A DNA stretch of 58,050 nt from Gemmatimonadaceae bacterium (GTDB lineage: Bacteria > Gemmatimonadota > Gemmatimonadetes > Gemmatimonadales > Gemmatimonadaceae). Both the position numbers and the translations under genes were made by a program. The stretch covers positions 1-58,050 of the forward strand of contig JANWIF010000011.1 in NCBI GenBank assembly GCA_025450035.1, written 5' to 3'. The notes below the pieces were generated by a model that saw nothing but the letters and a program-made list of their open reading frames with translations, made no database searches and was not told where the DNA came from. Each line of letters starts with the position of its first letter. The stretch's first letter is position 1. This document shows positions 1 through 58,050 of this stretch, one piece after another.

Positions 1-700
1 CTTCGATCCCTCCCACCCCCCAGCCCAACACGCCAAACCCGGTGATAATCGTCGTGTGCGAATACGTGCCCACGAGGGAATCGGGATACGCCAACTGTTC
101 GCCGTCCTCCGTCGCGCTGAATACCGAGCGTCCCAGATATTCCAGGTTGACCTGGTGGCAGATTCCCGTCTCTGGCGGCACGACGTTGAAGTTGCGAAAC
201 GCATGCTGCCCCCAGCGCAGAAAGGCATAGCGCTCCTGGTTCCGCTCGAACTCTTTGGTGGTGTTGATCAGGAACGCCGCTTCGCTGCCGTACTCGTCGA
301 CCTGCACCGAGTGATCGATCACCAGGTCGGCGGGCTGCAGCGGGTTGATGCGCTTGGGGTCGCCGCCGATTCGCGCGATCGCATCGCGCATCGCCGCAAG
401 ATCGACGACGGCCGGAACGCCGGTGAAGTCCTGTAGCAGCACGCGAGCCGGCCGGAACGCAATTTCCTGTTCCTGTTCCGCGGTCACGTCCCACGAGCTG
501 AGTGCGACGATGTCGTTGCGCTTGACGAACGCGTCGTCCTCGTTGCGGAGAAGATTCTCGAGCAGAATGCGCAGCGTGATGGGCAATCGGTCCACGCGGG
601 CACCGGCAACCCGTGCGCGGGCGTCCAAACGGAAAATGGTGTAGCTCGTGCCGTCGACCTCGAGAGTCGAGCGACTGCCGAAGGAGTCGAGAGAGCGCAT
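1..700 (-). CDS. acnA: Aconitate hydratase A, N-terminal 233 residues (runs off the left edge)
   Basis: This is the start of a cytoplasmic [4Fe-4S] aconitase, which isomerises citrate to isocitrate in the TCA cycle. The reading frame begins [17 protein letters not shown] and continues through the conserved stretches [60 protein letters not shown] and [13 protein letters not shown]. These are diagnostic of the AcnA/IRP1 type rather than AcnB. The cluster-binding cysteines and the C-terminal swivel domain lie beyond the window. The ATG at 698-700 was chosen because homologues start with a similar SLDSFG segment. No clear Shine-Dalgarno sequence is visible, and a small hairpin lies just upstream. 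The identification is firm; only the start codon is uncertain. Confidence 0.93.
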
Positions 701-722
701 TTCGGAACTCGCGATCGGTGCG

Positions 723-740
723 CCCGACAGGGAAGTCGGG
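723..740 (-). promoter_or_regulatory. Small hairpin in the aconitase leader
   Basis: A 6-bp inverted repeat (CCCGAC / GTCGGG, 6-nt loop) sits 23-40 nt upstream of the aconitase start codon and would form a stem-loop in its mRNA leader. It could influence translation or be incidental. No further regulatory signature is visible. Confidence 0.25.
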
Positions 741-857
741 ACGCAGTTATGGGCGGAGCCACTGTCGCTGCGCTCAACGCGCGAACGACAGGCTATCCCA
801 AATCTAGCACGATCCCCTATCCGAGGGCGCTCCCTCGGTTCGCCCACACTCCACTCC

Positions 858-1268
858 CTACGACCCGTTGGGAGAAAAGGTGTAGCACCATGCCTCTCCC
901 TCCAGCACCGTTTCACCGGTTTGCGTGCGAATCTCAATGCGCAATTGCGTGACCGGTTTGCTGGGATGCACGCTTACCACCTCCGCCACGGCGGTGATGG
1001 TGTCCCCGATGTACACGGGTGAGGTGAATTTCCAGTTCTGACTGAGGAACACCGTCCCCGGACCGGGCAAGTCCATCGCCACCAGTGCGTGCAGCAGACC
1101 TGTCGTGAGGCCGCCCTGCACCACGAGCCGGCCGAAACGCGTGTGAGCGGCGAACGATGCGTCGAAGTGCAGCGGGTTGAAGTCGCCGGTGAGCTCGGCG
1201 AACGCTCGAACCTGCTCGGCCCCGAGCGTCAGCGAGCGCGTGGCCCGTTGGCCTACCTGGAGTGGCAC
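858..1268 (-). CDS. MaoC-like hot-dog (R)-enoyl-CoA hydratase
   Basis: This is a single hot-dog-fold protein of the MaoC dehydratase family, expected to hydrate or dehydrate acyl-CoA thioesters. It carries the hydratase-2 segment [13 protein letters not shown], with the catalytic Asp and His positions, followed by [10 protein letters not shown] where many relatives have a VAHGM-like segment, and then the [10 protein letters not shown] region. At 136 residues it matches a stand-alone domain. GTG at 1266-1268 is preferred because it opens directly on the family-typical PLQVGQ segment and leaves a 7-bp gap after the upstream DUF6494 stop. An in-frame ATG at 1311-1313 would add 15 residues and overlap DUF6494 by 38 bp. 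The two genes probably form one transcription unit. Confidence 0.85.
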
Positions 1269-1275
1269 GAGTTCG

Positions 1276-1497
1276 CTAGGGCGTGCTGCGAGCGGCGAGC
1301 GCAATCTCGCCATCGATGCGCATCTCTGAGAGTACACCCGGAATGGAGAGCACCGCGTGCACCGGTAACGTCTCCGTGCCGCGCAGCGTGTTGTGCTCGA
1401 TCCCATCCGCGACCGCCTTCTCGATTTCACGCTGTGCGGTGACGCCGAAGCGCTTGAGAAACTTTCGCAGCTCGAGATTGAATTGCTCGACGTCCAT
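1276..1497 (-). CDS. DUF6494 family small protein
   Basis: This 73-residue protein begins MDVEQFNLELRKFLKRFGVT and continues with QREIEKAV and GTETLPVHAVLSI. The pattern agrees with my recollection of the DUF6494 family, a short family of unknown function with an N-terminal helical segment and a short C-terminal beta region ending in DGEI. It has no signal peptide and no cysteine cluster. A purine-rich AGGAGAG-like ribosome site lies upstream of the ATG. It precedes the MaoC-like gene on the same strand, so the two are probably co-transcribed. I cannot suggest a function beyond that association. Confidence 0.75.
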   Translation of the reverse strand: MDVEQFNLELRKFLKRFGVTAQREIEKAVADGIEHNTLRGTETLPVHAVLSIPGVLSEMRIDGEIALAARSTP

Positions 1498-1546
1498 GGT
1501 CTGTCTCTCCTGAAAGGGGCGGCCAGGCGAATGCGCGACCGGCTGG

Positions 1547-2290
1547 TCAGGCTGCCGTGAGCACCAGGGGCGCGCCCTCCCGAATCACGATTGTGTGCTC
1601 GTGATGCGCGGCAAGACTGCGGTCCTCGGTGCGGAGTGTCCATCCGTCGCGTTCCTCGACCACACGCGTGGGATGCGGCGTCACCATCGGTTCGACGGCG
1701 ATCACGAGGCCCGGCGACAGCACGCCGCGAGTCGACGGGTCGTACCAGTTGGGCACCGATGGACTTTCGTGAATTCGGCGACCCACGCCGTGCCCCGCGA
1801 GCTCGCGCACTACCGCGAACCCGTGACGCAGGGCTTCTTGTTCCACCGCACGGCCGAGCGCGGCCACCGGTGCGCCCGCGTGCGCCGCGCGCAGAGCTGT
1901 CGTGAATGCCTGGCGCGCGCAGCGCTGCAACGCACGCGACTGCAGTAGCGCAGGTGGGACGAGCACGGTCACCGCGGCATCGGCGATGTAGCCGTCGAGC
2001 TCGAGTGTCACGTCCAACTTTACAACGTCGCCGCCGCGTACCACACGAGTCCCGGGAATGCCGTGCACGATCTCGTCGTTCACGCTGATGCAAGTAAACC
2101 CGGGGAAGTCGTACGTCAGCTGGGGCGCCGAGCGCGCTCCCTCGGCGCGGGCAAATCGAGCCGCCACGTCATCGATGGCACCGGTTGTGTTACCAACGCG
2201 AACCGCGCCACGCATGGCCTCGAGCGTGCGCGCCACGAGTCGTCCGACGCGTTGCATTCCTGTCAACTCGGAGGCTGACCTGATCGTCAT
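1547..2290 (-). CDS. map: Methionine aminopeptidase, type I
   Basis: This enzyme removes the initiator methionine from nascent proteins. The 247-residue sequence has the type-I pita-bread fold markers: FPGFTCISVNDEIVHGIP, then VVKLDVTLELDGYIADAA with the two metal-ligand Asp residues, then GHGVGRRIHESPSVPN with the metal His, then VIAVEPM with the metal Glu, and a final EHTIVI with the last Glu. All expected metal ligands are present and the length is normal. The ATG at 2288-2290 starts MTIRSASELTGMQRVGR, as in homologues. It lies 80 bp downstream of lspA on the same strand and may be read through from it. Confidence 0.95.
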   Translation of the reverse strand: MTIRSASELTGMQRVGRLVARTLEAMRGAVRVGNTTGAIDDVAARFARAEGARSAPQLTYDFPGFTCISVNDEIVHGIPGTRVVRGGDVVKLDVTLELDGYIADAAVTVLVPPALLQSRALQRCARQAFTTALRAAHAGAPVAALGRAVEQEALRHGFAVVRELAGHGVGRRIHESPSVPNWYDPSTRGVLSPGLVIAVEPMVTPHPTRVVEERDGWTLRTEDRSLAAHHEHTIVIREGAPLVLTAA

Positions 2291-2369
2291 GATGCGCCCA
2301 ACGGCGAAAGTGTGAGCAAGATGGCCCGCGGTCGGAACCCCGCGACGTTGCCTGACTTGAGTTTGCGGA

Positions 2370-2870
2370 TCATTGGGCTCGCTCCGTGGACTTCGTTTTG
2401 TCCCGCTGCCAGAGCAGGATGGCGAGCAACACCGCGCCCACCGACACTCCCGCGTCCGCCACGTTGAAGGTCCAGAAGTGCCACGCGCCAAATCGGACAT
2501 CGATGAAATCCACGACACCCCGCGCTGAGCGCAGCCGGTCGAGCAGATTGCCCAAGGCGCCGCCGGACACCAGCCCCAACGCAGCGCCCAACCAGGCATC
2601 CGACGGTGCGGCGTGCCGATACATGTTGTACAGCACGATCAGCGCCACCACCACTACGATGCTCAACACCAGGCGTGACCAGGGACCGGCACCAATGCCA
2701 AATGCCGTGCCGCGATTGAACGTCAGCGTGAGCTGCACCAGCGTTCCCGCCAGGTGCCGCGGCAGGTGCGGGATCAAGTATTCGAGGGCGAGTGACTTCG
2801 TGATCCAGTCGGCCGCCACGACGAACGCCGCTATGGGCCAGAACGTAATCGCCTTCTTGGGAAATGGCAC
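2370..2870 (-). CDS. lspA: Lipoprotein signal peptidase (signal peptidase II)
   Basis: This is an inner-membrane aspartyl protease that cleaves prolipoprotein signal peptides; several likely lipoproteins are encoded in this same window. The 166-residue protein has four hydrophobic segments and both catalytic motifs, GNLLDRLRSARGVVDFIDV and FNVADAGVSVG, each containing one catalytic Asp. The start is placed at GTG 2868-2870 (VPFPKKAITFW) because this gives the normal family length. A longer in-frame opening exists but would add atypical sequence. A 20-codon reading frame with a good ribosome site ends 11 bp upstream and could couple translation. The isoleucyl-tRNA synthetase gene that often precedes lspA is absent here. 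Confidence 0.93.
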   Translation of the reverse strand: MPFPKKAITFWPIAAFVVAADWITKSLALEYLIPHLPRHLAGTLVQLTLTFNRGTAFGIGAGPWSRLVLSIVVVVALIVLYNMYRHAAPSDAWLGAALGLVSGGALGNLLDRLRSARGVVDFIDVRFGAWHFWTFNVADAGVSVGAVLLAILLWQRDKTKSTERAQ

Positions 2871-2881
2871 GAGATCCGAGC

Positions 2882-2944
2882 TCAGCGAGGGCTTGGGGAT
2901 ACTACGCCAAGCAGGATGAGCGCGAGCACGACCGTCGTTCCCAT
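2882..2944 (-). CDS. Possible 20-residue hydrophobic leader peptide upstream of lspA
   Basis: This is a 21-codon frame opening with ATG at 2942-2944, preceded six bases earlier by a GGAGAT-like ribosome site, which is better than the one for lspA itself. The product would be MGTTVVLALILLGVVS followed by PSPR, a single short hydrophobic stretch. The frame ends 11 bp before the lspA GTG, so it could be a micro membrane protein or a translational-coupling leader. The evidence is only the ribosome site, composition and position, and chance is possible. Confidence 0.3.
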   Translation of the reverse strand: MGTTVVLALILLGVVSPSPR

Positions 2945-3003
2945 GGGGATCTCCGCTCTTAGTGGGAGTGCGTCGGTGCCGGCAGCGCGCGCACCTGCTC
3001 GAC

Positions 3004-3744
3004 TCAGGATGCGGCCAGGTAGTGGCATCCGGCCTCTTCTGCACGAGCCACCGCGAAGATTCCCGAGGGCATGAGGATCACGCCCGGAACGAGCGAGCGC
3101 TTGAGCTCGTCCTGCACAGCATCCGGTTTCTGCTTGGTGTGATCGGCGATCTGATCGGCGAACCCCTGGAGGGCCATGTTGCAGGCCAGCACGATGACGC
3201 CGCGCCGGATCAAGGAGTCCAAGCCGCCGTCGGCCCAGACTAACGAGTATTTGTCGTCGGGTTTGGGATTGAGAAACGGATTGCGCTTCGCCTTGTCGCC
3301 CGTGGTGGGGTCCTTGAGCTTCGTGGATTGACCGACGAAGTCGTAGCGTGTCCACACGGAGTCGGCAAGCACCATCGGGATGGCGCGGTGTCGGAACACG
3401 ATGACCGCGTTTAAGTCGGCATCGCTTGTACCGTACACCTCGTGGTATCCGGCGAGATAGAGTTGTGCCTTACCGAGCGCGGCGCCGTCGGACACGTTCG
3501 GGGAATCGAAGATCTGCCGGCGTTGGGCGGTGATCCTGTCCACCCAGGACATGTCCCACGGCCCGCGCGGCAGCGACGACGCGGTGTCCAGTGCGGCGCG
3601 CGCGTCCGGCCGTCGCCCCGCGCCGGCGAGTGGACGGGCAACGACGCCCGTCGTCGCGATAGCGGCAATGCCGGCAGCGAGCTGCGCGAGAAATCCGCGG
3701 CGCGGATTGGAGCGCCCGTCGGGTGATGGCGGTGGGTGCGTCAC
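3004..3744 (-). CDS. Tat-exported DsrE-like protein of unknown role
   Basis: The precursor is about 246 residues. Its N-terminus carries a twin-arginine signal (NPRRGFLAQLAAGIAAIATT), so the folded protein is probably exported. The C-terminal half contains VIVLACNMALQGFADQIA and VPGVILMPSGIFAVARAEEAGCHYL. These resemble the DsrE/DsrF-like pattern in which a conserved Cys is followed by a PGV-x-x-x-PSG turn and a final tyrosine-rich strand. A GTG at 3742-3744 is proposed as start because it gives a short n-region before the RR pair; a longer frame upstream lacks any signal logic. No ribosome site is obvious. It may participate in periplasmic sulfur or redox chemistry, but that is inference from fold resemblance only. 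Confidence 0.7.
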   Translation of the reverse strand: MTHPPPSPDGRSNPRRGFLAQLAAGIAAIATTGVVARPLAGAGRRPDARAALDTASSLPRGPWDMSWVDRITAQRRQIFDSPNVSDGAALGKAQLYLAGYHEVYGTSDADLNAVIVFRHRAIPMVLADSVWTRYDFVGQSTKLKDPTTGDKAKRNPFLNPKPDDKYSLVWADGGLDSLIRRGVIVLACNMALQGFADQIADHTKQKPDAVQDELKRSLVPGVILMPSGIFAVARAEEAGCHYLAAS

Positions 3745-3915
3745 GAACGAATTAATGGGTGAGAGCAGGGGAGAGACACGCGGGCATCGTACTGACTCTA
3801 GCGTCCGCGGTCGTGGGGAGCAACCGGTGGATGAGAGAACGCGCAGTGTCGTCTCATCGAAGCCAGAACGACACTGCGCGTTCGTCACTCGTCCCGCGAT
3901 CTCACACGTCGGGCG

Positions 3916-4089
3916 TTACTTCTCCCGGCGTCGCAGCGACCGCAACTCCCGGAGGAGGCGATCGACGACGATGGTGGTGGATTCGCGGGGATGCTTCTTC
4001 TCGCGGTCGAGAAAGGCGCGTGACGCCTTGCTCACCCAGATCGTGGTCTGGTCCTCCCGGTATTCACGATATCGATCCCGGGTGGGCAT
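3916..4089 (-). CDS. Small basic protein, ribbon-helix-helix-like (57 residues)
   Basis: A short frame opens with ATG at 4087-4089, preceded six bases upstream by GAGGGG, a strong ribosome site. The product begins MPTRDRYREYREDQTTIWVS and ends in RLLRELRSLRRREK. It is highly charged, with a short beta-like QTTIWVS stretch followed by two predicted helices, which is the layout of MetJ/Arc-type DNA-binding domains and of many antitoxins. No toxin-like partner is adjacent, so an antitoxin role is not supported. The fold call is inference from pattern alone. Confidence 0.5.
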   Translation of the reverse strand: MPTRDRYREYREDQTTIWVSKASRAFLDREKKHPRESTTIVVDRLLRELRSLRRREK

Positions 4090-4377
4090 GAAGAACCCCT
4101 CGGTGTTAGGGTGATGAGTTGAACAGCCGCTTCGACAGTGGAACGGTGCGACGTGCTGCGACTGCCAGGTCGGTCAACGCAAGATGCGTGCGGCATCCAA
4201 CATGCGCGCGACTTCGCACTTCCAAGCGCGTCCGACCAGTCGGGATGATTCCGTAAGACACGGCAGGCAGCATTCGGTTCCCGGCAATACGTCGGCGGGA
4301 CAAGACGACATCCGAGATGCCCAACCGCCCAACGCGGCGAAACACTTGAGTGCGACCCCGGCATCGCCGCATACAAT
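4090..4377. other. Intergenic region without a recognised gene
   Basis: About 290 bp separate the small basic gene from the unknown gene at 4378-4866. Longer frames crossing this stretch do not look like protein. No terminator hairpin with a T-run and no promoter that I trust were seen. Confidence 0.4.
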
Positions 4378-4866
4378 TTAGCGTACCCGGCCCGTCCGGC
4401 GAAAGGGTAGGCCCGCACGTTCCAGGCTGACCTCGTCTTCGTGGCGCAACGAAAACGCCCCCTCGCCGACCATGGTGTCCACCGACAGTAACAACGAACC
4501 ACCCCGGTAAACCGCTGGATCCCGAACGGCAGCCATCGCGGGGTCCCCTTCTGCGCTGCCCCCGCCCAACAATCCACCCGGCAGCAGCTGCTCGAGCACC
4601 GCCGCCGACTCGCCGGTGAGCGCCCACCGGTCGCCCGCGCTTGCCACCCGCCGCCGAAATGGCGCCAACAGCACGTCCCACTCGGCCCAGACAGTGTCCG
4701 GAAGGTAGGGCGGACCGAGAAACGCGAGCGAGAACTCGTCGGCACCCCTGGTACGGCACCAATCCAACAGCCGCCAACTCGATGCCGCCGTGTAGTCTTC
4801 CCGTTGCACGAACAACATCAGCCAGCCGGTGAATGACCCGTCCCGAGCGCCGGTCCCGCGCTGCAC
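4378..4866 (-). CDS. Hypothetical protein, 162 residues
   Basis: I do not recognise this protein. It starts with GTG at 4864-4866 and reads MQRGTGARDGSFTGWLMLF, then continues with tryptophan-rich segments (SSWRLLDWCRT, WAEWDVLLAPFRRR) and a glycine-rich middle (LLPGGLLGGGSAEGD). It has no signal peptide, transmembrane segment or cysteine pattern. A later methionine in WLMLFVQRED is an alternative start. Support for a real gene comes from a promoter-like sequence about 100 bp upstream in the right orientation and from sustained protein-like composition. A GTTAGGC copy lies 12 bp upstream of the start codon. Confidence 0.55.
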   Translation of the reverse strand: MQRGTGARDGSFTGWLMLFVQREDYTAASSWRLLDWCRTRGADEFSLAFLGPPYLPDTVWAEWDVLLAPFRRRVASAGDRWALTGESAAVLEQLLPGGLLGGGSAEGDPAMAAVRDPAVYRGGSLLLSVDTMVGEGAFSLRHEDEVSLERAGLPFRRTGRVR

Positions 4867-4962
4867 CGTCGCCTTACGCCTAACGGATGGGGCCGTTGCG
4901 GCCTATCCTGCACGGACCATCCGGCGAGTGCCCGCCTACCGCCGTGCGGCACCGCGCACTCC

Positions 4963-4991
4963 AGTATAGGTTGTCGCGATCGCGATGTCGA
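4963..4991 (-). promoter_or_regulatory. Sigma70-type promoter for the gene at 4378-4866
   Basis: On the minus strand, TCGACA (4986-4991) and TATACT (4963-4968) are separated by exactly 17 bp. Each hexamer matches the consensus at five of six positions, unusual in such GC-rich DNA. Transcription would start near 4956, giving a leader of about 90 nt before the GTG start. Confidence 0.4.
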
Positions 4992-5142
4992 TATCCAAAG
5001 CGCAAATAGCCGCCACCGATACGCTCACGATGGGTCATTCCCGCGCGTGCCGCGCCTCAGCCTGCGCGGTACCGTCGTGACGCGCGGTACGCGTGCAAAC
5101 CACGTTCCCGCGCCTCCGTTAGGGGGCGAATTGCCGCGTCGC

Positions 5143-5868
5143 TCAGCGCAGTTCGCGCACCTTGATGTTCCGGAGCGCAAGCAGTCCGGGGTGGTCGCCC
5201 TGAATTCCAATCACGCCGCGCTTCGCCATACCGTAGTTCGGGTACGCCGCGAACTTGCTGGTCTTCACCTTGGCCCGCCAGTCGGCGCTCCACAGGTCGT
5301 ACGAGAGCAGCGCCTTGCCGTTCAGCCAGTGTTCCACGTGCGCGCCCTTCACGATGATCCGCGCCGTGTTCCATTGCCCGGCAGGTTTCACGATTCCCGC
5401 CGCGGACGGATACAGCGCGTAGGCGGAGCCCGCCGCGGTTAGACGGCTCTTGCCGTCGGGCGCGTTCGCGTCATCGAGTAGCTGAAACTCGGGGGCGCTC
5501 CAATAGATGTGATCGTACTCCTCGGGGCCGCGAGAGAAGATTCCACTGTTCCCCCCCTTGCCGATCTTCCAGTCGACGTCGAGCTCGAAGTCCCCGTACT
5601 GCCCCGTGGTGACGATGTCCTCGGTCTCCCCGCGCTTCATGAGCATGCCGTCCTCGACGAACCAGCCGGCGGGAACAGCCCCCCCCCCTCCCGCCTGCTC
5701 CCGGTAGCCCCGCCACCCGGTCGTTGTGCGACCATCGAATAGCAACGTCCAGCCTGCTGCTTTTTCTTGCGGCGTGAGCGTATTGGGCGCGTGCTGCGCG
5801 CCGGCATCTGCCACCGTGAGAACGATGGTGACCAGAATCGCTGCGCCCGCGATGACCGGATGCCTCAT
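5143..5868 (-). CDS. Secreted DUF1080 (3-keto-disaccharide hydrolase domain) protein
   Basis: This 241-residue exported protein begins MRHPVIAGAAILVTIVLTVA, a typical Sec signal, followed by a single concanavalin-like DUF1080 domain. Family hallmarks are GWTLLFDGRTTTGWRGY, WFVEDGMLMKRG, YGDFELDVDWKIG, GNSGIFSRG, WNTARIIVKGAHVEHWLNG and GVIGIQGDHPGLLALRNIKVREL. Characterised relatives hydrolyse 3-keto-glycosides, so a role in sugar or glycoside breakdown outside the cytoplasm is likely. The ATG at 5866-5868 has GAGG at a good distance; an upstream in-frame start would add a histidine-rich tail without function. A run of ten C bases (5688-5698 region) encodes a Gly-rich loop and is a candidate frameshift hot spot. 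The gene is divergent from the GGT gene. Confidence 0.9.
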   Translation of the reverse strand: MRHPVIAGAAILVTIVLTVADAGAQHAPNTLTPQEKAAGWTLLFDGRTTTGWRGYREQAGGGGAVPAGWFVEDGMLMKRGETEDIVTTGQYGDFELDVDWKIGKGGNSGIFSRGPEEYDHIYWSAPEFQLLDDANAPDGKSRLTAAGSAYALYPSAAGIVKPAGQWNTARIIVKGAHVEHWLNGKALLSYDLWSADWRAKVKTSKFAAYPNYGMAKRGVIGIQGDHPGLLALRNIKVRELR

Positions 5869-5895
5869 GGAGCCCTCGAAATGGTGGTGCGGGAA

Positions 5896-5923
5896 ATTGT
5901 GCGCGTGCACCAGGTCCCGTCAA
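5896..5923 (-). promoter_or_regulatory. Possible promoter for the DUF1080 gene
   Basis: On the minus strand TTGACG (5918-5923) is followed after 16 bp by CACAAT (5896-5901). The start of transcription would fall about 20 nt before the DUF1080 start codon, leaving just enough room for its GAGG ribosome site. Confidence 0.3.
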
Positions 5924-6065
5924 ACCGCGGCGCCACGTTCGCGCGGCGCGTTACCGCCGCCCGGGGCTCCGCTGGCGGCGCGCCTGTACGCGCCACACAT
6001 TGAACGCCCCAGCGTGCCCGCCGCCGGCGACGCGCGTCGTTCTACCTCACCGCGACCGGATCGCC

Positions 6066-8120
6066 ATGTCGGCCTTCTCTACTCGCCTCACGACGGCAGC
6101 TGTCGCCGCCGTTTCTGCGCTCGCGCTCGCCTTACCACTCGTCGCGCAGCAGCAACCCGTGCTGCGCCCCGGACAGCCCATCGCCAGCGCCGACCCGCGG
6201 CATTCCCAGACGGAAAAGCCACCGCTCCACGCGCGTCACTGGATCGCCATCACCGGCAAGCCGCTGTCAGCGACGGCTGGCGCGCTCATCTTCGCGAAGG
6301 GTGGAAACGCCGTGGATGCGGCGGTCGCGATGCTCGCCGCCGGCTGCACTATGTGGGACACACTGTCGTGCGGCGGTGAAACGCAGGCGCTGATCTACAA
6401 TCCCCACACGAAAAAGGTGATCGGCATCGACGCCTTGGGCGTCGCGCCCACCGGGGCAACCGCCGAGTTCTACCATAGCAAGGGCTACCGCTTCCCTCCC
6501 GAGTACGGGCCGCTCGCGGCCGTCACCCCCGGCACAGTAGGCGGCATGCTCACGATGCTCGCCGAGTACGGACATCTCTCGCTCAAGGACGTGCTGGCAC
6601 CGGCGATACAGATGGCCGACGGCTACCCGATGGAAGGAGAGCTCTCGAATACCATCGAGCACTTCAAGGGTTGGATCACGAAGTGGAAGTACGCACGCGA
6701 TGTCATGCTCACGCATCCGGGCGAGGCGCGCGAAGCGCCGGAGCCTGGCGAAATTTTCGTCCAGAAGGATCTCGCCGCGACGTGGCGCAAACTGGTAGAT
6801 GCGGAACAGCAGGCGCTCGAACAGGGGAAGGGACGTAAGGCGGCGATCTACGCCGCCTACGATCGGTTCTACAAGGGAGACATCGCGCGCGAACTCGTGC
6901 GCGGCATGCGGGAAGAGGGCGGTCTGTTCACGCGCGACGATCTCGCCAACTGGAAAGTGCGCATCGAGGAGCCGCTGCATACCAACTACAAGGGGATCGA
7001 AGTCTACAAGCTACCCATCTGGCAGCAGGGGCCGGCGATGCTCCAGGCGCTCAACATACTGGAGAACGTGGATGTGAAGAGCATGGGCTACAACTCGCCC
7101 AAGTACATTCACACACTGTACCAGACGATGAACCTCGCCTTCGCCGATCGTGATTTCTACTACGGCGACCCGTACTTCCCGCCGGCGGAGCCGGTGCGCG
7201 GGCTCCTGTCCAAGGAGTACGCGAAGTCACGCTTCGCGCAAATCGATTGGGCGAAGAACGATCCCGCGGCGAAGCCGGGTGACCCGTATCCGTTCCAGGG
7301 CGACACCAACCCGTTCAAGTCGCTGCTCGCCAACTGGAAGGTGAGCAATTTCGTGCTCACGGATTCTGCGTCGGGAAGTGGCCAGCAGGACAAGCCGGTC
7401 GCGGCGCCATCGCACGATTCGGTCGTGCCTCCCGCCGGACATTCGCCTAACGAGGCATCCGTGCGCATGTCCGGCGCGTCGGAGTTCGTCTCCCAGGACG
7501 CCACGCCGCGCGACTCGGCGTTCGAAGAAGGGTTCTACAGTGGCACCACGTCCATCGAGGCCGCCGACGCCGAAGGATGGGTAGTATCCGTAACGCCGAG
7601 CGGAGGCTGGGTGCCCGCCGTGATCGCGGGCCACACGGGCATCGGACTCAGCCAGCGCGCGCAGAGTTTCGTGACGGATAGCACTGATGGACCGTTCAAC
7701 GTGATCGAACCGGGCAAGCGGCCGCGGGTGACGCTCACGCCGACGCTCGCGCTCAAGAACGGCGTGCCGTTCCTCGCCATGGCGGTGCAGGGCGGAGACT
7801 CGCAGGACCAGAACCTCCTCCAGTTCTTCCTGAACGTCGTCGAGTTTGGTATGACCGTGCAGCAGGCCACCGAAGCGCCGAACATCAACAGCGACCAGAT
7901 GCGCTCGTCGTTTGGAAAGCACGAGTCGTGGCCGGGCCGGATGCTCGTGGCCACGTCGCTCCCCGATTCCACCTGCGAGGCGTTGCGGCAGATGGGCTAC
8001 ACGCTGGTATTTGCCGAGCGCACGTCAGGTCCGATCAACGCGATTCTGTTCGACACCGCGCATCGGAGCATGTGGGGCGGCTCCAGCAATCATGGAGAGG
8101 ACTACGGAATCGCGTGGTGA
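6066..8120 (+). CDS. Gamma-glutamyltransferase (Ntn hydrolase), exported
   Basis: This enzyme hydrolyses or transfers the gamma-glutamyl group of glutathione and related compounds after self-cleavage into two subunits. The 684-residue precursor starts at ATG 6066 with a signal peptide (MSAFSTRLTTAAVAAVSALA). Next come the large-subunit motifs AKGGNAVDAAVAMLAAGCTMW, SCGGETQALIYN and PEYGPLAAVTPGTVGGM. The small subunit would begin at Thr494 in FYSGTTSIEAADAEGWVVS, followed by SGGWVPAVIAGHTGIGLSQRAQ. Two oddities are visible. The usual TTH motif reads TTS. A Ser/Pro/Ala-rich linker of about 60 residues with little conservation precedes the catalytic Thr, making the protein roughly 100 residues longer than usual. 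Its 3' end overlaps the convergent methyltransferase gene by 19 bp. Confidence 0.93.
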   Translation: MSAFSTRLTTAAVAAVSALALALPLVAQQQPVLRPGQPIASADPRHSQTEKPPLHARHWIAITGKPLSATAGALIFAKGGNAVDAAVAMLAAGCTMWDTLSCGGETQALIYNPHTKKVIGIDALGVAPTGATAEFYHSKGYRFPPEYGPLAAVTPGTVGGMLTMLAEYGHLSLKDVLAPAIQMADGYPMEGELSNTIEHFKGWITKWKYARDVMLTHPGEAREAPEPGEIFVQKDLAATWRKLVDAEQQALEQGKGRKAAIYAAYDRFYKGDIARELVRGMREEGGLFTRDDLANWKVRIEEPLHTNYKGIEVYKLPIWQQGPAMLQALNILENVDVKSMGYNSPKYIHTLYQTMNLAFADRDFYYGDPYFPPAEPVRGLLSKEYAKSRFAQIDWAKNDPAAKPGDPYPFQGDTNPFKSLLANWKVSNFVLTDSASGSGQQDKPVAAPSHDSVVPPAGHSPNEASVRMSGASEFVSQDATPRDSAFEEGFYSGTTSIEAADAEGWVVSVTPSGGWVPAVIAGHTGIGLSQRAQSFVTDSTDGPFNVIEPGKRPRVTLTPTLALKNGVPFLAMAVQGGDSQDQNLLQFFLNVVEFGMTVQQATEAPNINSDQMRSSFGKHESWPGRMLVATSLPDSTCEALRQMGYTLVFAERTSGPINAILFDTAHRSMWGGSSNHGEDYGIAW

Positions 8121-8944
8121 GTCGTGGCGGGATCCACTGCGCGGCGGCAGTGATAGAGCTCGCCCGCGGCGGCTGAAAGGCCCATCCTCAGGGCGGCACT
8201 CGGCGCGGCAACATCAGCCACCCGGACAACCTCTACGACGAACCCCGCGTCGCGCAGCCGATCGACGTAGTCAGGCCCGTATCGGCGCACGTGGTCGCCC
8301 TGTCCGAAACGCCGCAGGCGCTCCGCCGGGTCGGTGATGGATGGGTCCTCATCGGTGTGCGGCGCGGTAATCGGCACGAGCAGCATCGCCCAACCGGCAG
8401 TTGGCTCGAGTACGCGGGCGCACTCGCGCATCGCCGCCCGATCGTTAGGCACGTGCTCAAGGACATGGCTGCAGTACACGATGTCGAACGAGCGATCGGG
8501 GTGCGGGATGTTCATGATGTCCATCGTTTCGGCCACCCCTTCGCGGCGCATATCAGCCGTGACATAGCCCGCGCCGATGTGCCGCGCGAGGCGGTCGCGA
8601 AAGCACGGTTCCGGCGCGATGTGGAGCAGACGCTTTGGCCTGGTGTCAAAGAGGTTGGTCCGTTGGGCGAAGTACAGCCACACGAACCGATGCCGCTCGA
8701 GCGCGCCGCACTGCGGGCACATCGCGTCCGTGCGCGGCACGATGCCATACGGCAGAAAGCAGCGCGAGGACCTGCCGCAGACCGGACACGACCGGCGCGT
8801 CCCCGCGTACGCGACACGCCGGCGGACCCGCTGCGCCGCCGCCAGCGGCGCGAGCGCCCAATCGCGAAGGCGTGCCCGAACGCCCGTGATGCGGGGGCCG
8901 TGACTCGACCACTCGCCGCTCGTACCTCTCGCCTCGTACCTCAT
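8102..8944 (-). CDS. SAM-dependent class I methyltransferase with N-terminal zinc ribbon
   Basis: Residues about 50-85 hold two Cys pairs (SCPVCGRSSRC and MCPQCGALERHR) that look like a zinc ribbon. A Rossmann methyltransferase domain follows. It has a motif-I-like RLLHIAPEPCFRDRL, an acidic loop TADMRREGVAETMDI, and the typical FDIVYCSHVLEHVPNDRAAMREC-like segment containing LEHVP. This architecture is seen in stand-alone methyltransferases of unknown substrate in polysaccharide and natural-product loci. The ATG start at 8944 lies inside a run of degenerate CTCGTACCT repeats, so the first 15 or so residues may not be translated; a downstream GTG is possible. The 3' end overlaps the GGT gene tail to tail. 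Confidence 0.85.
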   Translation of the reverse strand: MRYEARGTSGEWSSHGPRITGVRARLRDWALAPLAAAQRVRRRVAYAGTRRSCPVCGRSSRCFLPYGIVPRTDAMCPQCGALERHRFVWLYFAQRTNLFDTRPKRLLHIAPEPCFRDRLARHIGAGYVTADMRREGVAETMDIMNIPHPDRSFDIVYCSHVLEHVPNDRAAMRECARVLEPTAGWAMLLVPITAPHTDEDPSITDPAERLRRFGQGDHVRRYGPDYVDRLRDAGFVVEVVRVADVAAPSAALRMGLSAAAGELYHCRRAVDPATTHHAIP

Positions 8945-8948
8945 ACCT
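8919..8948. repeat. Three degenerate CTCRTACCT repeats
   Basis: CTCGTACCT occurs at 8919-8927 and 8933-8941, and CTCATACCT at 8940-8948, straddling the apparent start of the methyltransferase gene. Another copy lies in the intergenic space near 39384, with a near-copy near 39359, so this is a dispersed intergenic element rather than coding sequence. Confidence 0.5.
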
Positions 8949-8960
8949 CGCCTGTCACGC

Positions 8961-11486
8961 TCACTCGCTTCGCAGGGCCTGCATCGGATCCACCCGCGAC
9001 GCCCGGCGCGCCGGGATGAAGCTCGCGACCGCCGCCACGGCGAGCAGCACCGCGGCCACGAGCACGAACACCCAGGGATCGCGCGGCGATTCCTGGAACA
9101 GCAGCGGCTTCACCCACCGTGCCACGATGAGCGCGATCGCGCCGCCCAGCGCGACGCCCACCACGGCCAACCGCATCGCCTCGCTCACCACCAACCTGGC
9201 CAGGTCGCGCATCTGCGCGCCTAACGCGGCGCGGACGCCCAGTTCATGTGTGCGTTGGGCCACGTTGTAGGCAATCACGCTATACAGTCCGATCGCGGCC
9301 AGGGTGAGGGCCAGGGCGCCGAACACCACGAACATCGTCGCGCCCAGTTGCCACGACTGGGTCTCGTTCCCCAGGATGTCGCTCAGCGGCGTGACGGTGA
9401 TGTACGACGATCCGGGCATCAGCAGCTGCAGCCGTCGTCGCACGGTCTCCTGATATGTCGCTGCGCGGCCGTGCAAGCGTACGAACAGCCCGCCCCCGTC
9501 CGGATGGAACTGGGCGGCCGACAAATAATAGAACAACCCCGGGTCATCGCTCAGGCTCTGCGCCTTGATGTTTTCGGCCACGCCGACCACGTACGTACAC
9601 GGCACCGTGTCGGCACCCACCTTCACGCATTGACCGATCGCGTTCCGGCCGGCCCACAATGTCTTGGCCATCGCCTGGCTTACCACCATCGCCCGCGGTG
9701 CGCCGGCCAGGTCCTGCTCGCCGATGGAGCGCCCCTGCACAATGCGCGTGCCCATGGTCGCGAAGTAGTCCGGCGAGACGGCGTTGAGGTCGAATTCCCC
9801 CAGCCGGCTGACCGAATCGATGCCATCGACGTGCAGGTCCATGTCCCAGGTACTCCAGAACGGCGTGGTGAGCTGCTGCGCCACGTGCTCCACTCCCGGA
9901 ACGGCCGCCGCCGCCGCGAGCAAACGATCGAGCAGCGCCACGCGCTGTGCGCTGTCGATCTTCACACCGCGCATCTGGAGATCCACCGCCAACACCGGCG
10001 CGGGGTCGAAGCCTAACGGAACATTCTTCACGTTGCGCAGGCTGCGGACGAACAGGCCCGCCCCCACGAGCAGTACCACCGACAGCGCGCCCTGAAACAC
10101 CAGCAATCCCATGCGCAAGCGCGAGCGGTGGTATGTGCCTTCGCGCGCGCCCGCCTTGAGGTCGCTCGCCAGATTCGTGTGCCGGGTCTGCGCAATCGGC
10201 GCCAATCCGGTAAGCAAGCCCGCCACCAGCGCCGCAATACCGGCCACGAGCAACGTCCGCGGATCGGTCACCACTGCCGCGTTGGCGGTCTTCGGCAACA
10301 GCTCGGCGCGCAGCACCGCGCCCCCCCACTGGGCCACGAGCACGCCGATCACGCCGCCCAGCAGCGCCAGGAACATGCTCTCGGTCAGCAACTGAGACAC
10401 CAGACGGCCGCGACTGACCCCCAACGCCAACCGCACGGCGATTTCGCGCCGCCGGCGCAGCGCGCGCGCCAACAGCAGGTTGGCCACGTTGGCGCACGCG
10501 ATCAGCCACACGATGAGCGCGACCCCGGAAATCCACGTCGCGACCTTGGCGACGCTCGACTCGTTAGGCCCGCGCGCGCTCAACACCGAGCCCACCTGTG
10601 CGTGCGGCCGCAGAAGCGCCAGCGGGGTCATGTCATGGTCCGCGTCGCGCTGCACGGCGTAGCTCCGGAGGTCCGCCTGCGTGAGATCGGCATTCGCCGC
10701 CTCGATGCTCACACCCGGCTTCCGCTCCACCATCATCGACGCCCACGTCCAATGATACGTGGTCCACCACCGCTCCCCCGGCAATGCCAGCTGCGCACCC
10801 ATCTCGGCCCCGTGCGCCGAAATCGGAATGAACGCCGCCGGCGGTTCCTCCGGCCACAGACCCGCGAATCCGCGCGGCGCGACCCCGATGATCGAATAGG
10901 TCGTCGCGCCAATCTGGAGGGCTTGGCCCAGAACGTTGCGCGCCCCGCCGTACCGCGTCTGCCAGAGCCCGTACCCCAGCACGGCCACCGGTGTGCCGTT
11001 AGGCGGAGAGTCTTCTTTCGCCGTGTAGTAACGGCCCAGTGCCGGCGGCGCGTCGAAGAAACCAAAGAAGCTCGCGCTCACCACCCCCACGGACATCTCA
11101 CGCGACTCGCTCCCCGAGCCGACCGCCAGGTCGCGGTGCGTGAACTCCGCCGTCCGGGTAAAGGACGTGGTCCACTTGGTCAGATCCACGTACCGTGCGT
11201 ATTGCGCGTTGTTGCCCGTGAATTCCTTCCCCCGATGCGTACTCGCCAGATACACCCGATGCACGTGCGCCGGATCGCGCATCAATGGCGGGGCGCGAAA
11301 CAGCAACCGATCGACGATCGAGAACATCGCCGCATTGGCGCCGATGCCGAGCGCAAGCGTGATCACCACTGCCGCCGTGAACGCCGGAGTATTGCGCAAG
11401 CCGCGGAATGCGTAGCGCAGGTCCTGCAGAAGCGCGCCCCATCGTTCCGGGCGGACGTCGCGCGGGGTGACCGCTGGTGTCGTCAT
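8961..11486 (-). CDS. ADOP-type MacB/FtsX permease
   Basis: This 841-residue inner-membrane protein has the duplicated MacB-core plus FtsX layout of the orphan permeases common in Acidobacteria and Gemmatimonadota. Residues about 20-290 hold a first transmembrane helix (FTAAVVITLALGIGANAAMFS) and a periplasmic core. Three helices follow in the middle (VALIVWLIACANVANLLLARAL, MFLALLGGVIGVLVAQWGG, LLVAGIAALVAGLLTGLAPI). A second core then leads to the final FtsX block, ending in PARRASRVDPMQALRSE, the typical last residues. No ATPase gene is adjacent, hence orphan. The ATG at 11484-11486 (MTTPAVTPRD) is preferred over one 18 codons upstream. It carries four GTTAGGC-motif copies, the most of any gene here. 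Confidence 0.93.
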   Translation of the reverse strand: MTTPAVTPRDVRPERWGALLQDLRYAFRGLRNTPAFTAAVVITLALGIGANAAMFSIVDRLLFRAPPLMRDPAHVHRVYLASTHRGKEFTGNNAQYARYVDLTKWTTSFTRTAEFTHRDLAVGSGSESREMSVGVVSASFFGFFDAPPALGRYYTAKEDSPPNGTPVAVLGYGLWQTRYGGARNVLGQALQIGATTYSIIGVAPRGFAGLWPEEPPAAFIPISAHGAEMGAQLALPGERWWTTYHWTWASMMVERKPGVSIEAANADLTQADLRSYAVQRDADHDMTPLALLRPHAQVGSVLSARGPNESSVAKVATWISGVALIVWLIACANVANLLLARALRRRREIAVRLALGVSRGRLVSQLLTESMFLALLGGVIGVLVAQWGGAVLRAELLPKTANAAVVTDPRTLLVAGIAALVAGLLTGLAPIAQTRHTNLASDLKAGAREGTYHRSRLRMGLLVFQGALSVVLLVGAGLFVRSLRNVKNVPLGFDPAPVLAVDLQMRGVKIDSAQRVALLDRLLAAAAAVPGVEHVAQQLTTPFWSTWDMDLHVDGIDSVSRLGEFDLNAVSPDYFATMGTRIVQGRSIGEQDLAGAPRAMVVSQAMAKTLWAGRNAIGQCVKVGADTVPCTYVVGVAENIKAQSLSDDPGLFYYLSAAQFHPDGGGLFVRLHGRAATYQETVRRRLQLLMPGSSYITVTPLSDILGNETQSWQLGATMFVVFGALALTLAAIGLYSVIAYNVAQRTHELGVRAALGAQMRDLARLVVSEAMRLAVVGVALGGAIALIVARWVKPLLFQESPRDPWVFVLVAAVLLAVAAVASFIPARRASRVDPMQALRSE

Positions 11487-11568
11487 AGGGAGGCTGGTGC
11501 GGAGTGAGGGCGGGCGCCACGACGGATGATGGTTCGACACTTAACGGCCGAAAAGGGTGGCCGGGCGC

Positions 11569-12039
11569 TCACACCCAGCGCCGCGCCCGCGCACAATACG
11601 CCAGGTAGGGCTCGCCGAACTTCGCCGTCAGGTAGCGCTCCTCGCGGCGGATGACGCCCCAGTCGAGCAGGATCACGAGGGGAACGAAAAGCACGAACGG
11701 CCACAGCGCATTGAACAGCAGCGTGACGCCGACATAGATGACGAGGGTCGCGACGTACAGCGGATTCCGAGTGAATCGAAACGGTCCGCCGGTCACGATG
11801 ACGAGCGCCGGCTGCCCAGGATCGATGTTCGTTCCCGCGCGGCGCATCGTTGTTGCCCCCCACGCGAGGAGCACTGCCCCGGACACCACAAGCACGGCGC
11901 CCACGAAGTGCGCCGGGACCGCCGGAAAGGGATGTCGGGGGAATAGCCAGTGCAGAATGAGACCCAGGCCTAACGTACCGGCCACCATCAAGGGCGGGAA
12001 TGCGATGACGCCTGGGGTGTCGGTCGCTGGTGCGGACAT
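11569..12039 (-). CDS. Isoprenylcysteine carboxyl methyltransferase-like membrane protein
   Basis: This 156-residue integral membrane protein has four or five hydrophobic segments and the C-terminal ICMT/PEMT block: GPFRFTRNPLYVATLVIYVG, then LLDWGVIRREERYLTAKFGEPYLAY. In this family that region binds S-adenosylmethionine. Bacterial members methylate small lipophilic or thiol substrates, and the exact substrate cannot be read from sequence. The ATG at 12037-12039 has an excellent GGAGG ribosome site four bases away. It lies between the ADOP permease and the multicopper oxidase on the same strand, 72 bp after the oxidase stop, so it may be co-transcribed with that copper-related unit. Confidence 0.88.
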   Translation of the reverse strand: MSAPATDTPGVIAFPPLMVAGTLGLGLILHWLFPRHPFPAVPAHFVGAVLVVSGAVLLAWGATTMRRAGTNIDPGQPALVIVTGGPFRFTRNPLYVATLVIYVGVTLLFNALWPFVLFVPLVILLDWGVIRREERYLTAKFGEPYLAYCARARRWV

Positions 12040-12111
12040 GGCGCCTCCGGGTGAAAAAACTGGTGGGCACTGCGACACCGAGAGCTGACGTTGACACCGG
12101 TCGACGGCTCG

Positions 12112-13929
12112 CTACCTACCCGAATCTCCCACGCCCTTCCCCGCGGGTGGGTCGACGTGCAACACCGTCATCATTCCGGAGCCCAGATGCTCGGCGATGT
12201 GACAGTGGAGCATCCACGCGCCCGGATTCGACGCGTCGATCAGAAGGTCGACCGTCGACCCGACAGGGATGAGCGCGGTGTCCTTCCACACGAGATTCTT
12301 CGTGGCCACCCCGTCCCGCGCGACGACGAGCATGCGCTGGCCGTGCAGGTGAATCGGATGCTGCATCGGGTGAAAGGACTTGGGATCGTTGTAAATTCGC
12401 AGCTTGATCACCGACCCCTGCTTCACGTGCCAGTCGATGTCCATGTTCTCCTTGCCCGTCGCATCATCGCGCAGGATCCACCGAACCTGCGTGCTGGTGG
12501 AGAGCCAGTTCATGTCCGGCATTGCGTCCACCCACTCTACCGGCGCATAGTAGGCCGTGTCGACGTTCATGAATTGCACCGTCGCGAGCGGCAACGCGTT
12601 GGTCTGGATCGTGAGCGTGAGCCGCTTGTCCGGCGCCTTGTCGAAGTAGGGACGATACCGGTCGATGTCCCGCGACACCGCCGCGTTGTCGCGAAGCGCG
12701 GCGAACTCTCGACCGTAATCGGGCGCGACAACGGCCGGTGAGACGGTGACGATGCCTAACGTATCGACCTCGGCGTCGAACTCGCCCTGGAAGTGGTTGA
12801 TCGCCTGCACGGCGTTGACGAGCGCATACCGTCCAGGCCGATCGAACCGTACCGCCACGATGTAGCGTTCCGCCGGCGCGAGAACCACGCTGGGCACGCG
12901 CTCTTCGCGCTCGAAGCGGCTCACGTCGGACGCCAGCACCTTCATTGGCGCGCCACTGAACGAAAGATTGTACGTGCGCGAACTCGCGGTGTTCGTGAGA
13001 TAGAAGCGCACAACCTCGCCCTGCCCGACGTCGAGCGTGTACCGAGGCTCGCCGTTCACGAGCAGAAGATTTCCCACACGACCCATCAGAGCGAAATCCG
13101 GTGCTTCCGTGCCGTACGGAATCAGCGTGTCCGCGTTCACAAGCAGATCGTCGAGCACGAGCACCTGTTCGGTGTTCGCCGCCGAATAGTAGTTCTTGTC
13201 GGGCGAGTCCACGATCATGTTGCCGAACAGGCCCATCGCTTGCTCGATATCCTCGCGCACGTGCGGGTGATACCAGTAGATCCCCGCGTCCGGGAAGTGG
13301 ACTTTGTACACGAAACTGTCGCCCGGCGCCACCGGCTGCTGTGTTACGCCCGGTACGCCGTCATACCTGTTGTCCAGGCGCACACCGTGCCAGTGCACGG
13401 TGCTCGGCATATCGATCCGATTGTGGTAGCGGACGATGATCGTTGCGTTCTGTGGTACGCGGATGAGCGGGCCGGGTACCTCGCCATTGAAACCGTACAT
13501 CACATAGGGATGACCTTTGATGCTCCGCCGGACGAGCGTCGCGGCAAGGTCGAGTGTATCGCCGTCCTGCATCCGAACGACCTGACTGGGCTTCACTGCG
13601 GGCAGCGACAGAGGATCCATGCCCGCGCCGGGAAGAAACGGTGTGACCGGCGGAGTGAGGCCCACCAGGCCGGGCATCATGACCATCCCCTTTGGCATCG
13701 GGATTGGCACCGTCATGGCGCCGCCGTGCATGTCGGGCATGTTCATCGGTGTGGGAGCCAATGCCGGCATGGGCCGCGCGGTCGAATCGGCCTGCATCCC
13801 CTTCATCCCGGACATTCCTGGCGGGCGCGCGGGCATCGTGCGTGATGCGGTGTCGGCTTGTTGGGCGACCGCGACCGACGCCGACATGCAAAGCACCAAC
13901 ACCGCCACAACAGCTGCGCCGCCGCTCAA
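12112..13929 (-). CDS. Multicopper oxidase with Met-rich N-terminal region
   Basis: This exported laccase-type oxidase (605 residues) couples substrate oxidation to reduction of oxygen to water at a copper cluster. After a signal peptide comes a Met-rich stretch with 14 Met between residues 32 and 104 (GMSGMKGMQ, MNMPDMHGGAM, PMPKGMVMM), which probably binds or delivers copper. Copper-ligand motifs are complete: HWHG at 179-182, HPH at 221-223, HPIHLHGQ near the C-terminus, and HCHIAEHLGSGM at 575-586 with a Met axial ligand at the type-1 site. Translation appears to start at TTG 13927-13929, overlapping the upstream stop as TTGA, with GGAG seven bases before it. Cuprous oxidase or general phenol oxidase are both possible. 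The neighbours suggest periplasmic copper handling. Confidence 0.93.
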   Translation of the reverse strand: MSGGAAVVAVLVLCMSASVAVAQQADTASRTMPARPPGMSGMKGMQADSTARPMPALAPTPMNMPDMHGGAMTVPIPMPKGMVMMPGLVGLTPPVTPFLPGAGMDPLSLPAVKPSQVVRMQDGDTLDLAATLVRRSIKGHPYVMYGFNGEVPGPLIRVPQNATIIVRYHNRIDMPSTVHWHGVRLDNRYDGVPGVTQQPVAPGDSFVYKVHFPDAGIYWYHPHVREDIEQAMGLFGNMIVDSPDKNYYSAANTEQVLVLDDLLVNADTLIPYGTEAPDFALMGRVGNLLLVNGEPRYTLDVGQGEVVRFYLTNTASSRTYNLSFSGAPMKVLASDVSRFEREERVPSVVLAPAERYIVAVRFDRPGRYALVNAVQAINHFQGEFDAEVDTLGIVTVSPAVVAPDYGREFAALRDNAAVSRDIDRYRPYFDKAPDKRLTLTIQTNALPLATVQFMNVDTAYYAPVEWVDAMPDMNWLSTSTQVRWILRDDATGKENMDIDWHVKQGSVIKLRIYNDPKSFHPMQHPIHLHGQRMLVVARDGVATKNLVWKDTALIPVGSTVDLLIDASNPGAWMLHCHIAEHLGSGMMTVLHVDPPAGKGVGDSGR

Positions 13930-14456
13930 TCCGTCACTCCGTGGAAGAGCGCCGTGTGGGCGAGGAACATCTGCAACCAGCTGCTGGGCGAATTGCCGTG
14001 AAGCACCGTAGGTCCACTGTGCGATGCAGGCGCTGAATCGGATTCAGCGGAAATCACTAGGAGAAACTTGTCGAGTTCAACGTGCCCGACCACCGACGCG
14101 CCGTTAGTCACCGGCCCCAGGCGCTGCCACTGGCTCAGGTCCGGGGTCACCGCCCACGCGACGTACGCGTGAAAGTTGCCGAGTGCGGTCGGCGCCGGGA
14201 GCTTCGATGCCGTGATCCGCACGTCATAGCGAGCGTGTCCGGTAGCGGTGACGGCGACGCCAAACGGCGATTCCGCGAAGATCAATCGCGCGCTTCCCTG
14301 CGCGGCCGGAGCCGTTGCCGTGGAGAAAAGCGGGATGTCGAACGGGCCAACGTCGGGCCCACGCCATGGGATCGCCAGCAACCCGATCGCGAGCGCCGTT
14401 GTGGGCAACCGCGTGCAACGGCGACTGTGGGATAGCCGCCGCGCACGCTCGCGCAC
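13926..14456 (-). CDS. Unknown exported or membrane-anchored protein of the LVIVD-multicopper oxidase unit
   Basis: I do not recognise the family. The 176-residue product begins with a basic stretch followed by one hydrophobic segment (TALAIGLLAIPW), consistent with a signal peptide or anchor. Beta-rich sequence follows (ARLIFAESPFGVAVTATGHA, YDVRITASKLPAPTALG, FHAYVAWAVTPDLSQWQRLG, VVGHVELDKFLLVISAE) ending in a loop with several His residues. It sits tightly between two genes: the proposed GTG start (14454-14456) is 17 bp after the LVIVD stop, and its own TGA overlaps the oxidase TTG. This packing makes it a real member of the operon. It may partner the oxidase or the propeller protein. Confidence 0.62.
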   Translation of the reverse strand: MRERARRLSHSRRCTRLPTTALAIGLLAIPWRGPDVGPFDIPLFSTATAPAAQGSARLIFAESPFGVAVTATGHARYDVRITASKLPAPTALGNFHAYVAWAVTPDLSQWQRLGPVTNGASVVGHVELDKFLLVISAESDSAPASHSGPTVLHGNSPSSWLQMFLAHTALFHGVTD

Positions 14457-14473
14457 GAGTGCGCCAGAAAGGC

Positions 14474-15874
14474 TCACCGATGTCCGCTGCCAGCGCCCGA
14501 TCCCGTCGCCGGTGCGGGCGCGCCGTCGGGGCCGTGGTCGTAGTTCTGCACGCTCGAGATGTTGGCCTGACCGTAGTCGCGGCCGTTCCAGCCCGTGAAC
14601 CCGTCCATCTTGAACAGCCAGAGTCCAGTCCGCATGTCGGAGAGCGCGATGAGACCGTCGTAGTTGCGCACGTCCACACCAAAGGCGCCCTGCTCTACGC
14701 TGATCGTGCTTTCCCATCCGTTGTCGGGCGTGCCCCCAAATCCGTGAAGGTGCGTGCATTCGCACGTAAAGTAGTGACCGTCGGTCTTCGGATTCAGCGG
14801 ATCCTTGAGGTCGAAGATCTGCAAGCCGTCTTCGTAGGCGGACACGAACACGTATGGCCACCTCACCTCATGATTGTGCGACAGGTCGCGCCAGTCGGCC
14901 GACCACCCGCTGATGGGCACGTCAATGTTCTGCGTCTTGCCTTCCTGACCAGCAGTCAGATCCCAGATTCGGAGCGGCGTGTATTCATACTCGGTTTCGG
15001 TCACCGCGTACTTGCCGTCGGGCGACGGGGTGAACGTGTGTGCGATGTCGAGGCCCAACCCGGTGATCGTGAACAATTGCTTGGGCGTTTCCGGGTGCGT
15101 GACATCCCACACCGAGTAGCCGCCGAGTCCGGCACCGTAGAATTTGTCCTGGTGCGTGGCCGGATCGTAACCGACGTAAAAGTCGTGATAACTCCCGGTG
15201 CCCATCTGCTTGAAGGGTGTTGGGTTCGGAACGACCCCTATGAGCCATGTGCTCGGGTCGGCGCCGCTCACAACCTTGTCCAGGTCGTACACCAGCGCAT
15301 GACCCTCGTTCACCGTCGCGAAATACAATACACGTCCGTCTGAATGTTTGTAGGCGAACGTGTTGTGGAATCCACCGGGGGCCTGCGGATACCGGATTCG
15401 CGCCACGACCTTCACCGTCGAAGGATCAGGCAGGCCGGTAACGTCGAAAATCACCGCGCCGAGGTCCGCGTCGGGGCTGTTTTGCATGAACTGGTAAGAC
15501 TGCGCGTAGTAATAGCGCTTCCCGATCTTGAAATACTTGCCGTCCATCGCGCCGATGCCGCGGTGCAGCTCGGGATGCTCGATGGTCCAGTCGTAAATTT
15601 TCTTCGGGTGCGATGGATCGCGCACGTCATAGATCTGGACGTCGAAGTTTGTAAAGCCGCAGACGTAGACATAGGGCCGGCCCGGATCCTGTTCCATCTC
15701 GACGTCGGCAAGCTTCCAGGCCCCCGGATGCGTCACGACGTGGCTCAGCATGTGCACGTTCGGGCTGCCGCCGTGCTTCTGATCGAACGGCTTTACCGAC
15801 GTACCGGGATCCTGTGCACCCGCCGCAGTCGCGAGGCCAAGCATGGCCAGAACGACGAGGGAACGACGCATCAT
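14474..15874 (-). CDS. LVIVD-repeat beta-propeller protein, exported
   Basis: This 466-residue protein has a signal peptide (MMRRSLVVLAMLGLATAAGA) followed by a beta-propeller built of repeats such as FTNFDVQIYDVRDPSHPKKI, AVIFDVTGLPDPSTVKVVA, YSVWDVTHPETPKQLFTI and LQIFDLKDPLNPKTDGHY, which match the LVIVD repeat pattern. A CECTHLHGFGG segment near the end contributes Cys and His residues that could bind a metal. The ATG at 15872-15874 has an ideal AGGAGG ribosome site, and a promoter-like pair lies about 60 bp upstream. It is the first gene of a three-gene unit ending in the multicopper oxidase. A second LVIVD protein occurs at 46710-48734. Confidence 0.87.
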   Translation of the reverse strand: MMRRSLVVLAMLGLATAAGAQDPGTSVKPFDQKHGGSPNVHMLSHVVTHPGAWKLADVEMEQDPGRPYVYVCGFTNFDVQIYDVRDPSHPKKIYDWTIEHPELHRGIGAMDGKYFKIGKRYYYAQSYQFMQNSPDADLGAVIFDVTGLPDPSTVKVVARIRYPQAPGGFHNTFAYKHSDGRVLYFATVNEGHALVYDLDKVVSGADPSTWLIGVVPNPTPFKQMGTGSYHDFYVGYDPATHQDKFYGAGLGGYSVWDVTHPETPKQLFTITGLGLDIAHTFTPSPDGKYAVTETEYEYTPLRIWDLTAGQEGKTQNIDVPISGWSADWRDLSHNHEVRWPYVFVSAYEDGLQIFDLKDPLNPKTDGHYFTCECTHLHGFGGTPDNGWESTISVEQGAFGVDVRNYDGLIALSDMRTGLWLFKMDGFTGWNGRDYGQANISSVQNYDHGPDGAPAPATGSGAGSGHR

Positions 15875-15932
15875 CGCACTTCCTCCTGTGAGATGGAGAG
15901 GACACGGGCGCATTTGATATGGCCGCGTGCAG

Positions 15933-15961
15933 AGTATGCCTTTGGGCGCGGATACAGGCAA
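15933..15961 (-). promoter_or_regulatory. Promoter for the LVIVD-multicopper oxidase operon
   Basis: On the minus strand TTGCCT (15956-15961) and CATACT (15933-15938) are spaced by 17 bp, each four of six to consensus. The deduced start near 15926 leaves a leader of about 50 nt that contains the strong ribosome site of the LVIVD gene. Confidence 0.4.
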
Positions 15962-16014
15962 GGCGTCAGGCACATCGGCGGTCGGTGCTGCGGATCAAGG
16001 CTCCCTGAGTGCGC

Positions 16015-17094
16015 TTACTCGACGTTGATGGGCACGCGGTGCCATGCGTTGTTTCCATAGCCTTTGACGTTCCACACCTCGGCGACGGTCGCTGGCTGCA
16101 CCGTGCCACTATCGTCCGTGGCCCGCACGACCAGCGTGTGTCGTCCCGGCTGCAGCACGACGTCCGCCTCCCAGAACATCCAGGTCCATGTGCCGCCCGT
16201 TGCCAGGCTGCGCGCCGGCAGCCAGTCCTGTCCATCGTTAGGCGAAAGTTCCACCCCGATCACCCGCCGCCCGCCCGATCCCAAGGCCCATCCGCGGACA
16301 CGCACCGTACCGGCCGGCACGACGCGGTCGGCCTGTGGCTCGACGATGACCGCGTTGAGCGGTACGTCGCGCATCGCGACGCCCGCCGAGACATCCCGCG
16401 GATCGTCCGAGTTCACCTCGCGCTGCACCCGATACGCCTTGCGCTGGAAATAGTTCTCGGATGCCGCATCTGAGACGACAATGTCCGTCAACCACTTCAC
16501 GCTTCTCGCGCCGATCCATCCCGGCACCACGACGCGCATGGGGAAACCGTGCGACACCGGGAGCGGTTCCTCGTTGAGGTCCGTCGCGAGAAGCACCTCG
16601 GCGCCCAGCGCCTTGTCCAGGTCGATCGAGGCGCCGAAGCCGAAGCGATGGCCGTGTCGCTCGACCTCGTCACGCCCGATGAATTCGACGTGTCGTGCTC
16701 GCTCGGTCACGCCCGATGCACGGAGCACATCGCTCAGCGCGACGCCGCTCCACAGCCCGGTGCTCGCCGCCTCCGGTCCCCACGGCAGCTCGCCGGTCAG
16801 CGGGCCTAACGAAAGGAATTCGTTGCGCCGCATGCCGGCGCATACGAGCGTCGCCGTCACTCGTCGCGTCGGAAACACCGCGCCGAGCTCGGCGAGCGAC
16901 AATTCCAGCGGCCGCTCCACCAGGCCCTGCACGTGGAGTCGCCACGTGGAAGGATCGATGATGGGATACGCCGCGTGGCTGCGAGTCAAGAACTGGTCGA
17001 CCGGCGTGATCACCTGGCTAGCCTCGATCACGGGTCTGGTGCCGGAGTTTCGCCCTTCCACGTCGTGAATCAGGCGACCGTTGGACGTCGTCAT
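16015..17094 (-). CDS. Sulfite-oxidase-like molybdopterin oxidoreductase
   Basis: This is a 359-residue enzyme of the sulfite oxidase family, which uses a molybdenum-molybdopterin cofactor to oxidise sulfite or related substrates. The Moco domain shows VTATLVCAGMRRNEF, with Cys85 as the molybdenum ligand, and EPLPVSHGFPMRVVVPGWIGARSVKWL, the pterin-binding segment. A C-terminal dimerisation domain follows, with VRVRGWALGSGGRRVIGVELS and WTWMFWEADVVLQPGRHTLVVRATD. No signal peptide, haem domain or membrane anchor is present, unlike many bacterial sulfite dehydrogenases, so the electron acceptor is unknown and it may be cytoplasmic. The ATG at 17092-17094 lacks a clear ribosome site. It ends 54 bp before the promoter of the LVIVD operon and looks separately transcribed. 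Confidence 0.92.
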   Translation of the reverse strand: MTTSNGRLIHDVEGRNSGTRPVIEASQVITPVDQFLTRSHAAYPIIDPSTWRLHVQGLVERPLELSLAELGAVFPTRRVTATLVCAGMRRNEFLSLGPLTGELPWGPEAASTGLWSGVALSDVLRASGVTERARHVEFIGRDEVERHGHRFGFGASIDLDKALGAEVLLATDLNEEPLPVSHGFPMRVVVPGWIGARSVKWLTDIVVSDAASENYFQRKAYRVQREVNSDDPRDVSAGVAMRDVPLNAVIVEPQADRVVPAGTVRVRGWALGSGGRRVIGVELSPNDGQDWLPARSLATGGTWTWMFWEADVVLQPGRHTLVVRATDDSGTVQPATVAEVWNVKGYGNNAWHRVPINVE

Positions 17095-17141
17095 GGTAAG
17101 GAAGATGACGACAGGTCCATACGCTGACCAGATCGCCGCGC

Positions 17142-17540
17142 TCAGGACAGCGTGTAGTCGAACTCGTACGAATGCTGTCCGTTCGCGATGATGATACTCA
17201 TCTCACCCGTCAGGCCCACCAGTTCATCGACGCCGGAATCGGGCACGACAGTGATCGTGAGCGCGGGCGCACCGCGCGTCATCGTGCCGCTGTGCTGGAG
17301 CACGAAAGTTCCACGCCGGCCATGGAGTATTCCGCTCACGCGCTCGATGGCTACATAGCCCGCCGATGTCTTCACCGCTGTGCCCGCGCTGAGCATCTCG
17401 CCCTTGCTTGTCGCGTCCAGGTCGCCGTGGAACTGTTTGTCGATCGACAGCCTCGCAAGCAGCGTGCCCTCGCTGGTATCAGCCAAAGGTAAGGGGCTGA
17501 GCTTCACATCGAACGTTCCGGCTGCGTGTGTCGACACCAT
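17142..17540 (-). CDS. DUF3224 family protein
   Basis: This 132-residue protein matches the DUF3224 family pattern: an opening HAAGTFDVKLSPLPLAD, a middle ARLSIDKQFHGDLDATSKGEMLSAGT, the segment GYVAIERVSGILHGRRGTFVLQHSG, and a close of LTGEMSIIIANGQHSYEFDY. The fold is thought to be an allene-oxide-cyclase-like barrel, and no enzymatic role is established. The ATG at 17538-17540 has GGAGG just upstream (short spacing) and places the family motif at the N-terminus. A GTG at 17652-17654 overlapping the VOC stop as GTGA would add 38 residues that do not resemble the family. It follows the VOC gene on the same strand and is probably co-transcribed. Confidence 0.8.
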   Translation of the reverse strand: MVSTHAAGTFDVKLSPLPLADTSEGTLLARLSIDKQFHGDLDATSKGEMLSAGTAVKTSAGYVAIERVSGILHGRRGTFVLQHSGTMTRGAPALTITVVPDSGVDELVGLTGEMSIIIANGQHSYEFDYTLS

Positions 17541-17650
17541 GTCCTCCAATGCGGGACGGGAAGAAAGATCGAGTGAACCGCAATCGTGATCCGATGCTAG
17601 GGCTGCGACCCGGTCGCTCGGCGCGAACGACGCCGCGCCCGCCGCGCACG

Positions 17651-18034
17651 TCACTTCCGCGGATACTCGAACAGTTCGATCGCGTTGCCCGACGGGTCGT
17701 CGAGTAGGATCTGATTGCCGCCGATCCCGATCACCAGGTCATTCCGGAAGTGCGCACCCGCCTTACGCAAACGGTCCACCTCGCTTCGCAGATCATCCAC
17801 TTGGAGCTGGAAGCGATTCCAGCCGCCCGGCGCGGGCCGGCGACCATCGGGCATGGCCTGCGCGCCGCCGCCTGGTCCGGTTGGCGCGCTCAGCATGAGG
17901 CGGAGATCGCCCCGCGTGAGCATGGCGAATGTCGGGGCAGGGCGCATGTCCACGCTGAAGCCGAGCAGCGTCGTGTAGAACGCGATCGCCGCATCGACGT
18001 CATCCACAATGTAGCGGACACTTACCGTCGCCAC
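17651..18034 (-). CDS. VOC/glyoxalase-fold protein
   Basis: This 127-residue single-chain vicinal oxygen chelate protein begins ATVSVRYIVDDVDAAIAFYTTLLGF and ends LLDDPSGNAIELFEYPRK, with the usual two beta-alpha-beta-beta-beta modules and a glycine/proline loop between them. Of the usual metal ligands the C-terminal Glu (IELFEY) is visible, while the N-terminal one is replaced by Arg/Tyr. It may therefore bind a small molecule such as an antibiotic or aldehyde adduct rather than being a true glyoxalase I. Translation starts at GTG 18032-18034 with GGAGGA nine bases upstream. Its stop overlaps a GTG of the DUF3224 frame, consistent with a two-gene unit. Confidence 0.9.
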   Translation of the reverse strand: MATVSVRYIVDDVDAAIAFYTTLLGFSVDMRPAPTFAMLTRGDLRLMLSAPTGPGGGAQAMPDGRRPAPGGWNRFQLQVDDLRSEVDRLRKAGAHFRNDLVIGIGGNQILLDDPSGNAIELFEYPRK

Positions 18035-18182
18035 GTGTTCGTCTCCTCCAAGATGAGGTCAGTCGTCCATGCCGGATGCTGGTCACGATCCATGAGGCAA
18101 CCGGCCGCCGTCCGGCTGTGATCGCGCGGGCCACGAACATCCAATCGTAGTCGGCACGCGTGCCGCTCGCGTGGCGCTCGCC

Positions 18183-18854
18183 TTACGGAACGAGATCGCA
18201 ATAGGCGAATCGCTCGTCGCGCAGCACCGTCTCTCCGAGGCGATACGCGATGGGCCGTTCCCAGAGCGGACCAGCCGACACGAAGGTGTGAAATTCGCCC
18301 CGCTCCCCGCACGGGTCGATCAGCGGAGGCAGTTCGTCGAGCAGCGGCTCGTCATAGGCTCGTCCAGCGAACGACATTGATAGCACTGTCGTGTCCACGC
18401 ACACAAGTCGCGCTTCATATCCGGCGGCGATGAACGCGCGTGCGAGGCGGTCGGTCGGCTCTCCCCAGAGCGGAAAGATCGGCTCGACGCCGAGCGTCGC
18501 CAGGAGGTGCTCCCGGTAGGCGCGCACATCGGCGAGATAGAGGTCGCCGAACGCGATGCGCGTCACACCCCGATGACGCGTTTGCAGCGTCGCGACACCC
18601 TCGGCGAACGCGGCCTCGTAGGCGTCGTTAGACGACTGGGGCTGAAGGTGTACCTCGTGGAGCGGAAGGCCCAGCGCCGCAGCCTGCGCCTCGAGCAGCG
18701 CACGGCGCACGCCGTGGATGCTCACGCGATCGAAGCCGGCGGTGATCGACGTGAGCAGCGCGACCGGCTCGTATCTCGAGTCCGCGCGGAGCGCCGCCAG
18801 AGCAAGCGCGCTGTCCTTTCCGCCGCTCCAACTCACCGCCACCGGCTCGGTCAC
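18183..18854 (-). CDS. Dph6-type (diphthine-ammonia ligase-like) ATP pyrophosphatase
   Basis: This 223-residue protein of the adenine nucleotide alpha-hydrolase superfamily has the PP-loop VSWSGGKDSALALAAL at its N-terminus, then SIHGVRRALLEAQAAALGLP, the segment VTRIAFGDLYLADVRAYREHLL and the downstream FPLWGEPTDRLARAFIAAGYEARLVCVD. This is the pattern of Dph6, which amidates diphthine on archaeal and eukaryotic elongation factor 2. Bacteria lack diphthamide, so the bacterial homologue must have another amidation or ATP-dependent substrate, not known to me. The start is GTG at 18852-18854. A 51-residue basic protein lies 24 bp upstream on the same strand. Confidence 0.88.
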   Translation of the reverse strand: MTEPVAVSWSGGKDSALALAALRADSRYEPVALLTSITAGFDRVSIHGVRRALLEAQAAALGLPLHEVHLQPQSSNDAYEAAFAEGVATLQTRHRGVTRIAFGDLYLADVRAYREHLLATLGVEPIFPLWGEPTDRLARAFIAAGYEARLVCVDTTVLSMSFAGRAYDEPLLDELPPLIDPCGERGEFHTFVSAGPLWERPIAYRLGETVLRDERFAYCDLVP

Positions 18855-18878
18855 CGGGCGCGTGGAGCCGCCGCGATC

Positions 18879-19034
18879 CTATCGTCCCCGCTGACCGGAC
18901 CGCGCCGCCGTGTTGCGCGGCTTGCCCGTCGGTGACGGCGACGATGATCGACGCGGAACCCATATGGGATTCGCGTTGGGCGCGCGATCGCGGCCAGGCT
19001 TGGGAATCGGTGCAGCGGTGCGTTTCTTTTTCAT
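18879..19034 (-). CDS. Tiny lysine/arginine/proline-rich protein (51 residues)
   Basis: A short frame opens with ATG at 19032-19034 and reads MKKKRTAAPIPKPGRDRAP, then ANPIWVPRRSSSPSPTGKPR, ending ARSGQRGR. It is strongly basic, rich in Pro and Ser and probably unstructured, like many small RNA- or ribosome-associated proteins. It ends 24 bp before the Dph6-like gene, so the two are likely one unit. A weak GAGTGG ribosome site precedes it. No family recognised. Confidence 0.45.
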   Translation of the reverse strand: MKKKRTAAPIPKPGRDRAPNANPIWVPRRSSSPSPTGKPRNTAARSGQRGR

Positions 19035-19176
19035 GAGCCACTCGCGGCGGAAGTAATCGAGGTGGGTTCACTGTCGCCGTTCACTAGGGGGGAGGCAGTC
19101 AGTACACCGCCTTCTCCACCACGAAAGATGGCACACTGCAGCACAGGATGCCAGCTTCGCTCGATGTTGCGTCGGG

Positions 19177-21357
19177 TCATTTCCCCGGATGATACTCGCG
19201 CTCCGTATGCCCCGTGAGCTGCGAGCGATAGAAGTACACGTCGCGTAGCGCCCCGGTGCTGTACCGCTCCGCTTGATCGTTGAAATGCGGTGACGCAGGG
19301 TCGCCGCTCTCGCCGCCGGCGGTGACCGCCTTCGCGCGCACGCTGTCACCGAATTCCACCACCGCCACGAAGCTGTTCCCGCTCGTGCCGTACCACTTTT
19401 TCGTTCCCGGATACGCGCGCGCGCCGAACGACGCCAGAGAACCCCACCGCGCGGAGGTGAATCCAACCGGAATGCTCGGGCCGGAATCGTTGAACGGCTG
19501 GACGATGTCGCCAGTGAGCCGCTGGAACCGGTTGATGTCGCCCCACGGTGTCCTCCAGCTTCCGAAATTGGCGGCCAGCTTATCCGACGCCGTCGCGAGT
19601 GCTTCGAGCCGCTCCGATGCGGTCGCCCTGGTGATCGCGTACTCATCCACGCCAAGGTCTGCGGACCTCGCTTCCGCGCTCACGCGACGGCCTAACTCCT
19701 GGCCCCAGAACACCGCGAGAGAGGTCGGAACGGACGACACCGACCACCGGTAGTCCCACCCCCGCAGTAACGCGACCTGATCCGAGAGCCGTGCCTTCAT
19801 CGGGTCGGATGCGGGCAACGCATCGTACGCCTCGATCAACGGCGGCATCATCCGCTCGAACGCCGTGAGATAGCTGTCGTAGGCGGCGGAGATGAGCGAT
19901 TCGAGCGTAAAGTCCGTCTTATCGCGCAGCACCCGGATGGCGTGCAGCCCGCGCGCCGACTCGCTGCCCATGTCGACGTACGCCGGGAAGTCCGCCTTCT
20001 TCGGACTGTACGCACCCGCCGCCGACCAGGGCGCGTTGTTGCTGTTGAACAGCCAACCGTTAGGCGGGTTCAGGAGATGTGGACTCTGGTCGATGGACAG
20101 CAGGCCGTGCCAGTCGGTGGCCGGATCGCTGCCGTCCACCGGCTTCGACCAATCGAAACGCGTATCGCGCCGCGGGATGAAGTTGGCATGGAAGTACGCG
20201 ATGTCGCCATCGCCGTCGGCGAAAATCGTGTTGTTCGACGAATTGGTGTGCAGCTCCATTGTGTGGCGGAACGCCTGATAACTGCGCGCTTTGGTCCGTG
20301 AGTACGATTGGATCAACGCCCTCATCGGCTCCTGCATCATCCGCACGCTCACCCACCTGTCGCCAACCTTGCGAACGATGGGGCCGTGCTGCGTGCGGTA
20401 CACGGTGAATACCTTCTGCGCCATCCCGGTCGCGGTCCTGTACTTCACGCTGATCGTGCGGCTGCCAACCGGCAGTTCCTTCGTGCCGTACCGGTAATAG
20501 TACGTGCCGCCCTTCCTGGTCACCGTCTCGAGATACTCGTCCACGTCGTCGACGTTGCTGCTCGTGTGCATCCACCCGGCGCGCGGATTGAACCCCTGAT
20601 ACACGAAAAACTGCCCCCACGTCACCGCGCCGTAGGCGTCAAGTCCTTCGTCGCTTACCATCTGCAGTTCGGCCCGGAAGAAGAACGACGTGTGCGGATT
20701 GATCAACAGCAGCGCGTGGTGCGACACCGTGTTCGATGGCGCGATGGCAATCCCGTTCGATCCTCGAGGCTCATCATCGTCCACGCCGCTCCCAACAGGT
20801 GGCGCGGTCTCCGGTCGATTGCCGTAGAACGACTCGAGTTGATCCATGCTCACGGTCTCGATGTCGCCGCCAATGCTTCCTTCGCTGAACGTCAGCGCCA
20901 TCCACGGCTCGAAGTGCGTGATGACTCGCGGCTTCACCTGCGGATGCGTATAGAGGTAGTAGTTCAGGCCGTCAGCCCACGCGTCCATCAACTTCTTCAG
21001 CCACGCTGGGCTCGCCGCGTACTTCACCTTCATGGAGTCAGGGTCGATGAACAGTTTCATCCGCAGATCCCGATAGACCTGCGCCTCGCCTTCCGCCTCT
21101 GCCAATCGCCCCATCGCGTTGATGTAGTTGGTCTCCACACGATTGAAGTCGTCCTCGGCTTGCGCAAAGATCATCCCGAACACGGCGTCAGCATCCGTCT
21201 TGCCGTACACGTGCGCGATACCCCAATCGTCGCGGATGATCGTGACGTGCTGCGCTTGCCGCTGCCAGCGCGCGACTTCGGCGTGCGCGGTCTGCGCGGG
21301 TGCGGTCTCCGCGCAAACCACCCCGGCGATTGTAAGGATGAAAGCGAGCGTTTTCAT
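19177..21357 (-). CDS. Penicillin acylase family (S45) Ntn hydrolase, exported
   Basis: This 726-residue precursor has a signal peptide (MKTLAFILTIAGVVCAETAP) and the S45 architecture: an alpha subunit, an autocleavage site, and a beta subunit beginning at Ser200 in EPRGSNGIAIAPSNTVSHHALLLINPH. Further family marks are QHVTIIRDDWGIAHVYG at the start of the alpha chain, PIVRKVGDRWVSVRM, NTIFADGDGDIAYFHANFIPRR and NSNNAPWS. Members hydrolyse amide bonds of N-acyl compounds such as acyl-homoserine lactones, beta-lactam side chains or lipopeptides; the substrate here is unknown. ATG at 21355-21357 gives a clean signal peptide, while the longer frame upstream is Arg-rich and non-secretory. It is separated from the MscS gene by a 232-bp spacer holding one GTTAGGC copy. 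Confidence 0.93.
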   Translation of the reverse strand: MKTLAFILTIAGVVCAETAPAQTAHAEVARWQRQAQHVTIIRDDWGIAHVYGKTDADAVFGMIFAQAEDDFNRVETNYINAMGRLAEAEGEAQVYRDLRMKLFIDPDSMKVKYAASPAWLKKLMDAWADGLNYYLYTHPQVKPRVITHFEPWMALTFSEGSIGGDIETVSMDQLESFYGNRPETAPPVGSGVDDDEPRGSNGIAIAPSNTVSHHALLLINPHTSFFFRAELQMVSDEGLDAYGAVTWGQFFVYQGFNPRAGWMHTSSNVDDVDEYLETVTRKGGTYYYRYGTKELPVGSRTISVKYRTATGMAQKVFTVYRTQHGPIVRKVGDRWVSVRMMQEPMRALIQSYSRTKARSYQAFRHTMELHTNSSNNTIFADGDGDIAYFHANFIPRRDTRFDWSKPVDGSDPATDWHGLLSIDQSPHLLNPPNGWLFNSNNAPWSAAGAYSPKKADFPAYVDMGSESARGLHAIRVLRDKTDFTLESLISAAYDSYLTAFERMMPPLIEAYDALPASDPMKARLSDQVALLRGWDYRWSVSSVPTSLAVFWGQELGRRVSAEARSADLGVDEYAITRATASERLEALATASDKLAANFGSWRTPWGDINRFQRLTGDIVQPFNDSGPSIPVGFTSARWGSLASFGARAYPGTKKWYGTSGNSFVAVVEFGDSVRAKAVTAGGESGDPASPHFNDQAERYSTGALRDVYFYRSQLTGHTEREYHPGK

Positions 21358-21589
21358 GAGGCGTCCTGCGGAAGGTGAGCTGACGCCGGGATGATGCGCT
21401 GCGGGGACGCGGCCCCGCAAGCCGCGCTCTGGCTCCCCGCGCGCCGCGCCGCCGCGGTGGATCCGGCGGTCGCCTTGCCTACCGTGTAGACTGGCGGCTA
21501 GCGCGACGCCGCACCAGCTCGCCGTTAGGCGTTTGGCCCCGGCGCTGCGTCGGGGCCCGCGGATGCATCGTGTCGAGCCGCGGACGCGA

Positions 21590-23581
21590 TCACGCACCAG
21601 GAACACCGGACACACCTACCTCCGGTTCGGCACTTGCTTCGGCCGCCGGCACCACTTGCTCACCCACCACGTCTCGCAGCGCCTTGATCATCATCTGATC
21701 GTCGGCCGCGGCGCGCTCCGGAAGCACTGGATAACGCACTACGAATTCGAGCGCACGCTCGGTGAACCGGACGTCCACTTCGGGCTCGGGTCGCGACGTG
21801 TCGAAGTCGACCAGACGCTGCACCGCGGCGTGTTGCTCGTCGATCGCCGGCCGATAGGTGGCATACACCTGATCGGCTGCGGCCTTGAGCCGGGCCTGCG
21901 TACCTGGCACATCGGACGTGGGCGCGAGCGAGAGTGTGAGCGAGTGCCAGACGTATTCCGCGCCGGGGATCTGCTTGAATAGCGCGGCGGGCTGGAACAG
22001 CACCGCGTTGGACAGCACCACAATGCGACCCGTGGACTGCAGTTCGGGACCGGCGAGCTCCATCAGATAAATCCGGATCAGCCCGATGTCGAATACCCGC
22101 CCCGTGACACCGGCTAACGTGATCCGGTCGCCAACGCGCACTCCGTAGCGCCCGATGAGGAAAAAGTACGCGACGATGGCGAGAATCACGTTCTGTAGAG
22201 CCACCGCGATACCGGCGGTCAGAAAGCCCACGTACGTCGCAAGCGATCCGATTTCCGACACGAAGCCGAGCACGATGATGAGCAGCAGCGCCAACGCGAC
22301 GATCACGCGCCGCAAGAGGAGAAACTGCCGCCGCCGCCGCGCATCGTGCAGATACCGGAACGTGGCCCGGCGCCAGATTTCCGAAATCACGAGTACGAGC
22401 ACGATCGATATGATGAGCACCATGGCGTGCAACACCAGGGTCTGCAGGAGCGCATCGGCCCTCGCGCCAAAGACGTCGCCCCATTCGGCTAACGCGGCGC
22501 GCGCGTTGTCGACGGTGATGTCCTGCTCGCCCAACGGCACCATGAGAGTCGAGAGCTGCTTGAATCGCGCCGCCGCGCTCTCGAGCTGATGCTGAGAGGC
22601 GATCATCTGGCCCGCGTCCGTCGACATGGTGTCCGCCAGATTCGCCCGCACCAACCCGCGCACCTGCTTCGATACGCCGGCACGAAGCGTGTCGAGTTCC
22701 CCCGAGAGCTCGTCCGTGTGGGCGAGTACGGCATCTATCTGCCGTTCGGTGCTGCGTAGCGCGAGCCACTGCGTGAATAGCGCGACCAGCCCCGCCGCCT
22801 GCGGGCGAATGCTTTGCAGCGATGGCGCGGCGGCCGCTGTTCCCGTGGATGCGGCGTTGCTGTCAGTTGCAATCCCCGTTGCCGCGGCCGGACGCGCCGC
22901 GACCGCGGCGGACTCGCGCGATTCGGGAAGCGACCGCTGCATCTCCCCGATCTTGGTAATCAAATCGTTTGGGCCGCCTGCGCCGCGCGCCGCCGATGTC
23001 GCCGCGAACTCCTGCAGCTGGAGGATGGTCTTCTGGACTTCGAGCGACAGGTTCAGCGCCGCTATGGTTTCCGAACGTTGCGCCGACAGCGTTGCCTGGG
23101 CTCTCACTGGAGCGCGCGCGAGTTGGGCATCCAGTCCGGAGATGCGCGCTTGCAGCGTGGCCACGCGCGCCGCGATGCGCGTGGCCACGCGGTCCAATCG
23201 CGCGGCATCGTCCGACGAGTCTGCCGGAACTCCGGCACGCACTGCCTGCGGACTGGCATCCAGCAGCTTGGCCGCGGCACGGGCGAACGTGAATGCATAC
23301 CGCAAGGCGGCGGCCGAGGTCTCTAGCAGGCGGTCGCGGGCGAGCTCATCGTTCGCAAGCGTCGGCGACTGCTCGATCGCCGACAGCTCGTGGTACCAGC
23401 CGATCGTCTGTTGCAGATGCCGGAGCACCTGCTCCGGCGTGACCGGGGGTGCCAGGGGTGTCGTCGTGGGCCCCGCGGCCGACGACACCGGGGCCTGCGC
23501 GCCTGCGGTCGCGGCGATGCTGCACGCCGCGACGAATAGCACAACGAATGTGGCGCGCAGCGCCCACGCGAGCGTCGTCAA
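21590..23581 (-). CDS. MscS-family mechanosensitive channel with long N-terminal coiled-coil region
   Basis: This 663-residue inner-membrane protein has an N-terminal signal or anchor helix and about 380 residues of Ala-rich helical, probably periplasmic coiled-coil. Transmembrane segments follow (TLVLHAMVLIISIVLVLVIS, VIVALALLLIIVLGFVSEIG), then the pore-lining TM3 (TYVGFLTAGIAVALQNVILA) and the beta domain (YGVRVGDRITLAGVTGRVFDIG). Such channels release solutes under hypo-osmotic stress. The apparent start codon is TTG (23579-23581), overlapping the TGA of the upstream Asp-box gene as TTGA. No ribosome site is evident there, so translation may depend on termination of the upstream gene. Confidence 0.88.
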   Translation of the reverse strand: MTTLAWALRATFVVLFVAACSIAATAGAQAPVSSAAGPTTTPLAPPVTPEQVLRHLQQTIGWYHELSAIEQSPTLANDELARDRLLETSAAALRYAFTFARAAAKLLDASPQAVRAGVPADSSDDAARLDRVATRIAARVATLQARISGLDAQLARAPVRAQATLSAQRSETIAALNLSLEVQKTILQLQEFAATSAARGAGGPNDLITKIGEMQRSLPESRESAAVAARPAAATGIATDSNAASTGTAAAAPSLQSIRPQAAGLVALFTQWLALRSTERQIDAVLAHTDELSGELDTLRAGVSKQVRGLVRANLADTMSTDAGQMIASQHQLESAAARFKQLSTLMVPLGEQDITVDNARAALAEWGDVFGARADALLQTLVLHAMVLIISIVLVLVISEIWRRATFRYLHDARRRRQFLLLRRVIVALALLLIIVLGFVSEIGSLATYVGFLTAGIAVALQNVILAIVAYFFLIGRYGVRVGDRITLAGVTGRVFDIGLIRIYLMELAGPELQSTGRIVVLSNAVLFQPAALFKQIPGAEYVWHSLTLSLAPTSDVPGTQARLKAAADQVYATYRPAIDEQHAAVQRLVDFDTSRPEPEVDVRFTERALEFVVRYPVLPERAAADDQMMIKALRDVVGEQVVPAAEASAEPEVGVSGVPGA

Positions 23582-26500
23582 TGCACGGTCGGCTGCCCGA
23601 GCGCCTTACGTTTGGTGTTCAATGCGGCCAGCCCGGATGTCTCGAGCGCCGCCCACCGGCGCATCACAGCGCTTGATGCCGCCCGGGCGCGAACGCACGC
23701 GGCAGCCTCGGTTGCCGTAGGCGTGACGTCGGCGCGCTGCATCGCCATCGCCGCCTCCATCATCGCGTCGCTCGCTCCATTGAGCGTGCTCGGCGGCCTA
23801 TCGCCACCGCGTCGACCGAACAGAAAACCTCGCCCGCGCGCCGGCATGGGCGCTGGGGCCAGCGAGTCCACGCGGGCCTTGAACACCACGATGTCCTCGC
23901 CGTTCATCGTCTCGAGTCGCGCCGACAGCGCCCGTGCCTTCTGGTACGCGGCGTGCGCGGCCAGCGCGCCGTCGTACATCTCACGCGACAGCTTGGCCAG
24001 TTGGGCGAGGCCCGCGGCGGGTGTCGTCACGCGCGGATCGAGGCGCAACGTGAGTGGCTGCGCATAGTGGACGTTGTTTGCCGTTAGACGCACGGTGTAC
24101 CTCCCTGGCGGTGCCCACGGCGCGTTCACGGCAGGATACGTGCGATGCGGCACCGCACCCGTGGCCTCTTCTTCGCCGCCCCCCCCGGATTGCGGTGCCA
24201 TGGGATTGTAGTGCAAATCCCAACTCACGCGATGCGCTCCGGCGTGCGTGGAGATCGTCATCGTCGGCGCCGGCCAGTAGAGCGGCAGCCCGCAGTCTGT
24301 ACTCGTGGGCCGGATTCGGCAGACCCGGTCATACGCCTCCGGGTCCACCCCGGGGTCGGGCGACGGCGTACGGTCGTCGCTCGAGTACGACCGTGCGACC
24401 TTGCCTGCCGCATCGAGAATCTCGAGCGTCACCGCACCCGTTGCATCAGACGGCAGATAGTAGTCAATGATTCCGCCCGCCGGCGGATTTTCTCCCGCTG
24501 CGACCTCGGGGGGCCACGGCGTGGGGTCGTTCGTGCCGGCCCGTACGCGCACGGCGGTCCCTGGCGCGAACAGATACGCCCTACCGGCTGCCTGCGCTGC
24601 GCGCGCCTGTGCCGCCTGCCGCAAAGGCGTCACGTCGTCAAGAATCCAGAATCCGCGGCCGTGCGTGCCCGCCACGAGATCGGAGCAGAGACACGAGCTG
24701 TCGTCCTTCAGCTGAATGTCGCGTACCGAAATCGCGGGCATGTTCAGCTTGAGCGACTCCCAATGGTCGCCATCGTCGAACGATACCCACACCTGTGTTT
24801 CCGTCGATGCATACAGCAATCCCTTTTGCCGAGGGTCTTCACGAATGGAGTTCGCCGGCGCGTTAGGCGATATGCCGTTGTCGATTTCCGTCCACGTCGT
24901 GCCCCCATCGTGCGTGCGCCAGAAGTGCGGGTGCAGGTCGTCGATCCGCATCGTGTTGGCCGCCGCGTATGCCGTGCGACGGTCGAAGTGCCCGGCCTCG
25001 ATGTTGAAAATGCGCGTCCACGGCTTGATCGCCGCCGGTGTGACGTTGGTCCAGGTCGCGCCGCCGTTCAACGTCACCTGGATGGCCCCGTCGTCGGTGC
25101 CGGCCCAGATGATCCCGACACCCCTCGGCGACGGCGACAGGGCCGTGATGCTCCCCAGCGGCTCCGCAGTCACGCCGCCGGCATACTTGCCCGCGCTCGC
25201 GGGCACCGCCCACGTCTGCCGTGCGAGATCGGGGCTGATCCGCGCCCAGGTGTGTGCGCGATCGGTGGTTTTCCACACCACGTTCGAAGCGTAGAACAGC
25301 ACGTTAGGGTCGACCGGCGACCACTCGATCGGCATCGTCCGAACATTGCGGTTGTATCGATCTCCGTTAGGCGACTGACCGCTCATGTCCGGCCCCACCA
25401 GGGTGGTCTGCCCGGTCTTCCGGTTGTAGAGCGACACGTTGGTGCGCATGCTCCCGTAGACCATGTCGGGATCCTTGGGATCGGGCGCCGCGATGCCGTA
25501 CTCCTGGATGTTGACCGGATGCCAGTCGTGGAACGTGATCTCCCCGTCCATCGACCGGCTCGCCACGCACGCGGAACCGGAATCCTGTTGCCCGCCGCAC
25601 ACGAGGTAGAAGAAGGAGTTGTCCGTGCTCACGTGATACATCGCCCCCGTGGGCTGCGTGTACCAGTTGCTCCACGACTCGCCGCGATTGGCCGATACCA
25701 CGCCGCCCTGGTCGGCGACCGCAAGCAGAATGTCCGGATTGCTCGGATTGATCCACGTCTTCTGATAGTCGTCCCCACCCGGAGATCCCCGCACGGCGGA
25801 CCAGGTCACGCCGCCGTCTTCGGTGCGCCACAACACCGTAGACGAGCTATACACCACGTTTGCGTTCTTGGGATCGACGGCCAGCGTCGGCAGGTCGCCG
25901 CCCCCGATGCGAACGAGCGGCCGATAGTCGGGAACCCGCTGCGTGGTGTCCGTCGCGAAGGCGGAGTCGTTGACCACCAGATGCCAGTGGCCGCCGGCAT
26001 CGGTGGATACGTAAAAGCCCACCTCGCCCGTCGTGCTGGTCGCAGCCGGACCCTCCGCGTTAGGCATAATGCCGGCTACGGTCGCGTAGATCCGACGCGA
26101 ATCGCTCGGCGCGATGGCCAGATTGGCCTGGATCACCCTGGGAAGCCCATCGCCGAGCTGCGTCCACGTGGTGCCGCCATCGGTGGACTTGAAGATGCCG
26201 TTCCCATCGCCGCCGAACTCGCGACCCTCGACGAAACTCTGCTGCTGCTGCCAGAGCGTTGCGTACACGGTGTTGGGGTCGCTGGGGTCGATGCGAACGT
26301 CATTGGCGCTCGTGTACTCATCCTTGTAGAGCACCTTCTGAAACGTCTGTCCGCCGTCGGTCGATCGGAAAATGCCGCGTTCGGCGTTGGGCCCGTATGG
26401 ATGACCGAGCGCCGCTACGAACAGCCGGTTTGGATTTGTGGGGTCCACGTCGATCATCGCGATCATCTGCGTGTCGCGCAGACCGAGATGGGTCCAGGTC

Positions 26501-26892
26501 TTGCCACCGTCGATAGACTTGTAGACGCCGTCGCCCTCAGCCAGGTCCGGTCGAATGATCCCGGCCCCCGAGCCGATATAGATGATGTTCGGGTCGGACG
26601 GCGCGACAGCGATCGCGCCGATTGAGCCCGTGGGTTCGTCGTCGAAAATTGGGTGCCACGTCGAGCCGTAGTCGGTCGACCGCCACACGCCGCCGTTGTC
26701 GAAGCCGATGTAGAACACGTTGGGCTGGCTTGCCACGCCCGACAGCGCGCGCGCTCGACCGGCCCGGGTCGGGCCGATCTGGCGCCAGTGCATGGCCGCG
26801 TAGAATGCGTCGGTGGACTGCCCGGTTGCGGAGGCGCCTGCGGCCGCGAGGCACGCGATGACGAAAGCGAAATGGCAGAGTGAAGTGCGCAC
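23578..26892 (-). CDS. Asp-box (VPS10/BNR) repeat exported protein, sialidase-like propeller
   Basis: The 1104-residue protein has a signal peptide and a large beta-propeller made of Asp-box repeats, for example VWRSTDYGSTWHPIF, VYKSIDGGKTWTHLG, IFRSTDGGQTF, IFKSTDGGTTWTQLG, LWRTEDGGVTWSAV and HDGGTTWTEID. A C-terminal helical region follows. This is the WD40/YVTN/BNR-like type very common in Gemmatimonadota and Acidobacteria, often annotated glycosyl hydrolase although catalytic residues are not demonstrated. A binding or scaffold role in the periplasm is equally likely. The start is GTG at 26890-26892. Its stop overlaps the MscS start, so it is the first gene of a two-gene unit. It carries three GTTAGGC-motif copies, all as Pro-Asn codons. 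Confidence 0.9.
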   Translation of the reverse strand: MRTSLCHFAFVIACLAAAGASATGQSTDAFYAAMHWRQIGPTRAGRARALSGVASQPNVFYIGFDNGGVWRSTDYGSTWHPIFDDEPTGSIGAIAVAPSDPNIIYIGSGAGIIRPDLAEGDGVYKSIDGGKTWTHLGLRDTQMIAMIDVDPTNPNRLFVAALGHPYGPNAERGIFRSTDGGQTFQKVLYKDEYTSANDVRIDPSDPNTVYATLWQQQQSFVEGREFGGDGNGIFKSTDGGTTWTQLGDGLPRVIQANLAIAPSDSRRIYATVAGIMPNAEGPAATSTTGEVGFYVSTDAGGHWHLVVNDSAFATDTTQRVPDYRPLVRIGGGDLPTLAVDPKNANVVYSSSTVLWRTEDGGVTWSAVRGSPGGDDYQKTWINPSNPDILLAVADQGGVVSANRGESWSNWYTQPTGAMYHVSTDNSFFYLVCGGQQDSGSACVASRSMDGEITFHDWHPVNIQEYGIAAPDPKDPDMVYGSMRTNVSLYNRKTGQTTLVGPDMSGQSPNGDRYNRNVRTMPIEWSPVDPNVLFYASNVVWKTTDRAHTWARISPDLARQTWAVPASAGKYAGGVTAEPLGSITALSPSPRGVGIIWAGTDDGAIQVTLNGGATWTNVTPAAIKPWTRIFNIEAGHFDRRTAYAAANTMRIDDLHPHFWRTHDGGTTWTEIDNGISPNAPANSIREDPRQKGLLYASTETQVWVSFDDGDHWESLKLNMPAISVRDIQLKDDSSCLCSDLVAGTHGRGFWILDDVTPLRQAAQARAAQAAGRAYLFAPGTAVRVRAGTNDPTPWPPEVAAGENPPAGGIIDYYLPSDATGAVTLEILDAAGKVARSYSSDDRTPSPDPGVDPEAYDRVCRIRPTSTDCGLPLYWPAPTMTISTHAGAHRVSWDLHYNPMAPQSGGGGEEEATGAVPHRTYPAVNAPWAPPGRYTVRLTANNVHYAQPLTLRLDPRVTTPAAGLAQLAKLSREMYDGALAAHAAYQKARALSARLETMNGEDIVVFKARVDSLAPAPMPARGRGFLFGRRGGDRPPSTLNGASDAMMEAAMAMQRADVTPTATEAAACVRARAASSAVMRRWAALETSGLAALNTKRKALGQPTVH

Positions 26893-27040
26893 GATAATCG
26901 CCTATGGGACGACAGAGTCTCGATGTGACGGCGACGCCGAGGAACGCAAACCGAAGTGCGTCAGCCGGCGGAATAACGAAACTGGTGGGCGGGGCGCGCG
27001 AAGCTCAAGGGGCAGAGAAGCTCGGCCAGTCAGTGTCGCG

Positions 27041-27430
27041 TCAGTCGCCAGGTTGCTGTGTTATCGGTCGTAGCTGATCGGCAATCGACCGCGTCCGCTC
27101 GTTGACCACATCGCCGGTGTGCAGCGTGGTCTTGCGCTCGAACAGCATGACGTGGCACTCGGCGCGCGCCACCGGGTTGTGTCGCGTGCCCTTGGGAACG
27201 ATGAATACGTCGCCTTCCGCGAGATCGACCGCGCCGGCCTCCAACTCGATGCGGAGATGTCCTGAGAGGACGAGGAACAATTCGTCCTCGTCCACGTGCG
27301 CGTGCCAGCCAAACTCCCCGAGCAGCTTGGCTACTTTGACGTACGAGTCATCGACCGCGCCAATCACGCGCGGTGACCAGTACTCCGCCAGCGACGCGGC
27401 GATGCGCCTGGGCGTTATTGCGTGCGGCAT
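27041..27430 (-). CDS. Cupin-domain protein
   Basis: This small single-domain cupin (129 residues) contains the metal-binding motif 1 WHAHVDEDELFLVLSGHLRIEL and motif 2 GDVFIVPKGTRHNPVA, so a metal-dependent enzyme or sensor role is plausible. It has no signal peptide. The ATG at 27428-27430 is preferred because GGAGGG lies at good spacing; an earlier in-frame ATG lacks one. It lies between the Asp-box gene and the M28 peptidase gene with about 95-150 bp on either side and may be independently transcribed. The substrate cannot be read from the sequence. Confidence 0.9.
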   Translation of the reverse strand: MPHAITPRRIAASLAEYWSPRVIGAVDDSYVKVAKLLGEFGWHAHVDEDELFLVLSGHLRIELEAGAVDLAEGDVFIVPKGTRHNPVARAECHVMLFERKTTLHTGDVVNERTRSIADQLRPITQQPGD

Positions 27431-27524
27431 GGAGCCCTCCATCCGATCAGCCACGTGGCGTGTCGTATCTGACACAAGCTACGTCGAGCAAGACGTGCCG
27501 AATCCCGAGCCCCAAGTCCCGATG

Positions 27525-29174
27525 CTACTTCAACCGCGGGTTCGTCGTGCGCGGCGCCTTGACGCACGCCGGCCACGTGGTCGGAAGCCGGCGGAATCGA
27601 AAGCCCCCGCCCTTGCGCGATGCGTTAGGCGGCGGCGCCTCCGCGGCCAGGCGGGCCGCGGCCGCGGCCAGATCGATCCGGTCGCGCTTGATCATCGTCG
27701 GATCCTCCGACGCCAGATAGACGAGCATGGCCGTGAGCGTCGCGTTCGCCTTCAGGTCGTCATACACGATCTTGTCCGGCGTGTCGCGGTTCGTGTGCCA
27801 CGTGTAGTTCGAGTAGTTCCACGGTAGCGCGCCTAACCCAAACGCAGGCAGCCCGGAGCACGAGAATGAGAAATCGTCGCTCCCGCCGCCGGCGGGGAAC
27901 CCGGCGCCGCCAAATTGAATCTGGTTCCGGAACTCCAACGGCACCTGGTTGAGCCAACTCGCAATGTGCGTCGCGGCGTCGGGAAGCCCCGCGCCGCTCA
28001 GTCGCACGATGCGCCCTGTCCCGTTGTCCTGATTGAACAGCGCCTGCAGTCCCTTCAATACCTCCGGGTGATCCTCGGTGAAGGCCCTGGACCCAACCTC
28101 ACCTTCCTCCTCCCCGCTCCAGTGGCCTGCGAGAATCGTGCGCTTGGGGTGCGGATAGACCTCCTTCAGGATGCGCATGGCTTCCATCATCGTGAGCGTG
28201 CCGGTGCCGTTGTCGGTCGCGCCGGACGACCCATCCCACGAATCGAAGTGCGCCGAGAGCATCACGTACTCGTCCGGCTTCTCGGTCCCGCGTACTTCGG
28301 CCACGGTGTTGTACACAGGCTGCTCGCCGAGCAGCTGCGCGTCGAGGTTCATCCGGACAAGCGGATGCCGGTTGCTCTCAGTTAGGCGAAAGACGAGGCC
28401 GTAGTCCTCGCAGCTCAAGGCGATCGCCGGGGCCTTGGTGTCGTACGTCTCGAACACTTCGATCGTGCCCCACGCATCCTTGGGACGCGATGTGATAATC
28501 CCGGCGATGCCGCCCGCCTCGAGACGCAACCCGAGCTCACCCGTGCCAAGCGCCAGGCTGTACCCGGTGCCGCGCACGTCGCGACCCCCCCATTCGCGCT
28601 GCACGCCCGCACGAAGACTGTCCATCCGCGCCTGCGACGCAGGGGTCGCATTCGCCTCCCAATCCTCCCTCGGGCGACACGTGGGCTGGGGCGCCGACAC
28701 CAACACGAACTTTCCCTTGGCGCTCGGCAGCCAGCGCACGAACTCGGTGCTGTCCGCGAATCGCGGGAGGATCATCGTCGATGCGGTGAGATCTTTCTTG
28801 TTGGTGCCGGGACTGTACCCCAGCATCGTCCCTTCGAGCGATCGCACACGCGGCGCGATCAGGTCGATGTGCGAGTAGCCGCGCCGCCAACCGCGCCACG
28901 TGCCGTATTGCTCGTTGCGCGCCGGGATGCCCCACGCAGTGTACGTGTGCACGAGCCAGTCGTTGGCCCGCTTCAGATCGGGAGTCCCGGTGAGCCGTGG
29001 GCCGAGCGAATCGAACAGCTGACCGGCAAGCTCTTGGGTTTGCGAGCTGTCCATGCCGATTGCCCAGATGCGCATGATGATCGGGTCGTCGCTCTGGAAC
29101 GTCTGAGCCGCGAGCGCGCGCGACGGGACGATGAAACAGAGGGCGCTGGCAGTTAGGAGGAGATGATGGCGCAT
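27525..29174 (-). CDS. M28 family zinc aminopeptidase, exported
   Basis: This 549-residue secreted peptidase has a signal peptide (MRHHLLLTASALCFIVPSRA), a PA-type insert in the first half and a C-terminal M28 domain. The domain holds the co-catalytic zinc ligands: YVMLSAHFDSWDGSSGATDNGTG (His and Asp), AGHWSGEEEGEVGSRAF (the catalytic and ligand Glu pair), and YTWHTNRDTPDKI (final His). It probably removes N-terminal residues from peptides outside the cytoplasm. The ATG at 29172-29174 gives the clean signal peptide. It is divergent from the M1 peptidase gene with about 400 bp between start codons. Confidence 0.93.
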   Translation of the reverse strand: MRHHLLLTASALCFIVPSRALAAQTFQSDDPIIMRIWAIGMDSSQTQELAGQLFDSLGPRLTGTPDLKRANDWLVHTYTAWGIPARNEQYGTWRGWRRGYSHIDLIAPRVRSLEGTMLGYSPGTNKKDLTASTMILPRFADSTEFVRWLPSAKGKFVLVSAPQPTCRPREDWEANATPASQARMDSLRAGVQREWGGRDVRGTGYSLALGTGELGLRLEAGGIAGIITSRPKDAWGTIEVFETYDTKAPAIALSCEDYGLVFRLTESNRHPLVRMNLDAQLLGEQPVYNTVAEVRGTEKPDEYVMLSAHFDSWDGSSGATDNGTGTLTMMEAMRILKEVYPHPKRTILAGHWSGEEEGEVGSRAFTEDHPEVLKGLQALFNQDNGTGRIVRLSGAGLPDAATHIASWLNQVPLEFRNQIQFGGAGFPAGGGSDDFSFSCSGLPAFGLGALPWNYSNYTWHTNRDTPDKIVYDDLKANATLTAMLVYLASEDPTMIKRDRIDLAAAAARLAAEAPPPNASRKGGGFRFRRLPTTWPACVKAPRTTNPRLK

Positions 29175-29570
29175 CGGACGATAAGGTGAGGATGATCCTT
29201 GGAAACACACTCCAAACTCGGCACTCGCTGCGGCGCGGGAGAATATCGCTCACGGACCGCGTTCGCGGTAATCGAGAGCCGCGCAGGGCGTCCGACGCTC
29301 CGCTCCCCACCCTCCCGCCACGTGCCACGTGCGCCTCTCCGCTCCACTACTTCCTACCCCGACAGCCCGTCGTGCTACCAGATTCCGAGACGCGGTCCGC
29401 TTGTGGCTGTGCGCCCCACATCGCATCCGATCGTGAGAGCGTACAACTACAGCGGGCATGCGATGGACGCGAGGCGGTCTGGCATGAATCCCTGCTGCGT
29501 CCGGAGCCGTACCCGAGACATGGTGCGAACGAATCCATTACCGTTATCGTACGCGAGGCTCCGATACGAG

Positions 29571-31490
29571 ATGCTGAATCCGCTGCTCGACTGGACAAGA
29601 CCGTCGGCTGCCAAAGCATGCCTTCTTGCATGCCTCTGTGTCCCCCTGGCCGCGGCACCGGCCACCCACTCGCTTTATATGCCGCGTGCCGTCAAAGAGG
29701 CGTATCGCCGCGGCACACGCTCGTTAGACGGCCGGCCGGGCAGCACGTATTGGGAGAATCACGGGCGCTATGCGATCACTGTGACGGCCATGCCACCGGA
29801 CCGGACGATCACTGGCGCGGAGCAGATCACGTATCGGAACAACAGCCCGGACACGCTGCACCAGCTGGTCATCAAGCTCTTCCTCAACATCCATAAGCCA
29901 GGCGCACCGCGCGCCGGCGGGACCACCGAGGCCTACCTCACCTCCGGCGTCCACGTCGATTCGTTCGCCGTGAATGGACAGGCGACATCGTGGCAGAACA
30001 GCCCGCGCTTCTTCACGTGGCAGCCGGTCCAACTGCCAACGCCCCTCGTGCCTAACGACTCGGTACATCTCTCATTCAAGTGGCACTACGAGATTTCCCA
30101 ACGGGCGGGGCGCGAAGGGATGCTCGATTCCACTACCTATTACCTGGCCTACTTCTATCCGCGCGTGGCTGTCTACGACGACTACAACGGATGGGATACG
30201 ATGGACTTCACCGACCAGCAGGAATTCTACAGCGATTTCAATGACTACGATGTGACGGTCGAGGTGCCGGCCAACTTCGTCGTCTGGGGCACGGGAACTC
30301 TCGAAGATCCCTCGACGGTCCTGCAACCGGACGCCCTGCAACGCTTCCAGACATCGTTCACCTCGGACCAGACCGTCCACGTCGCCACCGGCGCGGACAT
30401 CTCGGCGGGAAAGGTCTCGCTGCAGCATCCGGTGAACAGCTGGCACTTCACCGCCCGGAATGTCCCCGACATGGCCTTCGCGCTCAGCAATCACTACGAC
30501 TGGGATGCCGCCAGCGTGCTGGTCGACGGCGCCGCGCACCGGCGCGCGAGCGTGCAGGCGGCCTACAACGACACGGCCGCCGACTTTCACCACATGGTGG
30601 GCTTTGGCCGGCACGCGCTCGCTTGGCTCTCGCACAACTGGCCGGGCGTTGCGTATCCATACGAAAAGAGCACGATCGTGCAGGGCTCGGCGGACATGGA
30701 ATATCCCATGATGGTCAACGACGGCTCCACGCCCGACACGATTTTCTCACGCTTTGTTGTCGAGCATGAGATCGCGCACACGTACTTCCCGTTTTACATG
30801 GGAATCAATGAAACGCGCTACGCGTTCATGGACGAGGGGTGGGCGACCACGTTCGAGTACCTTATCGGACAGTCCGACCTGGGGAACGCGCGAGCGACCG
30901 AGTTCTTCAAACGATTCCGCATCCAACGATGGATACGCGATCCATCCCCCCTGGAAGACTTGCCCATCGTCACGCCCGGAGACGTGTTGACGGGGGTCGC
31001 GTACGGTAACAACGCCTACGGCAAACCGGCCCTTGGCTACCTGGCCGCGAAGGACCTGTTAGGCGACACGATGTTCCGAACGTGTCTCCATGCGTTCATC
31101 GATCGCTGGCACGGCAAGCACCCCATCCCGTGGGACTTCTTCAACACGTTCAACGATGTCTCCGGCAAGAACCTGAACTGGTTCTGGAACAACTGGTACT
31201 TCAGCCATAACTACATCGACCTCGCCGTCAAGAGCGTGCGCAAGGTCGGGCGCGGATACGCGGTCGTGATCGATAACATCGGGGGCATGGCGGCGCCGGT
31301 GAACCTGTACGTGCGTTACCGCGACCAGAGCGTGGATACGCTCCACGAAACCCCGGCCATCTGGCAGGCCGACCAGCGCCAGGCTACGGTGACCATCGCG
31401 ACGAGGAAGACCATCCAGTCCCTCGTGCTCGACGGTGGAATTTTCATGGACGCGGATACAACCAACAACAGCTGGACGGGGAAGCGTTAG
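29571..31490 (+). CDS. M1 family zinc metallopeptidase, exported
   Basis: The 639-residue protein has an N-terminal hydrophobic segment (AAKACLLACLCVPLAAAPATH), a beta-sandwich domain with repeated acidic-aromatic segments (AYFYPRVAVYDDYNGWDTMDF) and the gluzincin active site. The catalytic motif is HEIAH at residues 399-403, with the third zinc ligand Glu422 in FMDEGWATTFEY, exactly HExxH-x18-E. The protein is therefore a likely aminopeptidase of the M1 type. ATG at 29571 is preferred because the frame upstream is Arg/Ser-rich and unlike a signal peptide. The gene ends on TAG (31488-31490), which lies inside a GTTAGGC copy. It faces the serine hydrolase gene tail to tail with 13 bp between stops. 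Confidence 0.9.
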   Translation: MLNPLLDWTRPSAAKACLLACLCVPLAAAPATHSLYMPRAVKEAYRRGTRSLDGRPGSTYWENHGRYAITVTAMPPDRTITGAEQITYRNNSPDTLHQLVIKLFLNIHKPGAPRAGGTTEAYLTSGVHVDSFAVNGQATSWQNSPRFFTWQPVQLPTPLVPNDSVHLSFKWHYEISQRAGREGMLDSTTYYLAYFYPRVAVYDDYNGWDTMDFTDQQEFYSDFNDYDVTVEVPANFVVWGTGTLEDPSTVLQPDALQRFQTSFTSDQTVHVATGADISAGKVSLQHPVNSWHFTARNVPDMAFALSNHYDWDAASVLVDGAAHRRASVQAAYNDTAADFHHMVGFGRHALAWLSHNWPGVAYPYEKSTIVQGSADMEYPMMVNDGSTPDTIFSRFVVEHEIAHTYFPFYMGINETRYAFMDEGWATTFEYLIGQSDLGNARATEFFKRFRIQRWIRDPSPLEDLPIVTPGDVLTGVAYGNNAYGKPALGYLAAKDLLGDTMFRTCLHAFIDRWHGKHPIPWDFFNTFNDVSGKNLNWFWNNWYFSHNYIDLAVKSVRKVGRGYAVVIDNIGGMAAPVNLYVRYRDQSVDTLHETPAIWQADQRQATVTIATRKTIQSLVLDGGIFMDADTTNNSWTGKR

Positions 31491-31503
31491 GCGCTCGAGC
31501 CGC

Positions 31504-33045
31504 TCACGGCGCCTTCCGGAGCACCACGCCGCCGCCCAGGTCCAGCGCCGCAACGGTACCGTTGGGCGCAAGGCGGAAGGTCATGAGCTGTGTGCCCAGG
31601 TACCGCGTGCGGTAGTGCGCCATGAACGTGTCATAGTTCCAGTGCTCGAGGTCGGCGGGCATCGACGGCGTCGCATCGATCATCAGTGCGCCGCGCTCGA
31701 GGCGTACGATTACCGTGCCGTACAAGCTATCTGCGTACGTTCCGGCGTAGCGCTCCAGCGCGAGTGACGGCGATGTCCCCAGCACACGCGCGGCGAGCGC
31801 GGCCTGCTCTTTCGCACGCTGGTGCGTCTCGAGGTCACGGTACATCGAGCGCATCTCCGCGCTCCAGTCGTGGGTCGCACCTCCCAGGTATCGGTCGAAT
31901 ACCGTATACATGAGAGCGTGCCGCACTTCGGTGTGGTCGATGTTCGCGAAGATTACGACGCCAAGGTGCCGATCGGGGATCATGCCGACCAGCGCCACGA
32001 AGCCGTCGATGCTGCCGGTGTGAAACACCACGTACTCGCCCCGGTAGTCCTCGAGGAACCAGCCGAGTCCGTAGGCCGTGAAATGCGGGTGGGTGAGCGT
32101 CGATGTCGGATAGAATCCGTCATCGCCCACCAACATCTGCGGCCGAAAAAGTTCTGAGAATGCCGGCGCGCCGATGAGCCGCTTCCCGTTGACGCGGCCG
32201 CTGTCCAACAGGAAGCGCACCCACTTCGCCATGTCGCTGACGCTCGAGTACATCGCGCCCGCCGGCCCGATGTTGTCGACCGCGAGGCGGGGAATGACGC
32301 GCACCGTATCGTCGACGCGGAAGTGCGGCGAGGCGATGTCGGCCTGCGCCGCGGCGGCGGCCGTGTTCGTATACGTCTCCCGCATGCCGAGCGGCTCGAG
32401 AATTCGCTCGCGATAGAACGTCTCCCACGGCAGCCCCGATACCTGTTGCACGATCAATCCCGCAGCGGCGTATGTGTCGTTCTCGTAGGTGAAGTGCGCG
32501 CGCAGGCTCGTTTCCGGTTTCACATAGCGGAGGCGTCGAATGATCTCGCTGAGACTGTTGGTGGTGCCATACCAGAGAAAGTCTGCCTCCGGCAGGCCGC
32601 TGCGATGCGTGAGGAGATCGCGCACGGTGAGCTCGCGCGTGACGTACGGGTCGTACAATTGGAAATCAGGGAGGTAGCTCGTGACCGGTGCGTCGAGTCG
32701 CACCTTGCCGCTGTCGGCGAGGAGCTCGACGGCGAGCGCAGTGAAGGCCTTCGTCGTCGACGCATTGGCGAACAGCGTGTGCGTGTCCACGCGATCGGTG
32801 GTGCCCGCGGTGCGGACGCCATACCCTTTGGCAAACACCACCGAGTCGTCCTTCACGACCGCGATCGCCAGGCCGGGCACGCCCCAGTCCTTGACGGCTT
32901 TGCGCACGTAGGCATCGAAGCCGGCAAGCGGTGCCTGCGCGCCGAGTGCGGTGGCGGCGCACAGCAGGAATCCCGACGCAGCGAGCCAGCGCGGCGTGGG
33001 CAAAAGGCGACGTCGGGTCCGGGTGCCGGCCATTCGCGGGGTCAT
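31504..33045 (-). CDS. Beta-lactamase-fold serine hydrolase (class C-like), exported
   Basis: This 513-residue protein begins with a signal sequence (WLAASGFLLCAATALGAQA) followed by the class C beta-lactamase / DD-peptidase fold. Active-site elements are NASTTKAFTALAVELL (SxxK with the nucleophilic Ser), YENDTYAAAGLIVQ (YxN) and VFHTGSIDGF (HTG, the KTG equivalent). A C-terminal extension of about 110 residues with a lipocalin-like beta pattern follows, typical of esterase or peptidase members. ATG at 33043-33045. An AT-rich TATACAAT element lies on the minus strand about 50 bp upstream at 33097-33104, possibly its -10 box. A related hydrolase is at 48833-50293. Confidence 0.92.
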   Translation of the reverse strand: MTPRMAGTRTRRRLLPTPRWLAASGFLLCAATALGAQAPLAGFDAYVRKAVKDWGVPGLAIAVVKDDSVVFAKGYGVRTAGTTDRVDTHTLFANASTTKAFTALAVELLADSGKVRLDAPVTSYLPDFQLYDPYVTRELTVRDLLTHRSGLPEADFLWYGTTNSLSEIIRRLRYVKPETSLRAHFTYENDTYAAAGLIVQQVSGLPWETFYRERILEPLGMRETYTNTAAAAAQADIASPHFRVDDTVRVIPRLAVDNIGPAGAMYSSVSDMAKWVRFLLDSGRVNGKRLIGAPAFSELFRPQMLVGDDGFYPTSTLTHPHFTAYGLGWFLEDYRGEYVVFHTGSIDGFVALVGMIPDRHLGVVIFANIDHTEVRHALMYTVFDRYLGGATHDWSAEMRSMYRDLETHQRAKEQAALAARVLGTSPSLALERYAGTYADSLYGTVIVRLERGALMIDATPSMPADLEHWNYDTFMAHYRTRYLGTQLMTFRLAPNGTVAALDLGGGVVLRKAP

Positions 33046-33124
33046 CCGTATGTGGGGGGGTGGGGTCCGTCCTCGTGCACAATCATGGGCACCTATATTG
33101 TATACCTGCGCCCCCTCCCGCGCA

Positions 33125-33592
33125 TCAATGCACGGTCGATTCGTGCGCCTGCACGATCCGCCAACCCTCCGGCCCCTGCCGCCAGACCATGGTCACGGCA
33201 AGTTCGCCAGACTGCACCTCGCCGCTGGCACGCGTCCGATGCGACGCGAGCCCCATCGTCACCACCACCACGTCAGAGCCGAGTACCGAAAAATCCGCCG
33301 CTCCACGCCGCGTGTAGACCACATCGCTCTTCCCGTTGTTCCACCACTTCACCTGCTGCGCCCGCAGATCGTCCCACCCGTGAATGATCACGCCGTTGAA
33401 CACGTACACCAGCGTCGGCTGCCGAAGATAGACGGTCAGGAAACGGTCGGTATCGTGCGCATTCGCGGCCAGCATCATCGTGTCCAGCAACGGCTCGATC
33501 TGCCGCCGGGCCGGCGATCCGGCAGCCTGCGCGCCGGCACGCCCCATGACTAACGCACAAGCACAGAAGGCAACAACGAATATGGTCCTCAT
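33125..33592 (-). CDS. NTF2-like/SnoaL-type exported protein
   Basis: This 155-residue protein has a signal peptide (MRTIFVVAFCACALVMGRAG) and an NTF2-like cone fold of the DUF4440/SnoaL type. The visible pattern is LLDTMMLAANAHDTDRFLTVY, then TLVYVFNGVIIHGWDDLRAQ, and a C-terminal VVVVTMGLASH plus LAVTMVWRQGPEGWRIVQAHES. Such domains bind small ligands or act as isomerases, and exported versions are mostly uncharacterised. ATG at 33590-33592 fits the signal peptide; the frame upstream is Arg-rich. A 16-base C run lies 134 bp before this start codon. Confidence 0.8.
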   Translation of the reverse strand: MRTIFVVAFCACALVMGRAGAQAAGSPARRQIEPLLDTMMLAANAHDTDRFLTVYLRQPTLVYVFNGVIIHGWDDLRAQQVKWWNNGKSDVVYTRRGAADFSVLGSDVVVVTMGLASHRTRASGEVQSGELAVTMVWRQGPEGWRIVQAHESTVH

Positions 33593-33725
33593 GTGAGCGC
33601 CCGCGATTCGGAGGGGAGTTGCGATAAGATGGCTGGAGTCTGCTCGACGTCCGCGCGGCCCGCTCGATCGAGGCCCCCCGCGTGCACCCAACGCCGGTGC
33701 CGCGCTTCGGGTGCAACGCGCCACA

Positions 33726-33741
33726 CCCCCCCCCCCCCCCC
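33726..33741. repeat. C16 homopolymer tract
   Basis: Sixteen consecutive C residues lie between the NTF2-like gene and the 3' end of the outer-membrane-like gene, upstream of the NTF2-like gene on its transcribed side. It is the longest homopolymer in the window. Such tracts slip during replication and sequencing, so the true length may differ. Confidence 0.8.
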
Positions 33742-33760
33742 GGCCGCGACGTTTCGCACG

Positions 33761-34540
33761 TCATTTGAGATCGCGGGACAAGATCAACTTCAGCACGAGA
33801 TGGTCCGTCCCTGACGTCAAACCGAAACCCACGCCGGCCTCGACATCCACCGGCGCGCCAGTGCGATCGACGACGGCAAAGAGTTGATGGGATTGCTCCT
33901 TGCCGGAGGCGAACTCCCGCAACTCTCCGAAATCATCGTATTCCTCCACCGCCAGCGCCCAACGGTGCGATACGTTGTAGGCCACACGTGTCGCGGGCGC
34001 GAAGTCCAGGCGCGATATCCCGTTCCATGAATTATCGAGGATCGGGTTGAATACCAGATCCATCCGGCCGAGATGCCAGCCGACAATGGGCCGGATCTCC
34101 GACGTGTAGCGCTTCGCGTCCCAGTGCCCGGCGTTGTCGCTGAACTCGAAATTGATCCCGTAGAAAAAGTGGCGCTCCGCGGAGTTAGGCGAGACGAACA
34201 GCGCGCGCAGCTTGAATCCGTTGAACACCACGCCCCCCGCCCCCGTGATGCTGTACAGCGGTAGGTACAGTCCGGCTTCGAACCAGTCGGTCACGCCGTA
34301 CGCCCACTCGGTCACCCCGTTGAGCGTACGATTCGGCGCGATGCCGCCGGGAAACGCGGGCGCCCGCGCACCGTCGGGCGTATAGTTGTTGTGCCACGTA
34401 AGATTGAACACGCCCGGCGCCGCGATCTCTGCCGTGTAGACCTGGATTTCGTCCGTCTGTGCCCGCGCGAGCTCGGGCCCGACACCGAACGCCACGATCA
34501 GCGTCACCACCCAGAGCCGGATGCGACGATCGTCGGTCAT
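33761..34540 (-). CDS. Outer-membrane-like beta-rich protein
   Basis: The 259-residue precursor has a signal peptide (LWVVTLIVAFGVGPELARA) and then alternating beta strands rich in aromatic and small residues, such as GVFNLTWHNNYTPDG, GVTEWAYGVTDWFEAGLYLPLYS, RHFFYGINFEFSD, RPIVGWHLGRMDLVFNP and VAYNVSHRWALAVEEYDDFGEL. It ends VLKLILSRDLK, a plausible final strand. This is the look of a small outer-membrane beta-barrel (DUF-type putative transporter), and no specific function is known. The ATG at 34538-34540 has GAGG ten bases upstream. Confidence 0.7.
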   Translation of the reverse strand: MTDDRRIRLWVVTLIVAFGVGPELARAQTDEIQVYTAEIAAPGVFNLTWHNNYTPDGARAPAFPGGIAPNRTLNGVTEWAYGVTDWFEAGLYLPLYSITGAGGVVFNGFKLRALFVSPNSAERHFFYGINFEFSDNAGHWDAKRYTSEIRPIVGWHLGRMDLVFNPILDNSWNGISRLDFAPATRVAYNVSHRWALAVEEYDDFGELREFASGKEQSHQLFAVVDRTGAPVDVEAGVGFGLTSGTDHLVLKLILSRDLK

Positions 34541-34851
34541 TTAGAGGTCCTCGATCGAGGTGACGTCGCTGCGTGACGCTGCTGCGCACAATGGGCCCAT
34601 CGCGTACCCGGAAAACGCGCAACCCGCCCCCAGTGTTGACGTCCAATCGGGCACGCCCTTGGCGCCGCGTTCCCATCGGGCACGATTTGCCCGGTCAGCG
34701 CGTTCTACCATCAGCACGTTCCACGTCCCGCATCGGTGCGTGCAGCTCGGTACGCTCCCGATCGCGCGGCACCAGGCCGCCTGCGATCCTCCGGTGCGTG
34801 GCCGGCAAGGACCCATGTGCCTAACGAGCCTTTCACACGCGAAAAGTGATC
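34541..34851. other. Intergenic region between divergent genes
   Basis: About 310 bp separate the outer-membrane-like gene (minus) from the aldo/keto reductase gene (plus). It holds a 10-bp direct repeat ATCGGGCACG at 34646-34655 and 34675-34684 and a GCCTAAC copy at 34819-34825, 27 bp before the reductase start. No convincing promoter pair was seen on either strand. Confidence 0.4.
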
Positions 34852-35724
34852 ATGACGACAACCCTTCAACGGCCCGCCGACCGCTCCGGCACCTTCTCGA
34901 TTGGCGGCGACCTTCCCGTCAACCGACTCGGCTTCGGGACCATGCAGCTCACCGGCCCCGGCGTCTGGGGCGACCCCAAGGATCCGGACGAAGCCGTTCG
35001 CGTGTTGCAGCGTGCGGTCGAGCTCGGCGCCACCTTCATCGACACCGCTGATTCCTACGGTCCGTACGTAGCCGAGGACCTGATCAAGAAGGCCCTCTAC
35101 CCGTATCCAGGCGATCTCGTCATTGCCACCAAAGCCGGATTGACCCGCACCGGGCCGACAATATGGAAGGCCGTCGGACGCCCGGAATATCTGCGGCAAG
35201 AGGCGGAGATGAGCCTTCGCCGGTTAGGCCTCGAACGCATCGACCTGTTTCAACTGCACCGCATCGACCCGCAGGTCCCATTGGCTGACCAGGTGGGCGA
35301 GCTGGCCTTGCTGCAGAAGGAAGGCAAGATCCGACACATCGGCCTATCCGAGGTCACGATCGCGGACCTGCAGCACGCACAGCAAACAGCCACCATCGTC
35401 TCGGTCCAGAACCTGTTCAACCTGGCAAACCGTGCGGCCGAGCCGTTGCTCGATCACGCCGCGGCGCATGGCATCGCCTTCATTCCGTGGTACCCGCTCG
35501 CCACGGGCGCGCTGGCGCGCGAGGGCGGCCCACTCCAGCAACTGGCCACGCGCTTGGGCGCGACGCCGTCGCAATTGGCGCTCGCGTGGCTGCTGCACCG
35601 CTCGCCCGTGATGCTGCCAATTCCTGGAACGTCGAGCGTCGCGCACCTGGAAGAGAACATCGCCGCCGCCACCATCACCCTGTCCGACAACGATGTCGCG
35701 GCGCTCACGCAGGCCGTGCGCTGA
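34852..35724 (+). CDS. Aldo/keto reductase
   Basis: This is a 290-residue NADPH-dependent TIM-barrel oxidoreductase that reduces aldehydes or ketones to alcohols. Family marks are [23 protein letters not shown] (catalytic Asp and Tyr), [11 protein letters not shown] (catalytic Lys), [11 protein letters not shown] (catalytic His), and the coenzyme-binding C-terminal [21 protein letters not shown]. It resembles the pyridoxal reductase / YajO-like branch that works as a monomer. ATG at 34852 is used; a GTG two codons earlier is also possible. No ribosome site stands out (GAAAAG upstream). It appears to be a single-gene unit followed by a GC hairpin. Confidence 0.93.
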
Positions 35725-35781
35725 TCTCGTCGAGGGCGGATGGGCCGGGACATGGTTGACTGATTTCGGACGTGGTGTGGG

Positions 35782-35802
35782 GACGCCGCTCCTGGCGGCG
35801 TC
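35782..35802 (+). terminator. GC-rich hairpin after the aldo/keto reductase gene
   Basis: GACGCCGC and GCGGCGTC form an 8-bp perfect stem around a 5-nt loop, 58 bp after the reductase stop and 90 bp before the protease start. There is no T-run, so it is at most a weak or Rho-assisted terminator. Confidence 0.3.
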
Positions 35803-35891
35803 GCGGCACGCGCATCAAGTTACGCCCAGTCGCGACGCCGCTCTGCGCGTCCGTCGCTCCGGTCGTCTCACCCTTCCGTCTGCTACTCACC

Positions 35892-38800
35892 ATGCTCCGC
35901 CAGTCACGCCTCTCGCACATCGTCCTGCCCGCCCTCGCGCTGTGGCTCATTCCCGGGATGGCATATGCGCAAACCCGGATGCTCCGCTCGCCCACTATCA
36001 GTGCCACACAGATCGCGTTCGCCTACGCGAGCAATATCTGGATCGTGCCGCGGGCCGGCGGCTCTGCCCAACGCCTAACGAGCTTCCCGGGCGAGGCCAT
36101 GAATCCCGAATTCTCGCCCGATGGCAAGTGGATCGCCTTCAGCGGCGACTACGGCGGGAACACCGACGTCTATGTGATGCCAGCGGAGGGCGGCGAGCCC
36201 AAACGCCTCACCTGGCACCCCGCGCCCGACCTGGTCCAGGGATGGACGCCCGATGGAAAGTCGATCGTGTTCGCCTCCACGCAGTCGTCCAATCTCCCCA
36301 GCCCTGAACCGCGCTGGTTCACCGTGCCCGCCGATGGGGGCGTCCCGGTGGCCATGCCAATGTATCGCGCCTATCAAGGAAAGATCTCGCCCGATGGGAC
36401 GCACATCGCCTACCGCATGAACAACGCGTGGGACGAAGAGCGGCGCAACTATCGCGGCGGCCAGAATCGCCCGATCTGGATTCTCGATCTCAAGAGCCTC
36501 GACGTCGACACCATTCCTCGCCCGAATTCCAAGGAGATGGAGCCGGTCTGGCTGGGCAACGACATGGTGTACTTCCTCTCCGATCGCGACGGTGTCTCGA
36601 ACGTCTGGTCGTACGACCTCAAGTCGAAGCAGGTGAAACAGGTCACTGACTTCTCCGATTTCGACGTGAAAACGCTCGACGCCGGTGCCGGCGTACTTGT
36701 GTTCGAGCAGGCGGGATACGTTCATGAATTGAATCCGACCACCGGCAAAGAGCACATCGTGCCTATCACGGCGGTCGGCGACTTCGCGTGGATGATGCCA
36801 CAGTGGAAGGAAGTCTCGCGCGACATCGCCAGCATCGCCCTCTCGCCTACCGGGAAACGCGCGGCGATCGAAGCGCGCGGTGAAATCTTCACCGTGCCCG
36901 CCGAAAAGGGCGACGTGCGAAATCTCACCCAGTCCAGCGGCTCCGCGGAACGCGATCCCGCCTGGTCGCCCGACGGCAAGTGGATCTCGTACTTCAGTGA
37001 CAAGTCCGGCGAGTACCAACTGATCATCGCATCGCCGGATGGTAGCGCGCCCGAACGCGCCATCACGTTCGCCCATCCCACGCACTACTACACACCGGAA
37101 TGGTCGCCCGATGGCAAACGCATCGTCATTCAAGACACGAATCTGCGCCTCTGGGTTGTCGATGTGGCGTCCGGGAAGGCGACGGACATCGGCGGCGACG
37201 AGTTCATGGTCCCCGACCGCTCACTCAATCCCACGTGGAGCCCCGACTCGCGCTGGATCGCCTATGCGAAGCGACTCCCGTCGCTGTATCGCGCCATCTG
37301 TGTCTACGATGTCGCGAATGGCGAGACGCATCAGGTGACCGATGGCCTGGCCGATGCCACCTGGCCGGCCTGGGACGCGAGCGGAAAATATCTCTGGTTC
37401 TTCGCCTCAACCGATTTCGGGCTCGGCTCCGGTTGGTTAGACATGTCGAGCTACGGGCATCCGGAAACCAAGGCGCTGTACCTCGCGGTGCTCAAGAAGA
37501 CCGATCCGTCGCCGCTGCTGCCCGAAAGCGATGAAGACACGGGCGTGCCGCAAGAGCCGACACCCGGAATGCCGCCGCTGCCGCCCGGGAAACGCCCGCG
37601 GCGCGCCCCGTCCGCCGACACCGCGGCCGAGACCAGCGGCGCGAACAAGGTGTCGCCCGATTCTCTCAAAGCGATGCTCGCCGTTCGGCACAAAGTCGAG
37701 ATCGATTTCGATGGCTTGCAGCAGCGCGTGGTGCCGGTGTCGGACATCGCCGAACGCGACTACGGCGAGTTGCGGAGCGGAGTACCGGGCACGGTGTTCT
37801 TCACCGAGAACCTTCCCGAGACGGGGACCGCGGAGGAACGCTTCGCCGGCGGCAGCCTTCATCGCTACGATCTCAAGGAACGCAAGCCAGTCTCGTTCGT
37901 CGAGAACGTCGCGCAGTACTTCGTGAGCGCGGACGGAAAGAAGCTGCTCTATCGTACGCCAGGACCAGGGGGCGGGCTGTTCCTCGTCGATGCCACGACC
38001 AAGGAACCGCCGATGGCAGGGAAGGGCAAGCTCAAAGCGGACCTCCGCATGCTCGTGGACCCAACCGCGGAGTTCAAACAGATTTTCGCCGAGGGGTGGC
38101 GCAACCAGCGCGACTACCTCTACGTCAAAGACCTGCAGGGCACCGATTGGCCGAAGATGAAGGAGATGTATGGCCAATTGCTTCCCTATGTAAAACATCG
38201 CGCCGATCTCAACTATCTGCTCGACATGATGGGCTCCGAGATCGCCATCGGACACTCGTTCGTTCGTGGTGGCGACATGCCCAATGTCACGCAGCCGCCG
38301 GTCGGGCTGCTCGGCGCCGATTTCACCGTGGACAACGGCCGCTACCGCATCACCAGGATCTACGGAACGGATAGTTGGAATCCTGACTTGCGGGCGCCCC
38401 TCACCGCTCCCGGTGTCGACGTGCACACGGGAGACTACATCCTCGCCGTCAACGGCCAGGAGCTTCGCGCCCCCGACAATATCTATCGCGTGTTCGATGG
38501 GACAGCGAATCATCAGACCGCGATTACCGTCAACGAGCGGCCGACGATGGACGGTGCCCGCCGCGTCACTGTCGTGCCCGTGGCCAGCGACGCCGGCCTC
38601 CGTGCGCGCGCGTGGGTCGAGCACAATCGACACCTCGTCGACTCGTTGTCACATGGCCAGCTCGCGTACGTCCACTTGCCTAACACCGCCGAGGGAGGCT
38701 ACACGAGCTTCAACCGCTATTACTTCGCCCAACAGGATCGCAAGGGCGCGATCATCGATGAACGCTACAACGGCGGCGGCTCGGCGGCCGATTACATCAT

Positions 38801-39293
38801 CGATGTGCTCCAGCGCACCTTCGATGGCTACTTCAACAACCCCGTCGGGCAACGGATGCCGTTCACCAGCCCCGCCGCCGGCATCTGGGGACCCAAGGTG
38901 ATGATCATCAACGAGATGTCAGGCTCGGGCGGCGACCTCATGCCCTACATGTTCAAGCTCCGCAAGGTCGGGACGCTGGTCGGCATGCGCACGTGGGGCG
39001 GATTGGTCGGCATCTGGGATACTCCTCTGTTCGTGGACGGCGGCATCATGTACGCCCCGCGCGGTGGCTTCTTCGCTCTCGACAATAAGTGGGCGGTGGA
39101 GAACGAGGGCATCTCGCCTAACATCGAAGTGGAGGATTGGCCCAAAGATATCGCCGCGGGTCACGACGAGCAGCTCGAGCGCGCGGTGACCGAAGCCATG
39201 CGCCAGCTTGCCGAACACCCCGTGGAGCGCGCAACCCACGAGCCGCCGCCGCCCACCTGGGGCAAGCGCGTGAAGCCGATGACGCCTCGGTAG
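35892..39293 (+). CDS. Tricorn-like S41 protease with N-terminal beta-propellers, exported
   Basis: This large protease (1133 residues) has a signal peptide (LPALALWLIPGMAYAQT) and then two WD40/TolB-type propeller regions with repeats such as NPEFSPDGKWIAFSGDYGG, RDPAWSPDGKWISYFSDKSG and YTPEWSPDGKRIVIQD. A Pro-rich linker near residue 560 is followed by the tricorn core, a PDZ-like region (GDYILAVNGQELRAPDN) and the C-terminal S41 catalytic domain. Likely catalytic residues are His788 in IAIGHSF, Ser1012 in NEMSGSGGDLMPY and the Glu in ENEGISPNIEVEDW. It probably degrades oligopeptides in the periplasm. ATG at 35892 gives the signal peptide; the frame upstream is Arg-rich. It is convergent with the response-regulator gene. 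Confidence 0.92.
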   Translation: MLRQSRLSHIVLPALALWLIPGMAYAQTRMLRSPTISATQIAFAYASNIWIVPRAGGSAQRLTSFPGEAMNPEFSPDGKWIAFSGDYGGNTDVYVMPAEGGEPKRLTWHPAPDLVQGWTPDGKSIVFASTQSSNLPSPEPRWFTVPADGGVPVAMPMYRAYQGKISPDGTHIAYRMNNAWDEERRNYRGGQNRPIWILDLKSLDVDTIPRPNSKEMEPVWLGNDMVYFLSDRDGVSNVWSYDLKSKQVKQVTDFSDFDVKTLDAGAGVLVFEQAGYVHELNPTTGKEHIVPITAVGDFAWMMPQWKEVSRDIASIALSPTGKRAAIEARGEIFTVPAEKGDVRNLTQSSGSAERDPAWSPDGKWISYFSDKSGEYQLIIASPDGSAPERAITFAHPTHYYTPEWSPDGKRIVIQDTNLRLWVVDVASGKATDIGGDEFMVPDRSLNPTWSPDSRWIAYAKRLPSLYRAICVYDVANGETHQVTDGLADATWPAWDASGKYLWFFASTDFGLGSGWLDMSSYGHPETKALYLAVLKKTDPSPLLPESDEDTGVPQEPTPGMPPLPPGKRPRRAPSADTAAETSGANKVSPDSLKAMLAVRHKVEIDFDGLQQRVVPVSDIAERDYGELRSGVPGTVFFTENLPETGTAEERFAGGSLHRYDLKERKPVSFVENVAQYFVSADGKKLLYRTPGPGGGLFLVDATTKEPPMAGKGKLKADLRMLVDPTAEFKQIFAEGWRNQRDYLYVKDLQGTDWPKMKEMYGQLLPYVKHRADLNYLLDMMGSEIAIGHSFVRGGDMPNVTQPPVGLLGADFTVDNGRYRITRIYGTDSWNPDLRAPLTAPGVDVHTGDYILAVNGQELRAPDNIYRVFDGTANHQTAITVNERPTMDGARRVTVVPVASDAGLRARAWVEHNRHLVDSLSHGQLAYVHLPNTAEGGYTSFNRYYFAQQDRKGAIIDERYNGGGSAADYIIDVLQRTFDGYFNNPVGQRMPFTSPAAGIWGPKVMIINEMSGSGGDLMPYMFKLRKVGTLVGMRTWGGLVGIWDTPLFVDGGIMYAPRGGFFALDNKWAVENEGISPNIEVEDWPKDIAAGHDEQLERAVTEAMRQLAEHPVERATHEPPPPTWGKRVKPMTPR

Positions 39294-39302
39294 GCGGGAA
39301 CA

Positions 39303-39364
39303 ACGAGGGGAACGGCAAAGCTCAGTGGCGAGTCGCGCGCCATTGATGTGCATCCTCCCCTCGT
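39303..39364. other. Inverted repeat between convergent genes
   Basis: ACGAGGGGA (39303-39311) and TCCCCTCGT (39356-39364) are perfect 9-bp inverted copies flanking 44 bp, between the protease stop and the response-regulator stop. A CTCGTACCT element follows at about 39384. A shared terminator is possible but the loop is long. Confidence 0.25.
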
Positions 39365-39408
39365 ACCCCGCTCCCCCCCTTCCCTTCGTGCCTCGTACCT
39401 GTCCTTCG

Positions 39409-40242
39409 TCAACTCCCCAACCACCGCTCCAGCGCCTCGCGCCTGGAGCGGCTCACCCGTAGTCGAGCCCCGCCCTTCATCTGCAGTTCGTAGTCGCCCC
39501 CGCCTCCGCGATGCAGCGCCTCCACGAGCTCGAGCCGCACGATCACCGAACGGTGCACGCGCATGAACCGGTTCGGGTCGAGCCGGTCCTCGAGTGCCTG
39601 CATCGCTTCGCGAATCACGTAGCGGCGGTCCCCCACGTGCAGCTCGGCGTACGGGCCGGCCGCGGTGATGTAGTCGACCTGCGCGACCGGGATCGGCTTT
39701 ACCTGCCCGCGCATTTCGACCGCGATCCGCTCCAGGTACGGCCCGCCACCGCTCCCCTCTGACCCAGCGTTAGGCCTCGGCGCTCGTTCGGCCTGCTCGC
39801 TCTCCAATAGCATCGCTAATAACTGCCCGCGGGCCCTGTCCACGCCCTCGAGCGCCAACACCCGCCGCGCTCGCCGGAGTGCTTCCTCGAACCGCTCGTC
39901 GTCGAACGGCTTGACCAGATAGTCGATGGCCGCTACGTCGAACGCCTGCAGCGCGTACTGATCGAATGCCGTCACAAAAATCGTCAGCGGCATGTCCCGC
40001 GCACCTACCCCGCGCACCACATCCAGCCCGCTCCTCCCCGGCATCTGCACATCGAGGAACACGAGATCCGGCTTCAGCGCGCGAATCGCCTCGATCGCGG
40101 CGTCGCCATCGGCTGCCTCGCCTACCACCACCACGTCGCTCTCGACGCGCAGCAGATCCGCCACGCGCAGCCGGCCAAGCGCCTCATCGTCCACGATCAG
40201 CACGCGCACCTGCCGGTCGGCAGCGGCTCGCTCAGCGCCCAT
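39409..40242 (-). CDS. LytTR-family response regulator
   Basis: This DNA-binding response regulator (277 residues) has a receiver domain with the acidic pair in RVLIVDDEALGR, the phospho-acceptor Asp64 in LVFLDVQMPGRSGLDVV, and the conserved Thr and Lys in FVTAFDQYALQAF and YLVKPFDD. A linker and a C-terminal LytTR DNA-binding domain follow (VDYITAAGPYAELHVGDRRYVIREAMQALEDRL, FMRVHRSVIVRLELVEAL). It is paired with the histidine kinase gene upstream, which it overlaps by 11 bp, so kinase and regulator form a two-gene operon. A GTTAGGC copy in the interdomain linker encodes Pro-Asn. Regulated genes are unknown; the divergent efflux operon is a reasonable candidate. Confidence 0.93.
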   Translation of the reverse strand: MGAERAAADRQVRVLIVDDEALGRLRVADLLRVESDVVVVGEAADGDAAIEAIRALKPDLVFLDVQMPGRSGLDVVRGVGARDMPLTIFVTAFDQYALQAFDVAAIDYLVKPFDDERFEEALRRARRVLALEGVDRARGQLLAMLLESEQAERAPRPNAGSEGSGGGPYLERIAVEMRGQVKPIPVAQVDYITAAGPYAELHVGDRRYVIREAMQALEDRLDPNRFMRVHRSVIVRLELVEALHRGGGGDYELQMKGGARLRVSRSRREALERWLGS

Positions 40243-41437
40243 GCTCGATCCGGTCCGTGGCGGAGTCGACGCCCCGCACCCGTAACTCGGTGCTGTTGCG
40301 CACCGGCACTCGCACCTCCGCCACCGTTAGGCCGGCATGGCGCGTGAGCGTGAAGCGGCCGGCGGCGCCGTAGAGCTGCTCGAGTCGCACCGTCGTGTTG
40401 CGCAGACCAATGCCGTCGCGCTCCACTGCCCCGTGGTCCGCGCCGGGTCCGTTGTCGCTCACGGTGAGCACCAGCGCGTCACTCTCTCGTCCCGCGCCGA
40501 TCGAAATGCGCCCCGGGTCCGTCATCTTCTCCACTCCGTGCTTGATCGCATTCTCCACCAGGGGCTGGAGGATCATGCTCGGCACCAACATGTCGAGCAT
40601 GCGCTCGTCGACGTGCCGTTCGACGTGCAGCCGCCCCTGGAAGCGCACTTGCATGATGTCGATGTAGCGATCCAGTAGGTCGAGTTCGCGCCGGAGCGTG
40701 ATCTCCGGCTCCCGCGCGCCTTCCATGCTGAAGCGGAGAAGCTCGCTCAACCGAGAGATCATCCGCCGAACGCCGCGCGGGTCGCGCTCCACGAGCGACG
40801 CGACCGCGTTCAGCGTGTTGAACAGAAAGTGGGGGTCGAGCTGGCGACGGAGCGCGTCGACGTGGGCTTCGGCCAGTTGCGCCTGAAGCTGCGTCGCCTG
40901 CTCGCGCCGTGCACGGAATCGGAGCGAGTACGCGCGCGCAAACCCGGCAGCGAGCGCCCCCATATAGATCACGAGCGCATTCAGAAATCCAAACCAGAGC
41001 GGCGGACCGTGCGGACGGTTCGGGTTGCTGCCTGGAGGCGTGGGGGGGGCCAGCAGCGCGCCGCGCACGCCCTTGCCGATGAGACTGACGCCGAGCGCGA
41101 TGCCGATGCCCAGGATCACGAACATCGTAACGCGGACAAGACGCGTTGAGCGCGCGGTGCCGGCGCGCCCCGCCAACGACACGACCAGCGGCGTGAGTAC
41201 CGCCCACAACACGGCCTCTTGCAGCGATACCAACACCCACGCCGAGAGTGGCGTGGCATCCGGCGCGAAGGCGCGCGTGTCGAGTGCGTGGTTCGTGATG
41301 TTGAGTAGCGCGTAGATCGCCCAGAACCCAACGATGACCACAATGTCCCGCCGCGAAAGCGGGATGTGGTCGGCCGGCACCGCGATCGCTGTCATCGCAC
41401 TGCCCCGCACCGCATCGGGTCGGTCAAAAGCGCTCAT
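40232..41437 (-). CDS. LytS-type sensor histidine kinase
   Basis: This inner-membrane sensor kinase (401 residues) has four hydrophobic segments near the N-terminus (DIVVIVGFWAIYALLNI, WVLVSLQEAVLWAVLTPLVVS, LVRVTMFVILGIGIALGVSL, FLNALVIYMGALAAGFA). A coiled region and a HisKA_7TM/His_kinase domain follow, with the phospho-accepting His in LRRQLDPHFLFNTLNAVASL. The HATPase domain shows ILQPLVENAIKHGVE (N box) and LVLTVSDNGPGAD (G1 box). No periplasmic sensor domain is evident, so it likely senses within the membrane. ATG at 41435-41437 is preferred because the frame upstream is Arg-rich. It is co-transcribed with the LytTR regulator and divergent from the efflux operon. Confidence 0.92.
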   Translation of the reverse strand: MSAFDRPDAVRGSAMTAIAVPADHIPLSRRDIVVIVGFWAIYALLNITNHALDTRAFAPDATPLSAWVLVSLQEAVLWAVLTPLVVSLAGRAGTARSTRLVRVTMFVILGIGIALGVSLIGKGVRGALLAPPTPPGSNPNRPHGPPLWFGFLNALVIYMGALAAGFARAYSLRFRARREQATQLQAQLAEAHVDALRRQLDPHFLFNTLNAVASLVERDPRGVRRMISRLSELLRFSMEGAREPEITLRRELDLLDRYIDIMQVRFQGRLHVERHVDERMLDMLVPSMILQPLVENAIKHGVEKMTDPGRISIGAGRESDALVLTVSDNGPGADHGAVERDGIGLRNTTVRLEQLYGAAGRFTLTRHAGLTVAEVRVPVRNSTELRVRGVDSATDRIEHGR

Positions 41438-41450
41438 CGTCACAGGCGAA

Positions 41451-41639
41451 TCATAGAGGCTTCCTGCCTTTGCGCGAGACGCTAATGCACGGTTGGCACA
41501 CCCGCATGCACGAGTCGCACTCACGCGTCTCGAAAGATTCTCCCTCCCACACGGCCGGCGCACTCGCTTCCTCGGTGCCGTTCGTGACGCAACACGGACG
41601 ATTCGGAACACGTGGGTGCAAGTCGTGACAAATCAGCAA
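41451..41639 (-). CDS. Possible 62-residue Cys-rich protein
   Basis: The frame encodes seven Cys, including a CxxCxxxCxxC cluster in RECDSCMRVCQPC near the C-terminus and a CC pair in VPNRPCCVTNG, suggesting a zinc or Fe-S site. The only available start upstream is TTG at 41637-41639, with no ribosome site, and the 5' end lies inside an inverted repeat upstream of the efflux operon. It may be real because the frame keeps protein-like codon choice, but chance is a serious alternative. No family recognised. Confidence 0.28.
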   Translation of the reverse strand: MLICHDLHPRVPNRPCCVTNGTEEASAPAVWEGESFETRECDSCMRVCQPCISVSRKGRKPL

Positions 41640-41657
41640 CTTACGCGATTTGCACCC
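41614..41657. promoter_or_regulatory. Inverted-repeat operator candidate upstream of the efflux operon
   Basis: GGGTGCAAGTCG (41614-41625) and CGATTTGCACCC (41646-41657) are inverted copies matching at 11 of 12 positions and separated by 20 bp. The right arm ends one base before a perfect TATAAT box. The 32-bp centre-to-centre spacing is about three helical turns, suitable for a dimeric regulator such as the neighbouring LytTR protein. Confidence 0.42.
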
Positions 41658-41658
41658 G

Positions 41659-41664
41659 TATAAT
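41659..41664 (+). promoter_or_regulatory. Consensus -10 box for the macA-macB-like operon
   Basis: A perfect TATAAT hexamer lies 57 bp before the macA-like ATG. No good -35 hexamer is present 16-18 bp upstream, which suggests dependence on an activator binding the adjacent inverted repeat. Transcription would start near 41671. Confidence 0.42.
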
Positions 41665-41720
41665 TAAGCAGTGGCAAGAGCGGTGGACGAGTACACCGAC
41701 TGCATTCCGAGGAGCACACG

Positions 41721-42929
41721 ATGAGAAAAAAACTGATCGCGATCGCCATGCTGGCGTTGGCTACAGTGACAAGCGGCTATGTGGTCTATCGGCGCGCGCA
41801 CGGCGCGATCACGCCAGCGTATCGTACTGCCGCCGTTGAGCGCGGCAATGTGGAGTCGACCGTGTCCGCGACGGGTTCGCTCGGCGCCGTAACCACAGTC
41901 CAGGTCGGGACACAGGTGTCCGGGCAGGTCGCTGCCATCTATGTGGACTTCAATTCCAAAGTGAAGAAGGGACAGTTGATCGCGCGCATCGACCCGACGT
42001 TGCTGCAGCAAGCGGTCGCCGACGCGCAGACAGGCGTCGAACGCGCGGACGCGACGCTGCAGCAGACCAAGGCCGAGTTCGACCGCACCACGATGCTGCA
42101 CGACCAGCAGGTCGTGACCGATCAGGAGTTCAACACCGCGCAGCTCAACTATCAGGTCGCCAAGGCGAACGGCACGTCGGCGCAGATCGCGCTCGATAAG
42201 GCGCGCCAGAATCTGTCGTACACATCGATCTACGCGCCGATCGATGGCGTCGTGGTCGAACGCGACATCGACGTCGGCCAGACCGTCGCCGCAAGTCTTC
42301 AGGCGCCCCAGCTCTTCGTCATCGCCAAAGATCTCTCGCAGATGCAGATCCTGGCGACCGTCGATGAAAGCGACATCGGGCAGATCAGGGAGCAGCAGCC
42401 CGTGACTTTCACCGTGCAAGCGTATCCCGGCCGGACCTTCACCGGCACGGTGCGCCAGGTGCGCATCAATTCGACGACGGTCAACAACGTGGTGAACTAC
42501 ACCGCCGTCGTCACGGTGGGAAACCCGGATGGCAAACTGCTTCCCGGAATGACGGCGACGGTCAAGTTCCTCGTGGGTTCGGCGGACAGTGTCTTGACTG
42601 TGCCTAACGCCGCGCTCCGGTTCACGCCGGCTGCCGCACCGGCCGCGGGCGGAACGACGCGCACACGGACCGCGGCGCCCGGTACCGCCGGCGCCTCGAC
42701 CGCGACGCTATGGCAGGTCGATGCGCACGGCGCGCTGATCCCGCTGCCCGTGCACAAGGGACTGACCGATGGGACCCGCACGCAGGTAGCGGGCGCCGGC
42801 CTCGCCGCAGGTACGAAGGTGGTCACCGGTCTCGGCGCCGGCGCTGAGGCAACCACGCCCAGCGCCACGACCAAGAATCCGTTGCAGCCGCAGAGCACAT
42901 CGCGGCGCGGCCCGTCAGGTCCCTTTTAG
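41721..42929 (+). CDS. macA: MacA-like periplasmic adaptor (membrane fusion protein)
   Basis: The 402-residue adaptor of a tripartite efflux system begins with a signal anchor (KLIAIAMLALATVTSGYVVY). A split lipoyl domain follows (VQVGTQVSGQVAAIYVDFNSKVKKGQLIARIDP and LSYTSIYAPIDGVVVERDIDVGQTV) around an alpha-hairpin (AVADAQTGVERADATLQQTKAEFDR). A beta-barrel domain comes next (LQILATVDESDIGQIREQQPVTF; GKLLPGMTATVKF) and then a Thr/Ala-rich membrane-proximal tail. It would link the MacB pump to an outer-membrane channel, whose gene is not in this window. The ATG has GAGGAG at good spacing. It is first in a three-gene operon with the ATPase and permease genes. Confidence 0.9.
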   Translation: MRKKLIAIAMLALATVTSGYVVYRRAHGAITPAYRTAAVERGNVESTVSATGSLGAVTTVQVGTQVSGQVAAIYVDFNSKVKKGQLIARIDPTLLQQAVADAQTGVERADATLQQTKAEFDRTTMLHDQQVVTDQEFNTAQLNYQVAKANGTSAQIALDKARQNLSYTSIYAPIDGVVVERDIDVGQTVAASLQAPQLFVIAKDLSQMQILATVDESDIGQIREQQPVTFTVQAYPGRTFTGTVRQVRINSTTVNNVVNYTAVVTVGNPDGKLLPGMTATVKFLVGSADSVLTVPNAALRFTPAAAPAAGGTTRTRTAAPGTAGASTATLWQVDAHGALIPLPVHKGLTDGTRTQVAGAGLAAGTKVVTGLGAGAEATTPSATTKNPLQPQSTSRRGPSGPF

Positions 42930-42945
42930 GCAACGGGAGACACCC

Positions 42946-43722
42946 ATGTCTACACCAGTCATCGAACTTACCGGCGTCACGAAAGTCTACCAGATGGGGG
43001 AGACCGAAGTGTACGCGCTGCGAGGCGTGGACCTCTCCGTTTCCGCGGGAGAGATGATCGCGGTAATGGGATCCTCCGGGTCGGGGAAGTCGACCCTCAT
43101 GAATATCCTTGGCTGCCTCGATGTCCCGACCGCGGGGAGCTACATGCTTGATGGCATTCGCGTGAATGGCATGACTCGCAACGAACGCGCGGATCTGCGC
43201 AATCGGAAGCTCGGCTTCGTGTTCCAGGGGTTCAACTTGCTCCCGCGCACGACCGCCGTAGCAAACGTCGAGTTGCCACTGCTCTACGATCGCACCGGGC
43301 GCTTCACCAGCACTCGAGCACTCGCCGTCGAGGCGCTCACGCGCGTTGGACTCGGCGCGCGCCTCGAGCACCAGCCGAGCGAGCTGTCGGGTGGGCAGCA
43401 GCAACGCGTGGCTATCGCGCGAGCGCTCGTCACGCAACCCACGCTGCTTCTCGCCGATGAGCCCACCGGCAACCTCGATAGCAAGACGTCTATCGAGGTG
43501 ATGGCGCTGTTTCAGGAGCTCAACGAGCAGGGGATCACCGTGATCGTCGTGACCCACGAACCCGATATCGCGCAGTATGCGCACCGGGTTGTCGATGTGC
43601 GCGATGGGCGGATCTTGCGTGACCATGCCGTTGCCGCGCCTCGCCGCGCCGCGGACGATGTCCGAACGATCGATACCGATGCGGATGGGCTGCGTGCCAC
43701 CGCGTTGCAGGAGGTGGTATGA
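42946..43722 (+). CDS. ABC transporter ATPase of the MacB/LolD type
   Basis: This 258-residue ATP-binding subunit has Walker [18 protein letters not shown], the Q-loop [11 protein letters not shown], signature [16 protein letters not shown], Walker [14 protein letters not shown] and the H-loop [11 protein letters not shown]. The Y-x-M-G-E-x-E-V-x-A-L opening ([19 protein letters not shown]) is typical of MacB ATPases. It pairs with the permease encoded next, whose ATG overlaps its stop as ATGA, giving tight stoichiometry. In E. coli MacB these domains are fused in one chain, while here they are split, as in many Gram-positive and deep-branching bacteria. GGGAGA provides the ribosome site. Confidence 0.95.
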
Positions 43723-44936
43723 AAATCAACACGCTTCTCACCATGGCGACGAGCAGCATCCTCAAGAACAAGATGCGGACGATGCTCACAATGCTCGGCA
43801 TCGTGATTGGCGTCGGCGCCGTGATTGTGATGGTGGCCGTTGGCCATGGCGCGCAGTCGCAGATCGAGGCGCAGATCAAGAACCTGGGCACCAACCTGAT
43901 CGTCATCACCCCAGGCAGCAGTGCGGCGGGCGGTGCGAGCCAAGGTGCGCAGACGTTCAACCGCCTCACGATCGCCGATGCCGACAAGATCACCGCGGAA
44001 TCGACGCTGCTCTCCGCCGTGTCCCCCGTCATCGTGACGCGCACGCAGGTGATCACCGGATCGGGGAACTGGCGCACCGAAATCAATGGCGTGTCCACCG
44101 ACTACCTCACGATCCGCGATTGGAACGTGACCAGCGGCGCGCTGTTCACCAACGACGACGTGGTCGCCAACCGCAAGGTTGCGGTACTCGGCAGCACCAT
44201 CGTGAAGAATCTCTTCCCGGACAGCGATCCCGTTGGTTCGCAAATCCAGCTCGGCAACGTGCCGTTCACCGTCGTCGGCGTGCTCGCCCCCAAAGGGCAA
44301 ACGTCCAGCGGCGTGGATCAGGACGACATCGTGCTCGTTCCGTACACCACCGCCCAAGATCGCCTGAGCGGCTTCACCTTCCTGGGTCAAATTCTCGCCA
44401 GCGCGCAGTCGCCCACCGACATGACCGCCGCCCAGGACGAGATACGCAGCATCATGCGCGAGTCTCACGGCCTGCCGAACGGCGCTCCCGATGACTTTAC
44501 CGTGCGCGATCAGACGGCCATTGCGCAGGCCGCGACGAGCACGACATCGGTGATGACCGGCTTGCTCGCCGCCATCGCATCGATCTCGCTCGTGGTGGGC
44601 GGAATCGGTATCATGAACATCATGCTCGTCTCGGTCACGGAGCGGACGCGCGAGATCGGCATCCGGATGGCTATCGGCGCGCGCGGCTCTGATGTGTTGA
44701 CGCAATTTCTGGTCGAGAGCGTCGTCATGAGTTTGTTAGGCGGGCTGATCGGCCTCGCCGTCGGCTTCGGCGGAGCGGCACTCCTCGGCCACCTCATGGG
44801 CTGGAGCACCTCCACTCCGCTCATCGCGGTGGCGGCCGCCGTCGGATTCTCGGCTGCGGTCGGCATGTTCTTCGGGTTCTACCCTGCGCGCAAGGCCGCG
44901 GCGCTCGATCCGATCCAGGCCTTACGGTATGAATGA
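43719..44936 (+). CDS. MacB-type ABC permease
   Basis: This 405-residue inner-membrane permease begins with one transmembrane helix (MRTMLTMLGIVIGVGAVIVMVAVG-like). A periplasmic MacB core domain follows (SQIEAQIKNLGTNLIVITPG, SPVIVTRTQVITG, VAVLGSTIVKNLF). The three-helix FtsX domain comes last (TGLLAAIASISLVVGGIGIMNIMLVSVTERTREIGIRMAIGARGSDVLTQFL and the final AVGMFFGFYPARKAAALDPIQALRYE). It transmits ATP-driven movement to the adaptor rather than forming a conduit, as known for MacB. The last residues are diagnostic of the family. Translation is coupled to the ATPase through ATGA. One GTTAGGC copy encodes Leu-Gly in the second FtsX helix. Confidence 0.95.
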   Translation: MKINTLLTMATSSILKNKMRTMLTMLGIVIGVGAVIVMVAVGHGAQSQIEAQIKNLGTNLIVITPGSSAAGGASQGAQTFNRLTIADADKITAESTLLSAVSPVIVTRTQVITGSGNWRTEINGVSTDYLTIRDWNVTSGALFTNDDVVANRKVAVLGSTIVKNLFPDSDPVGSQIQLGNVPFTVVGVLAPKGQTSSGVDQDDIVLVPYTTAQDRLSGFTFLGQILASAQSPTDMTAAQDEIRSIMRESHGLPNGAPDDFTVRDQTAIAQAATSTTSVMTGLLAAIASISLVVGGIGIMNIMLVSVTERTREIGIRMAIGARGSDVLTQFLVESVVMSLLGGLIGLAVGFGGAALLGHLMGWSTSTPLIAVAAAVGFSAAVGMFFGFYPARKAAALDPIQALRYE

Positions 44937-44971
44937 TCACGCCGGACGGCTAGGTGATGCGGCCCCAACCG

Positions 44972-45574
<603 letters not shown>

Positions 45575-45954
45575 GTCGCTCGGGGAAGTTCGGTAAGCTC
45601 ACACGCCTGGAGATCCGTTAGTCGATCGCGTGTACCACGCCGGCGTCCACTCGTAACGCCGCTTCCGTCGTCGCCGATGCCGCCGCGCTGCAGATGTAGG
45701 TGATCACCGCGCGGATTACCGTCGCGCACCCATCGGCCGTACCGGGGTCAGCCGCAACCCCTTCTTTCCCGACACCAGGAACATCCTGACGATCCGATCC
45801 ACTGCCGGACCGCGCTGCTGGATAATAGTACGTACCACCATCGCGCGCGCCGAACTCGCCTCTTTCCAACGCCGGGCGCCATGGTAGTTTCCATCGTTCA
45901 AGAATGTCGTTGCAGGGCTCGGCTCCAGCCGAATCCCCCAGGAGGACCGTCGGT
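45575..45954. other. Intergenic region between divergent TMEM175 and DUF305 genes
   Basis: This 380-bp region has no protein-like frame that I trust. A short hairpin TCGGCT-cc-AGCCGA (45919-45932) lies just before the ribosome site of the DUF305 gene and could affect its translation. No convincing -35/-10 pair was found, although promoters for both flanking genes must lie here. Confidence 0.4.
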
Positions 45955-46659
45955 ATGACATCATCGCGCGCCCGCTGGATTGCCGCGGCCTTGCTCGCCG
46001 CGTGCGCCACGACGGCCTGCAAGAGCGCCTCTCCAAGCAAAAGCCAAGCCCCCACACCCGCACCGAACCCCGCCAACGGATTCGGTGAGCAGGGCGACCA
46101 GGCCGCCGTCGCTCGCGCCCGAGCGGACAGCGCCCGCTATCCGTACACCGCGGCGGATATTCAATTCATGACCGGCATGATTAGCCATCACGCCCAGGCT
46201 ATCGTGATGGCCGGGTGGGCACCGACTCACGGCGCCAGCGGCTCCCTGCTCGTTCTGTGCAAACGAATTATCAATGCCCAGCAGGACGAGATTCTGACAA
46301 TGCAGCAGTGGCTCCGCGATCGCAATCAACCGGTGCCTGAAGCCAAGGCCGTCCCGATGAAGATGATGATGAACGGCCACGAGCAGGAGATGCTGATGCC
46401 CGGCATGCTGAGCGAGGCGCAGATGAAACAACTCGACGCGGCGCGCGGTACGGAGTTCGACCGGCTGTTCCTCACCTTTATGATCCAGCACCACCGCGGT
46501 GCGATCTCGATGGTAAAGGACTTGTTCGATACCTACGGTGCTGCCCAGGATGAACTGACGTTCAAGTTGGCCTCCGACATCAACGTCGATCAGACCACCG
46601 AGATCGCACGAATGCAGCGAATGCTGTTCGCCGTCTCCCTCGAGAGCTCTTCCCAATGA
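45955..46659 (+). CDS. DUF305 lipoprotein (His/Met-rich, possible metal binding)
   Basis: This exported protein (234 residues) has a lipobox-like LLAAC near residue 16 and two DUF305 signature segments: AADIQFMTGMISHHAQAIVMAGWA and FDRLFLTFMIQHHRGAISMVKDLF, each with a paired HH. The central region is Met-rich (PMKMMMNGHEQEMLMPGM). DUF305 members include copper-binding periplasmic proteins, so a copper role is plausible. ATG at 45955 has GGAGGA eight bases upstream. The LVIVD lipoprotein gene follows 50 bp downstream on the same strand with its own ribosome site, making a two-gene operon. Confidence 0.9.
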   Translation: MTSSRARWIAAALLAACATTACKSASPSKSQAPTPAPNPANGFGEQGDQAAVARARADSARYPYTAADIQFMTGMISHHAQAIVMAGWAPTHGASGSLLVLCKRIINAQQDEILTMQQWLRDRNQPVPEAKAVPMKMMMNGHEQEMLMPGMLSEAQMKQLDAARGTEFDRLFLTFMIQHHRGAISMVKDLFDTYGAAQDELTFKLASDINVDQTTEIARMQRMLFAVSLESSSQ

Positions 46660-46709
46660 TCACCCTGTTGTCGACCGTCCTTCTGCTCCACTCATAAGAG
46701 GAATCCGTT

Positions 46710-48734
46710 ATGGCATTCGCGTTTCACCCACGCCCGCTGCGGGGGCGATCGGTCGCTGCCCCCCGCCAGTCGCTCCTGCTCGCAATCACACTGATGTCCG
46801 TGGCGGCGTGCGCGCGGTCAATGTCGTCGTCGCTCGCCAACAGTGCGTCGCCTGCCAACGACATGTCCACTACTCCGCCAAACCCTGATCCACGCGTCGG
46901 ACTCCACGCGGGCCTCATGAACGCTGGAGAAGCCTCGTGGAATCTGAACGTGCTCTCGCAAACTCCGCCGTCGCCGAAGTTCCTGGGGATCACCAATTCC
47001 GACCTGGCCTTCATCGGCAACTACGCCATTCAGGGCAGCTACAACGGGTACCAGGTGTGGGATATCTCGAATCCGAGCCGCCCCGTCCTCAAAACGGCAT
47101 ACCTGTGCCCGGCGTCACAGAGCGATGTATCGGTCTACCAGAACCTGCTCTTCGTCTCCGGTGAAGGACTCTCCGGCCGCCTCGACTGCGGTACCGAGGG
47201 CGTCAAGGACACCGTCAGCAAGGAACGCCTGCGCGGGCTCCGGATCTTCGACATCAGCGACATCGCCAATCCGAAGTACGTTGGCAACGTGCAGACCTGC
47301 CGCGGCTCGCACACGCACACGTTGCTCGTGGATCCCGCGGACAAAGAGAACGTCTACGTCTACATCTCGGGTTCGGCACGCGTGCGCTCGTCTAACGAGC
47401 TCGCCGGCTGCGTGAGCGCCGCGCCGGACAAGGATCCCAACTCGGCCCTGTTCCGCATTGAAGTCATCAAGGTGCCGCTCGCGCATCCCGAACAGGCGGC
47501 GATCGTCAGCTCGCCGCGCATTTTCAACGATCTCGTGGCGCCGCCCAAGCACGGCCAGGCATCGGCGGATCTCGCCGAGGTCGCAGCCGCCAAAGCGAAG
47601 GGTGCGTTCATCGCGGATGTGATGGGTGAGCAGATGGTCCTGCCGTCGGGCTTCACCAATCGGATGCTGGACAGCGTCGTGAAGGCACGAAATGGTACTG
47701 GCGCGCCGACCGGTGCCGACAGCGCCGCCTTGCGCGAAGCGATCCCTGGCATGATCGCGAAGATGATTGGCGCCCAACCGAACGGAAATGGACCCCGTCC
47801 TGGTCCCACTCAGTGCCATGACATCACGGTCTATCCGGCGATCGGACTGGCCGGCGGCGCCTGTGAGGGCTACGGGATGTTGCTCGACATCCACGACCCC
47901 GCACACCCGGTGCGGCTCGACGCGGTCTCCGATTCGAATTTTTCGTATTGGCACTCGGCAACGTTCAATAACGACGGCACCAAGGTGTTGTTCACCGATG
48001 AATGGGGCGGCGGTGGCCAGCCAAAGTGTCGTGCTACCGATCCCCGTGATTGGGGCGCCGACGCGATCTTCACGCTCGTCGATGGAAAGATGAAGTTCCA
48101 GAGCTACTACAAGCTGCCGGCACCGCAGACCTCGCAAGAAAACTGCGTGGCCCACAACGGCTCGCTGATTCCCATTCCTGGACGTGATGTGATGGTGCAG
48201 GCGTGGTATCAGGGCGGCATCTCGGTGTTCGATTGGACCGATGCCGCGCACCCCAAAGAGATCGCCTTCTTCGACCGCGGTCCGATCGACTCCACGCGCA
48301 TGGAGAGCGGCGGCTCGTGGTCCGCGTACTGGTACAACGGCGTCATCGTGAGCTCCGAGATTGCGCGCGGCCTCGACATCTTCGAGCTGAAGCCCAGCGG
48401 ATTCATCTCGCAGAATGAGATCGATGCGGCAAAGTCCGTGCACCTCGCGTACTTCAACACGCAGGGCCAGCCCAAGCTCGTCTGGTCGCCCAGTTTCGCG
48501 CTGGCGGGCGCCTATGTCGATCAATTGGCACGCTCGAACGGACTCGGCGCAGACCGGATCGCCGCTGTGCGCTCTGCGCTCGCCGGCGCCCAGAAGGCAT
48601 CTGGCGCGCAGCGCAGTGATGCGCTGACGGCGCTCGCGTCGCAGTTGGACAGTGAGGCCGGCGGCTCGAGCGATGCGGCCAAGGTCAAAACACTCGCCGG
48701 CGCCGTGAGAGACTTGGCCGGCACGTCGCGCTGA
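46710..48734 (+). CDS. LVIVD-repeat lipoprotein, large
   Basis: The 674-residue protein has a lipoprotein-type signal (LLLAITLMSVAAC, Cys34) and a beta-propeller with LVIVD-like repeats (YNGYQVWDISNPSRPVLKT, LRIFDISDIANPKYVGNVQ, GYGMLLDIHDPAHPVRLDAV, GGISVFDWTDAAHPKEIAFF, GLDIFELKPSGFISQ). An insertion near residues 280-370 is helical. The C-terminal 100 residues form an Ala-rich helical tail. AGGA lies seven bases before the ATG. It follows the DUF305 gene, repeating the pairing of an LVIVD propeller with a metal-related exported protein seen at 12-16 kb. Function is unproven; a scaffold or binding role in the envelope is my inference. Confidence 0.86.
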   Translation: MAFAFHPRPLRGRSVAAPRQSLLLAITLMSVAACARSMSSSLANSASPANDMSTTPPNPDPRVGLHAGLMNAGEASWNLNVLSQTPPSPKFLGITNSDLAFIGNYAIQGSYNGYQVWDISNPSRPVLKTAYLCPASQSDVSVYQNLLFVSGEGLSGRLDCGTEGVKDTVSKERLRGLRIFDISDIANPKYVGNVQTCRGSHTHTLLVDPADKENVYVYISGSARVRSSNELAGCVSAAPDKDPNSALFRIEVIKVPLAHPEQAAIVSSPRIFNDLVAPPKHGQASADLAEVAAAKAKGAFIADVMGEQMVLPSGFTNRMLDSVVKARNGTGAPTGADSAALREAIPGMIAKMIGAQPNGNGPRPGPTQCHDITVYPAIGLAGGACEGYGMLLDIHDPAHPVRLDAVSDSNFSYWHSATFNNDGTKVLFTDEWGGGGQPKCRATDPRDWGADAIFTLVDGKMKFQSYYKLPAPQTSQENCVAHNGSLIPIPGRDVMVQAWYQGGISVFDWTDAAHPKEIAFFDRGPIDSTRMESGGSWSAYWYNGVIVSSEIARGLDIFELKPSGFISQNEIDAAKSVHLAYFNTQGQPKLVWSPSFALAGAYVDQLARSNGLGADRIAAVRSALAGAQKASGAQRSDALTALASQLDSEAGGSSDAAKVKTLAGAVRDLAGTSR

Positions 48735-48832
48735 CAAGCGGTCCACCCGAAAGCTGCCCGTTAGGCGCCAGTGCGTTTGCCCATTCGGGGCGTGCACGGG
48801 CGCCGTTCGGCGCGCACCGTATTCCCCGACGC

Positions 48833-50293
48833 ATGAGGTTCGCAATGTTCCGTCGTACCGTCCCGTTACTCGTTGCGGTCGCGCTCGCCATGCTCACGTC
48901 GCGTACCACGGCGGCCGGCCAATCGTCGCGAATGGCCGAGGGTGTGTCGCCGTCCATGCTTCTGAGCCCGCCCCTCGACCTGGCCGCATTGGACAGCACC
49001 ATCCGGGCGTACATCACCGCGAAGCATCTCGTGGGACTCTCGGTGGGTGTGGCGCAGGGGGACAAGATCGTCTTCGCCCGCGGCTACGGTCTCTCGAAGC
49101 TCGCAACGACCGATACCGTCTCGCCGCAGACGATGTTCGCCATCGGATCGGTCACCAAACAGTTCACCTGTTCGCTGGCGCTGCTGCTCCAGCAAGACGG
49201 CAAGCTGTCGATGAGCGATCCGGTGTCGAAGTACTATCCCAAGTTGACGCGCGCCGGCGATATCACGCTGCTCGACCTCGGGCAGCACGTCTCCGGATAT
49301 CGCGACTATTACCCGCTGGATTTCGTGGATCGCGAGATGGGCAAGGCCGCGACCGCCGACGCGATTATCGACGAGTACGCCACCCGGCCGCTGGACTTCG
49401 AGCCTGGCACGCGGTGGTCGTACAGCAACACGAACTTCATCATCCTCGGCCGCGTGATCGAAATGGCCGGCGGAAAGCCGTACTCGACGCAGCTCGAGGA
49501 GCGCATCCTCCATCCCCTCGGTATGTCGCACACGCGCTTCGATCCGTCGCGAACGGGGCCCGACGCCGCGCACATGGCGTCGGGCTACACCACCTTCGCG
49601 CTCAGCGGGCCCGTGCCCGCCACTCCGGAAGCGAACGGTTGGGCAGGCACCGCCGGCGCCATCTGGTCGACGCCGAGCGACTTGCTGCAGTGGGATCTGG
49701 GACTGGTCGATGGCACGGTGTTGTCACCGGCGTCGTACCACGACCTCACGACGGCGCGCCGCCTGAGCGACGGCCGTTCGACCGGCTACGGCTGCGGCGA
49801 TGGAGTGAACGACCGCGGCGAAGCGATCGTACTCTCGCACGGTGGGGCCGTGAGCGGATTCGTGGCCCAAAACACAGTGATTCCGGCCACGCGTTCCGCG
49901 GTCGTGATGCTCGCCAACACGGACTTCGGTGCGTTAGGCGAGTTGAATGCAGTGATCGTGGCCAAGCTTATGCCGCGAGTCGACGTGCCCCTGATCGCCG
50001 GCCCGCCGGCGCTCAGCGCAGCCACCGCGATGCTCGCGCAGTTGCAAGCGGGGGCCGTCGACCGTACGACGCTTGGCGACGACTACAGTGCCTATCTCAC
50101 TCCCGCATTGTTGGCGGGCGCGCGCCACACGCTCGCCGGTCCGATCACCGGCCTCACGCTCGCACGCACGGCAGAACGTGGCGGCATGGAAGTGACCGCG
50201 TTCCGCTTCGCGCTCGGCGCGCGACCGGCCCAGGCGCTCATGTACCGCACACCGGACGGCAAGATCCAGGAATTCGCCATTTCCGTCCCGTAG
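48833..50293 (+). CDS. Beta-lactamase-fold serine hydrolase, exported
   Basis: This 486-residue protein has a signal peptide (VPLLVAVALAMLTSRTTAAG) and the class C beta-lactamase fold. Active-site elements are IGSVTKQFTCSLALLL (SxxK), WSYSNTNFIILGRVI (YxN) and VLSHGGAVSGFVA (HGG in place of KTG). The residues around the active site fit peptidase or esterase members rather than true beta-lactamases. A beta-rich C-terminal tail of about 100 residues follows. ATG at 48833, or ATG four codons later; neither has a strong ribosome site. It is convergent with the amidase gene, 14 bp between stops, and may be read from the LVIVD gene upstream. Confidence 0.92.
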   Translation: MRFAMFRRTVPLLVAVALAMLTSRTTAAGQSSRMAEGVSPSMLLSPPLDLAALDSTIRAYITAKHLVGLSVGVAQGDKIVFARGYGLSKLATTDTVSPQTMFAIGSVTKQFTCSLALLLQQDGKLSMSDPVSKYYPKLTRAGDITLLDLGQHVSGYRDYYPLDFVDREMGKAATADAIIDEYATRPLDFEPGTRWSYSNTNFIILGRVIEMAGGKPYSTQLEERILHPLGMSHTRFDPSRTGPDAAHMASGYTTFALSGPVPATPEANGWAGTAGAIWSTPSDLLQWDLGLVDGTVLSPASYHDLTTARRLSDGRSTGYGCGDGVNDRGEAIVLSHGGAVSGFVAQNTVIPATRSAVVMLANTDFGALGELNAVIVAKLMPRVDVPLIAGPPALSAATAMLAQLQAGAVDRTTLGDDYSAYLTPALLAGARHTLAGPITGLTLARTAERGGMEVTAFRFALGARPAQALMYRTPDGKIQEFAISVP

Positions 50294-50307
50294 CACGGAT
50301 GCCGGCG

Positions 50308-52149
50308 TCAGAACCCCGGCGGCGTCTCATTCCGTACGCCTAACGCACGTTCGAGCGCCAGTCCCGCTCGCGCAACGGTTCCTTCATCGAACAACTTCCC
50401 GATGAATGTGACGCCGTGCGGTACGCGCCGCGGCGGCGAGAACTTTGGCAGCGGATGCGCCGGGTCGGGGGCCCAATCGCTGCGGGCCTCGTTGACTTCG
50501 ACGAAGCCGGTGCGCAGGGTCAGGGATGGATGGCCGGTGAAGTTGGAGATCACCAGCATCTCGTCGCGCAGCGATGGTACGAGGAGCACGTCCACGGTCG
50601 TGAAGATGCGCGCCATCTCCTGCGCCACCTTCCGCCGAAACCGATCCGCCTGTACAAAATCCACCGCCGACAGAAAGCGTGCGCTTCGGAACAGGTTAGG
50701 CCATGCGTCGGGCGTCTGAACACGAAGCTGGCTCATCTGTCCGCTCAACGTCAGTTCCTCGAACGCGGCGGCCGCTTCGGCGAACAGGATGACGTTGAGC
50801 GAGTCGTACGGCCAATCCGGAAGCGCGACCTCGGTCGGCACCATGCCCAACTTGCCAACCGATTCCAGTGTCGCGCGGTCCACATCGGTGGCGGGGCTCT
50901 CCTTCATCCACGCGGGGATGTAGCCCACGCGCAGACCCTTCGCCGATGCCCCGGCATCGAAGTCCAGCCGGCTGGGAACACTCTCCACGTCGCCGGCGTC
51001 GGGACCGGAAATGGCATGCAACACGAGCATGGTGTCCTCGACGCTCCGTGCCATCGGGCCGAGTTTGTCGAGCGACCAACAGAGCGTCATGGCGCCCGTG
51101 CGCGGCACCCGGCCGTACGTTGGGCGCAGACCCGTCACGCCGCAGCGCATACTCGGGCTGACGATGCTTCCTCCGGTCTCGCTGCCTATGGCGAATCCGA
51201 CCAATCCTGCTCCGGTCGCGGCGCCGGGTCCCGCGCTCGAACCGGATGAGCCTTCTTCCAGCAGCCACGGGTTCATGGTCTGCCCGCCGAACCAGATATC
51301 ATTGAGCGCGAGCGCGCCCATGCTCAACTTGGCCACTAACACCGCCCCAGCATCACGCAACCGGCTCACGACCGCGGCATCGGCTGTGGGCACCCGGTTT
51401 CTGTACGGCTCGGCACCATACGTAGTGGCGATGCCCGCAGTGTCCAACAAGTCCTTTCCACCCCAGGGAATCCCGTGCAGCGGTCCGCGATAGTGGCCGG
51501 CCGCAATCTCCGCATCGGCCTTCTTGGCCTGCGCGAGCGCCAGATCGCGCGTGAGCGTGATCACACAGCGCAACCGAGGATCGAACCGCTGTAGTCGCTC
51601 CAGATAGATGTTCGTTAGGCGCTCGGAGCTGAGCCGGCGCGCTTCGATCCAGCGCGAGAGTCGAGTTACGGGCGCGAAGGCGATCTCCGCGTCGCTGGAT
51701 GGCAGCGGACCAGGATCGGCGGTGCCGCGAACGAAGCGGTCGCGTCCGGAGGCAGGCCCCGCATGGTCGCTCGCGAGCACCGGGTCCCAGCGTGTCGCCG
51801 GCGACACACCCGGTTCAAGCGCAATCTTGCGCGGACCCGTGCGTCGCTCGAGGTAGGGCGCCATCGCTTGCGGCCAGCTTGCCGCGGCCATGGTCCGCTC
51901 GGCATCGCTCAGCTCGACCTGCGACAGCTTTTCCGCCTCCAGGAACGTTGCGGGCGACACCTTGGGCCCAACGGCGGGCGCCGAGGCAAAGGTCGGCGGC
52001 GCGCCGGCGGGAGCCGCACTAGCCCCACTAGCCGCACCAGCCGCGCCGGCAGCGTTAGGAGTGGGCTTTTCTGCCTGGTCACGACACGCGATGGCCGCAC
52101 TCAGCAGACCAAGCGGCGCACGGATCAGAAATTGTCTGCGCGAATTCAC
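50308..52149 (-). CDS. Amidase signature family enzyme, exported
   Basis: This 613-residue hydrolase of the amidase signature family has a twin-arginine-like leader (NSRRQFLIRAPLGLLSAAIA) ending in a possible lipobox Cys. An Ala/Pro-rich linker precedes the amidase domain. The Ser-cisSer-Lys triad is visible: Lys232 in GIPWGGKDLLDT, the cis-Ser in EEGSSGSSAGPGAATGAG near residue 305, and the nucleophile Ser328 in IGSETGGSIVSPS. The Gly/Ser signature region is complete. Substrates of exported members are largely unknown. Translation starts at GTG 52147-52149 with GGAGAGG just upstream. Three GTTAGGC-motif copies fall inside it, in three different codon contexts (Leu-Gly, Pro-Asn, Leu-Thr). Confidence 0.93.
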   Translation of the reverse strand: MNSRRQFLIRAPLGLLSAAIACRDQAEKPTPNAAGAAGAASGASAAPAGAPPTFASAPAVGPKVSPATFLEAEKLSQVELSDAERTMAAASWPQAMAPYLERRTGPRKIALEPGVSPATRWDPVLASDHAGPASGRDRFVRGTADPGPLPSSDAEIAFAPVTRLSRWIEARRLSSERLTNIYLERLQRFDPRLRCVITLTRDLALAQAKKADAEIAAGHYRGPLHGIPWGGKDLLDTAGIATTYGAEPYRNRVPTADAAVVSRLRDAGAVLVAKLSMGALALNDIWFGGQTMNPWLLEEGSSGSSAGPGAATGAGLVGFAIGSETGGSIVSPSMRCGVTGLRPTYGRVPRTGAMTLCWSLDKLGPMARSVEDTMLVLHAISGPDAGDVESVPSRLDFDAGASAKGLRVGYIPAWMKESPATDVDRATLESVGKLGMVPTEVALPDWPYDSLNVILFAEAAAAFEELTLSGQMSQLRVQTPDAWPNLFRSARFLSAVDFVQADRFRRKVAQEMARIFTTVDVLLVPSLRDEMLVISNFTGHPSLTLRTGFVEVNEARSDWAPDPAHPLPKFSPPRRVPHGVTFIGKLFDEGTVARAGLALERALGVRNETPPGF

Positions 52150-52170
52150 GGCACCTCTCCAAGTAACGTT

Positions 52171-52776
52171 CTAGTCAGGCAGAACGATACCGTGGTGGCC
52201 GGCCGTGTGCGAGCGCCAAATGCAACGCGCGACCTCGAGGCGTCGGCGGATTGAGGAGCCGAGGTCAGCCAACGCGCGGCAAGGCGCCGCGCACTCGTCC
52301 CACCTCCGCGACGCGCGAGCGCAGGGCATCTGACGCCGCACCCCACGTGAAGAGCTGTTCGAGGCGGTGGCGCCCGATCGCCACCCACCGCTCGAAGGTC
52401 GCCGAGCCGCGTACGGACACTCCGTGTAGAAGCGGACCGCTGTACGCGCCACGACCGCTGCCCAATCCCCGGACCCGGCTGCTGTCGTGACCTGCGCGGC
52501 GTCCACCCGCAGGTCGGCATCGCACGAGAGAAATACTTCGCTCTGCCGAGCCGCGATCGCGTTGCGCCCGAGTACGCGCCGAAGATGAGACAGCGCATCG
52601 CTCAACGAGTGGCGAGCGCGATCCTCGTCCTGATCTCCCCAGAACATTTCCGTCAACTGATCGCCCGTCAGGGGCACGACTGGGCGCAGCACGGCGCGGA
52701 AAACAACCGGCGTGCGCAGGCCCGGGACTATCCCAATGTCATCGAGGCAATCACCGCCGCGCGTGGACGGTGGCAC
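52171..52776 (-). pseudogene. Decayed SARP/BTAD-type transcriptional activator
   Basis: This is the remnant of an AfsR/SARP-like regulator. The frame from 52776 reads QLTEMFWGDQDEDRARHSLS, then DALSHLRRVLG and AADLRVDA-like sequence, as in the DNA-binding and BTAD helices of these activators. Near 52447 the homology jumps to another frame (AYSGPLLHGVSVRGSATFER, then WVAIGRHRLEQ). Near 52325 it returns to the first frame (ASRRWDECAA), and near 52290 it moves to the third frame (SARRLAARWLTSAPQSADAS). At least three frameshifts are needed to rebuild one protein. The C-terminal TPR or ATPase part is missing. The order of the pieces is exactly collinear with intact relatives, so this is gene decay rather than chance. 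Confidence 0.75.
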
Positions 52777-52813
52777 GTCTCACGACGCTGGTTCGCGTCT
52801 TCAGTTCGTGCAT

Positions 52814-53488
52814 TCACCCCGTGAAAAGTGCGATCGTGAAGCCGTCGTAGCCCTTGCTCCCCACGGTCTGGATCGTCGTCGCGCTCACACGGGATTCGGC
52901 GCGGAGCAGTTCATTGAAGCGACGTACTCCCTGCACGCGAGCGTCATCGCTTGCGTCGTCGATCACGGCACCGTCGCGGATGACGTTATCGACGATAATG
53001 AGACCGTGAGGAGCCGCGAGCTCGAGTGCCCACTCGAAGTACGCCGGAATGTTCTCCTTGTCGGCATCGATGAAGATCACGTCAAACGGGCCGGTCCCTT
53101 CGGCCGCGAGCCGCGGGAGTGTTTCGAGCGCCGCGCCTAGGCGCACGTCGACGAGCGACGCAAGCCCCGCCCGCTCGATGTTCCTCCGCGCAACAGCGGC
53201 GTGCGTCGGGTCGGACTCGAGCGTTATCAGATGGCCGGCCGGCGGAGGAGGGAGCGCTCGCCCGAGCCAGATCGTGCTGTACCCGCCTAACGTGCCGATC
53301 TCCAGAATCCGCCGGGCGTCACGCGTCCGCGCCAGCAGCTGCAGCAGCTTTCCCTGGTTTGGTGCCACGTTGATCTGCGGGAGACCGGCCGTAGTGCTCG
53401 CGTCCAGCGCCGCGTCCAGCGCCGCGTCTGGTGGTACCAGCATGTCCGTGATGTAGCGATCGACTGCGGTCCACTGCTCTTGGGTCAT
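52814..53488 (-). CDS. Class I SAM-dependent O-methyltransferase (CCoAOMT-like)
   Basis: This 224-residue methyltransferase of the caffeoyl-CoA/catechol O-methyltransferase family shows NVAPNQGKLLQLLA near the start, motif I RILEIGTLGGYSTIWLGRAL, then LITLESDPTHAAVARRNIERAG, the metal-binding FDVIFIDADKENIPAYFEWAL and GLIIVDNVIRDGAV, and RRFNELLRAESRVSATTIQT. The substrate is probably a small catechol-like compound. ATG at 53486-53488 (MTQEQWTAVDRYITD) fits family length; the frame continuing upstream to 53908 would add an unrelated Arg/Cys-rich segment. An internal 12-bp tandem repeat encodes an Asp-Ala-Ala-Leu repeat near residue 24. It is divergent from the pilin operon. Confidence 0.92.
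   Translation of the reverse strand: MTQEQWTAVDRYITDMLVPPDAALDAALDASTTAGLPQINVAPNQGKLLQLLARTRDARRILEIGTLGGYSTIWLGRALPPPPAGHLITLESDPTHAAVARRNIERAGLASLVDVRLGAALETLPRLAAEGTGPFDVIFIDADKENIPAYFEWALELAAPHGLIIVDNVIRDGAVIDDASDDARVQGVRRFNELLRAESRVSATTIQTVGSKGYDGFTIALFTG
53400..53428. repeat. 12-bp tandem repeat inside the O-methyltransferase gene
   Basis: GCGTCCAGCGCC is present twice in perfect copies (53400-53411, 53412-53423), followed by a partial third copy. In the minus-strand gene it encodes a DAALDAALDA repeat in a surface loop. Its unit keeps the reading frame, so copy number could vary without breaking the protein. Confidence 0.6.
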
Positions 53489-53889
53489 CCGACGGAGTGC
53501 GGTGGGGGGCCAACGAAGAGCCCGGCTGCCACCGTTGCAGCCGGCCTCATGTGAAGAGATGCCGCCTGCCTCGAATACTCGCAGATCGCCCGCCTGGTGG
53601 CAAACTGCGACACCACGCGCGGGCGCTGCTTCGGGCAGTATGCGGTGCGCGAGGCCATCAGGCGCATTGGACTCAACTGCATATGTGGCAGTTGCCTGGA
53701 ACATGCGCGGTGAGTCCTTCCTGCACGGGCGGTGCTCCTCTTGCACCTGCGGCAGCGGGAATCCTCGAGTCGCGCACAGAAGAGGCGTGCGATTCGGGGT
53801 GGTTCCGCACTCGATCTCAAGAGGTTGCCCGAGGGACGCTCGCTGGATACTCCCGCGAACGCCGACCGCTGGGCTTCTGGAGGCCGTGC
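53489..53889. other. Intergenic region between divergent O-methyltransferase and pilin operon
   Basis: This 400-bp region carries no gene that I recognise. A frame open across it on the plus strand runs into the first pilin gene but has no protein-like character. No clear -35/-10 pair was found for the pilin operon. GGAGG at 53879-53883 is the ribosome site of the first pilin gene. Confidence 0.45.
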
Positions 53890-54474
53890 ATGCACCGAGC
53901 GAAGACAATGAGTCGCGGCCAACGGCGGCGCGGCTTCACGCTAATCGAGATGTTGACGGTGGCGGTCCTTATTGGGATCCTCACCGCGTTCGTCGCGCCG
54001 CGCATCGACTTCACATCCTATCGCGTGAACGGTGCCATGCGCGGCATCGGTACCGGGATGCTCAGCGCCCAGCGACTCTCGGTCACGCGCGGGTACGACG
54101 TCGTCGTCGAATTCGACGCAACGGGCAAGGCCGTGCACGTGCTTGACGACGCAAACAACAACGGTGTGGCCGATGCCGGTGAGCACGTTTCCTCGATCGC
54201 GCTCGGCGATCTGATCGTTTTCGGCCGCGGCGCGGCGCCCTCGATCGATGGAACAGCTGGAGCCGTGACGTTCGATCAGATCAAAGGCGGACTTCCCTCG
54301 GTGACGTTTCACCGCGATGGCAGTGCCAGCCAGGCAGGTACGGTCTATCTCACGTCCGCGCGTGCCATGAATCAAGGGACCGCCAACGATGCACGAGCAG
54401 TTACCGTCGACCGCGCCACCGGGCGCGTGTCCTGGTACGCATACAACAGTGGCACCTGGGTACGGGGGTTCTGA
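53890..54474 (+). CDS. Minor pilin, FimT/GspH type
   Basis: This 194-residue type IV pilin-like protein has the prepilin leader MHRAKTMSRGQRRRG, cleaved before FTLIEMLTVAVLIGILTAFV, with the conserved Glu at +5 and the hydrophobic assembly helix. The rest is beta-rich (YDVVVEFDATGKAVHVLDD, VTFHRDGSASQAGTVYLTS) as in GspH/FimT minor pilins that start the pilus tip. ATG at 53890 has GGAGG at ideal spacing. A later ATG at 53908 is also possible. It is the first of four co-directional genes. Its stop overlaps the next start as TGATG. Confidence 0.88.
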   Translation: MHRAKTMSRGQRRRGFTLIEMLTVAVLIGILTAFVAPRIDFTSYRVNGAMRGIGTGMLSAQRLSVTRGYDVVVEFDATGKAVHVLDDANNNGVADAGEHVSSIALGDLIVFGRGAAPSIDGTAGAVTFDQIKGGLPSVTFHRDGSASQAGTVYLTSARAMNQGTANDARAVTVDRATGRVSWYAYNSGTWVRGF

Positions 54475-54851
54475 TGCGACGCAGCGGATTCACTCTCATC
54501 GAGGTCATGATGGCGCTGGTGATCCTGCTTAGCGTCATCCTGGGCGTTGCCCAGATCACCGCGCGGATGGTTCACACGGTGGTCACCAGCGACCAGCAGC
54601 TTACGGCCGTGCAGCTTGCCGAGGACCGGCTGGAGCAGATCCGGCTCGATCAGGACTACACTGATCTGGAAACCACGTACGACGGTACCGAGACCAGTTT
54701 CCCTACGCTCACCGGCTTCACACGCACGACGATCATCACGCACGTCGGGGGCGCGGGGAAGGCGTCGGACTACAAGAAGATCACCGTGACCGTCAGCGGT
54801 CCCGGCATCCTCTCGCCCATCGCGCGTTCCGTGACAGTGGGGGCGCCATGA
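54474..54851 (+). CDS. Minor pilin, PilV/GspI type
   Basis: A 125-residue pilin with the very short leader MRRSG before FTLIEVMMALVILLSVILG, the standard type IV pilin N-terminal helix with Glu at +5. A helical spine (QQLTAVQLAEDRLEQIRLDQ) and beta strands follow. The EDRLEQIR segment after the helix is typical of PilV/GspI. The start overlaps the stop of the upstream pilin gene by one base (TGATG), and its own stop overlaps the next start (ATGA), so translation across the operon is likely coupled. Confidence 0.88.
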   Translation: MRRSGFTLIEVMMALVILLSVILGVAQITARMVHTVVTSDQQLTAVQLAEDRLEQIRLDQDYTDLETTYDGTETSFPTLTGFTRTTIITHVGGAGKASDYKKITVTVSGPGILSPIARSVTVGAP

Positions 54852-56020
54852 CGACGCGTTCGCAACTCCGGCGCGGCGTCACGTTGCTCGAGTTGCTCGT
54901 GGCGCTGATCGTGTTCGGCGTTGTCACGGCCGGCGCGTTGCGCTTCATGAGTTCCCAGTCCGGCGCGGTCCGATTGGGCAACGACCGCATGGGCGCACTC
55001 CAGAATCTGCAGTTCGGGTTGGGCATGCTGGATGACCAACTGCGCACCGCCGGCAGCGATGTGCCGGACAAGCAGCCGTACCTGGTGTACGCCGGCGCGA
55101 ACGTCATTGCCTTCAACGCGGACTACGCGAGCAATGTCGCGGGCGACCCCTATTCCGTATACGTCGATCCGGACGCGCCGAATGGCACCGTGAGCGCCAT
55201 GACCACGGGGCAGCAGATCACGATTCCCAACACGACCTTCATCTACCCGACTATCAACTACAACACCTCTGGTGTGAATAGTCCGGCCGAGACGATCATC
55301 TTTTTCCTCGCGCCCGACACGACGACGGCGCGCACGGACGACTACGCGCTGTACCGGCAAGTGAATAACGATCTGCCCGAAATTGTTTCGCACAACATCC
55401 TCGCGACGACAGGGCTGCCGTTCTTCCAGTATTCGCGCGTCGTGGCTGACGCCAGCGGCGAGTTATCCATCGCACAGGTGCCGGCGGCGACGCTGCCACT
55501 GATGCACTCGGTGGCACTCCACGGCGATGCGGCGGACACTGGCACGGCGTCCGTCATCGACAGCATTCGCGCGGTGCGCGTCACGTTCACCGTGACCGAC
55601 GGCAACACGGGCGTGAAGGAGCACAAGCGCCAGTTGTCGCGCTTGATCACTCTGCCCAACGCGGGCCTCCCCGTGCGGCAGACGTGTGGCGATCCCCCGA
55701 TCCTTGGAGTGGCGCTCACCGCGATCGAGCAGACGCTCCCCAGCGGAGACAAGGCTGTTCAGCTCACGTGGAACGCTGCGGTGGACGAAATCGGTGGCGA
55801 AAAGGACGTGATTCGCTACGTGATCTGGCGCGAGCTGTCTACGGCCACCTCGTGGGGCGATCCCTATCTCAGCATTCCAGCGGGCGCGGCGCCGTACACC
55901 TACACCGACGCGGCCGTCGACACCGGCAGCACGTACAAGTACAAGCTCAAAGCGCAAGATTGCAGTCCGTCGCTCTCCACGACCGAGGCCGTCTCGGCGT
56001 CGGTGACGATCGCACCATAA
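54848..56020 (+). CDS. Minor pilin, PilW/GspJ type with C-terminal Fn3-like domain
   Basis: The 390-residue protein has a prepilin leader ending in RRG before VTLLELLVALIVFGVVTAGALRF and the LQNLQFGLGMLDDQLRTAGSDV segment that marks PilW-type minor pilins. Unusually, after about residue 280 it continues into a beta-sandwich region (ILGVALTAIEQTLPSGDKAVQLTWNAAVDE, VIRYVIWRELS, YTYTDAAVDTGSTYKYKLKAQD). This resembles a fibronectin type III domain, with the typical valine/tyrosine pattern. A pilus-tip adhesive function is possible. The ATG overlaps the previous stop as ATGA. Confidence 0.88.
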   Translation: MTTRSQLRRGVTLLELLVALIVFGVVTAGALRFMSSQSGAVRLGNDRMGALQNLQFGLGMLDDQLRTAGSDVPDKQPYLVYAGANVIAFNADYASNVAGDPYSVYVDPDAPNGTVSAMTTGQQITIPNTTFIYPTINYNTSGVNSPAETIIFFLAPDTTTARTDDYALYRQVNNDLPEIVSHNILATTGLPFFQYSRVVADASGELSIAQVPAATLPLMHSVALHGDAADTGTASVIDSIRAVRVTFTVTDGNTGVKEHKRQLSRLITLPNAGLPVRQTCGDPPILGVALTAIEQTLPSGDKAVQLTWNAAVDEIGGEKDVIRYVIWRELSTATSWGDPYLSIPAGAAPYTYTDAAVDTGSTYKYKLKAQDCSPSLSTTEAVSASVTIAP

Positions 56021-56029
56021 GGAGCTACC

Positions 56030-57775
56030 ATGAGGCACGCCCATCGTCTCAAGCCGCGTCGCGGTATGGCGCTGATCACCGTGTTGCTCATCTCGCTGGT
56101 GATCACCGCGCTGATGGTCACGGCCGCGATGCTGGACACGAATACGTCGCTCATCAACAAGTACCATCAGCGGTCCAGCCTCCTGCGCTGGGCGGCCGAT
56201 GCCGGCATCGAAGAAGCGCGCACGGAACTCAATGCTAGCAAGACGCTGTATCCCGCGAGCGGCTACGTAACGCTTGAAGCGAACGTGCCGGTGCAGGACG
56301 CGTCCGGGACGGTGATTCCCAATGTCACACGTTCGACATACGCCGGGCCCACGGGTATTACATCGGGTCAGTATGGTGTGTTCGGAAGCATTGTGTCAGT
56401 GGTGAAAGACATCTATGGGAACCAGATCGTGCGGCGCGGCGAGATCGTGCAGGAGAGCTTCGCGAAATACGCCTACTTCACCGATTTCGAGCCGTCTAAC
56501 ATTGCGTTCGGCAACGGGGACCAGATCTTCGGTCCGGTGCACTCGAACGACTACATCAAGATCTACTCGTCAGGTGCCACGTTCTTCGGCCCGGTGACAA
56601 CCTCGCAAACCGTTGTGGGTGCGTCGTACGGCACGTTCAAGAAGGGCTTCACGCAGCATGCCGCCACCATTCCGTTCCCACAGACGGCGGACCTCTCGAA
56701 ACTCCAGACACAGGCGGCGGCCGGCAACATGTCCATCGTTGGGGATAACAACGGCACGGCCGGCCAGGCGACCACCCGCATCGAATTCGTGTCGATCGAC
56801 CTCAATGGCGACGGCAACTTCACGGACTCGAACGAGGGATTCATCCGCGTCTACCAGTCCACCGATCCAGCCTGGGTCGTAGCAGATAGACCGTCTGACT
56901 TCAGCACCAATGGCTTGCGCAACTCGATCAACTGCGGACACGTGGATGGCACGACCTTCGTAACCGCCAAGGCGCATGGGACCACGGGCAGCGACAGTTG
57001 GCTGAACGCGCTCGAGAGCAGCTCGCGTCGGTGTTACCTCGGCGGTGCGCCGGAGCTCAATAACGGCTTTGTGGCAACCGACGCTAAGGGGAAGTGGCTC
57101 CCGTGGCCTGGGACAGTTAGTCCGTTAGTCGCCGGGCGTCCGGATGCGCAGTATCTCTGGCCGATCAGCCGCGACCTGAATCCGTCGTTCAAGGGCGTCA
57201 TCTATGTGAGTGGCAACGTGGCGATCAGCGGTGTGCTGAACGGAAACGTGACACTGGCCGCCACAGGCAACATCGTAATTCCCGACGACATGACGTACGC
57301 CGTTGATCCGGGCAAGGGCACGTGCGCTGACATCCTCGGCATCTTTTCCGGGAATGACATCGTTTTGGCCGACAACACGATCAACTCGCCCATCCAACCG
57401 AAGAGTTCGGCCAGCTACTATACCTATGACGACACGAAGGACGAGTTCGTGCAGGGTGTGTTGCTCGCGCTCGACATCTTCACCGTCGAGAACTACGACC
57501 AGGGCTCCACGACCGCCGAGGCGTGCGAGTCGAAACCGTGGGGGCGAGGCTGCCTCTACCTTACGGGCGGAATCATTCAGAACACTCGAGGCGCCGTTGG
57601 CACCACGTCCGGCACGGGTTACGTGAAGCGCTACTCGTACGACGCGTGCGCCTTCACCAGTCCGCCGCCCTACTTCCCGACCACTGGTCACTTCGCGCGG
57701 GCACATTATTTCGAAGTCGATCCCACGAACTTCGACATCTCCACGTACTTCGCGTCGCTCTCGCCGCACTCCTGA
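56030..57775 (+). CDS. PilX-like large pilus-associated protein
   Basis: This 581-residue protein has the PilX-type N-terminus RRGMALITVLLISLVITALMVTAAMLDTN, a hydrophobic helix with a short basic leader but no canonical Gly-Phe cleavage site. An AADAGIEEARTEL segment follows, typical of the PilX/DUF4900 group. The large remainder is beta-rich with repeated GTTSG-like turns and five to six Cys (INCGHVDG, SRRCYLGG, GTCADI, EACESKPWGRGCLYL), possibly disulfide-bonded after export. AGGAG lies five bases before the ATG. It is the last gene of the operon and is followed by a strong palindrome. A PilY1 tip gene was not found. Confidence 0.78.
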   Translation: MRHAHRLKPRRGMALITVLLISLVITALMVTAAMLDTNTSLINKYHQRSSLLRWAADAGIEEARTELNASKTLYPASGYVTLEANVPVQDASGTVIPNVTRSTYAGPTGITSGQYGVFGSIVSVVKDIYGNQIVRRGEIVQESFAKYAYFTDFEPSNIAFGNGDQIFGPVHSNDYIKIYSSGATFFGPVTTSQTVVGASYGTFKKGFTQHAATIPFPQTADLSKLQTQAAAGNMSIVGDNNGTAGQATTRIEFVSIDLNGDGNFTDSNEGFIRVYQSTDPAWVVADRPSDFSTNGLRNSINCGHVDGTTFVTAKAHGTTGSDSWLNALESSSRRCYLGGAPELNNGFVATDAKGKWLPWPGTVSPLVAGRPDAQYLWPISRDLNPSFKGVIYVSGNVAISGVLNGNVTLAATGNIVIPDDMTYAVDPGKGTCADILGIFSGNDIVLADNTINSPIQPKSSASYYTYDDTKDEFVQGVLLALDIFTVENYDQGSTTAEACESKPWGRGCLYLTGGIIQNTRGAVGTTSGTGYVKRYSYDACAFTSPPPYFPTTGHFARAHYFEVDPTNFDISTYFASLSPHS

Positions 57776-57820
57776 TCCGGCGTACCTTCCGGGCGCTGGG
57801 ATTAGGCAAGGTCGATGGCT

Positions 57821-57860
57821 CATAGCGCACTCCGACGATGAATCGTCGGAGTGCGCTATG
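57821..57860. terminator. 40-bp near-perfect palindrome after the pilin operon
   Basis: Two 19-bp arms (57821-57839, starting CATAGCGCACTCCGACGAT, and 57842-57860) are perfect reverse complements around a 2-bp centre. The palindrome lies 45 bp after the last pilin stop. It would form a very stable hairpin or cruciform. No T-run follows, so it may be a Rho-independent-like terminator, an mRNA 3' stabiliser or a protein-binding site. Confidence 0.7.
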
Positions 57861-57950
57861 CCATACTTGCCCTGGGGAGACCCGACTAATACGACCGGGG
57901 TGGGAGGCCAATGCATTGCCCCGTTCGCTCTCCTGCCGTAGCATGGATGC

Positions 57951-58050
57951 ATGCCCCCTCGCGCCCCGATGCGGCGGGCGGGCCTCGCCCGCCTCAAGCG
58001 CGGTGCCGCGCGATGTGCGGAACGATCTGCCTTGCTCGCCGCGGCGTCGC
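57951..58050 (+). other. Right-edge sequence, possible gene start beyond the window
   Basis: After the palindrome the last 190 bp hold a GGCGGGC/GCCCGCC inverted repeat (57974-57990) and several short plus-strand frames that run off the edge. One opens ATG at 58013 with Met-Cys-Gly, the pattern of class II glutamine amidotransferases, but only twelve codons are visible and there is no ribosome site, so no gene is called. Confidence 0.2.

Follow-up and report, generated by a model that had tools for sequence, protein, structure and literature searches.

A probable pseudogene of a SARP/BTAD-type regulator between an amidase gene and an O-methyltransferase gene in a Gemmatimonadaceae bacterium

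An open reading frame of 201 aa is listed at positions 52171-52776 in a contig of a Gemmatimonadaceae bacterium, and the locus raises the question of whether a gene is present here or the remains of one. The window, by which we mean the whole 58,050-nucleotide stretch of DNA that was analysed, is contig C11 (G000:C11) of a 3.5-Mb, 171-contig assembly that is 81% complete. An earlier note on this DNA had proposed that pieces of one BTAD-type protein lie here in three frames, between two intact genes, as a recently decayed duplicate of a SARP/BTAD regulator. It can be seen that the flanking genes are indeed intact. The amidase gene (50308-52149, minus strand; Pfam PF01425, 6.2e-78) is unbroken, with residues 1-613 of 613 and no internal stops, and has near-full-length matches in relatives, and the O-methyltransferase gene (52814-53491, minus strand; PF01596, 8.5e-39) is likewise unbroken, with residues 1-225 of 225 and no internal stops. 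The interval between them is 664 bases.

When the listed frame was scanned against Pfam, the only match was to Trans_reg_C and fell below threshold (E 0.042), with no match to PF03704; the two other frames at the locus gave no Pfam match, and a search of the bacterium's own genome with the Pfam BTAD model left the locus unlisted. Taken by themselves these results would suit a chance resemblance to regulators. However, a whole-genome search with the listed frame matched a G005 protein with E 2.7e-23 (HMMER), and residues 35-109 of the frame are 63% identical (47/75) to the same-genus locus L033, beyond which the match continues in other frames. We aligned the minus strand, allowing frame changes, to a profile of ten open-frame relatives. 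This gave a score of 493, as opposed to 295 when frame changes were forbidden, while the highest scores among 98 controls were 66 for 58 random window segments (two of the 60 segments drawn being skipped as near the locus) and 56 for 40 single-base shuffles. We conclude that three minus-strand frames carry collinear pieces of one BTAD-type protein, as had been proposed, with about 150 residues traceable in order, and that the probability of a chance resemblance is vanishingly small.

The frameshift-tolerant alignment runs from 52674 down to 52227 on the minus strand and spans profile residues 51-200; the remnant so defined (52227-52674, about 150 residues) also emerges from DNA alignment, in which the G004 relative (L064) is 67.9% identical over 417 columns (window 52240-52650) in a match that runs through the breaks. 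Four frame changes, at about 52447, 52346, 52311 and 52283, are packed into about 165 nt. The switch near 52447 had been placed correctly before, whereas the two others suggested, near 52325 and 52290, stand for the last three of these changes. All pieces lie on the minus strand. The first (52447-52674), which shares its frame with the listed ORF, covers what is left of a winged-helix DNA-binding domain together with the beginning of the BTAD part, as seen from the frame map and the L033 match. The second (52347-52446), in another frame, is from the BTAD helical region; tblastn matched 52349-52444 to L062 with 62.5% identity over 32 residues. The alignment then places two short pieces within 52284-52346, with the shifts at about 52346 and 52311, and a last recognisable piece at 52227-52283, beyond which the C-terminal part is missing. 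Alignment of the frame translations with intact BTAD regulators, which the earlier note had put forward as a check, thus found homology across the frames and in collinear order. A winged helix followed by a BTAD region, the arrangement that marks a SARP/BTAD regulator, is present by descent only: with four shifts and both ends unrecognisable, there is no complete open frame with an N-terminus and a full BTAD domain.

The two ends of the gene were considered separately. At the N-terminal end, about 50 profile residues are gone or unrecognisable. The 139 nt where this end would be expected (52675-52813, minus strand) showed no secure homology in a shuffle test: when 52675-52816 was aligned with each of six relatives, 10-179 of 300 shuffles equalled or exceeded the observed DNA score, whereas the 142 bases that directly follow this stretch scored 104-150 against the same six. 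The edge is not a sharp one, as two HMMER alignments extend upstream of it by some 10 residues, one as far as about 52707 and the other as far as about 52701. At the other end, several alignments stop at about 52224-52240, and for the stretch 52150-52246 the observed score was equalled or exceeded by 14-146 of 300 shuffles with each of six relatives. Since shuffles so often reach the scores at both ends, the alignment drawn for the end stretches was disregarded and the leftovers were rejected as recognisable homology. It follows that the C-terminal part is missing, as had been noted, but the loss is not C-terminal alone, and the remnant does not extend down to 52171 as had been supposed.

The loss of both ends bears on the possibility that assembly or sequencing errors have broken a living gene. 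In favour of errors, the shifts are small and relaxed selection is hardly detectable (see below). Against them, both ends are missing although the flanking genes are 139 nt away on the methyltransferase side and about 75-90 nt away on the other, four shifts fall within so short a stretch, and three other genes of the same assembly, for the amidase, the methyltransferase and glutamine synthetase III (GSIII), are unbroken. On account of the lost ends and the three unbroken genes, we consider error as the sole cause very improbable, which supports the earlier note on this point. Programmed frameshifting in a living gene would agree with a divergence like that of coding genes, but four shifts would be needed where six aligned relatives use one frame, and both ends would still be absent, so that this explanation appears extremely unlikely.

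Open-frame relatives at 60-63% identity were found in three of five genomes of the same genus. Over 142 residues, the remnant is 62.7% identical to the regulator of G005 (L062), 60.6% to that of G003 (L063) and 59.9% to that of G004 (L064), and over the same residues identity to relatives in other genera of the family is 55.6% (G007, L065), 54.2% (G034, L072) and 52.8% (G032, L073). All five relatives that were scanned passed the PF03704 cut-off, while their PF00486 matches, at 20.4-26.0 bits, lay just below the family cut-off of 26.2. In a tree of 142 columns and 30 rows, made up of the remnant and 29 stretches chosen from 60 matching loci (some genes being represented twice among these loci), the position of the remnant next to the same-genus trio is weakly supported (SH-aLRT 73.7, ultrafast bootstrap 66). 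The same-genus regulators (G003:C546, G004:C72 and G005:C87) have the winged helix and the BTAD region in the same order as the remnant, but each is a single open frame that keeps its N-terminus and C-terminal part, and each lies at another genome position. The long BTAD regulators of G007, G034 and G032 also differ from the remnant in being single open frames, of 1038, 997 and 985 aa, respectively; TPR repeats are present in both long relatives scanned (those of G007 and G034). Because open-frame relatives this close exist in the genus, the disrupted but homologous stretch is best regarded as a pseudogene, and with collinear homology, frame changes and open relatives all in agreement with the proposal of a decayed SARP/BTAD-type regulator, we are confident that the remnant derives from the gene of a BTAD (SARP-type) transcriptional regulator, now a pseudogene, of a kind that is still open in relatives.

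We also noted that the open relatives within the genus are short, with 389 residues in G003 (L063:9370-10536), 473 in G004 (L064:4474-5892) and 502 in G005 (L062:7646-9151), compared with 985-1038 aa outside it, and that an internal stretch of the G004 regulator is absent from the G003 regulator. This may point to a shortening of the regulator within the genus.

The earlier note had further taken the remnant for a duplicate, that is, for the decayed copy of a regulator still intact in the same genome. BTAD genes are certainly multi-copy in relatives (with the G004 protein as query, 9 matches in G004 and 18 in G021 at E <= 1e-10), and as the assembly of the bacterium itself is 81% complete an open copy could be absent from it. 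However, a single gene in this assembly, on contig C38, matches the Pfam BTAD model, and searches with the listed frame and with the G004 protein returned the remnant and the C38 gene only. The latter is 27.5% identical to the remnant over 142 residues and falls outside its tree group, so that no close open copy was found in the 81% of the genome covered.

The site used by the relatives was also inspected. In G003, G004 and G005 the regulator adjoins an OmpA-type gene and the GSIII gene. Contig G000:C35 keeps the GSIII-OmpA block together with a periplasmic binding gene and an ammonium-transporter-like gene (a name given from a reading of the sequence, not from Pfam), as in G005, and tblastn with the G004 and G005 regulators gave no match in this block. 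At the G005-type site of G001 and G002, GSIII is followed directly by the end of the contig; no close relative of the regulator was found in these genomes, which are 75% and 88% complete and whose best matches to the G004 protein have 32% and 37% identity. We conclude that the remnant is unlikely to be the duplicate of a gene kept elsewhere in the genome, and that claim of the earlier note is not supported. With the assembly 81% complete, a better fit is a copy that had been relocated or had long existed in parallel, possibly the only one of its kind left in this genome, and that was lost recently. On contig C35, about 85-100 residues of a phosphodiester-glycosidase-like gene that is about 500 aa long in G004 and G005 were seen at L129:5283-5580 (tblastn, at most two pieces per pair), which is a hint of a second decayed gene.

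Gene order was compared around the homologues of the two flanking genes, in seven neighbourhoods of the methyltransferase (L066-L071 and L076) and seven of the amidase (L121-L127). None of these 14, several of which are short or cut off by the end of a contig, had the gene arrangement seen here: neither the second flanking gene nor any match to the listed frame at E <= 1e-20 was present, and no sister strain with an open gene at this locus came to light. In G003, G004 and G005 the amidase and the methyltransferase lie on separate contigs. A contig scan with six peptide patterns, which possibly omitted records very near the window's own, found two true relatives, both elsewhere. A Lysobacterales match (L139) was rejected as a relative, being a short, out-of-frame stretch with a blastn E of 0.018 that we take as chance.

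Some features of the surroundings were recorded in their own right. The O-methyltransferase is closest to a protein from another family of the order (G040, 73%), with 60-63% identity in the four genomes of its own genus that have a match; transfer or old paralogy is possible. A further copy of the amidase gene, 77% identical, lies in its own genome at L121:5168-6970 (G000:C23), and in four of five same-genus genomes there is one match each, of 77-80%, while G002 has none above 51%. At 53911-56020 of the window, three plus-strand genes in a row carry prepilin-type N-terminal methylation motifs. A molybdopterin oxidoreductase gene at 16018-17097 lies about 36 kb from the methyltransferase here, and its homologue adjoins the methyltransferase in G003, G004 and G005.

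To judge when the gene decayed, we compared the pattern of change in the remnant with that in open genes. No stop codons were found when the remnant was projected onto the relatives' frame (150 codons, slightly beyond the secure homology). The share of differences at third codon positions is 46-51% for the remnant, depending on the partner, 46-58% for open pairs at the same distance and 61-72% for pairs within the trio. By the NG86 method, the remnant and the trio differ by a dN of 0.33-0.34 and a dS of 1.4-1.9, and the resulting dN/dS of about 0.17-0.25 falls among the values for open pairs that are equally distant, although a dS over 1 is saturated and makes the test a blunt one. In a comparison of 140 codons, the remnant is changed at 9 of the 54 columns on which the other open genes all agree, which may be set beside 8/62, 10/64 and 5/59 for the distant open genes of G007, G034 and G032, and 2/56, 0/54 and 1/55 for G005, G003 and G004, which are close to one another. 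The excess of change on the remnant branch at codon positions 1 and 2 was -0.006 to 0.096 in nine comparisons; bootstrap intervals excluded zero in three of these, all with G032 as outgroup. As the remnant has diverged like equally distant open genes, most of the divergence probably arose in a working gene and the decay came late. This agrees, within the limits of a blunt test, with the earlier view that the decay is not ancient, and is to be read as a loose bound on time and not as a date.

A potential course of events is that a relocated or old parallel copy of the gene lost both ends by deletion or rearrangement, and that small insertions and deletions would have gathered after the gene ceased to do anything. 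Rearrangement would be a simple route to losing both ends, and the neighbourhood differs from that of the relatives. With the N-terminal DNA-binding part, a continuous BTAD frame and everything downstream lost, the locus would, to judge from its sequence, hardly give a working regulator now. There is a very slim chance that the 201-aa frame, or a shorter piece with most of the winged helix, is still made and serves as a small DNA-binding decoy at the sites that the lost regulator targeted. Bacterial pseudogenes typically combine truncation and small insertions or deletions with sequence that is otherwise conserved, and the remnant resembles them with no notable difference.

Judged by title, none of the papers listed in literature searches appears to deal with this gene or with BTAD pseudogenes in Gemmatimonadota; reading-frame transitions in prokaryotes are, in outline, the topic of PMC3711429. 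The locus holds a real regulator pseudogene of an ordinary kind, whose decay is probably recent. For annotation it carries the warning that the 201-aa ORF listed here is probably no gene. It is also a remnant in which conservation at the protein level persists even though both ends are cut and the frame is broken, and one example of how members are lost from a regulator family of which relatives carry several copies.
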